NCBI GenBank assembly: GCA_018266795.1
Contig: JAFDZV010000032.1
Location: 1 to 54,396, forward strand
Length of the DNA stretch: 54,396 nucleotides
Source of the DNA: Bacteroidota bacterium
Lineage (GTDB): Bacteria > Bacteroidota > Ignavibacteria > OLB7
Direction of reading: 5' to 3'
In this document: one piece after another, positions 1 through 54,396 of the stretch
How positions within the stretch are numbered: the first letter of the stretch is position 1
How the letters are laid out: each line of letters opens with the position of its first letter
The notes under the pieces: generated by a model
What the model was told of the DNA's origin: nothing
Seen by the model: the letters and a program-made list of their open reading frames with translations, nothing else
Databases searched by the model: none
Made by a program: the position numbers and the translations under genes

Positions 1-1
1 C

Positions 2-1039
<1,038 letters not shown>

Positions 1040-1080
1040 TTGCCGAGACACGAGTTCATTCAACGCTCCAATCCCGGGCC

Positions 1081-1545
1081 ATGAAGACCATTCTCTTTCT
1101 CGACGACGACGAGCGGCGTACCTCCGAGATTCGTTCGCGGTTGATCGGCGAGGCGCTTACGCTGATCACCGTGGAGACCGCTCTGGAGTGCATCGAGCGG
1201 CTGGGCGAACGCGACTACGACCTCGTGATGCTGGATCACGATCTTGGCGGTGAGATCTTCGTAGACAGCAGTCGTGAGGATACCGGCATGGAGGTTGTCC
1301 GGTGGTTGAGGGAAAACAGGGGAGCGCACGGAGCGTTCATCGTTCACACCATGAATCCCGTTGCCGCTGCCGGCATGTACTTCGATCTCACCGCACAGGG
1401 GTATACGGTGCTTCAGACCCCGTTCGGCTCGCCGGAATTCTTTGCGGCCGTCTTCGAGATTCTCGGGGTGAAGCCGGCCCAGACATCCCGCCCGACATTG
1501 AAGGAGCGTCTGCGGAAGTATGGCCGCGGTCTGCGCCGCCGGTGA
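1081..1545 (+). CDS. Receiver-like protein (cREC_REC, cyclic-phosphate-processing type)
   Basis: A 154-residue stand-alone receiver-fold protein beginning MKTILFLDDDERR, with an acidic cluster after strand 1 and LVMLDHDLGGE after strand 3. This DDD...LDHDLGG pattern is that of the cREC_REC family rather than of a classical response regulator. The family has been proposed on genomic grounds to act on cyclic phosphates in RNA repair or conflict settings. No output domain or partner kinase is adjacent. It starts 41 bases after the carboxyltransferase stop. The C terminus is basic (LKERLRKYGRGLRRR). Family recognition is by motif only; a degenerate two-component receiver is the alternative. Confidence 0.7.
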   Translation: MKTILFLDDDERRTSEIRSRLIGEALTLITVETALECIERLGERDYDLVMLDHDLGGEIFVDSSREDTGMEVVRWLRENRGAHGAFIVHTMNPVAAAGMYFDLTAQGYTVLQTPFGSPEFFAAVFEILGVKPAQTSRPTLKERLRKYGRGLRRR

Positions 1546-1582
1546 TCCGATCGCGCGGAACCTCGTCTGCTGGAGCGTTCGC

Positions 1583-1630
1583 CCTGCATTGCCAGCCTCC
1601 GTTGTGGCACCCATTGGCAGCAATGATCCC
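1583..1630 (-). repeat. REP-like palindromic unit, copy 1 (upstream of RAYT)
   Basis: On the minus strand this begins GCTGCCAATGGGTGCC and continues through an ACGGAGGC arm to GCAATGCAGGG. It is almost the same as the unit downstream of the transposase and can fold into a bulged stem (GCAATG/CATTGC and GGC/GCC). The bases from 1546 to 1947 hold only this unit, a second unit and a short hairpin; I see no gene there. Confidence 0.75.
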
Positions 1631-1775
1631 CGGGTGGTGTCTCAGTTTGCCGAAGCCCGTGAGCGAATGGTTCGCATCTACGGTGCTTGTTCACGTTGGG
1701 CATGCGCATACTACCGACGGTTCGCGCCTGACGGCGCTTACGACACCTGTTACTGGTGCAGCCGGTCATGCTATC

Positions 1776-1805
1776 AAGCCGCGTAGCGGCGTCCCATCGG
1801 TAGCA
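1776..1805 (-). repeat. REP-like palindromic unit, copy 2
   Basis: The minus strand reads GCTACCGATGGGACGCCGC followed by TACGCGGCTT, sharing the GCTACC-RATGG head with the other units around the transposase but with its own GCCGCNNNGCGGC stem. A shorter related hairpin (GCTCCAGCGGAGC) follows about 25 bases downstream on the plus strand. Confidence 0.65.
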
Positions 1806-1947
1806 AAGAGCGCATGGAATCTTATAGCTCCAGCGGAGCGGCCCGGGACCTGCATGTAGGCACAGACTATTCCCATCGAAATGCAAACTGCGACACTACG
1901 GATCCCCGCCGGTGGTTGCGTGTTGCAGTGAATATTGGGAGACCGTG

Positions 1948-2442
1948 ATGGCAAATACCTACACACAGATCCACATACATCTGGTGTTTGCGGTGGCAGA
2001 TCGCGCCAGTCTAATTCACAGCGGTGTCAAGGATGGCCTGTATAAGTACATGACCGGCGTTGTTCAACGACGTGGCCACAAGTTGCTGGCGATCAATGGC
2101 ATGCCGGATCATGTGCACCTGCTTATCGGGCTCCGTCCAGAAATGGCGCTGTCGAGCTTGGTGCGGGACGTGAAGGCATTTTCTGCCAAGCATGTCAACG
2201 ATGAACATTGGATGCGCAACAGATTCGGATGGCAGGTTGGGTACGGTGCGTTCTCGTACTCGAAGACCCAGATCCCTTCTGTTATTCGCTACATCGAACG
2301 TCGGGAGCAGCATCATCGAGTCCTCACCTTCCGCGAAGAGTATCTTGAACTACTGAAACGTTTTGAAGTTGAGTATGACCCCAACTATTTGTTCCGATGG
2401 ATTGATGATGATGTTGCAGATAGCGGACCGGCGCGCTCCTAG
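1948..2442 (+). CDS. REP-associated tyrosine transposase (IS200/Y1_Tnp family)
   Basis: A 164-residue single-domain Y1 transposase. It shows the HUH-type histidine pair (DHVHLL, H55 and H57), the conserved GYGAFSYSKTQ segment, and a candidate catalytic tyrosine Y115 in VIRYIERREQHH. ATG at this position is preferred over the longer frame because family homology begins at MANTYTQIHIHLVFAV. No tnpB and no IS605-type ends are seen. Instead at least four REP-like units surround the gene, the arrangement expected of a domesticated RAYT. The stop codon TAG lies inside a small palindrome (GCTCCTAGCGGAGC). Such proteins cut and join single-stranded REP DNA. Confidence 0.88.
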   Translation: MANTYTQIHIHLVFAVADRASLIHSGVKDGLYKYMTGVVQRRGHKLLAINGMPDHVHLLIGLRPEMALSSLVRDVKAFSAKHVNDEHWMRNRFGWQVGYGAFSYSKTQIPSVIRYIERREQHHRVLTFREEYLELLKRFEVEYDPNYLFRWIDDDVADSGPARS

Positions 2443-2474
2443 CGGAGCTTGAAGAACTCGGGTTCGGAACTTGA

Positions 2475-2505
2475 TGCTACCGATGGAACGCTCCTAGCGG
2501 AGCTT
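2475..2505 (+). repeat. REP-like palindromic unit, copy 3 (inverted relative to the others)
   Basis: Reads GCTACCGATGGAACGCTCC then TAGCGGAGCTT, with the same GCTACC-RATGG head as the other units but on the plus strand, and a GCTCC/GGAGC stem. The same stem occurs alone about 40 bases upstream, over the transposase stop codon. The bases from 2443 to 2745 contain only repeats and the DinB leader. Confidence 0.7.
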
Positions 2506-2542
2506 GGACTCGAGTATCGGTCCTCCGTCAAGGAAGATGTGT

Positions 2543-2592
2543 CCCTGCGTTGCCTGCCTCCGTTGTGGCATCCATTGGTAGCAATGATCCCT
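2543..2592 (-). repeat. REP-like palindromic unit, copy 4 (downstream of RAYT)
   Basis: The minus strand reads GCTACCAATGGATGCCAC, then AACGGAGGCAGGCAACGCAGGG. It differs from copy 1 at only a few of about 48 positions, and changes in the arms (GCAATG/CGTTGC, GGT/GCC) keep G-U pairing, so the stem appears to be maintained. Confidence 0.75.
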
Positions 2593-2745
2593 GCCGGCGA
2601 ATGCACGCCCTGGCGCCGCGCCCGCCGTTGATACGTTGCACGCTCTTCGCCGGCCTGCCGCCTTCGTGCATGCGGAACGGATATCGCGACCTCGGAGGGC
2701 AGCTACAGCTGCCGCCCATCCTTCACCAATCATACCGGAAAGATC

Positions 2746-3249
2746 ATGACACAGGAAGAACGCGGGCCGATGATCGAATCGTACGGTGCTGCATACGACC
2801 GGCTTGTTGAAGCAATCGACGCGTTGCCGCGCGAGATGTGGACGTATCGTCCGGCTCCGGGCGAATGGACCATTCACGAGATCCTGATTCACATCGCGGA
2901 CAGCGAGGCGAACAGCTTCATCCGCGCCCGCCGCTTCATTGCGGAGCCGGGCTCGACGGTGATGGCGTACGACCAGGATACCTGGGCAGTGCGTCTTGAT
3001 TACCACAGTCGCAACATCGAGGAGGCGCTTGCGTTGTTCCGGGAGTTGAGGCGCAGCACGTACAGCCTTGTCCGCTCCCTTCCCGAACGTACCTGGAGCA
3101 ACACGGTGAACCACCCGGAGAACGGCGTGATGAGCATGGACGACTGGCTCCGGATCTACGAGGCGCATGTTCCGGGGCACATCGTGCAGATGCAGCGGGT
3201 GCACCAGGCGTGGTTGCGGACGGAGGCGGGAAAGGAAGCTGCCGCATAG
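2746..3249 (+). CDS. DinB-like (YfiT-type) four-helix metal-binding protein
   Basis: A 167-residue DinB-superfamily protein. Family cues are the APGEWTIHEILIHIADSEA segment (first histidines), the central YDQDTWAVRLDY, and HVPGHIVQMQRVHQAW near the C terminus, which supply the typical three-histidine metal site. Members are stress-associated thiol transferases or metal-dependent hydrolases; the substrate cannot be told from sequence. The ATG follows CGGAAAGATC with no strong Shine-Dalgarno. It is a single gene between the RAYT region and the CBM9 protein, in codon usage typical of the window. Confidence 0.82.
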   Translation: MTQEERGPMIESYGAAYDRLVEAIDALPREMWTYRPAPGEWTIHEILIHIADSEANSFIRARRFIAEPGSTVMAYDQDTWAVRLDYHSRNIEEALALFRELRRSTYSLVRSLPERTWSNTVNHPENGVMSMDDWLRIYEAHVPGHIVQMQRVHQAWLRTEAGKEAAA

Positions 3250-3573
3250 GAAGCCGGGATCTGGTTCGCGTTGATTGCCGGATAACGCCGCGGCATCTGG
3301 TGCCGCCCCATCCGGATGGATGCCGGAATCAGGCGGCCGGGCACAGCGCTTGGGCCGGCCGCAGAGGGCCCGGGGAGCAACGGTGTCTGCGACTCCGAGC
3401 GGATTCTCTCCGGCATGTGCCCGGCAGCCGGAACCCCCGCCCTTCGGCCGCGTCACAACACCAAGTTCGTTCGTCAATCCCCGTTTCAACGACCGGCCCG
3501 TTGGAGTTCCCGACATTCAGTGCTGCAAGGCCTGTGGGCTCTGAAGTGTGCTCCGGTTTTGATAGGAACCGAT
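3250..3573. other. Intergenic region before the CBM9/DUF5916 gene
   Basis: No convincing gene is present. An upstream in-frame extension of the next gene is open, but its composition (repeated GRRAPG-like residues, no homology) and the internal signal peptide argue against coding. The last 70 bases are a copy of the dispersed inverted-end element described separately. Confidence 0.6.
3503..3570 (+). repeat. Dispersed 66-68 bp intergenic element, copy A
   Basis: Begins GAGTTCCCGACATTC, carries the conserved core GCTGCAAGGCCTG, and closes with CCGGTTTTGATAGGAACC. It ends three bases before the start codon of the CBM9 protein, so its AGGAACC right end overlaps the ribosome-binding region. The same layout occurs at 7.0, 10.8, 32.5 and 40.2 kb. 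Confidence 0.8.
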
Positions 3574-6201
3574 ATGCGCTACGTCTTCCTTCTGCTTCTT
3601 ACGTTCGGACTTGCGGCCACACGGCTGCATTCGCAGCCGCCGCCGGATCCCACTTCCGCGCCGGCTGAGAAGCGCATCGTTGTGCATCGTATCGAGCACG
3701 GCGCGATAAAACTCGACGGACGTCTCGACGACGACATCTGGCGCTCCGTCCGGTTCTCCTCCGACTTTCTGGAGAAGGAACCGAACGAGGGGGCTGCGCC
3801 CACGGAGGAAACCGATGTGGCATTTCTCTACGACGACGATGCGCTCTACGTTGGCGCCCGCATGCATTGCGATCCGGCGAACCTTCAGGCGATCGTATCG
3901 CGGCGCGATAACTCCGGTGCTTCGGAGCGTTTCATCGTCTCGCTCGATACGTACCGCGACCGGCACACGGCGTACAGCTTCAGCGTAACCGCCTCAGGCG
4001 TTCGCACCGATTACTATCACGCCACCGACGGCGAGTTCCCGCGTGTCTATACATTCGATCCCGTATGGGAGGCGCGTGTCGCGGTGGATTCGGCAAGCTG
4101 GTGCGCGGAGATGCGTATCCCGTTCTCGCAGTTGCGCTTCAACGATCAGGACGACCTTGTGTTCGGGTTGAACATGGACCGGTACATCCCGAACAAGAAC
4201 GAAGACATCTACTGGATCCCGGTGCCGAAGAATGCTGTTGGCTGGTCGTCTCGCATGGGGGAGCTCACGGGAATTCACGGGATCAAGCCCGCAAGCCGCA
4301 TCGAGATTCTGCCCTATGTCGCCGGAGGAACAACCATCCACAGCGATCGCGATCCTGCCGATCCGTTCGACAACGGCCTGAACGCACGGCTGCGGGGCGG
4401 GCTGGATGCGAAGATGGGGCTTGGGCCGAACCTTACGCTGGATGCTACAATCAATCCGGACTTCGGACAGGTGGAGGCCGATCCCGCGGCGGTGAACCTC
4501 TCGGCATTCGAGCTCATCTTCGACGAACAGCGTCCCTTCTTCATCGAGGGGAACGATCTTCTGAAGGGAACCGGGAACTACTTCTACTCCCGTCGCATCG
4601 GCGCGCCGCCGCATCTGGGCATCGATGCAACGTTCGTGGATGAGCCGGCCAACACAACGATACTCGGGGCTGCGAAGCTTACCGGCCGCCTTCCCGACGG
4701 CACATCGATTGCGGGACTCACCGCCGTTACCGCAGGAGAGCATGCCTTCGCCTTCGATCCCGTGACGCATCGCTACGATACCACGCGGGTGGAACCGCTT
4801 GCCACATTCGGCGTTGCCCGCGTGCAGAAGGAGGTTGGGGACGCGGGCACCGTTGTTGGCCTGAGCGGCACGTTCGTTGCACGCGATCTGCCTCCGGGAT
4901 CGGATCTGGCGGCCGTCATGTCGCGCTATGCGTTCACGGGCGGTGCCGACTGGAACGTCCGCTTCCCCAACAGCGACCTCCAGGTCTCCGGGCATCTGGG
5001 CGGAAGCTATGTGGCCGGCGATACGGCCGCGATCCAGGCCGTGCAGGAGTCCAGCGCGCATTACTTCCAGCGTCCGGATCAGGCGCATTCCCGCTTCGAT
5101 CCAACCCGAAGGTCGCTTGCGGGATATACCGCCGAGCTCGGCGTGGACAAGCTTGCCGGAGAACATTGGGTGTGGGGCATTTCGGCGATGGCCGACTCTC
5201 CGGGGTTGGAGCTGAACGATATCGGCCGTCTTCGCTATGCCGACAACATCACGCTGAACGGCTACCTGCAATACGCCGAACACCGGCCCGGCGATTTCTT
5301 TCACAGCCAGGACGCAACGCTCAGTCTGTACACGCCGATGAATTTTGCCGGCAACAGCTCCGGATCGGTGTTCGCGCTTTCCTACAACATGCAACTGCAG
5401 AACTTCTGGGGGGCGAACGTCAGCCTGAGCTATGGGCTCCCCGGGGTAAGCGATCACATGACGCGCGGGGGCCCGCTGATGGGCGTGCCGTGGAACTGGG
5501 ACGTATCGTGGTCGCTCTACAGCAATCAGGGGCTGCCCCTTCAGATCAGCGCGGGCGGTGGTACCGGCCGCAACGGCAACGGGCTGAACTACTTCAATCA
5601 CTATGTCACGCTCTGGGCGAACGTGGGCGACCGTCTCACGCTCTCGCTGACTCCGAACTACAACGTCTCCTTCGATCCGAGGCAGTACGTGGATGCGGTT
5701 GCAGGCGGAAGCGCGGAGACCTACGGCACGCGATACGTGTTCGGTTCGCTGGACGAAACCATCATTTCGGCGCGGCTGCGTGTGAGCTATGCTCTCACAC
5801 CGGATCTCTGTCTGGACGCCTACATGGAGCCGTTCGTTGCAAGCGGACACTACGATCGTTTCGGCGAACTTCCGGCACCGCGGCGGCTGGACCTGCGCTA
5901 TTACGGCACGGATGGAAGTTCCGTTTCCAGGCTGGACGACGGCTCCTATTCGGTCACGGACGGGCTGGGAACGTTCGGGATCGCCAATCCCGATTTCCGC
6001 TACGGCTCCTTCCGGAGCAACTTCGTGCTGCGGTGGGAGTGGCGGCCCGGAAGCACGTTCTATCTGGTATGGCAGCAGGACCGTGCGATGACCGATACCA
6101 CCGGCCAGCGGGTTGGCCTTGGCGATCTCTTCAAACCCGTTACCGCGGGAGGGAGCAACTTCATCACGCTCAAGCTCTCGTACTGGCTTCCGGTGGGATA
6201 G
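3574..6201 (+). CDS. CBM9-domain DUF5916-type outer-membrane-associated protein
   Basis: An 875-residue exported protein. A signal peptide (MRYVFLLLLTFGLAATRLHSQ) supports this ATG over the upstream in-frame start. Residues about 35-200 form a carbohydrate-binding family 9-like domain (IKLDGRLDDDIWRS, DDDALYVGARM, LDTYRDRHTAYSFSV). The rest resembles DUF5916: INPDFGQVEADPAAVNLSAFE and FFDEQRPFFIEG-type motifs, then alternating aromatic beta strands to the C-terminal LKLSYWLPVG, which suggests a beta-barrel in the outer membrane. Ligand and function are unknown; such proteins are common in Bacteroidota and relatives. A hairpin terminator follows closely. Confidence 0.88.
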   Translation: MRYVFLLLLTFGLAATRLHSQPPPDPTSAPAEKRIVVHRIEHGAIKLDGRLDDDIWRSVRFSSDFLEKEPNEGAAPTEETDVAFLYDDDALYVGARMHCDPANLQAIVSRRDNSGASERFIVSLDTYRDRHTAYSFSVTASGVRTDYYHATDGEFPRVYTFDPVWEARVAVDSASWCAEMRIPFSQLRFNDQDDLVFGLNMDRYIPNKNEDIYWIPVPKNAVGWSSRMGELTGIHGIKPASRIEILPYVAGGTTIHSDRDPADPFDNGLNARLRGGLDAKMGLGPNLTLDATINPDFGQVEADPAAVNLSAFELIFDEQRPFFIEGNDLLKGTGNYFYSRRIGAPPHLGIDATFVDEPANTTILGAAKLTGRLPDGTSIAGLTAVTAGEHAFAFDPVTHRYDTTRVEPLATFGVARVQKEVGDAGTVVGLSGTFVARDLPPGSDLAAVMSRYAFTGGADWNVRFPNSDLQVSGHLGGSYVAGDTAAIQAVQESSAHYFQRPDQAHSRFDPTRRSLAGYTAELGVDKLAGEHWVWGISAMADSPGLELNDIGRLRYADNITLNGYLQYAEHRPGDFFHSQDATLSLYTPMNFAGNSSGSVFALSYNMQLQNFWGANVSLSYGLPGVSDHMTRGGPLMGVPWNWDVSWSLYSNQGLPLQISAGGGTGRNGNGLNYFNHYVTLWANVGDRLTLSLTPNYNVSFDPRQYVDAVAGGSAETYGTRYVFGSLDETIISARLRVSYALTPDLCLDAYMEPFVASGHYDRFGELPAPRRLDLRYYGTDGSSVSRLDDGSYSVTDGLGTFGIANPDFRYGSFRSNFVLRWEWRPGSTFYLVWQQDRAMTDTTGQRVGLGDLFKPVTAGGSNFITLKLSYWLPVG

Positions 6202-6229
6202 GCGCTCCGTGATGCGGACGACTCTCGAG

Positions 6230-6258
6230 CGGGCCGGGAGATTCCTTCCGGCCCGTTT
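6230..6258 (+). terminator. Hairpin terminator after the CBM9 protein
   Basis: CGGGCCGG and CCGGCCCG form an 8-bp GC stem around a 10-base loop, followed by TTTCGTG. It lies about 30 bases after the stop codon. Confidence 0.6.
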
Positions 6259-6353
6259 CGTGTGCGGCATTGCCGGCGCGTTGCCGTTCGGTAACCAACT
6301 GCAAGACTCTTCATGGTTGCCGGTTCCTCCCGGGTTTCGGATGTTTGCCCGAT

Positions 6354-7037
6354 ATGTCTCGCTCACGGCTCATCATCGCTATCGACGGCCCGGCCGCATC
6401 AGGCAAGAGCACAACTGCTCGTCTCGTTGCGGAGCGGCTCGGCTATGTGTATATCGATACCGGTGCGATGTATCGAGCTCTCACATATGCTGCGCTGCGC
6501 GCCGGAGTCGATCCGGGAGATCAGGTTCGGATGGAGCGGCTTGCCGATGAGTGCGTGATCGAGCTGCACCTGGACGATGAGCGGCGCCTCCGCGTGTTCC
6601 TCAACGGCCGCGATGTCAGCGGCGACATTCGTACGCCGGAGGTGACGGCAAACGTCTCCATGGTCAGCGCCTATGCGGGCGTGCGCAGGCGATTGGTGGA
6701 GCTGCAGCGGAACATCGGGGCCGGCGGCGGGATCGTGATGGATGGACGCGACATCGGCACCGTGGTGTTTCCCGATGCCGACGTGAAGATCTTCATGGTT
6801 GCCGATATCCGTGCGCGAGCCGAGCGGCGCAAGGCCGAGCTTCATACGCTCGGGAACGATGTGACGCTCACCGGCCTCGCCTTGCAGCTCGAGGAGCGTG
6901 ACCGCCTGGATTCCACACGCGATGTCAGCCCGCTGCGCAAGGCTGACGACGCGGTGGAGATCGATACCTCCAGCCTGTCGATCGAGGAGCAGGTGGAACG
7001 TGTCGTGGGCCTTGCGCTCGAACGCGCCGGCGAATGA
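6354..7037 (+). CDS. cmk: Cytidylate kinase
   Basis: Phosphorylates CMP and dCMP with ATP in pyrimidine nucleotide metabolism. The 227-residue product begins MSRSRLIIAIDGPAASGKST with the P-loop at residues 11-20, followed by YIDTGAMYRALTYAA (nucleotide-binding region), MDGRDIGTVVFPDADVKIF, and the lid region RAERRKAEL. Length is normal for the family (about 220-230). The ATG was chosen because homology starts there; an in-frame start 84 bases upstream adds a cysteine-rich tail with no family support. The next gene on the same strand is pyrC, also a pyrimidine gene. Confidence 0.95.
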   Translation: MSRSRLIIAIDGPAASGKSTTARLVAERLGYVYIDTGAMYRALTYAALRAGVDPGDQVRMERLADECVIELHLDDERRLRVFLNGRDVSGDIRTPEVTANVSMVSAYAGVRRRLVELQRNIGAGGGIVMDGRDIGTVVFPDADVKIFMVADIRARAERRKAELHTLGNDVTLTGLALQLEERDRLDSTRDVSPLRKADDAVEIDTSSLSIEEQVERVVGLALERAGE

Positions 7038-7046
7038 CATGCCTGA

Positions 7047-7115
7047 GAGTTCCTGCCGAAACCGGGATGCGCTTCAACGCCTGCAGGCCGTGCGGCGACC
7101 ACGTGCAGGAACTCG
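7047..7115 (-). repeat. Dispersed 66-68 bp intergenic element, copy B
   Basis: Minus-strand copy starting ten bases after the cmk stop. Plus strand: GAGTTCCTGCC at one end and GCAGGAACTC at the other, with CAGGCC in the core. The rest of the cmk-pyrC gap shows no gene. Confidence 0.8.
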
Positions 7116-7316
7116 AAGGATATGCGCTGCTGCGGCTCCCGCATCCGACGCGCCCTACTCGTTGTGCGGCAATCTGTTGCGGACATCCGGCCTGCATCCG
7201 CGCGGAACAGATCTGCGTGAAGCCCGCGCTCTCCTCCGCACATCCCGAGACGTAGCGGCGAAATCCGATTCGACAGCCTCATCAACCAAACGTCCTCCAA
7301 CAGACCAACCACAGGC

Positions 7317-8603
7317 ATGCCTCTCTTTCGCAACATCCGCCTTCTGAATCCCGCACAGAGTCTCGATCGTCGCGCCGACCTTCTGGTTGACGAGAGTGGG
7401 ACGATTGCCGCAATCGGCGACGATCTTATCGCACCCGAGGGCACGCCCGTATACGACGGCTCCGCGTGGGTTGCGGCGCCCGGCTTCTACGACATGCACG
7501 TGCATCTTCGGGAGCCTGGAGCCACGCACAAGGAGACGATTGCGAGCGGCTGCGCATCCGCAGCGAACGGCGGGTTCACGGGCGTCTGCTGCATGCCGAA
7601 CACCACGCCGGCGATCGATGCGGTGGAAGTTGTGCACTCCATCCTGTGGCGCTCCGAGGGGCTTGCGGTTGATGTGCTGCCATCGGCCGCCACCACCAAG
7701 GGGCGCAAGGGGGAGGAGCTTGCTCCGATGGGGGCGCTCTACGATGCGGGCGTGCGCCTGTTTACGGACGATGGCGACTGCGTGCGCTCGGCGGAGGTGA
7801 TGCGGCGCGCGTTCGAATACGCCTCGATGTTCGAAGGAGCGGTGATCAGCCAGCATTGCGAGGAGCATGCGATGACGCGTGGCTTCGCGATGAACGAGGG
7901 GGTTACCTCCACCCGGCTGGGCCTGGCCGGCTACCCGGACATTGCTGAGAACCTGATCATTGCCCGCGACGTCATGATCGCCGAGTTCTGCGGTGACCGG
8001 CCGTATCACGTCTCGCACATGAGCACACGCGGCGGTGTCGACCTCGTGCGGCGGTCGCGGGAACGCGGCGCGCGCGCGGTGACCTGCGAAGTGACGCCGC
8101 ATCACTTCGTGCTGACGGACGAGGCGGTGGAGGCACACGGCACGAACGCGAAGATGAATCCGCCGCTCCGCACGCAGAGCGACGTGGATGCCATCCTCGA
8201 AGGCTTCCGCGATGGCACCATCGATGTGATCGCCACCGATCACGCGCCCCATGCCCTCTCCGAGAAGGAGGTGGAATTTCAGAATGCGCCGAACGGCATC
8301 ATCGGGTTGGAGACCTCCATCGGCCTGGCCTGCACGTATCTGCTCCACAGGGGCCTCATCACGCTTGCACGGCTGGTGGAGCTGATGTCCATCAACCCTC
8401 GCCGCATTCTCTCGCAACACGTGCCGCTGATCGCTCCCGGAGTGCGCGCGAATCTCACCATCCTTGCCCCGGACCAGCCGTGGACCGTTGATGTCGGGCG
8501 CTTCAAGACGATGTCCGTCAACACGCCGTTCAACGGTTGGGAGCTGACGGGGAAGCCGATCGGCATCGTCAACAACGGGCAGACGGTCTGGAGCGATCTG
8601 TGA
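7317..8603 (+). CDS. pyrC: Dihydroorotase (class I)
   Basis: Catalyses cyclisation of carbamoyl aspartate to dihydroorotate in pyrimidine synthesis. The product has 428 residues, the length of class I (long) dihydroorotases. It shows the metal-binding HxH in YDMHVHLREPGATHKE (H61, H63), GRKGEEL in the carboxylated-lysine region, HVSHMSTR, and IDVIATDHAPHALSEKE with the catalytic aspartate. The start codon is the first ATG consistent with MPLFRNIRLLNP homology. The downstream gene is convergent, with a hairpin in between. Confidence 0.95.
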   Translation: MPLFRNIRLLNPAQSLDRRADLLVDESGTIAAIGDDLIAPEGTPVYDGSAWVAAPGFYDMHVHLREPGATHKETIASGCASAANGGFTGVCCMPNTTPAIDAVEVVHSILWRSEGLAVDVLPSAATTKGRKGEELAPMGALYDAGVRLFTDDGDCVRSAEVMRRAFEYASMFEGAVISQHCEEHAMTRGFAMNEGVTSTRLGLAGYPDIAENLIIARDVMIAEFCGDRPYHVSHMSTRGGVDLVRRSRERGARAVTCEVTPHHFVLTDEAVEAHGTNAKMNPPLRTQSDVDAILEGFRDGTIDVIATDHAPHALSEKEVEFQNAPNGIIGLETSIGLACTYLLHRGLITLARLVELMSINPRRILSQHVPLIAPGVRANLTILAPDQPWTVDVGRFKTMSVNTPFNGWELTGKPIGIVNNGQTVWSDL

Positions 8604-8619
8604 TCCGGTTCGATACGAT

Positions 8620-8642
8620 CATGGAGCCGCAGGGGCTCCATG
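8620..8642. terminator. Bidirectional hairpin between convergent pyrC and the glycosyltransferase gene
   Basis: CATGGAGCC-gcagg-GGCTCCATG, a perfect 9-bp stem with a 5-base loop in the short gap between convergent genes. There is no T-tract, so termination is inferred from position. Confidence 0.5.
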
Positions 8643-8669
8643 CCGCGCAATGCCGCGGTCACGGTGGTC

Positions 8670-10559
8670 TCAGGGCTTCGGCCCGCAGTGACCGATGATT
8701 GATGCCTCCTGCGCCATCGCCTGGAGAGGCGTGCCATGCTCCGTGGAGGGATGCTGGCCAACCGCCGTCTGTGTCGGCAACGTGGCCGGAGACTGCAATC
8801 CGTACCGGTTGTTTCGCAGCTTGCGATGGAGATAGTTTCCCGAGACCTTCCTCCGGAACCCGGACATTCCCGTTCCCGGGAATACCTGAATGCGGCGCAC
8901 TTCGTACCGGTCGTTCTCGATGCTCAACGGCCCGCTTGCCGATGCGATGCCGAATTTGAAACCGGCCTGGCGCACCATCCGCTTCACATCCTCGTTCAGC
9001 TCTCCGTATGGATAACAGAAGCCGGTAACCGGCCCGCCGATCATTCGCTCCAGCGCACGCTGTGATTCGGTAATCTCATATGCGGCGTTCCCGGGGCACA
9101 GCTCGGTGAGATGCGGATGCGTGAGTGTGTGCGCTCCGAATTCGATTCCGAATGCATGCATCTCGGCAATCTCCCCGGGGCGCAGCAGCTCCAGCATCGG
9201 TTCGCCATCATGCTGATCCCATTCGTTTGTATTCCGATCGGTTACCAGATAGACAACGCCCGTAGCGCCGTACTTCTTCAACAGCGGAAAGGCGATGGTG
9301 TAGTTGTCGCGGTAGCCATCGTCGAACGTGAGGATCACGAATCTGCCGGTGCGGCGTTCGTGCGGGCTCAGTTGTTCGTACTGCCGGAACGTGATGCACC
9401 GGATTCCCTTGCGCTTCAGATAGCGCAGTTGCCGTTCGAACTGGCGGCGCAGCACGTAGATGCCGTGCCGGCCGGCGTCTTCCCTGCGTTCCACAACTCG
9501 ATGATAGAGCAGAACGGGAATCTCGCTGTTGCGGTGACCTTCGATGGTACGTGCGTAAACCGTCCGGACATTCGCCGCCATCTGTTCCGCATCGAACTCT
9601 CTGCGTGCGAGCGCGGTCAACGCGGCTGGGTTCGACCCGGAGCGGAGCGCGTTGCCCAACTCGTTGGCGAGTGAGCCGATGTCATGACAGTGTTCCGATG
9701 CGATGTCGCCGAAGTTCGTGCGCAGTGCTTCATGCCAGTTCTCGAGACGTACCTGCCCGATGGTGCGCGCCTCTCCCACGGCAACTGTCGGGATGCCGTG
9801 GGCCAACGCCTTCATGGCAACGCGCCCGGCACCGATCACGACACTGGAACTCAGGATATGGGGAATTACATCGTCCACATAGCCGATGAACTCCACCTTG
9901 TCGGCAAACACATCGAACTCCGGCGGCAACGTTTTGCCGCCGATCACTCTGAAATGGACCCCTTCGAAGAGTTGCGTGAGATCGCGGAGAATCATTCGTG
10001 CGATCTCGCCCTTCGGACCGGACAGCCTGCCGATGATGGAAACAACCGGCCGAGGTGGCGGTTCTCCGTCAAGGCGTGTCATGCTGCTCATTCGTACGCC
10101 GTTGCGGATCATGACGATTCTGTCCGGAGAAACGCCGTGGTCGTTAACCAGATGATCGTGCACGCTTTCGCATATCGCGATGGTTGCGTCGCCGAATGCC
10201 TTGAAGAGCTTGCGGGATGTGTGGACCGGCTGCCGGCCATGCACGGTTGTCACCATCGGGATGCCGCAGATCCGGGCCGCGACGGCGCTCACCCACGATG
10301 ATGCCCGCGAATGTGCGTGCACAATGTCGATACCGCGGTCGCGGATCAAGCCGCAGAGGAAACGGACATGCCGTGCGCGATTGAAAAGCGATCGATTGTT
10401 GATGTCGAGCGGAACGTAATCGGCATTCGTACTCCGCGTAAGAGTATCGGAGACAATAATCGCCCTGTCGCCGCGCTCGATCAACGAGTCGGCAAGAAGA
10501 ACGGAATACAGCTCCGCGCCAGTTACCTCCAGCTGCGACAACGTTAACAACACATTCAT
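8670..10559 (-). CDS. Fusion of GT4-type glycosyltransferase and NodB polysaccharide deacetylase
   Basis: A 629-residue two-domain protein. Residues about 1-330 are a GT-B glycosyltransferase (MNVLLTLSQLEVTGAELYSV, DIVHAHSRASSW, VTTVHGRQ, DRIVMIRNGV, MKALAHGIPTVAVGEA). Residues about 345-580 are a NodB-type carbohydrate esterase: IPVLLYHRVVE, metal motif VILTFDDGYRDN, GAHTLTHPHL with the HxxxH pair, and GFCYPYGE. A low-complexity tail follows. Start at MNVLL is preferred; the longer frame adds 21 residues without homology. It probably acts in cell-surface or exopolysaccharide assembly, adding and N-deacetylating a sugar. No other polysaccharide genes lie nearby except galE. Confidence 0.85.
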   Translation of the reverse strand: MNVLLTLSQLEVTGAELYSVLLADSLIERGDRAIIVSDTLTRSTNADYVPLDINNRSLFNRARHVRFLCGLIRDRGIDIVHAHSRASSWVSAVAARICGIPMVTTVHGRQPVHTSRKLFKAFGDATIAICESVHDHLVNDHGVSPDRIVMIRNGVRMSSMTRLDGEPPPRPVVSIIGRLSGPKGEIARMILRDLTQLFEGVHFRVIGGKTLPPEFDVFADKVEFIGYVDDVIPHILSSSVVIGAGRVAMKALAHGIPTVAVGEARTIGQVRLENWHEALRTNFGDIASEHCHDIGSLANELGNALRSGSNPAALTALARREFDAEQMAANVRTVYARTIEGHRNSEIPVLLYHRVVERREDAGRHGIYVLRRQFERQLRYLKRKGIRCITFRQYEQLSPHERRTGRFVILTFDDGYRDNYTIAFPLLKKYGATGVVYLVTDRNTNEWDQHDGEPMLELLRPGEIAEMHAFGIEFGAHTLTHPHLTELCPGNAAYEITESQRALERMIGGPVTGFCYPYGELNEDVKRMVRQAGFKFGIASASGPLSIENDRYEVRRIQVFPGTGMSGFRRKVSGNYLHRKLRNNRYGLQSPATLPTQTAVGQHPSTEHGTPLQAMAQEASIIGHCGPKP

Positions 10560-10794
10560 ACCGGGGGATAGAAAGGTTGCTGGCGTTGCGCCAGATGATT
10601 GTAATGATTGCCGTGCAGGCAATCCGCGAAAGGAAGGGAGTGGGTATTGTTCGGGCGAACGGCGGCTAATCTACGCCGCATTCATGATAAAGTGATGATG
10701 CGACTGCCGTTGCGCGATGCCGCTCCTACGAGACGAAGCGGATTCGGTTACGTAACAGGATGCCGTGGATTGATGATGAATCGCAATGATGCGT

Positions 10795-10831
10795 GCAGCC
10801 GAACGGATCGTACTGCGATCCGTTCGGCTGC
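10795..10831. repeat. Perfect 16-bp inverted repeat
   Basis: GCAGCCGAACGGATCG and its exact reverse complement surround a 5-base loop (TACTG). It lies between the end of the cystathionine beta-synthase gene and the start of the glycosyltransferase gene. It could terminate the former but has no T-tract in either direction. Confidence 0.7.
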
Positions 10832-10844
10832 CTCCTGCAACTGA

Positions 10845-10912
10845 GAGTTCCTGCCCAACGTCGCAGCAAGGCCGGCCGGCACTCTGTTGCCGTCCGGTTC
10901 TGTCAGGAACTC
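10845..10912 (+). repeat. Dispersed 66-68 bp intergenic element, copy C
   Basis: GAGTTCCTGCC left end, GCAGCAAGGCCGG core and CCGGTTCTGTCAGGAACTC right end; the full 68-bp form. Confidence 0.8.
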
Positions 10913-11016
10913 CAACCGGGAATTGCGGTCCCCCCCCCCGGCGGGATGTCCCGTGAGCCGGGCCACTGGTTGAGTCTCACGCGTAGCGGCTGCAACGGGC
11001 GCTGCGCCGGAAACGC

Positions 11017-12378
11017 CTACGTGTACTCCACCAGATCGTGCCGCGTGAGAATGCCGGCGATGATGCCGTAGTCCTCGATCAGTATCGCGCGCGAATCCTT
11101 CAGGTATCGGATGGCGTTGGAGACATCGGTGGTGTGCGGCACCACGGGGAAGCCCGGCTCCATCACGTCACGAACCGGGTGGTCCAGCAATGTGCGGTCC
11201 TCCATCACAGCGGCCATCACGCGATTGTCGCGAAGCGATCCAACGGAATTGTTCTCCTCCATCACCGGCAACTGGCTGAAGCCCTGGCCGTTCATCAGGT
11301 CCAACGCCTCGCGCACGCTCATGGCCGGCGTCACGGCCACGATCTTGGTCCCGCCGTTGCGGACGGCCTTCATCTGAAGCACAACCTGGAGCGTCATCTT
11401 CTCCGGCTCCAGGAACCCCTTCTCCTGAAGCCACTCGTCGGAATGATGTTTCGTGAGATAGCGCTCGCCGGTATCGCAGATGATCACCACCATCACGTCC
11501 CCCTTCTTCAACTCCCGCGCCTTGCGTGCGGCAACCACCACGTTCATGCCGGATGATCCTCCGCAGAAGATTCCCTCCTCGCGTGCAAGGCGGCGCGCCA
11601 TCGCGAACGCATCGCGGTCCGCCACGTTCACAACTTCATCCACGACATCGAAGCGAAGGTTGCCGGGAATGCGCTCCTGCCCGACCCCCTCGATGAGATA
11701 GGGGAGCGCCTCCACCAGCCGGCCGGTGTCCTTGTAGGTCTTCAGAGAAGAGCCCATCGGGTCCGCCGCGATCACGCGGATATCCGGATTCTTCTCCTTG
11801 AGGAACCGCCCGCATCCGCTGATGGTGCCGCCCGTTCCCATTCCGGCGACGAAGTGCGTAATCGTTCCATCGGTCTGTTCCCACATCTCCGGCCCCGTTC
11901 CGAAGTAGTGTGCCTCCGGGTTGGCCGGATTGTCGTACTGATTCAGCATCAGCGCGTTCGGGATCTCCGCGGCCAGGCGCTGCGCGGTGTTGTAGTAGTA
12001 CTCCGGTGAACTCGGCTTCGCCGCCGACGGGACGATCAGCACATCGGCCCCCATGGCCTTCAGATATCGCACCCGTTCCACGGAGGCCTTGTCGGTCATG
12101 ACGAAGAGACAGCGATAGTTCTTCCGTGTGGCTGCAAGGAGCAGGCCGATGCCGGTATTGCCGCTCGTGGGCTCGATCAGCAATCCGCCCGGCTTGATCC
12201 TTCCATCCCGTTCCGCCGCATCGATCATCCGGATGCCGATCCGGTCCTTCACCGACCCGCCCGGGTTTGCGCTCTCGAGTTTGGCGAGCACCAGCCCTTC
12301 GGTTCCTTCAACAACGCGGTTCAACTTGATCATCGGCGTGTTGCCGATCAGTTCGGTAATGGATGTGATATAGTTCAT
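11017..12378 (-). CDS. Cystathionine beta-synthase (PLP domain plus CBS pair)
   Basis: Condenses serine (or O-acetylserine) with homocysteine or sulfide. The 453-residue protein has a fold-type II PLP domain ([14 protein letters not shown]; lysine K44 in [21 protein letters not shown]; phosphate-binding [10 protein letters not shown]) and, from about residue 335, two CBS repeats ([18 protein letters not shown] and [12 protein letters not shown]). The CBS pair separates it from simple CysK. Start is at [10 protein letters not shown]; the upstream extension lacks homology. It could serve transsulfuration or H2S production. It is monocistronic as far as can be seen. Confidence 0.9.
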
Positions 12379-12400
12379 GCCAGGAGATGAATGGGACTGG

Positions 12401-12444
12401 TTATGCTGTGCCGTGCTTCGGCTTATGCTGTGCCTTGCTTTGGC
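12401..12444. repeat. 22-bp tandem duplication
   Basis: Two adjacent 22-base copies starting TTATGCTGTGCC and ending GC, differing at two positions. It lies just upstream of the cystathionine beta-synthase start. Confidence 0.8.
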
Positions 12445-12458
12445 GCGGCGCAATTTAC

Positions 12459-12495
12459 AGTTCCTACCGGAACCGGATCGCCTTCCGTGCGGAAC
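12459..12495 (-). repeat. Dispersed intergenic element, copy D (decayed)
   Basis: CAGTTCCTACCGGAACCGGAT matches the minus-strand right end of the element (compare CAGTTCCTGCCAAAACCGGAT at 40.3 kb), but similarity fades after about 27 bases. Confidence 0.55.
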
Positions 12496-12760
12496 CATCC
12501 AGGTCCGCTCGCCCGGCTACGTGCTGCACTCCATGCGGTACACCGTTGATTGAGGGGGCGTTCTCTCCGGAACTCTCAGTATCTTCGCCGGCACTTCCGG
12601 GCACCGGCGGCCCGGGGCGTGAACAACCACGGTTCACGATTGCTGCGGGAGCCTATTACCTGGCTGTTCCCTCAGCGGCTGCACATGGTAAACCACGGCC
12701 GTTCGCTGCACAGGGACGTACCATCGGGGGTAGGCTCTGTCTGCCGATCTTGTTTGTGCC

Positions 12761-12857
12761 GGGTCGCGGCGCCTCGAGCCCCGCTGGCTACGTTGGGCTC
12801 GCTCGCCGTAGAGCGTGGCGGGTGCGCTCTGCTTCGAGCACCGATCGCTTGCGACCC
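12761..12857. repeat. Imperfect long inverted repeat
   Basis: GGGTCGC and GCGACCC are the outer arms, with further partly paired segments inside (CTCGAGC/GCTTCGAG, GGGCTCGCTCG). This could be a degenerate REP-like or MITE-like unit; no coding function is visible. Confidence 0.4.
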
Positions 12858-12962
12858 GCTCACAGACCAATTTTCAGACAGCGCATGGTACGAACGCTTC
12901 GCCGCGGGCAGGGGGCCTCATGCTCGTGACCTACCGGGCTCGTGATCATCAACACGCTGACC

Positions 12963-14699
12963 ATGAACTACGCCGATAATCCCTACCACGTGCTCGATGC
13001 GTTTGCGAACGAAACCCGCAGCGTGATCGAGGCACGCATGCTTGATACAGTTGCGCTGGCCCAGACCGCACCTCCGCGGCTGTCCGGGCTGTTCTCCCTG
13101 ATCGAATATCCGGAACGCACGCCGCAGCAACTGAACGATGCGTGGAAAAAGCTGAACGACATCCGCTGGCGCCTGCAGAGCCGCCTGCTCTGGTTCACCA
13201 ACACCAGCGATGCCGATCGCGCTGCCTTCAGTGCGCTGAAGGAGGACGATCTTCGCCGGGCCGTGGAGACCTGGGAGGGTGACATGTCCGTAGGATCGCG
13301 TGCCAATCGGGCACGCCTCTACCACATCCTTGCGATAGCCCGCGAGACGTTCAACATCGATGGCGGAAGAAGCGGACCGAACGGACTTCCCGTTCCTGCG
13401 TACGTCCGTGAGTTCACCTGGCGTCGCGCGATGAAGGCCTGGAAGGAGGTGCTGGCGGACGATGCGTTCTGGGAGATGTTTGCCGAACAGGATCGCGCCT
13501 CCGGGCTGATGCCTCTGGCCGGCATCTCCGAGGTGAAGGCGCTGCGCGATAATGCATGGATGGTATTGATGGAGCCCTCCCGCGAAATGCTCCACAGGCT
13601 GGTTACGCAACGCGAGTATGGCCAGGCCCGCGACTACATCGACGATCTCGTTGCCGAAGGCGTACCGAAGCGCGTGGTGGCGGAGGTGGTGGATGAGACA
13701 TTCGCTCCGATGTACGAAGCGCTTTCTGTTCGTCTGGGTGAAGCGCGGGAGGCGCTTGTCTCGGAAAACGGTTCGCCCACCGAGACCCAGGTGCACAACG
13801 CATACGGCATTTTTCAGCGTCGCGTTCTCCCGGCGCTTCGCGGTGTTGCACGGCTTACCGGCAAGGACTTCGGGCCACTGCGGAAGTTGTGCGATCGCTC
13901 GGCCGCATTCCTCGAAGAGCTGGTGGCACACGCACTCGAACTGGGGAACGACAAGCTTGCCACGTCGCTGCAAAGCCAGGCCAACTCACTCCTTCGCGGT
14001 GCCGTGGATACTGCCGTGACATCAGGCTCGCAACAGGGAACCGCAGTCGCCGGCGATCCGGGCACCAAGAAAACGTCCGACAGCAGGAAGGCGGTGATCG
14101 GCGTAGGGATTGCCGCCGCGGTGGTGCTGATATCGTACCTCGTCAATTCGGTTGCCAACAATTCCAGTCGATCGCCGGTCTGGACAGGCGACAGGTCGTC
14201 CGGATCGGGTAGTTCCTCGAGGAACATCGTGACGGGCGCGCCGGAAGAGGATACGTTGCCTGCCGTTGCCTCTCCTCATTCAGATGACGCCGATGATATC
14301 AACAGTTTGACGTATCGGAACGGGCTTACGCTGGAACAACTGAAAGACACGATCGGGGCCGACCAGACAGTGCTCGTGCTGATTGGCGATACGCTCGACG
14401 CTCGGATTCAGAAATTGTCGGACCTTCAGAACGGCAGGTACAGCAAGTCCGCTTCGAGCGATGATCAAAAGATTGCGCTCGAGCGGATACGGCGCGAGCT
14501 CGAGAATGAATGCGGGGAATGGCTGTATGATTTCAAGTCGCATGCAGACAGGTATGTGGCGGATGTCAGGGCCTACAACAAGCGCGTGCAGCCGGAGGGT
14601 GATCCGAATTCCACAGATGGCATGATCTCGGTGGACAGGAACGTGCTTGTACGGCGGCGCACATTGGAGCAACGCCTTGCCAGGCTGGGAGTGCATTAG
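12963..14699 (+). CDS. J-domain-like membrane protein of unknown function
   Basis: A 578-residue protein that I do not recognise firmly. The N terminus (NPYHVLDAF, ERTPQQLNDAWKKLND, RWRLQSRLLWF) resembles bacterial DnaJ-like proteins in which a degenerate J-region is followed by helical repeats, but no HPD motif is present, so Hsp70 stimulation is unlikely. Residues about 100-370 are helical. A hydrophobic segment (VIGVGIAAAVVLISYLV, near 377-397) is probably a single membrane helix. A low-complexity Ser/Gly linker and a charged coiled region follow. ATG is preferred to a GTG 21 bases upstream. A convergent hairpin follows. Confidence 0.7.
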   Translation: MNYADNPYHVLDAFANETRSVIEARMLDTVALAQTAPPRLSGLFSLIEYPERTPQQLNDAWKKLNDIRWRLQSRLLWFTNTSDADRAAFSALKEDDLRRAVETWEGDMSVGSRANRARLYHILAIARETFNIDGGRSGPNGLPVPAYVREFTWRRAMKAWKEVLADDAFWEMFAEQDRASGLMPLAGISEVKALRDNAWMVLMEPSREMLHRLVTQREYGQARDYIDDLVAEGVPKRVVAEVVDETFAPMYEALSVRLGEAREALVSENGSPTETQVHNAYGIFQRRVLPALRGVARLTGKDFGPLRKLCDRSAAFLEELVAHALELGNDKLATSLQSQANSLLRGAVDTAVTSGSQQGTAVAGDPGTKKTSDSRKAVIGVGIAAAVVLISYLVNSVANNSSRSPVWTGDRSSGSGSSSRNIVTGAPEEDTLPAVASPHSDDADDINSLTYRNGLTLEQLKDTIGADQTVLVLIGDTLDARIQKLSDLQNGRYSKSASSDDQKIALERIRRELENECGEWLYDFKSHADRYVADVRAYNKRVQPEGDPNSTDGMISVDRNVLVRRRTLEQRLARLGVH

Positions 14700-14773
14700 G
14701 GGCTCCGAGCACTCACAAGGCATCTTCAGGACAACGCGCCTCGTTCGTTGGACGCGCGCTCTCGGCCTGCTGT

Positions 14774-14838
14774 TGTTCCCGGAAGATTGATGGAACATTT
14801 CGGGCGGAGCGGCACAACAGAGATGTTGTGCCGGGAAC
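14774..14838. terminator. Nested inverted repeats between convergent genes
   Basis: The inner hairpin CGGCACAAC-agagat-GTTGTGCCG (9 bp) lies inside wider GTTCCCGG/CCGGGAAC arms, just between the stops of the J-like gene and galE. A bidirectional terminator is inferred from position; there is no clear T-tract. Confidence 0.5.
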
Positions 14839-14848
14839 TCTGTGCGAT

Positions 14849-15820
14849 CTACGTCAGTCCCTGCCGTGTCATCCAGTTCCATGCGGTCTCGATGATTGCA
14901 TGGAGACCCTCGAACGCTGGCGACCAACCCAGGTCCCGGCGAATTGCATCGGAGGCCGCAACCAGCACGGCGGGATCGCCCGCACGTCTCGGCCCCGTCC
15001 GCGTCGGGATGGCGCGGCCGGTTACCTCGCGCGCCGCATCGATCACCTGCTGCACGGAGTATCCCGCTCCGCCGCAGCCGAGATTGTAGATCACGTTCCG
15101 TTCGGCGATCGCCTCCAGTGCACGCACGTGCGCGCGCGCCAGGTCGATAACGTGCACGTAGTCGCGAACGCAGGTGCCGTCGGGGGTGGGATAGTCCGTT
15201 CCGTTCACGGTGACGCAATCGCGCCGGCCCGCGGCAACGTCCAGCACGATCGGAATCAGGTGCGTCTCGGGATCGTGCAGCTCTCCGCAGCGCTCGCTTG
15301 CGCCGGCGGCGTTGAAGTAGCGGAGCGATGCATACCGGATGCCGAACGCGTTGCCGTACCATGCAAGCGCGCGCTCGAATGCGAGCTTGGTTTCGCCGTA
15401 GGGGTTCGTGGGGCTTGTGGGATCGCCTTCCTCGATCGGCTGCTTTGAGGGCTCGCCGTAGACCGCGGCGCTGGAGGAGAAGACGATGCGCTGTACATCG
15501 CAGTCGAGCATCGCATCGATCAGCTCCAGGCTTGCCGTCACGTTGTTGTGATAGTACTTGCGCGGATCGGCAACGGACTCGCCGACGAGTGAATCCGCGG
15601 CCATGTGCACAACGGCCTGCACGCGTTCCTCCCGCAGCGTGGAGCGGAGCAGTGGGGCGTCGTGCAGATCGGCATGCACGAAGTGCGCCGGCGGCGGGAT
15701 CATCTCGCGATGTCCCTTGGAGAGATTGTCGTAGACGATGACCTCATGTCCCTCTGCGAGGAGCTCCTCGCAGACCACACTGCCGATATAGCCGGCGCCG
15801 CCGGTGACGAGAACGCGCAT
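14849..15820 (-). CDS. galE: UDP-glucose 4-epimerase
   Basis: Interconverts UDP-glucose and UDP-galactose using NAD. The 323-residue product starts MRVLVTGGAGYIGS (Rossmann GxxGxxG), then DNLSKGH, SSSAAVYGEP, the catalytic YxxxK in NPYGETKLAFE, RYFNAAGAS, and GDGxC-type PTPDGTCVRDYVHV, all GalE-specific. Length is normal. The start was set at the Rossmann methionine; the longer open frame upstream has no homology. It supplies UDP-galactose for surface polysaccharide, consistent with the glycosyltransferase-deacetylase 4 kb away. Confidence 0.95.
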   Translation of the reverse strand: MRVLVTGGAGYIGSVVCEELLAEGHEVIVYDNLSKGHREMIPPPAHFVHADLHDAPLLRSTLREERVQAVVHMAADSLVGESVADPRKYYHNNVTASLELIDAMLDCDVQRIVFSSSAAVYGEPSKQPIEEGDPTSPTNPYGETKLAFERALAWYGNAFGIRYASLRYFNAAGASERCGELHDPETHLIPIVLDVAAGRRDCVTVNGTDYPTPDGTCVRDYVHVIDLARAHVRALEAIAERNVIYNLGCGGAGYSVQQVIDAAREVTGRAIPTRTGPRRAGDPAVLVAASDAIRRDLGWSPAFEGLHAIIETAWNWMTRQGLT

Positions 15821-16260
15821 GGATGCCTGTTGATTCACGGAATGCGTTGCGGCATCGCGAGCGCTCCCGAATGCCGAGCCGCGAAGATAGTGGAGACGGG
15901 GTGGATGGGAAAGGGAGGGGATCGGCATGGCGCGGTCGGAACCCGGTTGCAACCAGCCGCATTCGCCAGCCGTGGATGGGCGCTTGAGAAATAGCCTCGA
16001 CCGTTCGCCGGCCATGATTGCCGCGAGCTCCGGGTCTCCGGCCGATCTCCAATTGCTGCGATGCCGGTCATGGATGGGAATCAGTACGGAACCGTGCAGG
16101 TGTGAGGATAATAGAGGGTGCCCAGCGTTGGCGGGACGCAACCGGAGTGCCACACCACCGAACGATCTCCGGTTCGAGAATGTAGTTCCGTCCGCTTTCG
16201 CCAGGCACCGATACCACGACGGGTCGAAGGACATGCGAACCCGTTGCGGTGAACGGGGAA

Positions 16261-16335
16261 CCCAGCGGTACCGCTGGGTGATTTATTTTGCTTGTAGCAA
16301 AATAAATCACCCTATTACCCATTATGGGTACCATT
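16261..16335. repeat. Three adjacent perfect palindromes
   Basis: First an 18-bp palindrome CCCAGCGGTACCGCTGGG. Sharing its last three bases is a 37-base hairpin with a 17-bp perfect AT-rich stem (GGGTGATTTATTTTGCT) and TGT loop. Shortly after comes ACCCAT-t-ATGGGT. The AT-rich stem stands out from its GC-rich surroundings. Confidence 0.85.
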
Positions 16336-16707
16336 ACCGACAGGCATTGCCGGTGACAGTGCGCATCCATATTCGGAGACGATTGTTTGCCCGGCCATAC
16401 ATTCGATTTTCTACGGCATGCAGCATGGTCAATAACTCCGTTGAAATGTCCGGGAGTTCATAACGTACCGGTCCTTCGTTGTGAGGCAGGCAGGCCATAG
16501 AGAAGAATCATATTCCGCATAAGCCTGGCTACGTCTCGCGCTGGTCTCTGGCCGGTGACACGAAGAAGCTGTAGACGTGATTCCTGGAACTGTTTCGTTG
16601 GCAGTGTCTCGGTTTGCTTGTCGACACCGTAGTGTCATCGTAACCTGCAGGCGAAGGATCTCGCGGCACCCGCCAGCAATGCGAGATGCGCTTCGCGGTC
16701 CTTCTGG

Positions 16708-16750
16708 CCTTTCGTCAAACTCAGGGTATACCCCTGAGTTTGACGAAAGG
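16708..16750. repeat. Perfect 19-bp inverted repeat
   Basis: CCTTTCGTCAAACTCAGGG and its exact complement around a 5-base loop (TATAC). No T-tract is present and no gene end lies nearby. Confidence 0.85.
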
Positions 16751-16817
16751 CTCAGCGTCACAATGGCCGTGAGCCTCTGAGCGTACGCAGCTATCACGGT
16801 GAGACACGACCGTTTCG

Positions 16818-16848
16818 TTGGAATTGTTTGCCATGCAAACAATTCCAA
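16818..16848. repeat. Perfect 14-bp inverted repeat just upstream of mutY
   Basis: TTGGAATTGTTTGC-cat-GCAAACAATTCCAA. It ends 21 bases before the chosen mutY start and overlaps an alternative upstream ATG, so the RNA hairpin could affect translation. Confidence 0.85.
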
Positions 16849-16869
16849 CCGCGCACATCCCATTTTCTC

Positions 16870-17898
16870 ATGCACTCCCCCGGCGCATTGCTTCCCCGTT
16901 CATTTCATCTTTCGTCCCGCCAGGTACGCAGGCATCTCATTCGCTGGTTCGAACGCGAAGGGCGCAGCTTTCCATGGCGCGCGGAGGAGCGTTCGGTGAA
17001 GCAGCCTGCCGGCGCCGTGCTCCACGATCCCTATGCGATCATCGTGGCGGAGGTGATGCTGCAGCAGACGCAGACATCGCGTGTGGTGGAGAAGCTGCCG
17101 CTCTTCCTGGAGCGATTCCCGAACGTCGCCGCGCTTGCAGGTGCGTCCAGTGGTGCGTTGATCCGCGCGTGGCAGGGGATGGGCTACAACAGCCGTGCGC
17201 TCCGGTTGCAGGAGGCGGCGCGCGCCGTTGTAGGGCAATACGGCGGCGAGTTCCCGAGGACTGTTGAAGAGCTTGCCGCGCTTCCGGGTGTTGGCCCCTA
17301 CACTGCCGCGGCTGTGGCCTGCTTCGCATTCGGCGCGCAGGTGCCGGTGATCGACGTGAACGTTGCCCGTGTCTACTCGCGGCTCTTCTACAAATGCCAT
17401 TCCGCCGGGCAGACGCTGCCGTTCGAGTCGATACGCGCAGTGGCGGAGGAGATGGTGCCGAACGGCGATGCGTACCGATGGCATCAGGCGATGATGGATC
17501 TCGGCGCCACGATCTGCACGGCGCGTGCGCCGCGCTGCGAACGCTGTCCGCTTGCATCCGAATGCCTGTCGGCGAACCCTTCGGACCTGGAACTCTTCGG
17601 CCAGCGCCATGCGGCGAAGCCGGAGCCGGCGTTGCGTGGAGAGCCGCGAAGAATCTGGAGAGGGCGGGTGGTGGAGTTGCTGCGGAGAACGCACGAGCCG
17701 CTGCAGGTGCGCGAGATCATCGATCGATTGTTCCCCGCCGAGCTCTTCGGCGATCTCCCGGTGCAGGAACGCACCGGTGTGCTCGAGATGATTCGCGGAC
17801 TGATACGCGACGGGCTTATCCTGCCCGCAGTTGCCGGGGGAGGCCTGGTGCGGGAGGGCGGCGTCGAGGAGAATGACCGCGTTATGCTGCCGGCGTAG
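16870..17898 (+). CDS. mutY: A/G-specific adenine glycosylase, short C-terminal form
   Basis: Removes adenine mispaired with 8-oxoguanine. Helix-hairpin-helix glycosylase core: EVMLQQTQTSRVVEKLP with the catalytic glutamate region, ALPGVGPYTAAAV hairpin, the catalytic Asp in VIDVNVARVYSR, and a [4Fe-4S] cluster set in CTARAPRCERCPLASEC. The 342-residue product lacks the usual C-terminal NUDIX-like OxoG-sensing domain. Residues about 255-342 are instead a short RRIWRGRVVELLRRTHEPL...IIDRLFP module that looks like a winged helix. ATG at MHSPGALL is chosen over one 42 bases upstream inside a hairpin. Specificity could differ from classical MutY. Confidence 0.85.
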   Translation: MHSPGALLPRSFHLSSRQVRRHLIRWFEREGRSFPWRAEERSVKQPAGAVLHDPYAIIVAEVMLQQTQTSRVVEKLPLFLERFPNVAALAGASSGALIRAWQGMGYNSRALRLQEAARAVVGQYGGEFPRTVEELAALPGVGPYTAAAVACFAFGAQVPVIDVNVARVYSRLFYKCHSAGQTLPFESIRAVAEEMVPNGDAYRWHQAMMDLGATICTARAPRCERCPLASECLSANPSDLELFGQRHAAKPEPALRGEPRRIWRGRVVELLRRTHEPLQVREIIDRLFPAELFGDLPVQERTGVLEMIRGLIRDGLILPAVAGGGLVREGGVEENDRVMLPA

Positions 17899-17956
17899 GC
17901 GAGTATGCCGTGGAACGTTGGCCGGCAGTGCAACCACCGACCAACATCATCTTCTC

Positions 17957-18571
17957 TCAATCCCAGTAGCGCTCCTCCTTCCACGGGCTGGCGCTGTTGC
18001 TGTAGCCGTTCTGCTCCCAGAATCCGGGGCGATCGTGCTCCATGAACTCCAGCCCCTTGATCCACTTCGCTCCCTTCCACGCGTAACGCTTTGGCGTGAA
18101 GACGCGCATCGGGCCGCCATGCTCCGCCTCCAGCGGCTTCCCGTTGAAGGTGTGGGCAATCAGCACATCCTCCTCCAACATCCAGGCGAGCGGAAGGTTG
18201 GTGGTATATCCGCCGTATGCGTGCTGCATCACGAACGCAGCCTCCGGCTTTACGTCATCCTTGATCACCTCCCACAGATCGCGAAACAGCACGCCGCTCC
18301 AGTCATCGTCGAAGCGCGACCAGTGCGTAACGCAATGGAAGTCCGAATGCAGCGTTGTCTGCGGGAGCGCCATGAACTCCTTCCACGTCCAGACCCGGCG
18401 CTGGTTCACCAGGCCGGTGATCTCGAACCGCCAATCCTCCAGCTCGACGATCGGCGTCGGGCCGTAGGTCATCACCGGAAACTTCTCGGTGTAGAGCTGG
18501 CCCGGCGGAAGCTTTGGAAGTCCGTAGGAGTTCTCGCTCGGGAAATCTGGTTTGGTCTTGAAGAGCGACAT
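17957..18571 (-). CDS. Sulfite-oxidase-like molybdopterin oxidoreductase
   Basis: A 204-residue protein of the small cytosolic sulfite oxidase/YedY-like family with a molybdopterin domain and no heme or dimerisation domain. Conserved features are WRFEITGLV, the Mo-ligand cysteine C80 in DFHCVTHWSRFDDDWSGV, HAYGGYTTNL, HGGPMRVFTPKRYAWKGAKWIKG, and GFWEQNGYSNSASPWKEERYWD at the end. There is no Tat signal, so it is presumably cytoplasmic. Substrate unknown. mobA, about 9 kb away, could finish the cofactor if a dinucleotide form is used, although the sulfite oxidase family usually uses plain Mo-MPT. Short GGTCGG/CCGACC-type repeats flank the gene. Confidence 0.88.
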   Translation of the reverse strand: MSLFKTKPDFPSENSYGLPKLPPGQLYTEKFPVMTYGPTPIVELEDWRFEITGLVNQRRVWTWKEFMALPQTTLHSDFHCVTHWSRFDDDWSGVLFRDLWEVIKDDVKPEAAFVMQHAYGGYTTNLPLAWMLEEDVLIAHTFNGKPLEAEHGGPMRVFTPKRYAWKGAKWIKGLEFMEHDRPGFWEQNGYSNSASPWKEERYWD

Positions 18572-18662
18572 GGCCGGGATAGGTATGGTTGAAGGATTGT
18601 TCGGTCGTTAGTAGTCAATGGTCAGTTGAGCGCGTTTCTCCCGGAAGCCATCTCCCGTGGAA

Positions 18663-18685
18663 GGTCGGTGGTACAACTGCCGACC
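18663..18685. repeat. Short hairpin repeat flanking the molybdoenzyme gene
   Basis: GGTCGG-tggtacaactg-CCGACC. A related sequence in the opposite orientation (GGCCGGCAGTGCAACCACCG) lies at about 17920 on the other side of the gene. A separate 16-bp perfect palindrome AACCAGACGTCTGGTT follows at 18736-18751. Confidence 0.45.
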
Positions 18686-18795
18686 AGCGGGTGACCGACC
18701 AATAACTACAGCGAGCCACAGGCGAGCGTCCAAAGAACCAGACGTCTGGTTATGAAGCGCCGTTGATAACGTAATCAGCCGTTCATCAGGATCTC

Positions 18796-19305
18796 TCAGT
18801 TCATCCATGCTTCGAGGCGCTCGATTGCCTGGAGCGCCTGCTTGTAGTTCGGGTCGATCGCAACCGCATGCCGGTATTCCTCCAGCGCCTGCGGGATGTC
18901 GCCAAGCCGTTCATACACGCGCCCCAGGTTGAAGTGCGGATAGTAGCGCGCCTCGTACCGCCGCGCGTTGCAGGCGATCTCCAGCCACGGAATCGCCTCC
19001 TCGAACTTTCCCATCCGCATCATGTAGGAACCGATGTCGTTGTACGGGTTGCCGAAATCGGGATCGATGTCGATGGCGATCTTGCACTCATCGATCGCCT
19101 CCTCCAGTTTCCCCTGAAAGCTGTACGTCCAGCCGAGGTATGTGTGCGCTTCCGCTGTGGGATGAATGTCGATCGATTTCCTGTAGAGGGCAATCGCCTC
19201 CTCCAGGTCTCCATTCATCTGCGAGGCGTAGCCCAGGCGCCAGTAATGCTGGGCCTCTTCGATCTCAGGGTTCTGGTTCGGTGTTGAATCGGGGTCGTAC
19301 GTCAT
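18796..19305 (-). CDS. Tetratricopeptide repeat protein
   Basis: A 169-residue soluble TPR protein of three to four repeats: AQHYWRLGYASQMNGDLEEA, AEAHTYLGWTYSFQGKLEEA, GNPYNDIGSYMMRMGKFEEA and RYYPHFNLGRVYERLGDIPQA, followed by a short capping helix. It has no signal peptide. It lies 37 bases downstream of the VWA membrane protein on the same strand and could be co-transcribed; VWA-TPR pairs are common in membrane complexes of Bacteroidota-like bacteria (for example Bat-type clusters), but the pairing here is only positional. Confidence 0.85.
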   Translation of the reverse strand: MTYDPDSTPNQNPEIEEAQHYWRLGYASQMNGDLEEAIALYRKSIDIHPTAEAHTYLGWTYSFQGKLEEAIDECKIAIDIDPDFGNPYNDIGSYMMRMGKFEEAIPWLEIACNARRYEARYYPHFNLGRVYERLGDIPQALEEYRHAVAIDPNYKQALQAIERLEAWMN

Positions 19306-19342
19306 CTGGTTTCGTTTCTGGTTCGCGCCGGTGATTGCATCC

Positions 19343-21520
19343 TCAGATCATTCCGCTACGCTTGCGGAGGAACCACTCGGCCGAGAACGCGGCGAGCGCT
19401 GCAAGCAACAGCCAGGGTCTGTGCCAGAGAGGGTCGTCCTCACGCGATTCCACGGAGCGCGGCGCGAACGCCTTCTGGTTCATGATGTCATCTACTAACG
19501 AATTGCTCCCCCGGGGAGTGTAGAACTTCCCGCCGGTTCGTGCGGCCAGGCCGCGCAGCAGTTCGGCGTTCATCGTGGGCTCCTGAAACTCGATTCCCAG
19601 TTCGCCGATCGCGAAACGTCCGGCATCGTCGCCGAGGTTCCTGCCGTTCGCCGCTGCATGCCCGCTGAAGCTGTAGTCACCTTCCGGAAGGTTCGCAAGC
19701 GTTCCCTCGTACCGGCCGTTTCCCGCAGGCGCAAGCACCAGCGGATAACGCCCGCGCGGACCCTGGACCGTTACGCTCACTTCTGCGTCGCTCACGGGAG
19801 CATAGCTCTCGTCGTATACCTGAGCCAGCATGCGAACGGTTTCGCCCGCGCCGTAAAGCTGTTTGCTCGGGACGATCCGGACCTGCTTCTCCTCGTCGCG
19901 CACCGAAAGCCAGCGGAGGGCATTCCCCACGAAGTCCTCCAGGAGCCCTCCCTGCTCGGAGCCTGTCTGGTCGCGAGCGCCCAGCGGACCTTCCCCCAGC
20001 AATTGCCAACGGTAGATGCCGTAGCCAAGAACGATCAGCGATCTGCTTCGTCCAAGGCGCCGCGAAACGATCATCGGCTCATCCAGCGTTGTGGCGCCAA
20101 CGCGCGCGCGCGCCAGCACCTCTGACTCCGGCCGGGCCTGTGCGGAGATCTCCCCTCTGAACACGGGGGGGAGATTCCTCCATTCATCCATCCGCCGTAC
20201 ATGCGTTATGGGGCTTGTCCCCCCGGCCGCAGTCAATTCCGCGAATGCCTCCATCTCGCTCCCCGAACCGGGGCCGAACGTGACAGGAAGCAGCGACTCC
20301 AACGTGCGAAGGCGCGCCACGTCAGTATGCGAGCCCATCACAACGAAGAGTGGAATCGTTGATGCCTGTACGGAGGTCTTGATCGTACGGATGGACTCAT
20401 CGGAACTCTCGCTTGTCGGGAAATCTATCAGCAGTACTCCCTCGGCATCGTGGAATGCGCTCGCATCCAGCTTCCCTTCCAGGAACTCCGGCCCGCTTCG
20501 TCCGATGAAACTCTTCACCTCGATATCCGGGTTCGCCTCCAGAAGGCGCTTGATGAACGCCACGTCGGGATTCGGTCCACCCGCCACCAGAACGTATCGG
20601 CGTTTGTTGGACTTGATCCGCACGTAGACGGAGCGGCTGTTGTTCTTTGTTGTCAGCTCCCCCGGCGCGGCGGAGATCTCGGCGCGCAGCCTCGCGATCC
20701 CCTCCGCCTTCGCCTTGTAGATGAAGTTTGCCGTGTAGCTGTTGCTTCCCGCGGCAAGCGCAACCTGCTGCGTTCCAACGATGCCGTTGTCATCGCGCAG
20801 TGTCACGGTTGCACTTCCACCGTCGAAGCCCGCGCTTTTGACGCGCACATCCACCGGCAGTTCCGAGCCGACGTAGGTGACTTCGTTGGTGAAGATCTCC
20901 TGAACGGAGAGATCGCGCGGCGGTATCGAGTCGCCCATGCCGACGGCGAACACCGGAATGCCGAGCGCCTCCGCGGCCTGCATCGGGTTAGCGCCGGCGT
21001 TGTAGCGTCCGTCGGTAAGGAGCACGATGGCGCGAACATTCCGCGTGCGAAGCGAATCCGCAACGGCGGCGAATGGTCCGTCGATGCGGGTCTCCACGCC
21101 GCGCGCGTTCAGATGTGCCGTGTCCAGCGCCGGAGCAAGCGGATGAAGCGAATCATCGAAGCCGATGAAGTGCGCCGCGTTGGCGAGCCTGGAGCCGGCA
21201 ATCCTGCGCCCGACGGCGCGGGCCTCGGCGATCCGGGAGGAGTCCTGGCCGCCAAGGGTCATGCTTGCGGAGTTGTCGATTGCTACGATTACCTGCGGTG
21301 GTTCGGCGGTGATCGCCAGATGCGAGAGGATCGGTTCGAAGATCACGAACAGAAGGAGCGCGATGCCGATCGTGCGCAGCGCTATCAATGTCCATCGACG
21401 CGCCGTTGTTACCGGCGGCGACGTACGCCTGTAGGAGTAGACAGCGAAAGCGAATCCGGCAAGGATCACCAGTGCGACGATCCAGGGCGATGCTGCAAGG
21501 CCGAGCGAGAAGGCGTTCAC
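19343..21520 (-). CDS. Membrane protein with von Willebrand factor A domain
   Basis: A 725-residue protein. The N terminus has two hydrophobic helices (WIVALVILAGFAFAVYSY and IALRTIGIALLLFVIF), then a VWA domain with a full MIDAS set (VIVAIDNSASM, later VLLTDGRYNAG). The middle contains immunoglobulin-like beta segments and a glutamine-amidotransferase-like region (RRYVLVAGGPNPD), and the C terminus has another hydrophobic helix (PWLLLAALAAFSAEWFL) with a basic end. This is the layout of large BatA/DUF4159-like inner-membrane proteins with a periplasmic loop. The start is GTG with a weak ribosome-binding site. Function unknown. Confidence 0.85.
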   Translation of the reverse strand: MNAFSLGLAASPWIVALVILAGFAFAVYSYRRTSPPVTTARRWTLIALRTIGIALLLFVIFEPILSHLAITAEPPQVIVAIDNSASMTLGGQDSSRIAEARAVGRRIAGSRLANAAHFIGFDDSLHPLAPALDTAHLNARGVETRIDGPFAAVADSLRTRNVRAIVLLTDGRYNAGANPMQAAEALGIPVFAVGMGDSIPPRDLSVQEIFTNEVTYVGSELPVDVRVKSAGFDGGSATVTLRDDNGIVGTQQVALAAGSNSYTANFIYKAKAEGIARLRAEISAAPGELTTKNNSRSVYVRIKSNKRRYVLVAGGPNPDVAFIKRLLEANPDIEVKSFIGRSGPEFLEGKLDASAFHDAEGVLLIDFPTSESSDESIRTIKTSVQASTIPLFVVMGSHTDVARLRTLESLLPVTFGPGSGSEMEAFAELTAAGGTSPITHVRRMDEWRNLPPVFRGEISAQARPESEVLARARVGATTLDEPMIVSRRLGRSRSLIVLGYGIYRWQLLGEGPLGARDQTGSEQGGLLEDFVGNALRWLSVRDEEKQVRIVPSKQLYGAGETVRMLAQVYDESYAPVSDAEVSVTVQGPRGRYPLVLAPAGNGRYEGTLANLPEGDYSFSGHAAANGRNLGDDAGRFAIGELGIEFQEPTMNAELLRGLAARTGGKFYTPRGSNSLVDDIMNQKAFAPRSVESREDDPLWHRPWLLLAALAAFSAEWFLRKRSGMI

Positions 21521-21662
21521 GAGATTCGTTTGATCCGAACGTCCGCATGCGCAACACGCGCGGCGGACATGAAGTCACAGTCCGCACAATATACTGCCTC
21601 CCGGTGCCGTGCGCATCCCATTAGGGGCACTTCGGCCGGCGGTATGTATCTTATGCATTCCT

Positions 21663-22700
21663 ATGTCCCGTTCCCTGCTTGCAATCGAATCATCGTGCGA
21701 TGAGACCTCCGCCGCCGTCGTGTGCGACGGCCGGGTGGCTTCGCTCATAATCTCCTCACAGACAGAGCACGGCATCTGGGGGGGCGTTGTTCCTGAACTG
21801 GCATCGCGCGCCCACCTGGCCGCCATCGCACCAGTTGTCACGGCCGCTCTGGAGCAGGCGCACACGGAGTTCTCCGCGCTTCAGGCTGTGGCGGTCACAA
21901 CGGAGCCCGGTCTGGTGGGCTCCCTGCTCGTGGGGCTCAACGCCGCCAAAGGGATCGCCGTTGCGCTGGGCATACCGCTCATATCGGTGCATCACATCGA
22001 GGCTCATCTGCTCTCGGTGCTCATCGACAATCCGGACATGCAGTTCCCCTACCTGGGGCTCGTGGTTTCCGGCGGCCATACGCTTCTGTATGACGTTAAG
22101 GGCATCGGCCGCTACGAACTGCTGGCTGCCACGCGCGACGATGCAGCAGGCGAGGCGTTCGACAAGGGAGCGAAACTGCTCGGGCTTGGTTATCCCGGCG
22201 GCCCGGCAATCGACCGTATTGCCGCGGACGGCAACCCGCAGGCCCACGCGTTTCCGCGCGGCTTCGTGAAAACCTCCCAGAACGATTTCAGCTTCAGCGG
22301 ATTGAAGACGTCGTTGCGGTACTTCCTGCGCGACAACTATCATGGCATCCTGCCTGTTGGGAGGGAACTCGCCGATATCTGTGCATCGTACCAGGAGGCG
22401 ATCGTGGATACTCTGGTGACAAAGACGATGCGCGTGGCGGCGTCGCGCGGCCTTGGGCGCATCGCGGTGGTTGGCGGCGTTGCTGCGAACAGCAGGCTGC
22501 GGGCATCGATGCGCGAGGAGTGCGAGCGCCAGGGCCTGGAGTATCATACCGTGCGGCCGGTTCACGGCACGGACAACGCGGCGATGATCGGGATTGCCGG
22601 GTGGCACAAGTTTACCGCCGGAGAAACGGCACCGCTCACGACAACCGCAAAGGCATCCATGATTCGCGCGGAGAGGAAGGGAGGGAACACCGCGGCATGA
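21663..22700 (+). CDS. tsaD: tRNA N6-adenosine threonylcarbamoyltransferase
   Basis: Transfers threonylcarbamoyl to A37 of ANN-decoding tRNAs. The 345-residue product starts MSRSLLAIESSCDETSAAVV, has the metal-binding H111/H115 pair in VHHIEAHLLS, LVVSGGHTLLY, DDAAGEAFDKGAKLLGLGYPGG, and VVGGVAANSRLR, as in TsaD from all bacteria. The stop overlaps the rsmB start (ATGA), so the two are translated together. The VWA gene is divergent, sharing a promoter region of about 140 bases. Confidence 0.97.
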   Translation: MSRSLLAIESSCDETSAAVVCDGRVASLIISSQTEHGIWGGVVPELASRAHLAAIAPVVTAALEQAHTEFSALQAVAVTTEPGLVGSLLVGLNAAKGIAVALGIPLISVHHIEAHLLSVLIDNPDMQFPYLGLVVSGGHTLLYDVKGIGRYELLAATRDDAAGEAFDKGAKLLGLGYPGGPAIDRIAADGNPQAHAFPRGFVKTSQNDFSFSGLKTSLRYFLRDNYHGILPVGRELADICASYQEAIVDTLVTKTMRVAASRGLGRIAVVGGVAANSRLRASMREECERQGLEYHTVRPVHGTDNAAMIGIAGWHKFTAGETAPLTTTAKASMIRAERKGGNTAA

Positions 22701-24025
22701 CACGAACGACATCGAACGCAAAGGTGGAGCGCGAATACGCTGCTACGCCGTTCCGTCTTGGCCACTGCCGGCAGTTGATGGCGGAGATTCTGCGGACTCC
22801 ATCCGTTCCCGCTGATCAGCAGATCGCGCGCTTCTTCGCCAACCGGCGGTACCTCGGCTCGCACGACCGGGGATTCATTGCCGAGAGTTCCTACGCCGTG
22901 TTACGCGGCATCATTCGCCTTCGCTGGATACTGGGATCGTCTGCTCTGCGGCCGGACTGGGAGGCATCGCTTCTGATCGCCGCCTCGCTCGTCGAGCGGC
23001 ACGAGCCGTTCGATCAGCGAGCGCTTGCCGAGGCGCTGGACATCCGGCCGGATCAGTTTCAGGATCTTCGCGAGCGCATGCATCAGGCGCCGGAGCGGAT
23101 CGCGGAGTTGGACGAGCCGGAGCGCACGGCGCTGCGGTGTTCCGTGCCTGCGTGGTTCGCCGCGCGCGTGATGGAGCAGTCGGGAGCGGAGTTCGGGGCC
23201 GCGCTGCTTGAATCGCTCGGCCATCAGGCGCCGATCGTTCTTCGCGCCAACACGCTGCGCACGGATCGCGACACGCTTGCCGCCGCGCTCTCCGGACGCG
23301 GGATCCGCTCCGCTCCTGGACGCTTTGCGCCCGATGCGCTTCTGCTCGAGCGGCGCATGAATGCCAACTCGATTCCCGAATTCAAGAGCGGCTGGTTCGA
23401 GATGCAGGATGAGGGAAGCCAGATGCTGTCCGTAATGCTGGATCCCCATCCCAACTGGAACGTGTTCGATGCGTGCGCGGGCGCGGGGGGGAAGACTCTG
23501 CACATGGCAGCGATCATGCGCGGCCGTGGCGCCGTTGTTGCGCACGATACACATACGCGACGTCTCGAGGAGCTTCGGCCGCGGATGCGCCGGAGCGGCG
23601 CGCAGAACGTGCGAATGATGGCGCACGATCGTTACCAGTCCGATCGCGATGCGCTTGCGGGCACCTTCAACGCCGTGATGATCGACGCGCCCTGCACCGG
23701 GGCGGGCGTCTTCCGCCGCAATCCCGGTTCATGGCTCACGTTCAACGAGGGGATGGTGGAGCGGCTCTGTGCCGAACAGGCGGGTATCCTGCGCGAATAC
23801 TCCGGACTGGTGAAACCGGGAGGCCTTCTGCTCTATGCAACCTGCTCGCTCCTCCGCGAGGAGAACGAGCTGCAGGTTGAACGCTTCACTGCCGCGAACC
23901 CCGGCTGGAGCGTCGAACGTGCTCCGCTGCCGGAGACGATGACCACGGCGGAGGGATATCTTCGCTGCTACCCGCACATTCACGGCACCGATGGGTTCTT
24001 CGGAGCGCTGTTGAGGAAAATATGA
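22697..24025 (+). CDS. rsmB: 16S rRNA (cytosine-5) methyltransferase, RsmB type
   Basis: A 442-residue RNA m5C methyltransferase. Residues about 20-150 form a NusB-like RNA-binding domain (DQQIARFFANRRYLGSHDRG). The SAM-dependent Rossmann domain follows (FDACAGAGGKTLHMA), with the paired cysteines of the family in IDAPCTGAGVFRRNP and LLYATCSLLREENE, the second being the nucleophile. The NusB domain points to RsmB (C967) rather than RsmF. It overlaps tsaD by four bases. Its stop codon falls in the first unit of a TATGAGA tandem repeat. Confidence 0.9.
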   Translation: MTRTTSNAKVEREYAATPFRLGHCRQLMAEILRTPSVPADQQIARFFANRRYLGSHDRGFIAESSYAVLRGIIRLRWILGSSALRPDWEASLLIAASLVERHEPFDQRALAEALDIRPDQFQDLRERMHQAPERIAELDEPERTALRCSVPAWFAARVMEQSGAEFGAALLESLGHQAPIVLRANTLRTDRDTLAAALSGRGIRSAPGRFAPDALLLERRMNANSIPEFKSGWFEMQDEGSQMLSVMLDPHPNWNVFDACAGAGGKTLHMAAIMRGRGAVVAHDTHTRRLEELRPRMRRSGAQNVRMMAHDRYQSDRDALAGTFNAVMIDAPCTGAGVFRRNPGSWLTFNEGMVERLCAEQAGILREYSGLVKPGGLLLYATCSLLREENELQVERFTAANPGWSVERAPLPETMTTAEGYLRCYPHIHGTDGFFGALLRKI

Positions 24026-24047
24026 GATATGAGATATGAGATATGAC
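24021..24047 (+). repeat. TATGAGA heptamer tandem repeat over the rsmB stop codon
   Basis: Nearly four copies of TATGAGA. A second, shorter run lies at 24155-24170, and the inverse (CATATCTCA) at 24190-24198 covers the stop codon of the convergent small membrane protein. The latter two can pair over 9 bp. Confidence 0.8.
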
Positions 24048-24195
24048 TGCGTTGTGCGGTCCAGCTCAGGGTGACGTGGCAGAGGCATCGCGCCGGCACT
24101 GACACAACCGACTACTGACGACGGGTTCTCCGAATCCGGTTGTGGCGACGAGAGAGATATGAGATATGAGTGTTTCATCGTTCATAGTTCATATC

Positions 24196-24681
24196 TCAGA
24201 AGATCCGGTCTTTCCCCAGCACCACGAGCAGCATCTCGATATCGTGCGGAATGATGGTGACCAGCATGTGACGTTCCGTTGATCCGCGTAGCGGCATCCT
24301 GAGCGTGATGGTGTTGTTCTGGCGATCTGCGGCGATCACTTCGATCGCAGGGCGCGGAACGCGAACCAGCATTGCGTGGTTCAGCGCAAGCATCAGCCAC
24401 GAGTGCCGCGGTACAATCCGAAGTTCCCTGTCCGTAACGATCAGCGTGGAACGTGAGCTTCGCACCAGGCTTCCGATGCGCGGAAGCCCTTCGCCGGCGG
24501 AGAGGATTGCCTGCAACTCCTCGAAATACACAACCGCATCGCGATCGGTTCGTTCGAACAATTCGGGGTGCCGGCGCTGCAGACGCATGCGCACGAGAGG
24601 AGCGGCAACGATTGCGCAGAGCATCAGGAAGGCCACGATGCCTGCAACGCTCGCCGCGAGATAACCAACCACGATCAGCAT
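24196..24681 (-). CDS. Small membrane protein, paralogue 1 beside the APC permease
   Basis: A 161-residue protein: an N-terminal membrane helix (MLIVVGYLAASVAGIVAFLMLC...), a basic RMRLQRRHPELFERTD segment and a C-terminal all-beta region (SRSTLIVTDRELRIVP, PRPAIEVIAADRQNNTITLRM) that looks like a PH-type barrel. It aligns along its whole length with the protein encoded on the other side of the permease. I do not recognise the family. The start is 11 bases after the permease stop, so it is probably the last gene of a three-gene operon. Confidence 0.75.
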   Translation of the reverse strand: MLIVVGYLAASVAGIVAFLMLCAIVAAPLVRMRLQRRHPELFERTDRDAVVYFEELQAILSAGEGLPRIGSLVRSSRSTLIVTDRELRIVPRHSWLMLALNHAMLVRVPRPAIEVIAADRQNNTITLRMPLRGSTERHMLVTIIPHDIEMLLVVLGKDRIF

Positions 24682-24692
24682 ATCATCCCTGG

Positions 24693-26444
24693 CTATTCCT
24701 GGACCTCGGGAAGCGGTCCGGGCGTGCGTCCCTTGCTGCGGAAGTAGAAGTAGAACGGTATGCCGATGGCAACCAGCATCAGGCCGAACGCGGAATTGAT
24801 GATGGCGGGTTTCCCCTCGGCAACGGCCGCGTTGTAGGTAACGATGTCGTTGTAGACTGTCAGGACGAGATAGACGAGTGCGAACACCACGAAGATCGCC
24901 GGGATAAACGGATAGCCGGGTACCCGATACGGGCGGTCGGCCGCGGGTGCCTTGCGGCGCAGCACGAACACCCCGAATGCGCCGGCCGCATAGAACATCC
25001 AGCTCACGAAGATCAACGTGTCCGTGAGCGTATCGAACGTTCCGCTCATCAGCAGCACGACGCTCCACACGCATTGCACAACAAGCGAGGACGCCGGTGT
25101 GTGGAAGGTGCGGTGCGCGTTCCCGAGAAAGCGCGGGAACACATTACGTCGCGCCATCGAGAAGTAGACCCGCGCGCTTGCGAGGATTGTTCCATTGGTG
25201 GTGCCGAACGTCGAGATCAGCACCGCCGCGGCGATCCAGCGTCCGCCGCCGTTGAAAAATCGTTCCGCCACGTCGGCAGCCACGAGATTCGATTTGGCCA
25301 TCTCGTCGATGGGAAGCACGTAGCAGTAGGCGAGATTTATCAGCAGGTATACCGTGATGATGATCGCCATTCCCATGATCAGCGCGCGGGGGATGTTGCG
25401 CTGCGGATTCTTCACCTCGCCGGCGATGTAGGTAACGTTGTTCCACCCGTCGTAGGCCCAGAAGGCTCCCTGGAGTGCGGCCGCAATGGCCAGCGCGATG
25501 CCGAGCGCTCCGAGGTTGCTGTCCGATGCCGATGGGGAGGCGGGGGCGGAGATCGCGGCGTCGCTTCCGGCCGGAGGAGTGTTGGTGCCGGCTGCAACCA
25601 CGGTGGCGCTTGGCGTTGTCACGTTCTCCGTGCTGCCGACGCCGGGGAGAACGAAGGCGAGCACCACGAGCGCCATCATCGCAAGTACCTTGGAGACCGT
25701 GAAGATATTCTGCACGATCCCCCCGAACTTCACGCCGAGATAGTTGACCAGCGTGAGAAGGACGATCAACCCTGCCGCGATTCCTTTCACCTCGATCGAA
25801 GCGAACGGATTGATGTCGCCGATGAAGGGAAGGTGAATGGAGAAGGCCGCCGCGCTTTCCCAGAATCCCGGCTGCGGATCGCGGACAAGCATCGCAACGT
25901 GCGCCGCCACCGACTGCACCGCATCCACAACGAGCGGCGGCGAGATCAGGCGTGTCATGTACTCGGCGAAGACATAGGCGATGCTGGCGATCGATCCTGT
26001 CTGGATCACGGCGAACACGGACCAGCCGTAGATATAGGCGGAGAAGCGGCCATACATCCGGTCGAAGTAGACGAACTGTCCGCCGGTCTCCGGAATCATT
26101 CCAGCAACCTCGGCGTTGGTCAGTGCTCCGAAGAGCGTGATCACGCCGGCGAGCGCCCAGACACCCAGCAGCAGCCACGGCATCCCCACGCCGTGACCGA
26201 TCAGATCGCCTGCCATCACGCCCGGCTTCCGGAAGATACCGGAGCCGATTACCGCGCCAACCACGATCATGGTGGTCGTGAACAGGCCGAGCGACGGGAG
26301 AAGGCCTGCGCTCAGACGGCGTTGCTCGCTGCCATGGTCCTGCGTGTCGGGCTGGGATCGTTTCACGGTTGCTGCTGTTTCGATTGATGATGTGCGGCTG
26401 CCCCGATTGCTCGGCTCAACTGCGTGAGGCGGCTCTTGCGCCAC
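24693..26444 (-). CDS. APC-superfamily amino acid permease
   Basis: A 583-residue inner-membrane transporter. TM1 carries the unwound substrate-binding motif VVGAVIGSGIFRKPG typical of LAT/SLC7-like APC permeases, and later helices include GGQFVYFDRMYG, FWAYDGWNNVTYIAGEVKNPQRNIP (TM6 motif) and FGTTNGTILASARVYFSMAR. A long hydrophilic loop with a Ser/Ala-rich patch (AAISAPASPSASDSN) is inserted before TM6. The start is GTG, inside the 3' end of the upstream gene (29-base overlap). The substrate cannot be predicted beyond amino acids. It is flanked by two paralogous small membrane proteins on the same strand. Confidence 0.88.
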   Translation of the reverse strand: MAQEPPHAVEPSNRGSRTSSIETAATVKRSQPDTQDHGSEQRRLSAGLLPSLGLFTTTMIVVGAVIGSGIFRKPGVMAGDLIGHGVGMPWLLLGVWALAGVITLFGALTNAEVAGMIPETGGQFVYFDRMYGRFSAYIYGWSVFAVIQTGSIASIAYVFAEYMTRLISPPLVVDAVQSVAAHVAMLVRDPQPGFWESAAAFSIHLPFIGDINPFASIEVKGIAAGLIVLLTLVNYLGVKFGGIVQNIFTVSKVLAMMALVVLAFVLPGVGSTENVTTPSATVVAAGTNTPPAGSDAAISAPASPSASDSNLGALGIALAIAAALQGAFWAYDGWNNVTYIAGEVKNPQRNIPRALIMGMAIIITVYLLINLAYCYVLPIDEMAKSNLVAADVAERFFNGGGRWIAAAVLISTFGTTNGTILASARVYFSMARRNVFPRFLGNAHRTFHTPASSLVVQCVWSVVLLMSGTFDTLTDTLIFVSWMFYAAGAFGVFVLRRKAPAADRPYRVPGYPFIPAIFVVFALVYLVLTVYNDIVTYNAAVAEGKPAIINSAFGLMLVAIGIPFYFYFRSKGRTPGPLPEVQE

Positions 26445-26898
26445 CGGCCAGAAGTGCGCCGGCGAACTCCCGGTACTGATTCATCAGCATCCACAACTCC
26501 ATGTGCACGGAACGGTCCATTGTCGGAACGCGGATCACCGCCTGGCTCAGATTGTCGGCGGAGGGAAGAACATCGATCTCCGCGAGCGGCAGGCGGAGCA
26601 GAAGGAATCGGCTTGGAAGGAACATGAAGGCAGGCCCTTCCGGACGTAGCACGAATTCATCGCGGGTAACGACAACCTCCGTCGTGCACTCACGGCTCCT
26701 GAGCGGTATGCGCGGTGCGCCGACAACCGTGGTGCGCACATGGGCCCGTTGAAAGACAACGGCGGCGGGGTCGATCGGAGCGAAGAGGGCCGGATATTGC
26801 GCGCGCAGGCGCCCACGAACAATCGGGGATCCGATTCCAATCACGACAACGACCGCGGCAATCAATATGCCGGCTGCCGTCCACCAGGTTGTTGCCAT
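26416..26898 (-). CDS. Small membrane protein, paralogue 2 beside the APC permease
   Basis: A 160-residue protein with one N-terminal membrane helix (residues about 7-27) and a beta-rich cytoplasmic part. It parallels paralogue 1: RGRLRAQYPALFAPIDPAAV matches RMRLQRRHPELFERTDRDAV, then TTEVVVTRDEFVLRPEG matches STLIVTDRELRIVP, and IDVLPSADNLSQAVIRVP matches IEVIAADRQNNTITLRMP. Its 3' end overlaps the permease start by 29 bases, implying translational coupling. A PH-like fold is an inference from the strand pattern. Confidence 0.75.
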   Translation of the reverse strand: MATTWWTAAGILIAAVVVVIGIGSPIVRGRLRAQYPALFAPIDPAAVVFQRAHVRTTVVGAPRIPLRSRECTTEVVVTRDEFVLRPEGPAFMFLPSRFLLLRLPLAEIDVLPSADNLSQAVIRVPTMDRSVHMELWMLMNQYREFAGALLAGGARAASRS

Positions 26899-26975
26899 GG
26901 GCAATGAAGATCTTCGTGAGTGAGCACCAGTGCCTTCGATGGTCGGGCGGCTCCCCGCGCCCTCCGTGCGCACTG

Positions 26976-27467
26976 TTACGCAACCGAGTCGAATACTCGC
27001 GGCGGGAGCGACCACAGCAACGCTCCGGCCGGTTGCGGCCGGAGGCGCAGGAGCTGGATTGCGGTAACGGAGGCCTTCTTTACGTCGATCATGAGATGCC
27101 CGCCTGCGCTCAACCCGCTGATGAAGCGGCTCATGCTTGGCTCGTGTCCGGTAATGAGAGCCGAGTTTGCGTCATCGTTCTCGCGAAGCATGTCGCAGAA
27201 CTCGTCGAAGCCGGCATGCGGAACGATGCGTTGATCGAACAGGATCTCGGCGCCGAAGCCGGTCACCCGGGCAACGATCTCGGCTGTCTGCCTGGCGCGG
27301 GCATATGGGCTGGAGATGATGCGGTCGAACGTCAGCTCCATCCGGCCGAGCGCACGCGCAACCATTGCCGTGCGCAGCGTGCCCTTCGTGCTCAGAACGC
27401 GATCGGCGTCGCGCCCGGTGGAGGAGATGTCTTCGGCAATGCCGTGCCGCATGAGATAGAGAATCAT
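26976..27467 (-). CDS. sixA: Phosphohistidine phosphatase, SixA-like
   Basis: A 163-residue histidine phosphatase. MILYLMRHGIAED has the RHG catalytic histidine H8, followed by ISSPYARARQTAEIV with the second arginine, and ALITGHEPSMSRFI with the second histidine. This is the short SixA form, thought to remove phosphate from phosphohistidine in His-Asp or PTS relays. ATG at MILY is chosen; the longer frame has no homology. It is divergent from mobA, with about 306 bases between. Confidence 0.9.
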   Translation of the reverse strand: MILYLMRHGIAEDISSTGRDADRVLSTKGTLRTAMVARALGRMELTFDRIISSPYARARQTAEIVARVTGFGAEILFDQRIVPHAGFDEFCDMLRENDDANSALITGHEPSMSRFISGLSAGGHLMIDVKKASVTAIQLLRLRPQPAGALLWSLPPRVFDSVA

Positions 27468-27773
27468 CGGTTCACGTGGGCCATGGGCCCAACTTCGGAC
27501 CCCGCCGGGTGTTGGGTGTGCGGTACCGTTGTTGGATGCGGCGGGCAAGCTAGCATCCTGATGTGATACGGCCAATCGAGAAACCACGAAAGTTGTGCGC
27601 CACGTTTCCCGGCTCCCAACACGAAACGAGCCGCGATCGATGTTAACTTCGGTCAATACGGCGAGGCGGCAGCGGGCTTTCGGGACGATGGTCGTGGACG
27701 ATTCCGGCTGTTGGTCCCGAGTTCCTGCATTGTGCCGCAGCACATCTGATCGATCATTGTGCACGGAGCATCG
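27468..27773. other. Divergent intergenic region, sixA/mobA
   Basis: Apart from a short GAGTTCCTGC match to the left end of the dispersed element near 27719, nothing is recognised. It must hold two promoters. Confidence 0.5.
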
Positions 27774-28370
27774 ATGTTCGGAGGCGATGACACAACTCCG
27801 CAGAAGATAACGGCGGCCATACTTGCCGGCGGGCGCAGCACGCGCATGGGGCGTGACAAGGCGATGATTTCGGTGAACGGTCGTCCGATGTTGGAACGTG
27901 TTGCCGGGGCCGCATACGATGCCGGCCTGGAGGTTATGGTGGTTGGCCGCGAGCAAGGCGCCGATTGGCATGGGCCGGCCGTGCGTTTCGTTCAGGACGA
28001 CTTCCCGGATGCAGGTCCGCTGGGCGGCATCGCCACGGCGCTGCGACATGCTCGCACGCCGGTGCTTGCCCTTGCGTGCGACATGCCGTGGATCTCTGCG
28101 GAGATGATACGCTGGCTTGTGGATGCCTATGCACTGGAAGGGGAGGCGGCCGGACTGGTTTCACTGAACGGCGAACGGCCGGAGCCGTTGTTCTCCGTCT
28201 ATGGCCGGCCGTGCGCCGGTGAGATCGCCCACATGATCGCGTCGGGGAACCTTGCGGTGATTGCGCTGATCCGGACGCTGGGTCTGCCGCAGAGAGTTGT
28301 GCCGGAACGGTTCCGGTCGGCGCTTCGCAATGTGAATACGCCCCTTGATCTGGGGGCGGTGGGCCTGTGA
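27774..28370 (+). CDS. mobA: Molybdenum cofactor guanylyltransferase
   Basis: Attaches GMP to molybdopterin. The 198-residue product shows the nucleotide-binding loop ITAAILAGGRSTRMGRDKA, FVQDDFPDAGPLGGIATAL, the metal-binding ALACDMPWIS, and ERPEPLFSVYGR, as in MobA. ATG is used; a GTG 15 bases upstream in frame is also possible. It ends 46 bases from the convergent MATE gene. The window has one molybdoenzyme candidate (17.9 kb), but no moa or moe genes. Confidence 0.9.
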   Translation: MFGGDDTTPQKITAAILAGGRSTRMGRDKAMISVNGRPMLERVAGAAYDAGLEVMVVGREQGADWHGPAVRFVQDDFPDAGPLGGIATALRHARTPVLALACDMPWISAEMIRWLVDAYALEGEAAGLVSLNGERPEPLFSVYGRPCAGEIAHMIASGNLAVIALIRTLGLPQRVVPERFRSALRNVNTPLDLGAVGL

Positions 28371-28416
28371 CGGAAGGAGTGAGCAACCCTGCCGGTGCGG
28401 GTCCGATTGCGCAGGC

Positions 28417-29961
28417 TCACACCGTCTTCATCATCCACCGCGATCCGCGAACGGCATACGTCGAGATCGATGCGAACAGCAGATAGCTGACCGTGATGCC
28501 GATGAAGATGCCGGTCTCTCCGAGCGTCGTGTAGCGTGCCAGGAGGTAGGCCAGCGGGATCTGAAGGAACCAGAGCACCGCCGCCGTGATCCCGAGCGAG
28601 CGGAGTGAATGGCCGGCACCAGATAGCGCGCGTGTCGCAGTCTGGCCGATCACGAACAGCAGGTATCCCGGAACGGCGATATGGAGATATCGGACGGTGA
28701 GTGCCGCCACGCGGGGATCGTTCGTGAAGATGTCGGCGAGCGATCCTGCGAAGAGATAGATCAGCAGGCCCGTCGCCGCGACAACCAGCAGAAGATGCCG
28801 CCGCGCGGTGATCCGGAACGCGTGCACGCGATCGAAGCGGCGCGCTCCGATGTTCTGGCTCACCAGGGTCTCGATGGCGATTGCCGTTGCGAACACCGGC
28901 ATCATCACCAGCACATCAACGCGCAGGCCGATCGTATAGGCCGCAACCGCCGCGGTTCCGAACAGATTCACCACCGATATCAGTATCACCCGTGCCATGC
29001 TTACCGAGAGCGATTGCAGCGACGACGGCACCCCGAGCCTGAAGATGCTCGTGATCACGTCGCGATTGAACCTGACGGTTGGGCGGTGCAGGCGGAAGTT
29101 GAGCCGGCCGCTGTACAGAGCCGCCGTTGCGATCACTACTCCAACCCACTGCGCCGTGGTGGTAGCAATCGCCGCCCCCTGCACTCCCAGCTTCGGCATT
29201 CCCAGCAGTCCGAAGATCAGTACCGGATCAAGCAGCGCGTTCACGATGGCGCATGTGATTGCCACCATCATCGGAAACATCGTGTTGCCGGTGGAGCGTA
29301 TCGAAGCGTTCGCCTGGAAGGTGAGAAGGTTGGCCGGGAGGCCGAACAGGATCGTGAGCTGGTAGGCGCGCGTCAGCTCCAGCATCTCGCCGCGAAGCTG
29401 AAGCAGCACCAGCACATGAGGGATCGCCACATACAGGATTGCCGCGGCGGCCGTGGCGTACAGGGCCATGAAGCTGAACGCCTGCGTTGCGATTGCCGAT
29501 GCCTGGCGCGAACGCCCCTCGCCGATCCGGCGCGCCACGATGATGCCGGTGCCGATGCAGAACCCGCTTCCGATCGTGAACACCGTCATGTTGATCTGAT
29601 CGCTGAATCCGATTGCCGCGATCGCCGTGTCTCCCAGCCGGGAGACGAAGTACATGTTGATCCAGGCGTAGACGCCGTTGATGATGAAGCCGAACGCCAG
29701 AGGGATGGCGAGTCGCCAGAGCGTTGGTGCGATTGGGCCATCGATCAGTCCGTTCCGTTCCTCTCGTACCGTACCGGCCGTTCGTACCGCACCGGCCGTT
29801 CGTACCGCACCGGCCGTCGGGGCAGCCTGTCCCGGCCGTTCGGCGTCCGTGGCTGGCGATGAAGGAACGGCGATTGCCACGTTCGAACCGCTCTCGATCG
29901 TGAACCGCTCCTCTCGGATGCCTTCCGTGCTCTGTGATTCGCTGTCGGTCCGGTAGCCCAT
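28417..29961 (-). CDS. MATE-family efflux transporter with repeat-bearing N-terminal extension
   Basis: A 514-residue multidrug/toxin extrusion protein with about 12 membrane helices: LWRLAIPLAFGFIINGVYAWINMYFVS, ATTTAQWVGVVIATAALY, LSVSMARVILISVVNLFGTAAVAAYTIG and others, arranged as two MatE halves. About 70 hydrophilic residues precede TM1, including three six-residue repeats (TAGAVR, TAGAVR, TAGTVR) from an 18-bp tandem repeat. Start at MGYRTDSESQ is supported by an AGAGGG ribosome-binding site. Exports cationic compounds in exchange for Na+ or H+. Confidence 0.9.
   Translation of the reverse strand: MGYRTDSESQSTEGIREERFTIESGSNVAIAVPSSPATDAERPGQAAPTAGAVRTAGAVRTAGTVREERNGLIDGPIAPTLWRLAIPLAFGFIINGVYAWINMYFVSRLGDTAIAAIGFSDQINMTVFTIGSGFCIGTGIIVARRIGEGRSRQASAIATQAFSFMALYATAAAAILYVAIPHVLVLLQLRGEMLELTRAYQLTILFGLPANLLTFQANASIRSTGNTMFPMMVAITCAIVNALLDPVLIFGLLGMPKLGVQGAAIATTTAQWVGVVIATAALYSGRLNFRLHRPTVRFNRDVITSIFRLGVPSSLQSLSVSMARVILISVVNLFGTAAVAAYTIGLRVDVLVMMPVFATAIAIETLVSQNIGARRFDRVHAFRITARRHLLLVVAATGLLIYLFAGSLADIFTNDPRVAALTVRYLHIAVPGYLLFVIGQTATRALSGAGHSLRSLGITAAVLWFLQIPLAYLLARYTTLGETGIFIGITVSYLLFASISTYAVRGSRWMMKTV
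29765..29818. repeat. 18-bp tandem repeat inside the MATE gene
   Basis: Three units of CGTACCGCACCGGCCGTT with a change or two, in frame, encoding the TAGAVR hexapeptides. Copy number could vary by slippage without a frameshift. Confidence 0.85.
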
Positions 29962-30614
29962 GATCCCTCTTTCACGGCGATCGATGCCGTGCATTACCCC
30001 GGGGACGGAGCAATCGCACGGAATGTTCGTTGCAACATGTACAGGAAACTCCGGATCAAACGGTCCGGAACGTCATCAAGGGCTGCCCGCTATCATGAGC
30101 CTGGTCTTCGGACGCTCGCCTTCGGCTCGCAGTAGTTCTTGGTCGGTTGCGGGAAGACATGGGGCGGATCTGGAACGGCTCCGAGTTCGTGATGGCACGC
30201 ATCTATCTGCTCCGGGCACCGTCTCGCTTCCGGGCACGAGATAGTGTCGCGGTTTCGAATCCGGATTCTGTCCGGATGCGCCGAAGATTCATTCATGAGC
30301 GCACAGTCCGCTCCCTGCGGAGAGCTCGAGTCCGGGAGAGGCTGAATGTGCTACGGACAGAGTGTACCGAACCAGGGATACGGCTGCGCAGATCGTTGCC
30401 GCATGCGTTGCCTGATCGCCAGCGATTCCCTCCCACCCATCGCATTGCACGGCGCATGTGGTACCTCCGGGCCGGCACGGAACGCGGACCATCCCGTCTG
30501 TAGCAGGCATACCCCTCTTCCTCAACAGAACTACCGGCAGTACCTGCGAACTGCGGACACTATCGGGCACGATGCTGCTTTGTAGAGCCGAGAGAGAATC
30601 TCTATGTTAGCCGC
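29962..30614. other. Long intergenic region with no recognised content
   Basis: Only short low-quality open frames are present on either strand. A small GCTCGCCTTCGGCTCGC-type inverted motif lies near 30110 and CCGGATTCTGTCCGG near 30265. It lies between divergent genes, so promoters for the MATE and biotin carrier genes are expected. Confidence 0.5.
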
Positions 30615-31148
30615 ATGAGTAAGGCAGAGAATTCATATGCGGCCGAAGTGGCCGGCGTGAAACTTCGGGCCGTGATATCCGAAGACGGAATTCGCATTGA
30701 TGGAGAAACGGTTGGCGGTTCTCTACGCGATGAGAAACGCCTCCGAAGCTTCACCGGCACTACCGCACATGGCCTGGAAATGCCGGTGTATGTGGAGGAG
30801 GGGGACGATCACGAGTTCATCGTGTATCTGCGGGGCGAGGCGGTGCGCGTACACCTTGCCACGCCGCGGGACGAGCGCATTCTGGCGTTGCGCAAGAACA
30901 CGATGACCGGCGCAACCTCCGGTGTGATGATCGCCGCGCCGATGCCTGGATTTCTGAAGGCGATGCTGGTGGAGGAGGGGGAGATCGTGGAGAAGGGGCG
31001 ATCGCTCTGCATCCTCGAGGCAATGAAAATGGAGAACGAGATCAAGGCTCCGGCGCGCCTTGTCGTGAAGCGCCGCATCGCGGCCGCCGGAACCGCAATT
31101 GAAAAGGGAGCGCCGCTGGTTGAGCTTGCTCCTCCTGCCGAAGGCTGA
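30615..31148 (+). CDS. Biotin carboxyl carrier protein (biotin/lipoyl attachment domain)
   Basis: A 177-residue protein whose C-terminal 75 residues form a biotinyl domain with the classic EAMKMEN site (K138) and PMPGFLKAMLVEEGE start. The N-terminal 100 residues resemble the linker region of propionyl-CoA-type carrier subunits rather than AccB. It is the likely partner of a PccB-type carboxyltransferase such as the one at the window start, although the two genes are far apart. Biotin for it would come from the bio operon 10 kb downstream. The next gene, pspA, is 96 bases away. Confidence 0.9.
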   Translation: MSKAENSYAAEVAGVKLRAVISEDGIRIDGETVGGSLRDEKRLRSFTGTTAHGLEMPVYVEEGDDHEFIVYLRGEAVRVHLATPRDERILALRKNTMTGATSGVMIAAPMPGFLKAMLVEEGEIVEKGRSLCILEAMKMENEIKAPARLVVKRRIAAAGTAIEKGAPLVELAPPAEG

Positions 31149-31244
31149 CGCCGCCAGCCCGCTGCGGTCCGTTGGGCCTGCAGCCCGGGCGATCATGCAC
31201 AGCAACACCGAATCGGTATTCACTATATCTCAAGGGAAGACAAC

Positions 31245-31943
31245 ATGGGTATCTTCGGACGCGTGGCCGACATCATGAAGGCCAACATCAACGACCTTCT
31301 CGATCGGGCTGAGGATCCTGAGAAGATGATCAAGCAGATGGTCCTTGAAATGGAGGACGCCGTCAACAAGGCGACGCTTGCGGTTGGCAGTGCGATCGCC
31401 AACGAGAAGTCGTTGGAGCGTCAGTACAACAAGCAGCTGGCCGAGGCCAACGACTGGCAGCAGAAGGCCGTGCAGGCGGTGAGCGCCGGGCGCGACGATC
31501 TTGCCAAGGCCGCTCTGGAGCGGAAGAACACGATCCAGCGGAACGTTGGCGACCTGGAGCGGATGCTTACCGAGGCCCGCACAACCTCCACGACCCTGCG
31601 CGGACAGTTGGATCAGCTCAAGTCCAAGCTGGACGAGGCACGCATGCGCCAGAACACGCTGATCGCCCGGGCTCAGGCGGCCAAGGCGAAGAAGCAGATC
31701 GCGCAGTCGTTCTCCGGCGTCGGGAGCGATGCGTTCTCCAAGTTCGACAAGCTGGAGCAGAAGGTGGAGAAGCAGGAGGCGGAGGCCGACGCGTTCGCCC
31801 AGCTTGCCGGCGAGAACACCTCGCTCGAGGACCAGTTCAAGCAGCTCAACGCCAGCAGCGATGCCGATGCCGAACTGGCGGCGCTCAAGGCACAGATCGG
31901 CAGCGGCTCCGGCCCGGCCGGCTCGCTTCCTTCGGGCCATTGA
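31245..31943 (+). CDS. PspA/IM30-family membrane stress protein
   Basis: A 232-residue, almost wholly helical ESCRT-III-like protein: MGIFGRVADIMKANINDLLDRAEDPEKMIKQ is the conserved amphipathic N terminus, and long coiled-coil helices follow (AAKAKKQIAQSF, FSKFDKLEQKVEKQEAEADA). It ends with a short LAALKAQIGSG helix. PspA proteins bind and repair the inner membrane. It has a clear AAGGGAAG ribosome-binding site. No pspBC or pspF gene is nearby. Confidence 0.93.
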   Translation: MGIFGRVADIMKANINDLLDRAEDPEKMIKQMVLEMEDAVNKATLAVGSAIANEKSLERQYNKQLAEANDWQQKAVQAVSAGRDDLAKAALERKNTIQRNVGDLERMLTEARTTSTTLRGQLDQLKSKLDEARMRQNTLIARAQAAKAKKQIAQSFSGVGSDAFSKFDKLEQKVEKQEAEADAFAQLAGENTSLEDQFKQLNASSDADAELAALKAQIGSGSGPAGSLPSGH

Positions 31944-32044
31944 TATCCCCGGCCGGCAGGGCAGTGCGCCGCTCGAGCGCATTGTGCTGCGCGGTCCGCG
32001 GTCGATTTCGTATTGAATCAACTGTTCATACACATAACCCGTTG

Positions 32045-32506
32045 ATGGAAGTGAACCAGCAACTTATCGACGAAACTCGTACCCGCGTGCGAGGCTATCT
32101 CCAGGAGATCTATCCGGACTTCGTTGAATTCGACGACGGCTCCTTCACCGTGCAGGAAGGATCGGCTACCGTGCGGATATCGGTTATCGCCTGGCACGAG
32201 GAGGATTGCGCGGTGGAGTGCACGAGCCAACTGGTAACCGGTGCGAACGTTACTCCCGATGTCATGCGCTGGCTCCTGCAGAAGAATGTGGACCTGCATT
32301 TCGGTGCGCTGGGCCTGCTCTTCGATGATACGATCGTCTATTCGCAGACGCTCCCGGGGAACGATCTCACGCGTGCGGAGTTCCAGGCCACGGTGCGTAC
32401 CGTTGCCACGATCGCGGACTACTACGATGATGAGATCGTGGCAATGGCCGGAGGTTCGGTTGGGAAGGGGGCGGCAACGGCCGCCGTCGCCGAACTGGAC
32501 AACTGA
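32045..32506 (+). CDS. YbjN-like (type III chaperone-fold) protein
   Basis: A 153-residue soluble protein: FVEFDDGSFTVQEGSATVRISVIAW, CTSQLVTGANVTPDVMRWLLQKN and HFGALGLLFDDTIVYSQTLPGNDLTRAEFQATVRTVATIADYYDDEI match the YbjN/sensory transduction regulator fold, which resembles type III secretion chaperones. A Gly/Ala tail ends the protein. Start at MEVNQQL is preferred over the in-frame start 105 bases upstream within the previous intergenic region. Position after pspA suggests a stress-linked role, but the function is unknown. Confidence 0.78.
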   Translation: MEVNQQLIDETRTRVRGYLQEIYPDFVEFDDGSFTVQEGSATVRISVIAWHEEDCAVECTSQLVTGANVTPDVMRWLLQKNVDLHFGALGLLFDDTIVYSQTLPGNDLTRAEFQATVRTVATIADYYDDEIVAMAGGSVGKGAATAAVAELDN

Positions 32507-32538
32507 GCCAGGCCAATCCGGACGCTGATCGAGTAACC

Positions 32539-32604
32539 GTTCCTGCCAACGCCATGACGCGCTTCAGAGCCCGCAGGCCTTGCAGCGGCTATAGATAGGA
32601 ACTC
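32539..32604 (-). repeat. Dispersed 66-68 bp intergenic element, copy E
   Basis: The plus strand runs from GTTCCTGCCAACGCC, through GCAGGCCTTGCAGCGGC, to ATAGGAACTC. On the minus strand the core reads GCTGCAAGGCCTGCGGGCTC, almost identical to copy A. Confidence 0.8.
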
Positions 32605-32614
32605 TGAGTCATAA

Positions 32615-32652
32615 CGGCCCGCAGCCCGCCCCACGGCGGGCGTTGCGGGCCG
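32615..32652. terminator. Strong GC hairpin after the YbjN-like gene
   Basis: CGGCCCGCA-GCCCGCC-ccac-GGCGGGC-gt-TGCGGGCCG, a 16-bp stem with one small bulge and a four-base loop, followed by a TTGG. Likely terminator or transcription barrier before gyrA. Confidence 0.6.
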
Positions 32653-32908
32653 TTGGCGTATAGGTGTGCCGCGGGATATATCGCGTGATGTTATTGCCGT
32701 CGGGCCTTTGAGCGGCCGTGAGCTCGGAGTCTGAATCGCTCGACAGGCGTCGATGCCTCCCGCCGGCGGCGCTTCCGCCGGAGCGGGCTGACCCGGTTTC
32801 CGAGTTTGAAATCGTGCCTGCGCGGTGCGGCGGACGACCCTGATGTTCGCATCCTTTCCCGCGAGCAAACGTTACCACTCCATTCTTTCCCCTTCTCCTT
32901 GAAATCCT

Positions 32909-32916
32909 TATATTTG
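32909..32916 (+). promoter_or_regulatory. Putative gyrA promoter -7 box
   Basis: TATATTTG fits the Bacteroidota sigma-A -7 consensus TAnnTTTG. It lies 58 bases upstream of the gyrA start. The expected upstream TTG is weak. Confidence 0.45.
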
Positions 32917-32974
32917 CTGGCTTTCAGGGAGATGCCCGAGCTTCGGGCCCCGCCGGTAGACACTTCATCAGATC

Positions 32975-35434
32975 ATGGCAAACACACCCGAACGTCTTGT
33001 TCCCGTAACGCTGGAAGAGGAGATGCGCTCGTCGTATCTCGACTACTCGATGTCGGTGATCGTTTCGCGCGCGCTTCCGGATGTGCGCGACGGATTGAAG
33101 CCGGTGCATCGGCGCGTTCTGTATTCGATGTCCGAACTGGGACTTGCGCCGAACCGGCCGTACAAGAAGTCCGCCCGTATCGTCGGCGAGACGATGGGCA
33201 AGTACCACCCGCACGGCGACAGCGCGATCTACGACACATTGGTCCGCATGGCGCAGGATTTTTCCATGCGCCACATGTTGGTGGACGGCCAGGGGAATTT
33301 CGGTTCGGTTGACGGCGACCCGCCGGCGGCAATGCGCTACACCGAAGCGCGGCTGACCACGATCGCCAACGAAATGTTGCGCGATATCGACAAGAACACG
33401 GTGGACTTCATCCCCAACTTCGACGATTCGCTGCAGCAGCCGTCCGTGCTTCCGGCCAACTTCCCGAACCTGCTCGTCAACGGCAGTTCCGGCATTGCCG
33501 TGGGCATGGCCACCAACATTCCTCCGCACAACCTCGGCGAGGTGGTGGATGGGCTGGTCTCCATGATCGACGATCCGAACGTGACGGTGGACGAGCTGAT
33601 GAAGCATGTGAAGGCGCCGGATTTCCCGACCGGCGGCATCATCTACGGTTACGACGGCGTTGCAGAGGCATACCGTACCGGGCGCGGGCGCGTGGTGATG
33701 CGCGCCAAGGTGGCCACGGAGGTTCTGAAGTCCGGCAAGGAGCAGCTCGTGGTTTCGGAGCTGCCGTATCAGGTGAACAAGGCAACGTTGATCGAGAAGA
33801 TTGCGGACCTGGTTCGCGAGAAGAAGCTGGAGGATATCGCCAACATTCGCGACGAGTCCGATCGCGACGGCCTCCGGATCGTGATCGAACTGAAGCGCGA
33901 CGCGGCTCCGGAAGTGGTGATGAACAACCTCTACAAGCACACGTCGCTGCAGCAGACCTTCGGCGTGATCATGCTTGCGCTGGTTGAGGGACGGCCGCGG
34001 ATTCTGACGCTGCGCGACATCATGGAGCAGTTCCTGAAGCACAGGAACGAAGTGATTGTTCGCCGCACACAGTTCGATCTGGATGCCGCCGAACGCCGCG
34101 CCCACATCCTGGAAGGTTACATCATCGCCCTCGACAACATCGACGAGGTAATCGAGACCATCAAGAAGTCGCGCGACGTCGAGACCGCGAAGCAGAACCT
34201 GATGAAGCGCTTCGGGCTTTCGGAGATCCAGTCAAAGGCGATCCTGGATATGCGCCTGCAGCGTCTCACGGGCCTGGAGCGCGAGAAGATCATGCAGGAG
34301 TACCGCGAGACGATCGAGCTGATCGAGCGTCTGCGTTCGATCCTCGCATCGAAGGATCTCCAGATGCGCATCATCCGCGAGGAGCTGGTGGAGTTGAAGT
34401 CGCGCTACGGCGACGCCCGCCGCACGGACATCATCATCGACTACCGCGACTTCTCGATCGAGGAGCTCATCGCGCAGGAAGATATGGTGGTGACGATCTC
34501 GCACGCCGGCTTCATCAAACGGTTCCCCGTATCCGGCTATCGCAGGCAGCAGCGCGGCGGCAAGGGAGTTACAGGGATGCAGACACGCGAGGATGATTTC
34601 ATCGAGCATCTCTTCGTCGGCTCCACGCATCACTACCTGGTGTTCTTCACCGATCGCGGACGCTGTTTCCGTTTGAAGATCTACGAGATCCCGGAGGCGG
34701 GGCGCGCGTCGAAGGGACGTTCGCTGGCGAATCTGCTGCCGAAGGAGAAGGAGGAGAAGGTGACGGCCATCCTCTCCGTCAAATCGTTCGACACCGATGA
34801 ATCGATCATCATGGTAACCGAGCAGGGGGTGGTGAAGAAGACGCAGATCCGCGACTTCGCCAACATCCGCTCCAGCGGCATCATCGCCATCAACCTGAAC
34901 GATGGCGACAGCCTTGTGGCCACACGCCTCACCGATGGAGACAACGACATCGTGATCGGCACGTTCCTCGGGATGGCGGTCCGCTTCCGCGAGTCCGACG
35001 TACGCGACATGGGGCGCGGCGCCACCGGTGTCCGCGGCGTTACGCTTGCCGACGGCGATCATGTGATCGAGATGGTTGCTGTGAAACGCGCCGATTCCAA
35101 TCTGCTCATCGTCAGCCAGAACGGCTACGGCAAGCGGAGCCAGGTGAGCGACTTCCGCCTGACCAAGCGAGGCGGCAAGGGGGTGATCTCCATGAACGCC
35201 ACGGAGAAGACCGGCAATGTGGTGGCGATGAAGGAGGTTGGCGACGCCGACGACATCGTGGTGATGACGGAGAAGGGGATGGTGATTCGGCAGCATATCG
35301 CGGAGATCCGTGTGCTGGGCAGAAACACCCAGGGGGTGCGTCTGATTCGCATGAACGAGGGAGACCGGATTACCGGCGTTGCGGTTGTTCCAACCGACAG
35401 CGGATCGGAAGAGGGGGAGGAGGTGGAAGAGTAA
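32975..35434 (+). CDS. gyrA: DNA gyrase subunit A
   Basis: Breakage-reunion subunit of gyrase. The 819-residue product has a winged-helix domain with catalytic Y122 ([10 protein letters not shown]), the quinolone region [12 protein letters not shown] with Ser83 and Asp87 as in susceptible E. coli, and a C-terminal beta-pinwheel carrying the GyrA box QRGGKGV and a second RGGKGVISM. The acidic tail ([10 protein letters not shown]) is typical. The GyrA box argues for gyrase rather than topoisomerase IV. gyrB is not in the window. Confidence 0.97.
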
Positions 35435-35440
35435 CCCGAC

Positions 35441-35471
35441 TTGCACAGTTACGCGGCGTCGAGTATCATTG
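35441..35471 (+). promoter_or_regulatory. Putative tRNA-Leu promoter
   Basis: TTG, 20 bases, then TATCATTG, close to the Bacteroidota -33/-7 pattern, with the tRNA 35 bases further on. Confidence 0.45.
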
Positions 35472-35506
35472 TGGCCCGATTTCAGCCCCGTGAACTCGGC
35501 GCCGAC

Positions 35507-35595
35507 GCAGGAGTGGCGGAATTGGCAGACGCGCTGGACTCAAAATCCAGTGGGCTTTAAAACCCGTGCGGGTTCGACCCCCGCCTCCTGTACCA
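35507..35595 (+). tRNA. tRNA-Leu (anticodon CAA)
   Basis: Cloverleaf with acceptor stem GCAGGAG/CTCCTGT, D-arm starting TGGCGGAATTGGCAGACGC, anticodon stem CTGGA/TCCAG around CTCAAAA (anticodon CAA, reads UUG), a long class II variable arm (GGGCTTTAAAACCC) and T-arm GCGGGTTCGACCCCCGC. The terminal CCA is encoded. Confidence 0.97.
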
Positions 35596-35597
35596 GA

Positions 35598-35619
35598 CAA
35601 CGGCTCTTCGGAGCCGTTG
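35598..35619 (+). terminator. TTCG-tetraloop hairpin after tRNA-Leu
   Basis: CAACGGCTC-TTCG-GAGCCGTTG, a perfect 9-bp stem three bases after CCA. There is no T-tract, so it may be a processing or stabilising hairpin rather than a full terminator. Confidence 0.55.
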
Positions 35620-35624
35620 CGCGT

Positions 35625-35857
35625 TTATGACTCGAGGCAATTCATCAGCCGGCCGTGCGTCGTTGATAGGCCGAAGTTGTGACAAAGCAACTCGCAGGAA
35701 GGGAGGGGCTTGTGGAGAAAAGGCGAAAGGCGTAGCTTTGTTGTTCTTTCGCTGGGCCGGCAGTCACTGGCCACGGCGATTCGTGGGAACAACTCGTAGA
35801 AGCCGCCCCTGGCGGATGACCGAATAGAAGGCGCCTGCCATCGGTCGCCTTTTTTTG
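35625..35857 (+). ncRNA. Candidate structured RNA between tRNA-Leu and its terminator
   Basis: Between the tRNA hairpin and an intrinsic terminator lie about 200 bases with many local pairings: GTTG-tgacaaag-CAAC, ACAAAGC with GCTTTGT, GCGAAAG with CTTTCGC, GGCC-ggcagtcact-GGCC and AGGGGC with GCCCCT. A 66-codon frame spans it but has no sensible protein features. It could be a tRNA 3' trailer or a small RNA; I cannot name a family. No other gene occupies 35596-35906. Confidence 0.3.
35828..35857 (+). terminator. Intrinsic terminator
   Basis: AAGGCG and CGCCTT around a 12-base loop, running straight into eight T residues. It is the best intrinsic terminator in the window and ends the tRNA-Leu transcription unit. 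Confidence 0.8.
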
Positions 35858-35906
35858 TTGCCCACGACGGCGACAGCTTCAATCAACTGCAAATCACGAT
35901 CGGGAT

Positions 35907-36077
35907 ATGGCAAAGACGCAAACCTTCGTCGACAAGAGCAAGAAGAAGGGTGTTTCGGATTTGATCTCGGTCAAGGTCGTGACCACTGAGCGCTCCGAGA
36001 AGGGAACGGTAAAGTTCAACGAGCGCTTCGTCAAGGTGAAGGACCTGGCTGAGGTGGAGAAGGCGGTAAAGGGATAA
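35907..36077 (+). CDS. DUF4295-like small protein, candidate ribosomal protein (bL38-like)
   Basis: A 56-codon frame with product beginning MAKTQTFVDKSKKKGVSDL and ending AEVEKAVKG. It is highly basic and lies directly upstream of rpmE and rpsR. Its middle (VKVVTTERSEKGTVKFNERFV) resembles the DUF4295 proteins of Bacteroidota (KVIKMVKSPKTGAYTFKEEIV pattern), which I recall as a ribosomal protein named bL38 in Flavobacterium. The N-terminal MAKxQxF also suits this. Assignment is by eye and uncertain, but codon use and context support a real gene. GGGATATGG at the start gives a weak ribosome-binding site. Confidence 0.7.
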   Translation: MAKTQTFVDKSKKKGVSDLISVKVVTTERSEKGTVKFNERFVKVKDLAEVEKAVKG

Positions 36078-36191
36078 TCTCCCGGACCGTACAGCCTCCG
36101 TGGCATACAGCACGACGATATCATTCCGTGGCTGCGTTGCGGCTGGTTCATTAGACGTGTCTCAACAGTAGAGCTATTCCTCAGGAAAGCA

Positions 36192-36437
36192 ATGAAAGAA
36201 GGCATCCATCCGAAGTATATGGCCGCGCACGTTACCTGTGTCTGCGGTGCTTCCTTCGTAACCCGATCCACGGTTGGCGACATCAAGCTGGAAATCTGTT
36301 CCGAGTGCCATCCGTTCTACACCGGCCGCCAGAAGGTGATCGACACCGCCGGTCGTATCGACCGCTTCAATCAGCGGTTCCAGAAGTCCAAGGGCATTCA
36401 GGCCGCGAAGCAGGAGAAGGCCGAGCAGAAGGCCTGA
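36192..36437 (+). CDS. rpmE: 50S ribosomal protein bL31
   Basis: An 81-residue large-subunit protein beginning [16 protein letters not shown]. It keeps the zinc-binding form (CVCGASF and [12 protein letters not shown]), so it is the C+ type replaced by C- paralogues under zinc starvation. The basic C-terminal extension ([18 protein letters not shown]) is longer than average. Downstream of the DUF4295-like gene and 70 bases before rpsR. Confidence 0.96.
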
Positions 36438-36507
36438 TCGCCCGCAACGCGATCCATCGACGCTATTAACGTTTCCAGTACATACAGCAACCTGAACACA
36501 ATCTCAG

Positions 36508-36798
36508 ATGCGACGTAGCAATTCTTTCGATAGCCGCAACGGTCGTCCGGGAGCAGACGGCCAGCTCCGTCAGAAGCGGAACGATCCTCCCCGTCGTAAG
36601 CGCAATCCGCTGAAGGGGATCGAGTACGTTGACTACACGAACACGAAGCTCCTGCAGCGTTTCATCAACGATCAGGGGAAGATTCTCCCGAAGCGCATCA
36701 CGGGCGTCACGGCGAAGCAGCAGCGTGCGGTATCGCGTGCGGTAAAGTATGCTCGCCACCTCGCGCTCCTGCCGTTCGTTACGGACGACGCGCGCTGA
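36508..36798 (+). CDS. rpsR: 30S ribosomal protein bS18
   Basis: A 96-residue small-subunit protein. The core [38 protein letters not shown] and [23 protein letters not shown] is typical of S18. The N-terminal 30 residues are basic and longer than in E. coli. It usually travels with rpsF and rplI; here it pairs with rpmE instead. A strong terminator hairpin follows about 110 bases downstream. Confidence 0.96.
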
Positions 36799-36909
36799 CA
36801 CACGTTCCGCGGCATCGAATGCTTCGCGCTGCCGTTGCCGGCACCGGGCATTCCGGATGTCGATGGAACATGTGGGATGTGATCCCTGCTGGATTCACGG
36901 ATAACGATT

Positions 36910-36953
36910 CGGGGCATTGGGTTGTTCGTTCAACCCGATGCCCCGTTCTGTTT
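36910..36953. terminator. Bidirectional terminator between rpsR and rpe
   Basis: GGGGCATTGGGTTG and CAACCCGATGCCCC form a 14-bp stem (one G-U) with loop TTCGTT, followed by GTTCTGTTT. It lies between convergent genes. Confidence 0.75.
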
Positions 36954-36997
36954 ATCGGCGAACGGATGCGCGCCGCGATATGCCTCCGTGGTCGGGA

Positions 36998-37663
36998 TCA
37001 GGAGCAGAGTTCGCGCATCCTGCGCAGTGTGTTCACCGGATCGGGTGTTCCGAACACACCGGACCCGCTTACGATCACATCCACTCCCGCCTCGTAGACT
37101 TCCCGCACATTCTCCAGCTTGATCCCGCCGTCCGCCTCGATCAGGCAGGTGCCGTTGCCGGCATCATCCAGCATCCGGCGAACGGTCCGCGCGCGCCGGA
37201 AAAGCGATGGGATGAACGACTGGCCGCCGAATCCGGGCTCTACCGACATCAGCAGCACCATGTCCACATCCGGCAGTATCTCCTCGATTGCTGAGAGCGA
37301 GGTTGCGGGGTTCAATGCCACGCCGGGATGTACGCCCAGGGAACGGATAAGCTGAACCGTGCGATGCAGATGTATAGCTGCCTCCACATGCACCGTGATC
37401 CATGCGGCTCCTGCCTCCGCAAAGGCCTCCACATACCGATCGGGATCGCTGATCATCAGATGGCAGTCCAGCGGGAGCTCCGTGACGCTCTTCAACGCCT
37501 GAACCACCGGCGGACCGATGGTGATGTTCGGCACGAAGTGGCCGTCCATCACGTCAACATGCAGGAAGTCCGCGCCCCCTTCCTCCATCCTCCTGACGTC
37601 GTCGGCGAGTCGTGTGAAGTTGGCGGAGAGAAGTGAGGGGGCCAGATACACGCGGCGGGTCAT
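36998..37663 (-). CDS. rpe: Ribulose-phosphate 3-epimerase
   Basis: Interconverts ribulose-5-P and xylulose-5-P in the pentose phosphate and Calvin pathways. The 221-residue TIM barrel shows APSLLSANFTRLADDVRRME, the metal ligands in LHVDVMDGHFVPNITIGPP and HLMI, VLLMSVEPGFGGQSF, and EADGGIKLENV. The start overlaps the stop of the Lon-like gene by four bases (ATGA), so the two are co-translated. Confidence 0.96.
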   Translation of the reverse strand: MTRRVYLAPSLLSANFTRLADDVRRMEEGGADFLHVDVMDGHFVPNITIGPPVVQALKSVTELPLDCHLMISDPDRYVEAFAEAGAAWITVHVEAAIHLHRTVQLIRSLGVHPGVALNPATSLSAIEEILPDVDMVLLMSVEPGFGGQSFIPSLFRRARTVRRMLDDAGNGTCLIEADGGIKLENVREVYEAGVDVIVSGSGVFGTPDPVNTLRRMRELCS

Positions 37664-40212
37664 GCGAAGTCCTCCGGGTTCGGTTCGTCCACATCGTCGC
37701 TGTTGCCGTTCAAGTCCGGCTCCTGAACGGGGAGCAGTGCGGCACGCGGGCCTTCGGTGAACGGCACCGGCATGGAGCGCTTGAGCGATTCCGCGAGCTC
37801 TGCAAGGCGCGCCTCCACCAACGCGTTGATGGTGCCCGCCGGGTATTCGCCATGTTCGTCCGGTGCGCCGGCTGCAACGCCGGTGAGGATCTCGATTCCC
37901 TGATCGATGGAGGAGACGGAATAGACGTGGAACCGTCCTTCGCCAACCGCTTCCACCACTTCATCGGAGAGCATCAGGTCCGAAACGTTCTGCGTCGGTA
38001 TCAGCACGCCCTGCGTGCCGGTGAGGCCGCGGAGACGGCAGACATCGAAGAAGCCCTCGATCTTCTCCTTCACACCACCGATCGGCTGTATCTCCCCCCA
38101 CTGATTCACCGAGCCGGTAACAGCCAGGTCCTGCCGGATCGGAACGCGGCTCAGCGCGGAGAGGAGCGCGTATACTTCGGTGCTCGAGGCGGAATCGCCC
38201 TCGACCCCGCCGTACGACTGCTCGAACACGATCGATGCGGACAGGGCGAGCGGCCTGGTTTGTGCGAAGCGATTCCGGAAGAACCCGTTCAGGATCATCG
38301 TCCCCTTGTTGTAGATGCTCCCGCCGAGCTGAGCCTCGCGATCGATGTTGATGATTCCCTGCGTTCCAACGGAGACGGTGGCCGTAATACGCGAGGGTTT
38401 GCCGAAGCTGGTCTGGCCGGTGCTGTACACTGCCAGACCGTTGATCTGCCCCACGCGGCGGCCGGACGTGTCGATCATCATCACGCCGCTCGTGATCTGC
38501 TCCAGCGTCTTCTCCTTCCAGAGCGAGTTGCGATCGGCCATCATCACGTACGCCTTCTCGACATGATAGCGGCTCACGATCTCCGCTCCCTCCGCCTCGG
38601 CCCAGAAGCTGGACTCGCGCAGCAGGTCCGCGATGTCGCTGAACCGGAGCGAGATCTTCCTGATGTTGCCGGCGCGCTCCACCGCATACTCCACAACGGC
38701 GGCAACGCTCTCGCGTTCGAACTGCAGCAGATTCTCCTCGTCGCAGATCCGCCGTATGAACCGCGCATAGTCGACCAGGATTTCATCCGTGCGGTTGATC
38801 TCATAGTCGAACTGCGCGTTGATCTTGAAGATCTTCCGGAAGTCCTCCTCGCCATCGAACAGCGCCTGGTACAGACGCGAGTCGCCGATCATGATCACTT
38901 TCACGTTCAGTTTGACCGGCTCCGGCTTCAGCGCTGACGTGGCCGCGCTCGAGGTCTGGAAGAAGCTCTCGATGGGCTGTATCTCCAGCTTCCGGTTCAA
39001 CAGAATGCGCTTCAGCGCCTTCCAGACGCCGGCCTCGGAGAGCGCATCGGTTGCGTTGATGATCAGGTAGCCGCCGTCGGCCTTCAGGAGCGATCCCCCC
39101 TTGATCTGCGTGAAGTCCGTGCTCCAGAATCCCGTCCGCTGATCATAGACGCGCTCTATCGTACCGAAGAGATTGACGAACGTTGGCGTGGTCTCGATGA
39201 TGGCCGGGCTCCCGCTGGTGTTCGCGTTGTCGAGCACCACGTTCACCTTGTAGATCTTGAAGAGCTCCTGCTTCGCGGGATCTTCGTCTGCTTCCTCCTC
39301 GCCTGCCTGACGGAACTTCTCCAGATTCTCGAGAATGTCGTCGCGCACGTCGTCCAGATAGCTGCGCACTTCGTCGAATGGAAAACGGGAACGGAGATCG
39401 TCGATTGCCGGAAGCGTGATCACCTGCGCGGCCCCGTGCTCGTAGTCGGCGATGGAATGCTGGAACTCCTGCGAGAGCTGCATTCCCTGGCGTGCAAGGT
39501 CGTACAGGCCCGCGCTCAGCGTTTCGTACGTCGCCACCAGTTCCTTGGCCTGCTCCTCGGTGATGGTGCCGGCGGCAACTGCCTGCCCGAGCGTTTCAAT
39601 CGGGACCGGCTTCTCGTTGATCACCGGAAGGATCTCAGGCTGGATGGCTTCTCCGTTCTTCCGCTGCCCGAGCGTGAATCCGTGCGGGCGCAGGGTGGCG
39701 TCGAATGCATCCAGCATCTCCCGTTCGCGACCCTGGAATTCCTCCACGATACGCGTGCGCCCGGCGCGGAATTTCTCATCGTCGAACATCCGCGAGAGGT
39801 GGAGACGCAGATAGGTGATGGCCGCTCCAAGCGCCTTGTCGAAGCTGGCGGCCCTGCCGCGGGGAAACACCAGGAGTCGCGGAGAGTCGGGATGGCGGAA
39901 GTTGTTGACGTATGCGTAGTCGTGCGGGACGTTGAAGTTGGGGCGCATGCGCTCCACGATACTCTTGATCGTGGACATGCGGCCGGTTCCGGCCAGGCCG
40001 CTGACGAAGATGTTGTAGCCCGGCGAATAGATCTCCGCGCCGAGCGTGAGCGCCTCGATCGCGCGCCGCTGGCCGATGATGCCATCGAACGGATCGATGT
40101 GTGCAGTGGTAGGGAAGTCGAAGATGGCGGGGTCGGCATACCAGCGGAGTGAACCGGAGGGAAGCTCCGGATGTTTCGGCGCCGGGATAAGTGTATCGTT
40201 GGAATCGGCCAT
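37660..40212 (-). CDS. Lon-like ATP-dependent protease with AAA_32 domain (LonB/YcbZ type)
   Basis: An 850-residue protein. The N-terminal ATPase has GLAGTGRMST where classical Walker A motifs have GK(S/T); the arginine is common in the YcbZ/AAA_32 group. A long helical insertion follows (residues about 150-330), then ADGGYLIINATDALSE (Walker B-like). The C-terminal S16 domain has the catalytic dyad S674 in VEGDSASSTE and K717 in GGVKEKIEGFF, 43 residues apart as in Lon. There is no N-terminal LON substrate domain and no membrane segment. It is translationally coupled to rpe. An acidic tail ends the protein. Confidence 0.88.
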   Translation of the reverse strand: MADSNDTLIPAPKHPELPSGSLRWYADPAIFDFPTTAHIDPFDGIIGQRRAIEALTLGAEIYSPGYNIFVSGLAGTGRMSTIKSIVERMRPNFNVPHDYAYVNNFRHPDSPRLLVFPRGRAASFDKALGAAITYLRLHLSRMFDDEKFRAGRTRIVEEFQGREREMLDAFDATLRPHGFTLGQRKNGEAIQPEILPVINEKPVPIETLGQAVAAGTITEEQAKELVATYETLSAGLYDLARQGMQLSQEFQHSIADYEHGAAQVITLPAIDDLRSRFPFDEVRSYLDDVRDDILENLEKFRQAGEEEADEDPAKQELFKIYKVNVVLDNANTSGSPAIIETTPTFVNLFGTIERVYDQRTGFWSTDFTQIKGGSLLKADGGYLIINATDALSEAGVWKALKRILLNRKLEIQPIESFFQTSSAATSALKPEPVKLNVKVIMIGDSRLYQALFDGEEDFRKIFKINAQFDYEINRTDEILVDYARFIRRICDEENLLQFERESVAAVVEYAVERAGNIRKISLRFSDIADLLRESSFWAEAEGAEIVSRYHVEKAYVMMADRNSLWKEKTLEQITSGVMMIDTSGRRVGQINGLAVYSTGQTSFGKPSRITATVSVGTQGIINIDREAQLGGSIYNKGTMILNGFFRNRFAQTRPLALSASIVFEQSYGGVEGDSASSTEVYALLSALSRVPIRQDLAVTGSVNQWGEIQPIGGVKEKIEGFFDVCRLRGLTGTQGVLIPTQNVSDLMLSDEVVEAVGEGRFHVYSVSSIDQGIEILTGVAAGAPDEHGEYPAGTINALVEARLAELAESLKRSMPVPFTEGPRAALLPVQEPDLNGNSDDVDEPNPEDFA

Positions 40213-40229
40213 GTGGAATACTCACGTAA

Positions 40230-40297
40230 GAGTTCCTGACGTTCGGCGCTGCAAGGCCTGTAGACGAACAGGCGCAATCCGGTTTTGGCAGGAACTG
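40230..40297 (+). repeat. Dispersed 66-68 bp intergenic element, copy F
   Basis: GAGTTCCTGACGTTCGGCGC, then TGCAAGGCCTG, and CCGGTTTTGGCAGGAACTG at the right end. It starts 18 bases upstream of the Lon-like start codon and is one of the cleanest copies. Confidence 0.85.
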
Positions 40298-40482
40298 TAA
40301 GCTGGGCAAACGGCTGCGCAACCGGTCGTGTGCAGCCATGGCAGTCTTGTTCGGCCCCGCATAATAATCAACTGGTGGTTGAACGGAAACATTGAACGGA
40401 ATTCGCGATTGCATGCGAACGCAGTTCGTCACCACTGCACGTGTGAACGTACCGTATATTCGCGCGCTCAAACCAACGTAGC

Positions 40483-41478
40483 ATGCAACATCATACCGTC
40501 CGCACAGACTGGTCCGTGGCCGAGATCACGGAACTGTATCACACGCCGCTGCTCGCGCTCGTGGCCCGCGCATCCTCGGTTCACACCGTACATCATTCCT
40601 ATCGCGACATTCAATGCTGCACTCTTCTTTCGGTGAAGACCGGCGGCTGCCCGGAAGATTGCGCCTACTGCCCTCAGGCAGCGCGCTATGCGACCGGCGT
40701 GGACGTTCACAAGCTGATGGATGTCGGCACGGTGACACAGGCAGCCCAACGCGCCCGCGAGGCGGGTTCCACGCGCTTCTGCATGGGCGCGGCGTGGCGC
40801 GAGGTTCGCGACAACAGCGATTTCGATCGTGTTCTGGAGATGGTGACGCAGGTGCGCGCGCTCGGCCTGGAAGTGTGCTGCACGCTCGGCATGGTCACGG
40901 CCGATCAGGCGCGACGCCTGGCGGAGGCCGGCCTTACCGCGTACAATCACAACATCGATACCTCGAGTTCATTCTATGGTTCGGTGATCACCACGCGTGC
41001 GTTCGACGATCGCATCGATACCATTGCCAATGTGCGTGCAGCCGGATTGAGTGTATGCTCCGGCGGGATCATCGGCATGGGGGAGCGCGATGAGGACCGC
41101 ATCGGATTCCTTCACACGCTGGCAGGCTTCGATCCGCATCCCGAGAGCGTGCCGATCAACGTGCTGGTGCCGGTGGAGGGAACGCCGCTCGCCGACAGCG
41201 CCCCCGTTGATCCGTTCGATCTGGTTCGGATGGTTGCCTGCGCCCGCATCCTGATGCCGCGCTCGCGCGTGCGGCTCAGCGCCGGGCGCCTCTCGCTGAG
41301 CCACGAGGCACAGGCGCTGGCATTCCTTGCCGGAGCCAACTCCATCTTCACCGGCGAAAAGTTGCTCACCACTCCCAACCCCGGTACGGACTCTGATCAG
41401 GATCTCTTCCACAAGCTCGGCATTGTTCCAACACAGCCGTACAGCGTCGAGTTCAGCATCACGGAATCGGCGGAGTAG
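40483..41478 (+). CDS. bioB: Biotin synthase
   Basis: Radical-SAM enzyme inserting sulfur into dethiobiotin. The 331-residue product has the SAM cluster C56/C60/C63 in GGCPEDCAYCPQAARY, CMGAAWRE, CCTLGMVT (cluster ligands for the auxiliary 2Fe-2S), YNHNIDTSSSFYGSVITTRAFDDR, and SAGRLSLS. It heads a tight operon, with bioF starting five bases after its stop. No BirA-type operator is evident in the leader. TATATTCG at 40455-40462 could be its -7 box. Confidence 0.97.
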   Translation: MQHHTVRTDWSVAEITELYHTPLLALVARASSVHTVHHSYRDIQCCTLLSVKTGGCPEDCAYCPQAARYATGVDVHKLMDVGTVTQAAQRAREAGSTRFCMGAAWREVRDNSDFDRVLEMVTQVRALGLEVCCTLGMVTADQARRLAEAGLTAYNHNIDTSSSFYGSVITTRAFDDRIDTIANVRAAGLSVCSGGIIGMGERDEDRIGFLHTLAGFDPHPESVPINVLVPVEGTPLADSAPVDPFDLVRMVACARILMPRSRVRLSAGRLSLSHEAQALAFLAGANSIFTGEKLLTTPNPGTDSDQDLFHKLGIVPTQPYSVEFSITESAE

Positions 41479-41483
41479 CGATC

Positions 41484-42635
41484 ATGCTTGCCCAACGGCT
41501 TCGCGACGAGCTGCAGCGGCTTGAACGCCGCTCGCGACTGCGCTCGATTGCGCGTCCTGATGCCGGCGAGTTCTTCTCGAACGACTATCTCGGCATTGCC
41601 TCGCATCCTGCGATGCACGCGGCCGCGGCGCAGGCGCTGCAGATGGCTCTTCCAGCCGGCTCGGGCGGCTCCAGACTCCTTGCCGGGAATCACGATGAAC
41701 ATCTGGAGGCCGAGCGGCTGTTTGCTGCCTTCGCCGGCCGCGAGCGGGCGCTGCTGTTCGGTTCCGGATATCTGGCAAACCTCGCCGTGCTCAGCGCGCT
41801 CCCCGGCAGGCACGATCTTCTCGTGCTCGATGCCGCGGCCCATGCGTCGCTCAAGGAGGGTGCGCGTGCGTCGCTTGCCGCCAGGCGTACATTCCGGCAC
41901 AACGATCCCGCCTCGCTCCGCCGCGCGCTGCACGACCGCGAACGCTATGCCTGCGCCTTCGTGGTGGTTGAAGGGGTGTACAGTATGGATGGCGACCTTG
42001 CGCCTCTTGCCGAGCTGGCGGAAGTCTGTGCGGACCTGGATGCGCATCTGATTGTGGACGAGGCACATGCAACCGGGCTGTTCGGCGCCGGGCTTCGCGG
42101 CGTGCACGCGCTTCATCCGCACCTGCCGCCGCCGCTGCTGACCATTCATCCATGCGGCAAGGCGATGGGATGTTCCGGCGCATTCGTTGCAGCCGATGCC
42201 CTCGTTATCGACTATCTGGTAAACACGGCCCGCCCCTTTCTGTTCAGCACCTCGGGGTCGCCGCTCCATGCGCACCTTCTGTCCGCATCCATCAACCTGA
42301 TCGCAGAGTTGCACGATCGCGCCGTCGCCGTGCTGGAGCGTGCTCGCAGCCTGCGCGCGCGGTTCAAAGACCTGCGCCGGTGGAGCACCGTTCAATCCCC
42401 CGGTCCGATTGTCCCGTTGATCATTGGCGGCGATGACGCCGCCGTGCGGGCGTCCCGGCATCTTCGGGAGCGATACGGTATCACGGTGCCACCGATACGT
42501 CCTCCAACGGTTCCCGAGGGAAGCGCCCGCCTTCGGATCACGGTGACGTGGAATGTCGGCGAGGAGCGACTGGAATACCTGGCGGACGCGCTGCTGGCAA
42601 CCGAAGACGAAATTGGAGGAGAGGATGAAGAGTAA
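41484..42635 (+). CDS. bioF: 8-Amino-7-oxononanoate synthase
   Basis: PLP enzyme joining pimeloyl-ACP/CoA and alanine. The 383-residue product shows FFSNDYLGIASHP, LLFGSGYLANLAVLSAL, the VVEGVYSMDGDLAPL and IVDEAHATGLFG region binding PLP, and lysine K226 in HPCGKAMGCSGAF. The catalytic serine/histidine surroundings are normal. bioD begins within its last codons (11-base overlap). Confidence 0.96.
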   Translation: MLAQRLRDELQRLERRSRLRSIARPDAGEFFSNDYLGIASHPAMHAAAAQALQMALPAGSGGSRLLAGNHDEHLEAERLFAAFAGRERALLFGSGYLANLAVLSALPGRHDLLVLDAAAHASLKEGARASLAARRTFRHNDPASLRRALHDRERYACAFVVVEGVYSMDGDLAPLAELAEVCADLDAHLIVDEAHATGLFGAGLRGVHALHPHLPPPLLTIHPCGKAMGCSGAFVAADALVIDYLVNTARPFLFSTSGSPLHAHLLSASINLIAELHDRAVAVLERARSLRARFKDLRRWSTVQSPGPIVPLIIGGDDAAVRASRHLRERYGITVPPIRPPTVPEGSARLRITVTWNVGEERLEYLADALLATEDEIGGEDEE

Positions 42636-43278
42636 TGCAGGCCGCGGTCTGTACGTTGCAGGGACGGACACCGGCGTAGGAAAGACCGTGCTTGCGGCCA
42701 TGCTCACGCTGGCGCTGGATGCTTGCTACTGGAAGCCGGTGCAATCCGGGCTGGAGGGTGAGACGGACACCATGGCGGTGCGGCGCATGACCGGACTGCC
42801 CGCGGAGCGATTCAAGCCGGAAGCCTATCGGCTGACAGCGCCGATGTCGCCCGATCAATCGGCGGAGCGCGAGGGCGTCCGCATCGATTGCGAGCATATG
42901 GAACTCCCGGGCTGCGAGCGGCCGCTGGTGGTGGAGGGAGCGGGTGGGGTGATGGTGCCGATGAACCGGGAGACGCTGCAGATCGATCTGATCCGGCGAT
43001 GGGGGCTGCCCGTGGTGCTCGCAGCCCGGACGGGACTCGGCACGCTGAATCACACGCTGCTGACAATCGAAGCGCTTGGCTCGCGCGGTATTCCGGTGCT
43101 CGGCATAGTGATGATCGGCGAGCCGCACCGCGAGAACACGGCCACGCTGGCAGGATGGATGCGCGTTCCGGTGCTCGGCACGGTTCCGCCGCTTGCCTCG
43201 CTCGACGCCGGGTCGCTTATGGACGCCTGCCGGACGGCGCTTCCTTCCTTCAACCAATGGGGTTTCGAACAGCGATGA
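42625..43278 (+). CDS. bioD: Dethiobiotin synthetase
   Basis: ATP-dependent ring closure of DAPA. The 217-residue product has the P-loop GTDTGVGKTVLAA (residues 13-25), YWKPVQSG, the acidic VVEGAGGVMVPMNR, and GLGTLNHTLLTIEAL. Start at MKSNAGRGL is supported by a GGAGGAGAGG ribosome-binding site inside bioF. It overlaps bioA by four bases. Confidence 0.95.
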   Translation: MKSNAGRGLYVAGTDTGVGKTVLAAMLTLALDACYWKPVQSGLEGETDTMAVRRMTGLPAERFKPEAYRLTAPMSPDQSAEREGVRIDCEHMELPGCERPLVVEGAGGVMVPMNRETLQIDLIRRWGLPVVLAARTGLGTLNHTLLTIEALGSRGIPVLGIVMIGEPHRENTATLAGWMRVPVLGTVPPLASLDAGSLMDACRTALPSFNQWGFEQR

Positions 43279-44597
43279 ACGGATCCGAGCCAACGAGCAT
43301 GCATGTTGCCGACGCGCCCGCCGGTGCACCCTCGTGGGCTGCGCTCGACGCGCGGCACGTGTGGCATCCGTATACACAGATGCTAACCGCTCCCGCACCG
43401 ATCGATGTCGCCCGTGCGGGCGGCGCCTACCTGTACAGGAGCGACGGGAGCGCGATTCTCGATGCCATCTCTTCATGGTGGGTTACGCTGCACGGACATG
43501 CACATCCGGCCATCGTGGCTGCCATCGCACGGCAGGCGGCGCAATTGGATCAGGTGATCTTCGCCGGCTTCATGCACGAGCCGGCGGCGCGCCTCGCGGC
43601 GCAACTGGCAGCCATCACCCCCGGCGATCTGGACCGTGTCTTCTTCAGCGACGACGGTTCAACCAGTGTGGAGGTGGCGCTGAAGATCTGCATCGGCTAC
43701 TGGGCCAATCGCGGCGAGCCTCGCACCCGTTTCCTCGCACTGGAAGGAGCGTACCACGGCGACACGTTCGGAGCGATGTCCGTCAGCGAACGGTCTGCGT
43801 TCACGCGCGGCGTCACCCCGCTCCTCTTCGACGTGGAACGACTGCCGTTCCCGGTGCCGGGAACGGATGGGAGCGCGATGCTGGATGCAGCGCGAGCCGC
43901 GCTCGCCGGCGGCGCGATCGCCGGTGTGATCGTTGAGCCGTTGCTGCTCGGCGCCGCGGGGATGCGCATGTGGGATGCCGGCCTGCTCCGTTCGCTTGCC
44001 GCGCTCTGCAGCAGCCATGGCGTTCCGTTCATTGCCGATGAGGTGCTTACCGGATTCGGCCGCACGGGAAGGATGTTCGCATGCGAGCATGCCGATATCG
44101 TGCCCGATGTTCTCTGCCTCTCCAAGGGCCTTACCGGCGGGCACCTGCCGCTTGGTGCAACGCTCTGCCGTCCGTATCTGTACGATGCGTTCCTCGATCG
44201 CGATCGCTCCCGCATGCTGTTTCATGGGCACTCTTTCACGGCCAATCCGATCAGCTGCGCCGCCGCGCTTGCAAGTCTGGATCTGTTCGAATCGGAGCCA
44301 GTGGGCCGGCGGATCGCCGCCATCGGCGCGCTGCATGCGGAGCGGCTTGCGGACCTCGAGGCAGGCGGGTCGGTCTGCAACGTGCGGCGCTGCGGAACGG
44401 TTGCCGCGTTCGATCTCCCCGCCGATTCGCGGGGCTATCTGAGCGATGCCGCGCGCGGCATTGCCGCCCGCGCACTGGATCACGGCTTCCTGCTTCGCCC
44501 CCTTGGCGAAGTGCTTTACATCCTGCCTCCGTATTCAACACCTCCCGATGCACTCCATGAGCTCTACGACTTCCTTCTCCGCGAACTCCGTGGTTGA
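43275..44597 (+). CDS. bioA: Adenosylmethionine-8-amino-7-oxononanoate aminotransferase
   Basis: Aminates KAPA to DAPA with SAM as donor. The 440-residue class III aminotransferase has HVWHPYTQM at the N terminus (BioA-specific), SSWWVTLHGHAHP, EGAYHGDTFGAMS, FIADEVLTGFGRTG, and PLP lysine K284 in CLSKGLTGGHLPLGAT. The start is the ATG overlapping the bioD stop; the longer open frame upstream runs antisense to family sense within bioD. The next gene overlaps its 3' end. Confidence 0.96.
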   Translation: MNGSEPTSMHVADAPAGAPSWAALDARHVWHPYTQMLTAPAPIDVARAGGAYLYRSDGSAILDAISSWWVTLHGHAHPAIVAAIARQAAQLDQVIFAGFMHEPAARLAAQLAAITPGDLDRVFFSDDGSTSVEVALKICIGYWANRGEPRTRFLALEGAYHGDTFGAMSVSERSAFTRGVTPLLFDVERLPFPVPGTDGSAMLDAARAALAGGAIAGVIVEPLLLGAAGMRMWDAGLLRSLAALCSSHGVPFIADEVLTGFGRTGRMFACEHADIVPDVLCLSKGLTGGHLPLGATLCRPYLYDAFLDRDRSRMLFHGHSFTANPISCAAALASLDLFESEPVGRRIAAIGALHAERLADLEAGGSVCNVRRCGTVAAFDLPADSRGYLSDAARGIAARALDHGFLLRPLGEVLYILPPYSTPPDALHELYDFLLRELRG

Positions 44598-45240
44598 TCT
44601 GCCATACGATGATGGAGCCACGTTGGAACGCTTCGAGACGTGGCTTCGCGGCGTGGTCGAAGCCAACCGCAGTCATGCGCGGCTGGCGAACACCTTATCC
44701 ATGCTGGAGCATATCGGCTCCGTGAAGATTGCGCGAAGCCAGGCCGGACGCTCCATCACGCTCGGGCGTCTGCAGCATCTCACCGAGGAGACGCGGCATG
44801 CCTGGGCTCTGAAACGGATTGCCGTTGCAGTCGATCCGGACGGCATGGCGCAGTACAACGAAGCTGCGCTTCTTGCCGGAGCCGCGGCGCGCGGCTACTT
44901 CGAGCGCCTTGATGCCGGTGTGCGCAACGCCGTGCGCGAAGCGCTCCCCGGCGATCTGCAGAACGAGGCCGCGTATCTGCTGGTAACCTGGCTGGTGGAA
45001 CTCCGCGCCGCATGGCTGTATCCGGTGTATCAGTCGGCGCTGGAGGCGTGCGGGGCGCGGCATTCCGTCCGGTCCATCATCGGCGATGAAGCCCGCCACC
45101 TGGATGACGTGAGGCAGGGCCTGGATGCCGTTGTCTGCGCCGCATCCGAATTGCCGGAGATGCTGCGGCGATACGAGGCCGGCCTCTTCGAACGGCTTGC
45201 CGCCGCGATGATGCGTGCCGATGCCGCTTCGGTGCTGTAG
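44557..45240 (+). CDS. Ferritin-like diiron protein at the end of the biotin operon
   Basis: A 227-residue, all-helical protein I cannot name. It has a full ferritin-like diiron signature: E51 (MLEHIG), E78xxH81 (EETRH), E149 (VELR) and E178xxH181 (DEARH), one ligand set per helix of a four-helix bundle. The gene overlaps bioA by 41 bases and shares its strand, so it is almost certainly part of the bio operon. bioC, bioH, bioI, bioW and bioZ are absent from the window. It could take part in making or oxidising the pimeloyl precursor, or be unrelated. The start is uncertain: ATG nine bases upstream and GTG at 44590 are alternatives. Confidence 0.75.
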   Translation: MSSTTSFSANSVVDLPYDDGATLERFETWLRGVVEANRSHARLANTLSMLEHIGSVKIARSQAGRSITLGRLQHLTEETRHAWALKRIAVAVDPDGMAQYNEAALLAGAAARGYFERLDAGVRNAVREALPGDLQNEAAYLLVTWLVELRAAWLYPVYQSALEACGARHSVRSIIGDEARHLDDVRQGLDAVVCAASELPEMLRRYEAGLFERLAAAMMRADAASVL

Positions 45241-45293
45241 CCGTGCGAACGCTTTGTAGCATGCGGCCGTATCGATCTTCCCGGCGGTACGTG

Positions 45294-45301
45294 TACATTT
45301 G
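45294..45301 (+). promoter_or_regulatory. Putative glyS promoter -7 box
   Basis: TACATTTG matches TAnnTTTG, 120 bases before the glyS start. No T-box or other leader was recognised. Confidence 0.45.
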
Positions 45302-45420
45302 CCCACGCCGGATTCGATCCTCCGGCATTTCAGTTATCCATGTTCCCGCCACCGGGCTCAGCATGATCTGCCGGCAGATCTGCACCCTCCCGCTGCACGG
45401 GAACCGTAACCGATCCAGCC

Positions 45421-46851
45421 ATGGCTAGCAACGCAGGTCAGTCCACTATCTCGCTCGAAACCATCGTCTCGCTCGCGAAACGTCGCGGATTCGTCTTTCA
45501 GTCGTCGGAGATCTACGGCGGCCTGAACGGTTGCTGGGACTACGGCCCACTGGGTGTGGAGCTGCTCCGCAATATCAAGGACGCCTGGTGGCGGGCGATG
45601 ACATATCGCGATGACGTTGAGGGGATCGACGCGGCGATCCTGATGCACCCGCGTGTGTGGGAAGCCTCCGGTCACGTGCAGAACTTCTCCGATCCGTTGA
45701 TCGACAACAAGACGAGCAAGTCGCGCCATCGTGCCGATCATCTGATCGAAGGGGAGATCGAGAAGCTGAGGAAGAAAGGGCGCACGGAGAAGGCCGCTGA
45801 ACTGGAGGCGAAGCTTGCTGCGGCTACCGATCCGTCGCAGCTCTATCAGTTGATCATCGAACACGAGATCAAGGACCCGGTCAGCGGCACGATGGATTGG
45901 ACGGAGGTTCGGCACTTCAATCTGATGTTCAAGACATTCATCGGTCCGCTCGAGGATACGTCCGCTGTTGTCTATCTGCGTCCGGAGACGGCGCAGGGGA
46001 TCTTCGTCAACTTCGACAACGTGCGCCAGTCCACCCGGCAGAAGATTCCGTTCGGTATCGCGCAGATCGGCAAGTCGTTTCGCAACGAGATCAACACGAA
46101 GTATTTCCTGTTCCGGACGCGCGAATTCGAGCAGATGGAGATGCAGTTCTTCGTGAAGCCAGGCGAGGACGACAAGTGGTACGACTACTGGCTTGGCGAG
46201 CGCTGGCGCTGGTTCCAGGATCTGGGCATGACCATGGAGCGCCTCCGCACGAAGCCCCACGACAAGCTTGCGCACTACGCGAAGGCTGCCGTGGACATCG
46301 AGTACGAGTTCCCGTTCGGTTGGGGGGAGATCGAGGGGATTCACAACCGTACCGATTTCGATCTGAGCCGGCACTCCGAATACTCCGGCAAGAAGCTGGA
46401 GTATTACGACGATCAGACCAAGGAGCGTTTCGTTCCCTATGTGATCGAGACGGCGGTCGGTGCGTCGCGATCCACCATGGCATTCCTGGTGGATGCATAC
46501 CGCGAGGAGGAGGTCAACGGCGAGAAGCGGGCGGTGATGCGCTTCCATCCGCGCCTTGCCCCGTACAAGCTCGCGGTGCTGCCGCTGGTAAACAAGGATG
46601 GCATGCCGGAATTCGCCACGCGGATCTACCACGATCTTCAGCGGCACTTCAAAACGTTCTACGACGACTCCGGCGCCGTGGGGCGTCGGTATCGCCGGCA
46701 GGACGAAGTTGGAACGCCGTTCTGTACAACCGTGGACGGCCAGACATTGGAGGATGGAACCGTCACGGTTCGCGAGCGTGACAGCATGGAGCAGGTTCGC
46801 ATCCCGGCCGATGCACTTCGTACGTACGTTGCCGAGCGCGTCGGCCTGTAG
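45421..46851 (+). CDS. glyS: Glycyl-tRNA synthetase, homodimeric class II
   Basis: Charges tRNA-Gly. The 476-residue product is the alpha2-type enzyme: LAKRRGFVFQSSEIYGGLNGCWDYGPLG, GHVQNFSDPLIDNKT, YLRPETAQGIFVNF (motif 2), FGIAQIGKSFRNEI, EFEQMEMQFFVKP, and GASRSTMAFLVDAY (motif 3) with a C-terminal anticodon-binding domain (APYKLAVLPLVNKDG). It is not related to the two-subunit GlyQ/GlyS form. A hairpin-plus-T terminator follows. Confidence 0.96.
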   Translation: MASNAGQSTISLETIVSLAKRRGFVFQSSEIYGGLNGCWDYGPLGVELLRNIKDAWWRAMTYRDDVEGIDAAILMHPRVWEASGHVQNFSDPLIDNKTSKSRHRADHLIEGEIEKLRKKGRTEKAAELEAKLAAATDPSQLYQLIIEHEIKDPVSGTMDWTEVRHFNLMFKTFIGPLEDTSAVVYLRPETAQGIFVNFDNVRQSTRQKIPFGIAQIGKSFRNEINTKYFLFRTREFEQMEMQFFVKPGEDDKWYDYWLGERWRWFQDLGMTMERLRTKPHDKLAHYAKAAVDIEYEFPFGWGEIEGIHNRTDFDLSRHSEYSGKKLEYYDDQTKERFVPYVIETAVGASRSTMAFLVDAYREEEVNGEKRAVMRFHPRLAPYKLAVLPLVNKDGMPEFATRIYHDLQRHFKTFYDDSGAVGRRYRRQDEVGTPFCTTVDGQTLEDGTVTVRERDSMEQVRIPADALRTYVAERVGL

Positions 46852-46893
46852 CGGGTGCGTCCGGGTTATTGTACCCCGATACATGAAACTGCA

Positions 46894-46928
46894 CCCCGAA
46901 GGTATGGATCATTGCCTTCGGGGTTTTC
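46894..46928 (+). terminator. Intrinsic terminator after glyS
   Basis: CCCCGAAGG, an 11-13 base loop, then CCTTCGGGG followed by TTTTCTG. Confidence 0.85.
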
Positions 46929-47452
46929 TGTTGGTGCCGCAGTTGCCGCCGCAATTCGATGCGCTCGCCTTCTCCCGGATCATCGCATGGGAACGTCTCG
47001 CTCACATCACCCGCAACGATGCTGCCGGTGCGTCGCATCCTGTAATATTCCTCGGTAACATATAAAATGAAGTATTGTAGGACTGGCGCCGAAGGATTCG
47101 GTTCGATCATGATGTCGCAGCGCGATACATGCAGGCAACGGAGTTGAGCAGATACATTTCGCGCGTGGGCGGTTGCACTGTGATCGGCCGTTGGCCCGGG
47201 CCTGAACGGCGCCCGTTGCGAACCGCGTGCGGCACGAACGCCGTACGCACCTGCCGGTACTCAGTTTTGGGGAGTCCGGGTTCGGGTTTGTGCCGGGGCC
47301 ATCCTGCCACTCGGCCGGAAACCGGGGCGCATCCGGAGCGGTGTACGAACCGGCACCTGTCGACGGTGAGGGGTGCTCCGATTGAAGCCGCTGGCGTGAC
47401 GGGGCTACAGGACGGGGACACTTCGCTGCCGCCGGCCCGTGCGGCATACATG

Positions 47453-47481
47453 TTGGAAGTGTCGGAGATTCTATACCTTTG
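47453..47481 (+). promoter_or_regulatory. Promoter of the first dual-HTH regulator
   Basis: TTG, 18 bases, then TACCTTTG, an exact Bacteroidota -7 box. The same GGAGATTC-TAT-C-TTG block occurs before the second regulator at 50634-50649. Confidence 0.6.
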
Positions 47482-47589
47482 GTCCGCAATAGTCCGCGCA
47501 CCCAGTCTTGAGTTCGATGGGCGGTACGGCGCGGAGAGTGCTGATAGTCTGTCACGGAGCCGGTCAGACGGTCGACACGGAGGACAACG

Positions 47590-48789
47590 ATGGCGCGCAA
47601 GCGAAAGGATGATATCATAGAATCCGTTGAGGATCTTGGGGAGTTGGAAAGCAAGTATCGTGGGAAGCCGGAGGAGGCTCGTGTCAAGGTGCTGCGTCTG
47701 CTGAAGGACGATCCCGATCTCGGTATCGACGAGGCTGCGGTGATAATCGGCTATTCCAAGCAGGCGGTCAAGCGGTGGCTGAAGGTGTATCGCGACGAGG
47801 GGCTTGCGCAGTTACTCACCGGAGGTGGGCGGCGACGTGTTCCCAGCCAGGATCTCCAACTGGGGCTGCTCCAGCAGAAACTTGCAGCGGGAGATTTTCA
47901 GGAGATCGGTGATGTGATGCACTGGATCTCTCAGCGCATCGTGCCTGCCGGTCAGATTCGTCACGACCGCTCCGACGGCTCACAGCAGGCGCACGGCTCC
48001 TCCACGAACGGCCATGGTGCCGTCATGCAGGCGGGAAGCATTGTGCCGGACAATGTCCTTCGTATCCTCTCCTCGCTGGTCGGTGTTTCCGATGTGCAAT
48101 CATGGACGTCCTCCTTCAGGGAAGCATTGCGCATACTGCTTGGCGATGTTGACCTGGTGAGCATCGGGATCAATGTGGAGTGCGATCTGCAGAACCCTTC
48201 GGCTTACAGGCCGAACATGGCGCTCTCGCAAAGCATAGTGTCCGGGACCGAGGCAATCGATTCGCTCCATCATTTGAACCGGGCCGATGAGAATCGCGAT
48301 GAGGAACATATCAAGCGATTCCTCGATAACCTCAGGCGAAGAAAGTTCAAGTTCGCCCAGTACCACCCACCGGTAAGCTTCGTGTATCACTACGGCGACA
48401 ACGCCTATCTCGGCGGGATCGTCCTGTGGCGTGAGCGATCGTGGCCGCCGGTGTCGTCGCGGACTATTGCCACCATGGAGAGTCTGCGCAGCTTCATTGT
48501 ATTCCTCCTTTCGGACTTCGTTGCGCGGCACCAACTGGCGCGGCCGATGGGCCACTCCTTCGCCGAGACTGTGGACGAGATCGCGATGACCGCTGGTCTC
48601 ACGCTACAGGAACGCCGGATCCTGATGCTCCAGTTGTTGGGGATGGGATACGAGGAGATCGCCGACAATCTGAACATATCCCTCAACACCGTTCGCACAC
48701 ACGTCCGGTCGATATACGAAAAGACAGGCGCACGGGGCCAGACCGACCTGGTGGCCAAGTACTTTACGCTGAAGATTGAGTCCACATAA
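47590..48789 (+). CDS. Dual helix-turn-helix regulator (transposase-type HTH plus LuxR-type HTH), copy 1
   Basis: A 399-residue putative transcription factor. Residues about 36-76 (IDEAAVIIGYSKQAVKRWLK, then VYRDEGLAQLL) are an IS630-like homeodomain HTH. The middle (about 140-320) is an unrecognised alpha/beta domain with YHPPVSFVYHYGDNAYLGG and LWRERSWPPVSSRT motifs, perhaps GAF-like. Residues about 337-395 are a LuxR/GerE HTH (LTLQERRILMLQLLGMGYEE, then NISLNTVRTHVRSIYEKTGA). It has no receiver domain. It is a paralogue of the gene at 50.8 kb, sharing the LESKYRGKPE start, the middle motifs and the LuxR domain. The secreted Cys-rich gene lies 210 bases downstream. Confidence 0.88.
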   Translation: MARKRKDDIIESVEDLGELESKYRGKPEEARVKVLRLLKDDPDLGIDEAAVIIGYSKQAVKRWLKVYRDEGLAQLLTGGGRRRVPSQDLQLGLLQQKLAAGDFQEIGDVMHWISQRIVPAGQIRHDRSDGSQQAHGSSTNGHGAVMQAGSIVPDNVLRILSSLVGVSDVQSWTSSFREALRILLGDVDLVSIGINVECDLQNPSAYRPNMALSQSIVSGTEAIDSLHHLNRADENRDEEHIKRFLDNLRRRKFKFAQYHPPVSFVYHYGDNAYLGGIVLWRERSWPPVSSRTIATMESLRSFIVFLLSDFVARHQLARPMGHSFAETVDEIAMTAGLTLQERRILMLQLLGMGYEEIADNLNISLNTVRTHVRSIYEKTGARGQTDLVAKYFTLKIEST

Positions 48790-48814
48790 GTCTATTGACA
48801 TTAGTCTCGTAGCG

Positions 48815-48869
48815 GTGAAAATCACATTCGCATGCGAGTGATTTTGATATCAGTATAGGGCGATCTTTG
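48815..48869 (+). promoter_or_regulatory. Operator-like GTGA/TCAC array and promoter of secreted gene 1
   Basis: GTGAAAATCAC, then a TCAC-N12-GTGA box reading TCACATTCGCATGCGAGTGA, then TTTTG and GATCTTTG as a weak -33/-7 pair. A closely similar box with the same downstream bases lies before secreted gene 2. Binding by the adjacent regulator is an inference. Confidence 0.55.
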
Positions 48870-48953
48870 CACCGGTGCTAGTGCCCACGCGTACCGGATT
48901 CTCTCAACCACACCACCTACCACCGTCCGGGCGCTTCCAGGCACGAGAACCGA

Positions 48954-48975
48954 CTCTCTCTCTCTATCTCTCTCC
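48954..48975 (+). repeat. CT-dinucleotide run
   Basis: CTCTCTCTCTCT-AT-CTCTCTCC, 24 bases upstream of secreted gene 1, within the leader. Could vary in length by slippage. Confidence 0.7.
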
Positions 48976-48998
48976 ACTCGCATCAACAGGGGTACGCT

Positions 48999-49553
48999 AT
49001 GAAAAGAGCCATTATGGCCCTTGCATTACTGCTCGTGCTCTCCGTCAGATGCTGGTCGCAGACATCTTATTGCGTTGATCAGAACGCCACACCGATCGAC
49101 TCGATTTCGGTGGATGTCGCTCTTGGTTCGGGTTCCCAGATCATCAGTGAGATATGGGTAACGCGTTCCGCCGGCGGCCAGATCCAGTACGTTGTCAATC
49201 CTCAATTGATCTACTTCACAGGAGATGGATCGAAAGTGGATGCGATGTCGACGACACAGATCTTTGACTTGGTAGCACAGGCAGCTGTTTCCGAGGGAAT
49301 TTCCCTTGGATACACATCCTGTCCGGGGTCCTGCACGTCGCCCGCAACGGCGGTCGTCCGGATTCCGGCATGTGTGCTGCGAACCGGTACCGGAACACTC
49401 ACGCACTTTACGGTGTGCAGTGGAAGCGGTTGCTGTGTTCGCGTCTATAACGTTTGTTGTCCAAATGGAGCTGGGGCGCCAAGCGTCACACTCGCGAGTT
49501 CAAGCAGTCCGGGGTGCTCACCAAGTTCCGGCTGCGAATCCACCTGCCCATGA
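48999..49553 (+). CDS. Secreted 12-cysteine protein, copy 1
   Basis: A 184-residue protein I do not recognise. A Sec signal peptide (MKRAIMALALLLVLSVRCWSQ) is followed by a beta-rich region (IISEIWVTRSAGGQIQYVV, LIYFTGDGSKVDAMSTTQIFD). The C-terminal third is cysteine-rich: CPGSC, PACVLR, CSGSGCCVRVYNVCCPNG, PGC, and the end GCESTCP. The cysteine spacing, RxYxVCCP core and STCP ending are shared with the protein at 52.8 kb. It carries no T9SS domain or lipobox. Disulfides suggest periplasmic or extracellular location. Expressed from its own promoter region after regulator copy 1. Confidence 0.85.
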   Translation: MKRAIMALALLLVLSVRCWSQTSYCVDQNATPIDSISVDVALGSGSQIISEIWVTRSAGGQIQYVVNPQLIYFTGDGSKVDAMSTTQIFDLVAQAAVSEGISLGYTSCPGSCTSPATAVVRIPACVLRTGTGTLTHFTVCSGSGCCVRVYNVCCPNGAGAPSVTLASSSSPGCSPSSGCESTCP

Positions 49554-49614
49554 TGTGCGCACACGCCACATCGTACACCATGGCGAATGATAGGTGGCTC
49601 GTTTTTCACTCCGA

Positions 49615-49631
49615 CGCCGCTTGATGCGGCG
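49615..49631. terminator. Small hairpin between secreted gene 1 and the T9SS protein
   Basis: CGCCGC-ttgat-GCGGCG, 60 bases after the stop. No T-tract. Confidence 0.4.
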
Positions 49632-49669
49632 GATCAAACGCGATCATTCGTCCAACAGAGAGGTTATGT

Positions 49670-50164
49670 ATGCATAGAATCCTTACAACGATATGCTTCG
49701 CCGCCATCGTGGCGATTGCAGTGCCAGTCGCGCTCCGTGCCCAGACCGGAAAGCAGAAGGTGATGATTGTGGCATGGGAGCAGAAGGGATACCTCGTAAC
49801 TGAAAACGGAGGTGGAAGCTGGAGGCTGGTTGCGGCCAGCGAAGTCGGAAGCCTTCCCGAGAATATCCAGGCCCTGTTGAAGACCAGCAGGAGCAATGAA
49901 GTCGCGAATCAAACGGCTGTGGTTCCGAATCCCTCCGCCGGACAGGTCTCCTTCCGGTACAATGTCTCGTCGCCCGGTGATGTGGCAATCACCATCTACG
50001 ATGGGCACGGAGCCGAAGTCGTGCGTACCATAGCTGCCGCCGCAGCGGCCGGCTATCATTCATACAGTGTCGATCTCTCGAGCCTCCCAAGTGGTGCATA
50101 CTACTATCGCATTGCCAACGGTGAGGGTCCCGTAGGCAATGGGACGGTAATCATCACCCGCTAA
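49670..50164 (+). CDS. Small protein with type IX secretion sorting domain
   Basis: A 164-residue exported protein. The signal peptide MHRILTTICFAAIVAIAVPVALRAQ is followed by about 55 residues with a short beta segment (VMIVAWEQKGYLVTENGGGS). From about residue 85 the rest is a complete type A T9SS C-terminal domain: VVPNPSAGQVSFRYNV, DVAITIYDGHGAEVVRTI, GYHSYSVDLSSLPSGAYYYRI and the closing GTVIITR. It should cross the outer membrane through the type IX machinery (not encoded here). Almost no cargo remains between the signal and sorting domains, so the processed protein would be tiny. It sits between the two regulator-secreted protein modules. Confidence 0.88.
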   Translation: MHRILTTICFAAIVAIAVPVALRAQTGKQKVMIVAWEQKGYLVTENGGGSWRLVAASEVGSLPENIQALLKTSRSNEVANQTAVVPNPSAGQVSFRYNVSSPGDVAITIYDGHGAEVVRTIAAAAAAGYHSYSVDLSSLPSGAYYYRIANGEGPVGNGTVIITR

Positions 50165-50171
50165 CAGGGAT

Positions 50172-50245
50172 GGACGGTGATACCCAGCAGTAGCCACCCG
50201 GTTTGTTGAGCCGCAGTGAGATGAACCGTGTGGGTATCACCGTCC
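50172..50245 (+). repeat. Long-armed inverted repeat containing GTGATAC/GTATCAC
   Basis: GGACGGTGATACCCA and its exact complement (15 bp) enclose a 44-base loop with its own CCGGTT/AACCG pairing. It starts seven bases after the T9SS protein stop. It could be a transcription terminator, or an operator, because GTATCAC also occurs in the array before secreted gene 2. Confidence 0.65.
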
Positions 50246-50300
50246 TGGCTCAGCCGCAAAAGAGATCGCAGCGTCGAGAAGGGAAGTCCTGCTCGTATTC

Positions 50301-50334
50301 GCGAATCCCGACCGAATCTTCGGCCGGGATTCGC
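50301..50334. terminator. Hairpin in the leader of the second regulator
   Basis: GCGAATCCC and GGGATTCGC (9 bp) with further partial pairing (GACCGA/TCGGCC) inside. The bases from 50165 to 50810 otherwise hold no gene, only this hairpin, the 15-bp inverted repeat and the regulator promoter block. Confidence 0.5.
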
Positions 50335-50633
50335 TGCGTTATGAGCCTCGTGTTCGCTCGTACGAGCTCCGCAGCGCATCAGGCCCGATGGTTGCGGGGT
50401 ATCAGCGCTGCGGAATGTGGGCACCGTGGAAGGGGAGCGGCCGGGCACACCGTGTATACCAAACCATACCGATGTAGCATCAGCTCGGAGATCCGGTGGT
50501 TGCGGATTGAGACCGTATACTGCCGGCATGGAAGCGGGATCGGTGCGGCGCTGTCGGGGAAGTTCCCGGGGTGCGGGTGCAGGATGCCAAAAGGTTGACG
50601 GCAGTATTGCGTCGGAACGCATGAATCGTTGGG

Positions 50634-50649
50634 GGAGATTCGTATCTTG
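50634..50649 (+). promoter_or_regulatory. Promoter-like block of the second dual-HTH regulator
   Basis: GGAGATTCGTATCTTG, matching GGAGATTCTATACCTTTG before the first regulator. The -7 box (TATCTTG) is weaker than in copy 1. Confidence 0.45.
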
Positions 50650-50810
50650 TGCTCGCTTTCCCCGCTCTATCGCCAGGGCATTCCCGAAATCGGCGACGCA
50701 TTCGGGCTGTACTGCGGCAGCATGAGGCGTGCGCCATCATATCGATGCCCGGCATCAACGGTCCGCTTTGTCGTTGACCCTCGATGGAGCAGCAACAAGG
50801 AGTTCGAAAT

Positions 50811-52106
50811 ATGCCACGCAGGCGGGATGCAGTAATCACCGAGAGTTCCGAAAAGCTTCAACGTCTGGAATCCGAATATCGCGGCAAGCCTGAAGGGCAG
50901 CGTCTTGCAACCTTGCGTTTGCTCCGGGAACGCCCGGATCGTCCAATCGAGGAGATCGCCACCATGGTTGGCTTCTCAACGGCCACGGTAAAGCGCTGGT
51001 TGCGAGCGTATCGCGAAGGGGGGCTGGCGGCCGTGCTGGATCGTCGGGCCGGCGGCAAGGATACGCAGCGGTTCGATGCCGGATTGAGCACGCTGAAGCA
51101 GAAACTTCTCAATGGCGATCTTTCCAATCTCGAGGAGGCATACGCCTGGATTGCAGATTACCGCCGTTCGCCTGGAACCCGCAAGATCGCGCAGCAGGCG
51201 ATTCACCGCGGGCGTCCCTCCGGGCCGGCCGCGCCGAAATCGCCCGGGCCGGAGCCCGAAGGGGCTGCCGATGCCGAGACAATGCGCCAGCTCCTTGTGG
51301 ACCGCCTGATGGCGGCCGTGGTAAAGGATTCCGAGCGCGTTGATAGTGGTGCGTTCGTTGACTGGCTGCGGAGTATTCATAGTGCCATTGCCGGCGTGTT
51401 CGATGATGTGGATTGGGTCCACTTCATCCCCAACATCAATGTCAACCTGTGGGACCCCTCCGATTATCGGCCCACAATGGCGATCGCTACTGCGTATGGT
51501 GGAGACTCCGAGCCGCTCATGGCTCCGATGTCGAGAGATGAGTGGAACAACGACGCGTTTCACATCCAGCGCATGCTGGAACAACTGGCCGATCAGCGGT
51601 TCGAAGCGGAGCGGTACCACCCCCCCAAGGCATTCGTGTATTACTATTGCGGTACGGCATACCTTGGGACGCTGCTGCTGTGGCGCGAACTCGGCAAGCC
51701 CACCATATCGCGACAGACGCTGGAGATCCTGGACAGTCTTGCACCAACCTTCAAATTTGTCCTGATAGATCTCGTGGCGCGACATATGGCCGTCTGGCCC
51801 CACATGCACACGCCAACCGAGACGGCCAGCCACCTGGCCAGAAGTTTGCAGCTTACACCGCAGGAGACGCGCATCCTGGTTCTGCAATACGTGGGGCGTA
51901 GTTACGAGCAGATCGCCGAGATTCTGAACATTTCGCTGAACACGGTTCGTACCCATGTGAAATCGATCTATGCGAAGTCCGGCACGCACGGGCATTCGGA
52001 TTTCACGGCGCGATACCTGACTCCGCATGCGGGGATGGAGGTCGACAATGGCAGTACGCATGTCCAGGGCCGGGTACGCCGTGAGGCTCCGAAGACCCAG
52101 GAGTAG
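50811..52106 (+). CDS. Dual helix-turn-helix regulator (transposase-type HTH plus LuxR-type HTH), copy 2
   Basis: A 431-residue paralogue of the 47.6-kb regulator. N-terminal HTH IEEIATMVGFSTATVKRWLR and AYREGGLAAVL; a linker with a Pro-rich patch (GRPSGPAAPKSPGPEPEGA); a middle domain with YHPPKAFVYYYCGTAYLGT, LLWRELGKPTISRQT and DLVARHMAVWPHM; LuxR HTH LTPQETRILVLQYVGRSYEQ and NISLNTVRTHVKSIYAKSG. A 40-residue tail is absent from copy 1. ATG at MPRRRD has an AAGGAG ribosome-binding site. The paired secreted gene lies about 690 bases downstream. Confidence 0.88.
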   Translation: MPRRRDAVITESSEKLQRLESEYRGKPEGQRLATLRLLRERPDRPIEEIATMVGFSTATVKRWLRAYREGGLAAVLDRRAGGKDTQRFDAGLSTLKQKLLNGDLSNLEEAYAWIADYRRSPGTRKIAQQAIHRGRPSGPAAPKSPGPEPEGAADAETMRQLLVDRLMAAVVKDSERVDSGAFVDWLRSIHSAIAGVFDDVDWVHFIPNINVNLWDPSDYRPTMAIATAYGGDSEPLMAPMSRDEWNNDAFHIQRMLEQLADQRFEAERYHPPKAFVYYYCGTAYLGTLLLWRELGKPTISRQTLEILDSLAPTFKFVLIDLVARHMAVWPHMHTPTETASHLARSLQLTPQETRILVLQYVGRSYEQIAEILNISLNTVRTHVKSIYAKSGTHGHSDFTARYLTPHAGMEVDNGSTHVQGRVRREAPKTQE

Positions 52107-52793
52107 CTCTGCTGGAGGGCTTCCGGCCAACGGGACGCGTCTCCCGGAACGTTGGAACCAGGATGGACGTTGGTTGGTTTCCCGCACGAGCACCCATGGG
52201 TTGCGGCCCGTCCGGCTGTGCGGGGCACCGTTTGCGCATGCTGCACGTCGATATGCACATGCAGGATGCGGTCCGCGGCGTGAGCGTCTGCCGACCGTTG
52301 GATGGAGAGAGGCCGTACTTCCCGGCGCACCACATGCCCTGGGTACGGATACACCGCCTCGTGCGGACAAGCAATTGCAACACCACCGCAGCCACAGCTG
52401 TTCACCGACCGGTTAACGATCCGGTTACACCGTTTTTAGTGTCAGTGATTCGTATCACGAAGGCGAATATCACCCTAAGATGTGAGTGACTTCGGCATCG
52501 CGACGAGGCCATATTTGTACTGAACACAGGAGATGCATGAGAGAATGCCGGGCCGTCTCCGTACGCATGTTTCCGGATGTCCGATGAGAGGGGCATCAGT
52601 GGGAATGTGCCGGCGGGGTATCCTACCGGGATAAGCGGGTCCGGGAATGCGAGTTCGAATGCACATGATCAGTTGCTCTGTATGGCGGGCGTCGGCGGTA
52701 GAGCCTGTGGGGATGCAGGTGTCTTACTTTCCATGATTTGACATGGGGTCGGAACCACGCGGCTCCGATCCGCAACCTGAGGGAGGTGTCCAT
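52107..52793. other. Leader region of secreted gene 2
   Basis: No protein-coding gene is supported. It contains the operator-like array, a possible 16-codon frame at 52536 (MRECRAVSVRMFPDVR) and a hairpin (TCGGA-acc...ggc-TCCGA, about 52748-52771) just before the ribosome-binding site. Confidence 0.5.
52445..52517 (+). promoter_or_regulatory. Operator-like GTGA/TCAC array and promoter of secreted gene 2
   Basis: GTGATTCGTATCAC, then TCACCCTAAGATGTGAGTGA (14 of 20 bases identical to the box before secreted gene 1), then, aligned without gaps, a -7-like CATATTTG where copy 1 has GATCTTTG. The array lies 277 bases upstream of the start codon. Confidence 0.55.
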
Positions 52794-53372
52794 ATGAGCA
52801 GTAACAAACTGAGGGGAAGCGTTCTATGCGTCCTCTTGCTATCGGCAGCAATGCTGACACGTGCAAACGCGCAGAACAATCCGTGTATTGATCCCGGATC
52901 GCAGATAATCGGCCAGTTCAAAGGAGAAGCACAGCTTTCCGCAAGCGGAAAGTCGACGACAACGACCTGGGATGTGATAATAACACGCACGGTTAACGGA
53001 AACATCGCACTGTCGGTCGACAGCAGGTCGATTCGATTTAGTGGAGATGATGAGGGCATTGACAATACAAGCACGCTCGCGCTGTTCGATCTGATCGACA
53101 TGGTCTCGATTTCACAGGCGATAAATCGGGAATTTGTACCGTGTCCGGTTCCATGCGACCAGCCCCTGTTGGTGACCATAGCATCGCAGGCCTGCGTTCA
53201 GAGAGCTGGAATCGGCATATCTACCAGTTTCATGTCGACATGCGGCGATGCGTGCTGTACGCGAACGTACTCTGTCTGCTGTCCATCAGGTACGGCGTCA
53301 CCGACGTTGACACTCATACGTGTCGATAATCCGGGTTGTGCGGCCGGTTCATGCCAGTCAACCTGTCCGTAG
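52794..53372 (+). CDS. Secreted 12-cysteine protein, copy 2
   Basis: A 192-residue paralogue of the 49.0-kb protein. A signal peptide (LRGSVLCVLLLSAAMLTRANAQ) precedes a beta-rich stretch (WDVIITRTVNGNIALSVDSR, FSGDDEGIDNTSTLALFDLID) and the cysteine-rich C terminus: CPVPC, QACVQR, CGDACCTRTYSVCCPSGT, NPGC and GSCQSTCP. Start at MSSNKLRG is backed by a GAGGGAGG ribosome-binding site; an in-frame ATG 51 bases upstream lacks one. Function unknown. A perfect GC hairpin about 125 bases downstream may end the transcript. Confidence 0.85.
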   Translation: MSSNKLRGSVLCVLLLSAAMLTRANAQNNPCIDPGSQIIGQFKGEAQLSASGKSTTTTWDVIITRTVNGNIALSVDSRSIRFSGDDEGIDNTSTLALFDLIDMVSISQAINREFVPCPVPCDQPLLVTIASQACVQRAGIGISTSFMSTCGDACCTRTYSVCCPSGTASPTLTLIRVDNPGCAAGSCQSTCP

Positions 53373-54396
53373 AGATGGAGAGAGCTCTACGGCAGCGGCC
53401 GGCCGGAACACGACAATGAACCGTGGCTGCTGACTGTGCTCACGTATGAACTTCTGTCGGTGCGGCTTGCCCGATTGGAAGCATGGTGCCGGTATCGCGG
53501 CCGGTGCGTTCTGCACCGGCCGCAACCGGCGGACCGGGTTAAGTGTGAGTGAGGATCGGCTGCTCCGAAGCGGACCATTGGCGCCATCGATGCGGCACTA
53601 TTGCAGCGCTCGCAGAGCGTGACGGGTTTAGGCCCTGCGGCTGTGGTCTGTTGACGGTGACCAGTTGCGGGCCGTAGCCGCCGGAGCTCCCGTTCCCGTG
53701 CAGGGAACTCTGCGCGCAGAGTGGATGTGTGCGTTCGTTTCGGGACTCTGAGGAGCAGACGCAGTCGAATCCTCCGGAGAGTGGGCGATGCGGGTGAAGA
53801 TCTTCCGTGGGCGGCGGAAAGGGACTGTTGGAATCCTGCAGCCCATTCAGGCAGATACGTGAGCGTTCGGAGATCGAGGGGCGGAACTTCCGGCCCATCG
53901 GAAGGTGAAGGCGAATAGACCGGCTCAATCCGGATCTGAAGACTGCCCGTTGCCGGAATTCCGGTCGGGGAGTAGATATCCGGACCAACGCGTCCCGATA
54001 CCAGTTCATTGAGGTTGAGAGGCCATCAAGACATTGTACGGCATGTGGTGTGCATGCCGGAATATCTAAGCCGGCCGGGCAGGTAATCCCATCCGCGATC
54101 GATACTAAATGGGGGGAGCATCGATCATGGTATAGTTAACCGGGCGCCTGTCGGGTACTAAGGCGGTGATGCGAGCTGCGGACCACGAATGTGCTCTAAC
54201 GTGTGGGGGCACTTGTTCGTACTCGCGTCGCCGCCCGGCTTATATCCAGGATGTGCCGGGAGGCTTGCCCGCCGAGCCCGGTCTCTCCATGTCCGGCCGG
54301 GTCACAGGCGCTTGGCAGAGCGTGCTCGGCACCGGAGATCGCCGGTTTGGCCGAGGTACCGGACGAGTCGTGCGACAGGGTCCGTCGGGTAGCGCC
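53373..54396. other. Non-coding region to the end of the window
   Basis: No gene is supported. It contains a GC hairpin (listed) and TAAGTGTGAGTGAGGATCGG near 53540, which matches half of the operator box before secreted gene 2. Frames at 53539-54009 (minus) and 54189-54392 (plus) lack protein-like composition. Confidence 0.5.
53497..53523. terminator. Perfect GC hairpin after secreted gene 2
   Basis: GCGGCCGGTGC-gttct-GCACCGGCCGC, an 11-bp stem with no T-tract. Confidence 0.55.

Follow-up and report, generated by a model that had tools for sequence, protein, structure and literature searches.

A LuxR-type regulator, a conserved operator and an exported protein form a probable switch module, present twice in a Bacteroidota contig (OLB7)

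Overview

The window analysed here (the whole 54,396-nt stretch of contig JAFDZV010000032.1, Ignavibacteria, OLB7) carries two copies of a module in which a LuxR-type regulator gene is followed by the gene of a Sec-exported protein. We propose, with a probability of about 0.8, that each copy acts as a switch on transcription of the exported-protein gene it carries, operated by a LuxR-type activator. In the proposed mechanism, i) the GAF-like sensor of the activator would enter its active state, ii) a dimer would bind a palindromic operator near position -42.5 through its LuxR helix-turn-helix (HTH), iii) the bound regulator would draw sigma-A RNA polymerase to a promoter whose -7 box is of the Bacteroidetes type, and iv) the adjacent gene would be transcribed, giving an exported protein, in most cases stabilised by disulfides, together in some modules with a small partner secreted by the type IX system. 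As regulator, operator, promoter and target can all be read from sequence alone, these predictions are precise to the base pair.

The two copies in the window

All five genes of the locus lie on the forward strand. Copy 1 consists of reg1 (47590–48789, 399 aa), with an IS630-type HTH, a GAF-like sensor and a LuxR/GerE HTH, and cys1 (48999–49553, 184 aa), which has 12 cysteines beyond its signal peptide; these are followed by a third gene (49670–50164). Copy 2 consists of the paralogues reg2 (50811–52106; the ORF opens at 50784, the probable start being 50811) and cys2 (52794–53372, 192 aa; probable start, with GGAGG just 5'). Sequence comparison gave 39% identity between reg1 and reg2 over their whole length and 33% between cys1 and cys2 over 180 residues (E = 4e-32). 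Both exported proteins have Sec-type signal peptides, ending SQ/AQ, followed by 12 cysteines and a terminal STCP (ESTCP in cys1, QSTCP in cys2). The original prediction, made from the sequence of this DNA, of two paralogous regulators each followed by a paralogous Sec-exported 12-cysteine protein ending in STCP is thus borne out, with all four genes present.

The same prediction held that the intergenic DNA was duplicated as well, which we did not find. The gap between regulator and secreted gene is 209 nt in copy 1 against 690 nt in copy 2, and the only part common to both is a stretch of some 55 bp that holds the operator and promoter. As conservation between the copies is limited to this element, a block duplication of the entire unit was ruled out. 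Nor is the module simply a pair of genes: regulator and partner do adjoin, but a third gene follows copy 1 and recurs elsewhere, homologues lying 3' of the secreted gene in five other modules (six modules in total). Its product has a signal peptide, one Asp-box-like motif (of the type S-x-D-x-G-x-T-W, recognised by eye) and a type IX secretion sorting tail (Por_Secre_tail, E = 7e-9; TIGR04183, E = 9.5e-9). This cargo tail also occurs on several proteins of the sister regulon described below; the 12-Cys protein lacks it.

Distribution and conserved adjacency

Altogether, four genomes of one family contain 21 regulators, and 15 partner genes whose upstream sequence is known, counting as single genes the regulator halves apparently split across contigs C30/C15 (genome G000) and C80/C81 (G003). 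The window's own genome (G000; 5.97 Mb, 71 contigs) has ten regulators, detected with a profile of the regulator middle domain, and six secreted-family genes, detected by profile search, each immediately 3' of a regulator. In the congener G001 there are seven regulators and five partners; G004 has three of each and G003 one of each. A further secreted gene in G003 (contig C54), with a third gene following, has its upstream side cut by the contig end.

A regulator lies directly upstream of every partner gene with known upstream context (15/15), an adjacency far beyond chance, and 15 of the 21 regulators adjoin a secreted-family gene, six being without such a partner. The original prediction would have failed had the regulators occurred mostly without a neighbouring gene of this kind, or had the partners belonged to a known family found in a different context; the regulators are mostly partnered, and no family match was obtained. 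Downstream of one partnerless regulator (L063:3521-4309, reverse strand) come an operator-like site, CTACTACAAAGGTTGTATTG, and a gene from a different family whose product resembles a lipoprotein.

Neither profile matched G002, a genome of the same family, or the other sampled genomes of the phylum (395 genomes in all, own and G002 included) at E = 0.001. A scan of genome contigs with one genome per species (84,980 species), which may omit the window's own genome, returned only five loci, in Chlorobiota bacterium RYN_334 and MAG-306. The module therefore looks like a lineage-specific expansion at the family level. An origin from phages or plasmids was rejected, the secreted protein being unmatched in phage and plasmid records and the regulator in viral contigs.

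Domains and fold of the regulators

An HTH_23/IS630-type N-terminus and a GerE/LuxR C-terminus are present in both reg1 and reg2, as first described. In reg1 (Pfam: HTH_23, E = 2e-12; GerE, E = 1e-10), the GAF-like sensor occupies residues ~150–315 and the LuxR/GerE HTH residues 337–388; PF00196 (GerE) scores of 41.4 and 41.9 bits, against a cut-off of 23.5, identify the latter as an HTH of the LuxR type. The long regulators match the N-terminus of IS630 transposases (NF033545, E = 6e-9 and 3e-12). This match is limited to the DNA-binding part and is far under the family cut-off, and no transposase catalytic domain was found in the regulators. The dual-HTH layout, once considered unusual, is not a constant feature, as the N-terminal HTH is present in about half of the regulators and the remainder begin at the middle domain. 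The architecture is thus an optional IS630-type HTH, a GAF-like sensor and a LuxR HTH. Two variations on it were seen. A regulator at the start of contig C15 of G000 (L057:54-1028) has by eye an extra C-terminal Xre-like HTH, a possible further DNA-binding element, and a free-standing protein similar to the IS630-type HTH at the N-terminus of the long regulators is encoded downstream of a secreted gene (L059:3745-4185, reverse strand).

The middle domain, earlier regarded as unknown, was assigned by structure. Each of 20 middle domains was scanned against Pfam-A at E = 0.1 with no match, neither to GAF nor to Autoind_bind (PF03472). An AlphaFold model of the middle domain with the LuxR helix had middling confidence (pLDDT 75, pTM 0.60; pLDDT < 50 in region 59–86). 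VIA aligned the middle domain with many GAF domains (Z 9–10.6 over about 140–150 residues), and the top Foldseek matches of the regulator model were the quorum receptors QscR, RhlR and SdiA (E = 6e-6 to 2e-4), with low TM-scores (0.25–0.40) and with the LuxR helix contributing to the match. On this model the middle domain is predicted to have a GAF-like sensor fold, as in many LuxR-type receptors, so that, joined to the LuxR helix, the regulator may resemble the LuxR receptors of quorum sensing.

The likeness to quorum-sensing LuxR receptors and solos (QscR, SdiA, RhlR, LasR, TraR) covers the LuxR HTH and may extend to the sensor fold (Foldseek E = 6e-6 to 9e-4), and a palindromic operator near -42.5, here predicted, is common to both. 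In contrast to these receptors, the module regulators lack a PF03472 match and often carry an additional IS630-type HTH in front; their fixed neighbour encodes a protein for export, and the modules showed no gene for a signal synthase. A search for LuxI-type synthases (PF00765) gave no match in the four genomes, and none in control genomes either. GAF-domain regulators, such as CodY and GAF-containing activators, have a similar sensor fold (VIA Z as above; CodY, Foldseek E = 9e-4), whereas here there is no GAF match at the sequence level and the domain is joined to a LuxR HTH and, in some regulators, also to an HTH of transposase type. With IS630 family transposases the long regulators share the N-terminal DNA-binding HTH. 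The LuxR HTH, the GAF fold, the IS630 HTH and the type IX tail are all known kinds of parts. Our literature search, incomplete in coverage, gave nothing on their combination, on its coupling to a new secreted family or on the operator network.

Operator and promoter between regulator and partner

An unsupervised (Gibbs) motif search of the 15 regulator-to-partner gaps returned an 18-mer with 16.3 bits, against 11.2–11.6 bits in six shuffled sets, and every gap was found to hold a putative operator at a fixed spacing from a -7 box. The motifs ACTACACAAAAGTGTAGT, GTACACAAACATGTAC, TACACGATAGTGGTATAG and CTCAAAAGTGTACTTG each occur in two modules, and the window-type operator, whose register was set by hand, in three (twice in the window and once in G001). 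The palindrome is clear in ACTACACAAAAGTGTAGT, GTACACAAACATGTAC and window copy 1 and weaker in the others.

The putative operator of copy 1 (48818–48845) is an interrupted palindrome, AAAATCAC-N12-GTGATTTT, followed by the -7 box GATCTTTG (48862–48869; consensus TAnnTTTG), which places the predicted transcription start at about 48874. That of copy 2 (52468–52493; YAC-N6-ATGTGAGTGACTT) is of the same variant, and its -7 box CATATTTG (52510–52517) lies at the same 16-nt spacing, with transcription predicted to begin at about 52522. In Bacteroidetes, sigma-A promoters carry TAnnTTTG as their -7 box, spanning -12 to -5 (PMC9723704), and lux boxes are located at -42.5 (PMC4471428). By these position rules (PMC9723704, PMC4471428) the copy 1 palindrome is lux-box-like, with its centre at a predicted -42.5. 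A TAnnTTTG-like box follows the operator by 20–21 nt in all 12 modules that are not window-type and by 16 nt in the three that are (3/3); in the 12 modules its mean score at the best offset was 4.0, the best of 2000 shuffles reaching 2.9. Judged from these spacings, operator centres fall near -42.5 to -44.5.

These positions also bear on whether the regulator activates or represses. As a repressor it would occupy a palindrome overlapping the -33 region and block polymerase until released by a ligand; the operator does adjoin the -33 region, and some LuxR-family proteins are repressors (PMC4471428). We consider repression unlikely, because a centre near -42.5, with the -7 box spacing kept within 1–2 nt in the 15 modules and at most regulon sites, is the geometry of an activator, and several of the promoters have no obvious -33 TTG.

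In close paralogues the operator is 89–100% identical, whereas identity drops to 14–40%, near background, in its flanks (40 nt on the upstream and 50 nt on the downstream side); only the G003/G004 pair departs from this, with 50% over an upstream flank of just 16 nt. This comparison makes it very improbable that adjacency and shared operators merely record a recent duplication of DNA blocks with no functional coupling. Paralogous modules do share ancestry, and close pairs partly carry the correlation described below; most paralogues, however, are just 30–45% identical and their intergenic flanks cannot be aligned, and the operator, with its -7 box spacing, has been selectively retained instead of decaying equally with the flanks.

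Activation through the LuxR helix, the reading we prefer, is consistent with two further comparisons. First, regulators without the N-terminal HTH still have the operator where they are partnered, so the LuxR helix is likely to be its reader. Second, distances between operators correlated with those between LuxR helices (Mantel r = 0.65, p = 5e-5), and did so even after controlling for the middle domain (r = 0.51, p = 2.5e-4). The correlation weakened with one member per close pair (r = 0.46, p = 0.009), with eight modules (r = 0.37, p = 0.14) and with a register-free measure in ten modules (r = 0.31, p = 0.06), so that co-inheritance may explain part of it. This co-variation is support and not proof, and is not robust once close pairs are dropped. 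No match to a module's own operator was seen upstream of the regulator genes.

The exported protein family

Among the 15 aligned family members, 11 have 10–16 cysteines and four only 2–3 in the aligned protein. Twelve cysteines are therefore ruled out as the mark of the family, and the trait "disulfide-rich", by which the partner had been defined, does not hold for 4/15. The broader proposal, that a sensor/regulator controls a secreted product, is supported both by the 15/15 adjacency and by the presence in every module of an operator at activator spacing. Cysteines are lost in pairs, as expected of disulfides: 112 and 153 (cys1 precursor numbering) are both gone in L069, only 108 and 154 of the core set are kept in L068, and 25 and 145 have an identical pattern of presence across the family. 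This pattern suggests the disulfides 25–145, 108–154 and 112–153.

No match to the secreted proteins was found in Pfam or NCBIfam, or among PDB sequences at E = 10, and membership of a known toxin or adhesin family was rejected on these grounds; Pfam matches of single members (E = 0.03–0.09) were at chance level. Mature cys1 was modelled with high confidence (pLDDT 91.9, pTM 0.88) as strands and one long helix. Foldseek searches of the model against PDB and BFVD gave nothing at E = 0.001, and the best VIA match, to a proline racemase-like structure (Z 4.6), was too weak to use. The predicted fold may thus be new, though a match could have been missed. Structure prediction, proposed from the outset as a check on both domains, led to a GAF-like match for the middle domain and, for the secreted protein, to a high-confidence model without a confident structural match; the secreted proteins make up a new family. 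Most probably the exported protein resides outside the cell or on its surface, with a presumed role in matrix, adhesion or recognition.

Alternatively, the exported protein could be a signal that feeds back on its cognate GAF-LuxR regulator, a form of peptide or protein quorum sensing with many private channels. Strict pairing of regulator and partner, several diverged paralogous pairs per genome with different operators, and the quorum-receptor-like architecture of the regulator would all suit such a role. We nevertheless find it quite unlikely: the sensor is cytoplasmic, the partner, at about 165 residues, is a folded and disulfide-rich protein in which neither a pro-peptide nor a processing site is obvious, and no importer gene was seen in the modules. 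Moreover, operator and secreted-protein distances are not correlated (Mantel 0.02), although those of middle domain and secreted protein are (r = 0.38, p = 0.004).

Two distant Cys-rich relatives of the secreted family were also noted (L190:2354-2941 and L188:3591-4313; profile E about 5e-4, small set). Neither has a module regulator within the fetched stretch, and the former adjoins an Asp-box protein with a type IX tail.

Operator specificity and the sister regulon

Operators differ between module types, so that the many paralogues could be under separate control; the tandem pair in the window has a single variant in common, and cross-talk, with each regulator acting on both genes, is possible. 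Genome-wide occurrence was assessed by pattern searches, on which all the following counts rest. Exact matches to the window-type pattern were confined to positions 48823 and 52471 in the own genome, before the two secreted genes, and to a single site in G001, before the gene of the related module. A wide regulon for the three window-type operators was rejected, as the number of matches at 2 mismatches did not exceed two to three times that of the control. The operator of G003 and G004 is found a single time in each of these genomes. The CAAAAGTG class pattern has exact matches at module sites only; allowing one mismatch adds a second copy before the third gene on contig C15 of G000, another, on contig C11 of G001, that has no surviving gene, and four further sites. 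An intact operator and -7 box (TACACAAATGTGTAGTTG-N20-TAGCTTTG) with no obvious ORF is found at L069:3144 (reverse strand), and in a related module the same element precedes the third gene (L057:1998); the L069 element could be a ghost promoter or mark a small RNA.

One operator, GTACACAAASATGTAC, here called the sister operator, is widespread. At up to 3 mismatches it has 35 matches in G000, about 28 of them of the true type by eye, and 21 in G001, against 2–5 for the reversed control in these two genomes. In G003 and G004 there are just 2–3 matches (control 1), and no regulator of the GTACACAAASATGTAC type was found there by middle-domain search. The operator GTACACAAASATGTACT occurs at about 45 sites in G000 and G001 (e.g. 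L123-L172, L063:1801), mostly upstream of signal-peptide genes. A signal-peptide-like ORF (at least 100 aa, within 600 nt, its start classified by a home-made rule) follows 34 of the 45 sister sites in these genomes, compared with 4/45 in the reverse direction and 11% for randomly chosen positions; a few of the 34, for example in L144 and L160, seem to be chance ORFs. The -7 box is again at a single offset. Among the targets are an eleven-member family of large proteins (repeat proteins, of which several end in type IX tails) and, from a different family, six small proteins rich in cysteine.

These data may extend to a broader picture, which we offer as possible but rather doubtful: a lineage-specific set of largely orthogonal regulator–operator–exported-protein channels for cell-cell recognition or communication, each with its own signal, received through the GAF-like sensor, and its own disulfide-locked extracellular protein lacking a confident fold match in the PDB, one channel having expanded to regulate exported and type IX secreted proteins globally. 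The literature that we found does not describe how uncultured Chlorobiota-like bacteria regulate their surface proteins and those secreted by the type IX system. With about ten paralogous regulators in a single genome and several operator classes, the family offers a natural series for studying how regulator–operator specificity diverges after duplication, and the sister operator, with some 28 sites mostly before genes of exported proteins, is a case of how one regulator may acquire a regulon. At two loci (L127 and L136), GTACAC sites precede ORFs that by eye resemble sigma factors (172 and 198 aa) and not exported proteins, suggesting a regulatory cascade.

Follow-up and report, generated by a model that had tools for sequence, protein, structure and literature searches.

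Candidate paralogue-specific operators between LuxR-type regulators and genes for exported cysteine-rich proteins in a Chlorobiota lineage

Each of the two boxes lying between a regulator gene and a secreted-protein gene in the stretch analyzed here (54,396 nucleotides, called the window below) is best read as a paralogue-specific operator, which the GerE domain of the adjacent regulator would bind as a dimer, thereby activating the neighboring secreted-protein gene. We give this reading, which is drawn from sequence comparison, a probability of about 0.77. The original prediction of a binding site for the adjacent LuxR-type regulator was supported by the one-to-one coupling of regulators and secreted-protein genes, by the presence of a box in every intervening gap, by its near-fixed distance to a -7 element, by a box class that follows the regulator clade, and by conservation of the box but not of its flanks. 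In the mechanism that we propose, the GerE (LuxR-type) domain would bind the box, and the bound regulator would activate the promoter of the adjoining secreted-protein gene together with the T9SS-tagged gene behind it. Gene duplication would have produced a set of regulator-operator-exported-protein cassettes, in which the sites would have diverged along with the regulators.

The features of the window are given in Table 1. Regulator R1 consists of an IS630-transposase-like N-terminal HTH (~28-102), a middle domain and a C-terminal GerE/LuxR HTH (337-388). The exported proteins S1 and S3 matched no known family in Pfam and NCBIfam scans, and a PDB profile search with the secreted family returned nothing significant. 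S2, likely co-transcribed with S1, is a conserved third gene whose homologues adjoin six other regulator/secreted-gene pairs; no T9SS gene was found behind S3. Also, an exact TACCTTTG is present at 47474-47481, 116 nt upstream of R1, and constitutes a candidate promoter of the regulator, without an operator box. For those regulator genes whose upstream DNA was read, the preceding 240 nt contained no similar box, and autoregulation through an operator at this place was therefore dropped.

Table 1. Genes and candidate regulatory sites of the window (position 1 is its first letter).
Feature	Position	Strand	Details
Regulator R1, 399 aa	47590..48789	+	Pfam HTH_23 2.4e-12, GerE 1.1e-10; NCBIfam IS630 partial match 6.2e-09
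Operator box 1 (candidate)	48822..48841	+	Conserved part CATTCGCATGCGAGTGATTT 48825-48844; dyad centre 48832.5
-7 element GATCTTTG (consensus TAnnTTTG), putative promoter of S1	48862..48869	+	Placed at -12..-5, with this consensus, in PMC9723704
S1, exported Cys-rich protein, 184 aa	48999..49553	+	No Pfam or NCBIfam family
S2, small exported protein, T9SS type A sorting domain, 164 aa	49670..50164	+	PF18962 6.9e-09; TIGR04183 9.5e-09
Regulator R3, 432 aa (possible upstream start 50784)	50808..52106	+	R1 architecture; ~40% identical to R1
Operator box 2 (candidate)	52470..52489	+	Conserved part CCCTAAGATGTGAGTGACTT 52473-52492; dyad centre 52480.5
-7 element CATATTTG, putative promoter of S3	52510..52517	+	
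S3, exported Cys-rich protein, 192 aa	52794..53372	+	33% identical to S1

Both 20-mers of the original prediction were found at their predicted positions on the + strand and align without gaps, and the TTTG-type -7 elements announced downstream are present, each 20 nt from its box. The boxes exceed what chance would give, but the shorthand TCAC-N12-GTGA proved too loose: it occurred 2 times in the window (0.99 expected) and 61 times in the 5.97-Mb genome, against 27 for a reversed control, and its left arm TCAC is replaced by CTAC in the nearest relative, the same-genus genome G001. The bare motif was thus dropped as too common. When TTTG at fixed spacing was added, 3 matches were obtained genome-wide, 2 of which are the window sites; the third (TCAC-N12-GTGA-N24-TTTG at C44:347911) was treated as chance because no regulator of the family adjoins it. 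Comparison with the orthologous pair in G001 gave the conserved core ATGYGRGTGAYTT, then 18 nt, then ATNTTTG. With 0-2 mismatches, this longer pattern had exactly 3 matches in five genomes (~22 Mb): two are the sites of the window, and the third lies in the promoter of the G001 orthologous pair.

The symmetry on which the binding site had been postulated holds in part and is modest. The axis lies 1 bp off the one first proposed: the best common axis, between CATTCGCA and TGCGAGTG, gave 7/8 pairs in one box and 5/8 in each of the other two of the three sites (7/8 and 5/8 in the window boxes), with the left arm altered in G001 as described above. The second GTGA/TCAC pair said to precede each box did not survive the comparison, as it occupies non-equivalent places relative to the two boxes, shares its TCAC with the box at box 1, and is absent in G001. 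Because of these unequal positions and of this absence, such pairs were treated as chance.

The cassettes were found in four genomes of one Chlorobiota (GTDB) family, that of the window (G000), G001, G003 and G004. The secreted family has 6 members in G000 and 10 in the other three genomes combined, and was not detected in G002 or in 94 further genomes of the same class (sample of 99). The 16th member was left out, its upstream DNA being cut by a contig end. All 15 readable members (6 in G000, 9 in G001, G003 and G004) immediately follow a paralogous GerE/LuxR-type regulator, and each of the 15 gaps contains a box ~20-21 nt upstream of a TAnnTTTG-like element. In 12 gaps, this element was recognized at the expected spacing with one mismatch at most. 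The conserved core of the window clade is shifted by 6 nt, but has the same end point when aligned in the register of the other clades. Box classes match exactly the pairing in the regulator tree, for example CACAAAAGTGTAGTTG at C15 and G1_C11, CTCAAAAGTGTACTTG at C70 and G1_C28, CACAAACATGTACTGT at C44 and G1_C2, and CACGATAGTGGTATAG at G4_C75 and G3_C81. The G1_C2 gap (L052) contains two box copies ~330 nt apart, with the same secreted gene downstream.

The boxes were aligned by eye first and tested afterwards. With leave-clade-out matrices, the declared box ranked best in 12/15 gaps, and combining the worst p of each clade gave ~1e-10. The boxes of the window clade were weakly recovered by matrices trained without that clade (p = 0.055, 0.016 and 0.34) and had little share in the combined p; the window boxes thus rest on their three-member clade. 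In same-genus pairs anchored on the box, identity reached 135/175 (77%) in the box and 58% at the -7 element, as compared with 75/238 (32%) in the left flank and 108/420 (26%) in the right flank, flank identity ranging over 26-35%. Distances between boxes and between GerE domains were correlated (Mantel r = 0.60, p = 0.0002), a value to which linkage could contribute. Also, the regulator residues at the positions of residues 188, 189 and 192 of NarL, which contact bases, are for the most part shared by members of a clade, and most clades differ from one another in them. This clade-wise covariation of box and regulator could in part stem from common descent of linked DNA, although conservation does not extend to the flanks.

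The GerE HTH was matched in 15/15 regulators, with 41.4 bits in R1 and 41.9 bits in R3 (Pfam cut-off 23.5), and a PDB profile search with the regulators returned essentially only GerE-type matches, the best being DNA-binding domains of the NarL/FixJ/VraR group. The 17-18 families in the Pfam list of R1 include neither an autoinducer-binding domain nor a receiver domain, and the NCBIfam matches to LuxR-LuxI-type regulators cover the GerE part. The IS630 model (NF033545) was matched solely at positions 12-73 of 299, and the catalytic DDE domain of the IS630 transposase was not matched in the regulators. The regulator of the C15 pair (L034:1-1028), cut by the contig start, runs ~130 aa past GerE and includes there a stretch resembling by eye an Xre-type HTH, and a stand-alone 146-aa ORF on the minus strand beside the C28 pair (L035:8750-9184) contains the IS630-like N-terminal domain alone.

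One class of box extends beyond the regulator gaps. AGTACACAAASATGTACT, with at most 2 mismatches, was found at 28 sites in G000 and 19 in G001 (reversed control 0), mostly at promoters of exported, often Cys-rich, proteins without known families (e.g., L118, L149, L150, L152, L161). A search for GGTACACAAASATGTACT with at most 1 mismatch in 61 genomes gave sites in G000 (24) and G001 (19) alone, the remaining 59 having none; the two G000 counts are not interchangeable, as pattern and threshold differ. Among the 46 genome-wide sites read, 13 had an exact TAnnTTTG 22-23 nt downstream (0.02 in shuffles) and 23 had one within one mismatch (0.56 in shuffles). According to a crude script, a signal-peptide-like ORF was located within 700 nt of 33/46 sites, versus 169/600 random positions. 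Many of the ORFs behind these boxes encode small proteins with 10-18 cysteines, and a Pfam scan of ten of them gave a single match at E <= 0.05 (T9SS sorting domain and DUF3244), below cut-offs. Based on the shared sequence and on co-occurrence in two genomes, we infer that the G0_C44/G1_C2 regulator clade probably also controls this genus-wide exported-protein set (GTACACAAASATGTAC sites). The CTACACAAANGTGTAGTTG box occurs exactly twice in G000 and exactly twice in G001, at the S1 and S2 positions of the orthologous locus, and every further match in these two genomes had at least 3 mismatches. A second palindromic box, CTACACAAATGTGTAG, was noticed behind the S1-position gene (L034:1997-2016, L088:6227-6245); its symmetry is strong (7/8 pairs), and it precedes the T9SS gene in G000 and an apparently decayed copy of this gene in G001.

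In Flavobacterium, TAnnTTTG spans -12 to -5 (PMC9723704). If the same placement is adopted, box centres would lie at ~-41.5 in the window clade and at ~-43.5 to -44.5 in the other clades, and the box would end at ~-34. The box would thus overlap the Bacteroidota -33 region, and the middle domain of the regulator could be a sensor, two points that would suit repression by the adjacent regulator, the bound dimer keeping RNA polymerase out until it is released by a signal. Activator-dependent promoters, however, typically combine imperfect -7 elements (here GATCTTTG, CATATTTG, TAGCTTCG) with an upstream site centred near -41.5 to -44. Moreover, it is from this position that LuxR, a GerE protein, activates, the lux box being a 20-bp inverted repeat centred at -42.5 (PMC3376562), and we consider repression unlikely. 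It is still less probable that another factor, be it a global regulator or, at its -33 element, an alternative sigma factor, binds the box while the regulator is merely linked to it. The class that recurs genome-wide, far from any such regulator, would be in line with this idea, but the box sequence varies between paralogous loci and tracks the clade of the adjacent regulator, several classes do not occur outside the locus to which they belong, and partly palindromic boxes of 16-20 bp are unlike a -33 element.

The box might also be read by the N-terminal HTH instead of GerE, since this domain is carried by most regulators and transposase HTHs of the IS630 kind bind inverted repeats. This is contradicted by the regulators G0_C44, G1_C2 and G1_C11, which have no such HTH and no trace of it upstream, and nevertheless keep clear boxes. 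We thus regard it as very unlikely, and the same three regulators make GerE the likely binder and point to this domain as the one in contact with the box. As for chance resemblance between the window boxes, the commonness of the bare TCAC-N12-GTGA would favor it, as would the mismatches between the two sites at roughly half of the inner positions. Against this, the placement of the box with respect to the regulator, the -7 element and the gene is the same in three loci, the specific form is unique to these promoters in five genomes, and the pattern is family-wide, so that coincidence appears highly improbable. Binding and activation by the GerE domain of the adjacent regulator is thus the reading that we retain.

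GerE regulators and lux-box-like operators are already known. As for LuxR and the lux box, the gene of a GerE-type regulator adjoins its target, and a candidate, partly palindromic site of 16-20 bp, whose centre would lie near -42, overlaps the promoter. However, the cassettes have a Bacteroidota-type -7 element and not a -10 element, the site sequences are unrelated, the regulators have no detected autoinducer-binding domain and present an extra N-terminal IS630-like HTH, and the targets encode exported Cys-rich proteins. Response regulators of the NarL/FixJ/VraR type have the C-terminal GerE HTH in common with the cassette regulators, in which no receiver domain was found. Most cassette regulators share with IS630-family transposases an N-terminal DNA-binding domain (NF033545 partial match), but have no matched catalytic domain and are fused to GerE. 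PorXY-SigP, in which a two-component system and an ECF sigma factor act on the secretion apparatus, likewise controls T9SS-related genes in the same broad bacterial group (PMC4800418, PMC8265659), whereas the cassette GerE regulators are without receiver domain and stand beside individual exported-protein genes. In the open-access papers covered, we found no description of the IS630-type HTH fusion, of the one-to-one coupling to exported Cys-rich/T9SS genes, or of the genus-wide operator.

Here, 15 paralogous copies from an uncultured lineage show operator code, regulator and target side by side, and changes in the recognition helix can therefore be matched to changes in DNA. Our data also provide a regulon in Chlorobiota that is open to testing and consists mostly of exported proteins, often Cys-rich and of unknown function, as well as evidence that the Bacteroidota -7 element is used in this Chlorobiota lineage. 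A bolder and rather doubtful hypothesis is that the cassettes are parallel insulated circuits, each with its own DNA code and exported protein, that the regulator receives feedback from the exported protein or from whatever this protein contacts, and that one cassette was promoted to master of the genus-specific exported Cys-rich repertoire. Further regulator paralogues of G000 lie at C2:90501, C44:121526, C44:208557 and C44:241578 without a secreted-family gene directly behind; a different signal-peptide-like ORF comes after the one at C44:121526.
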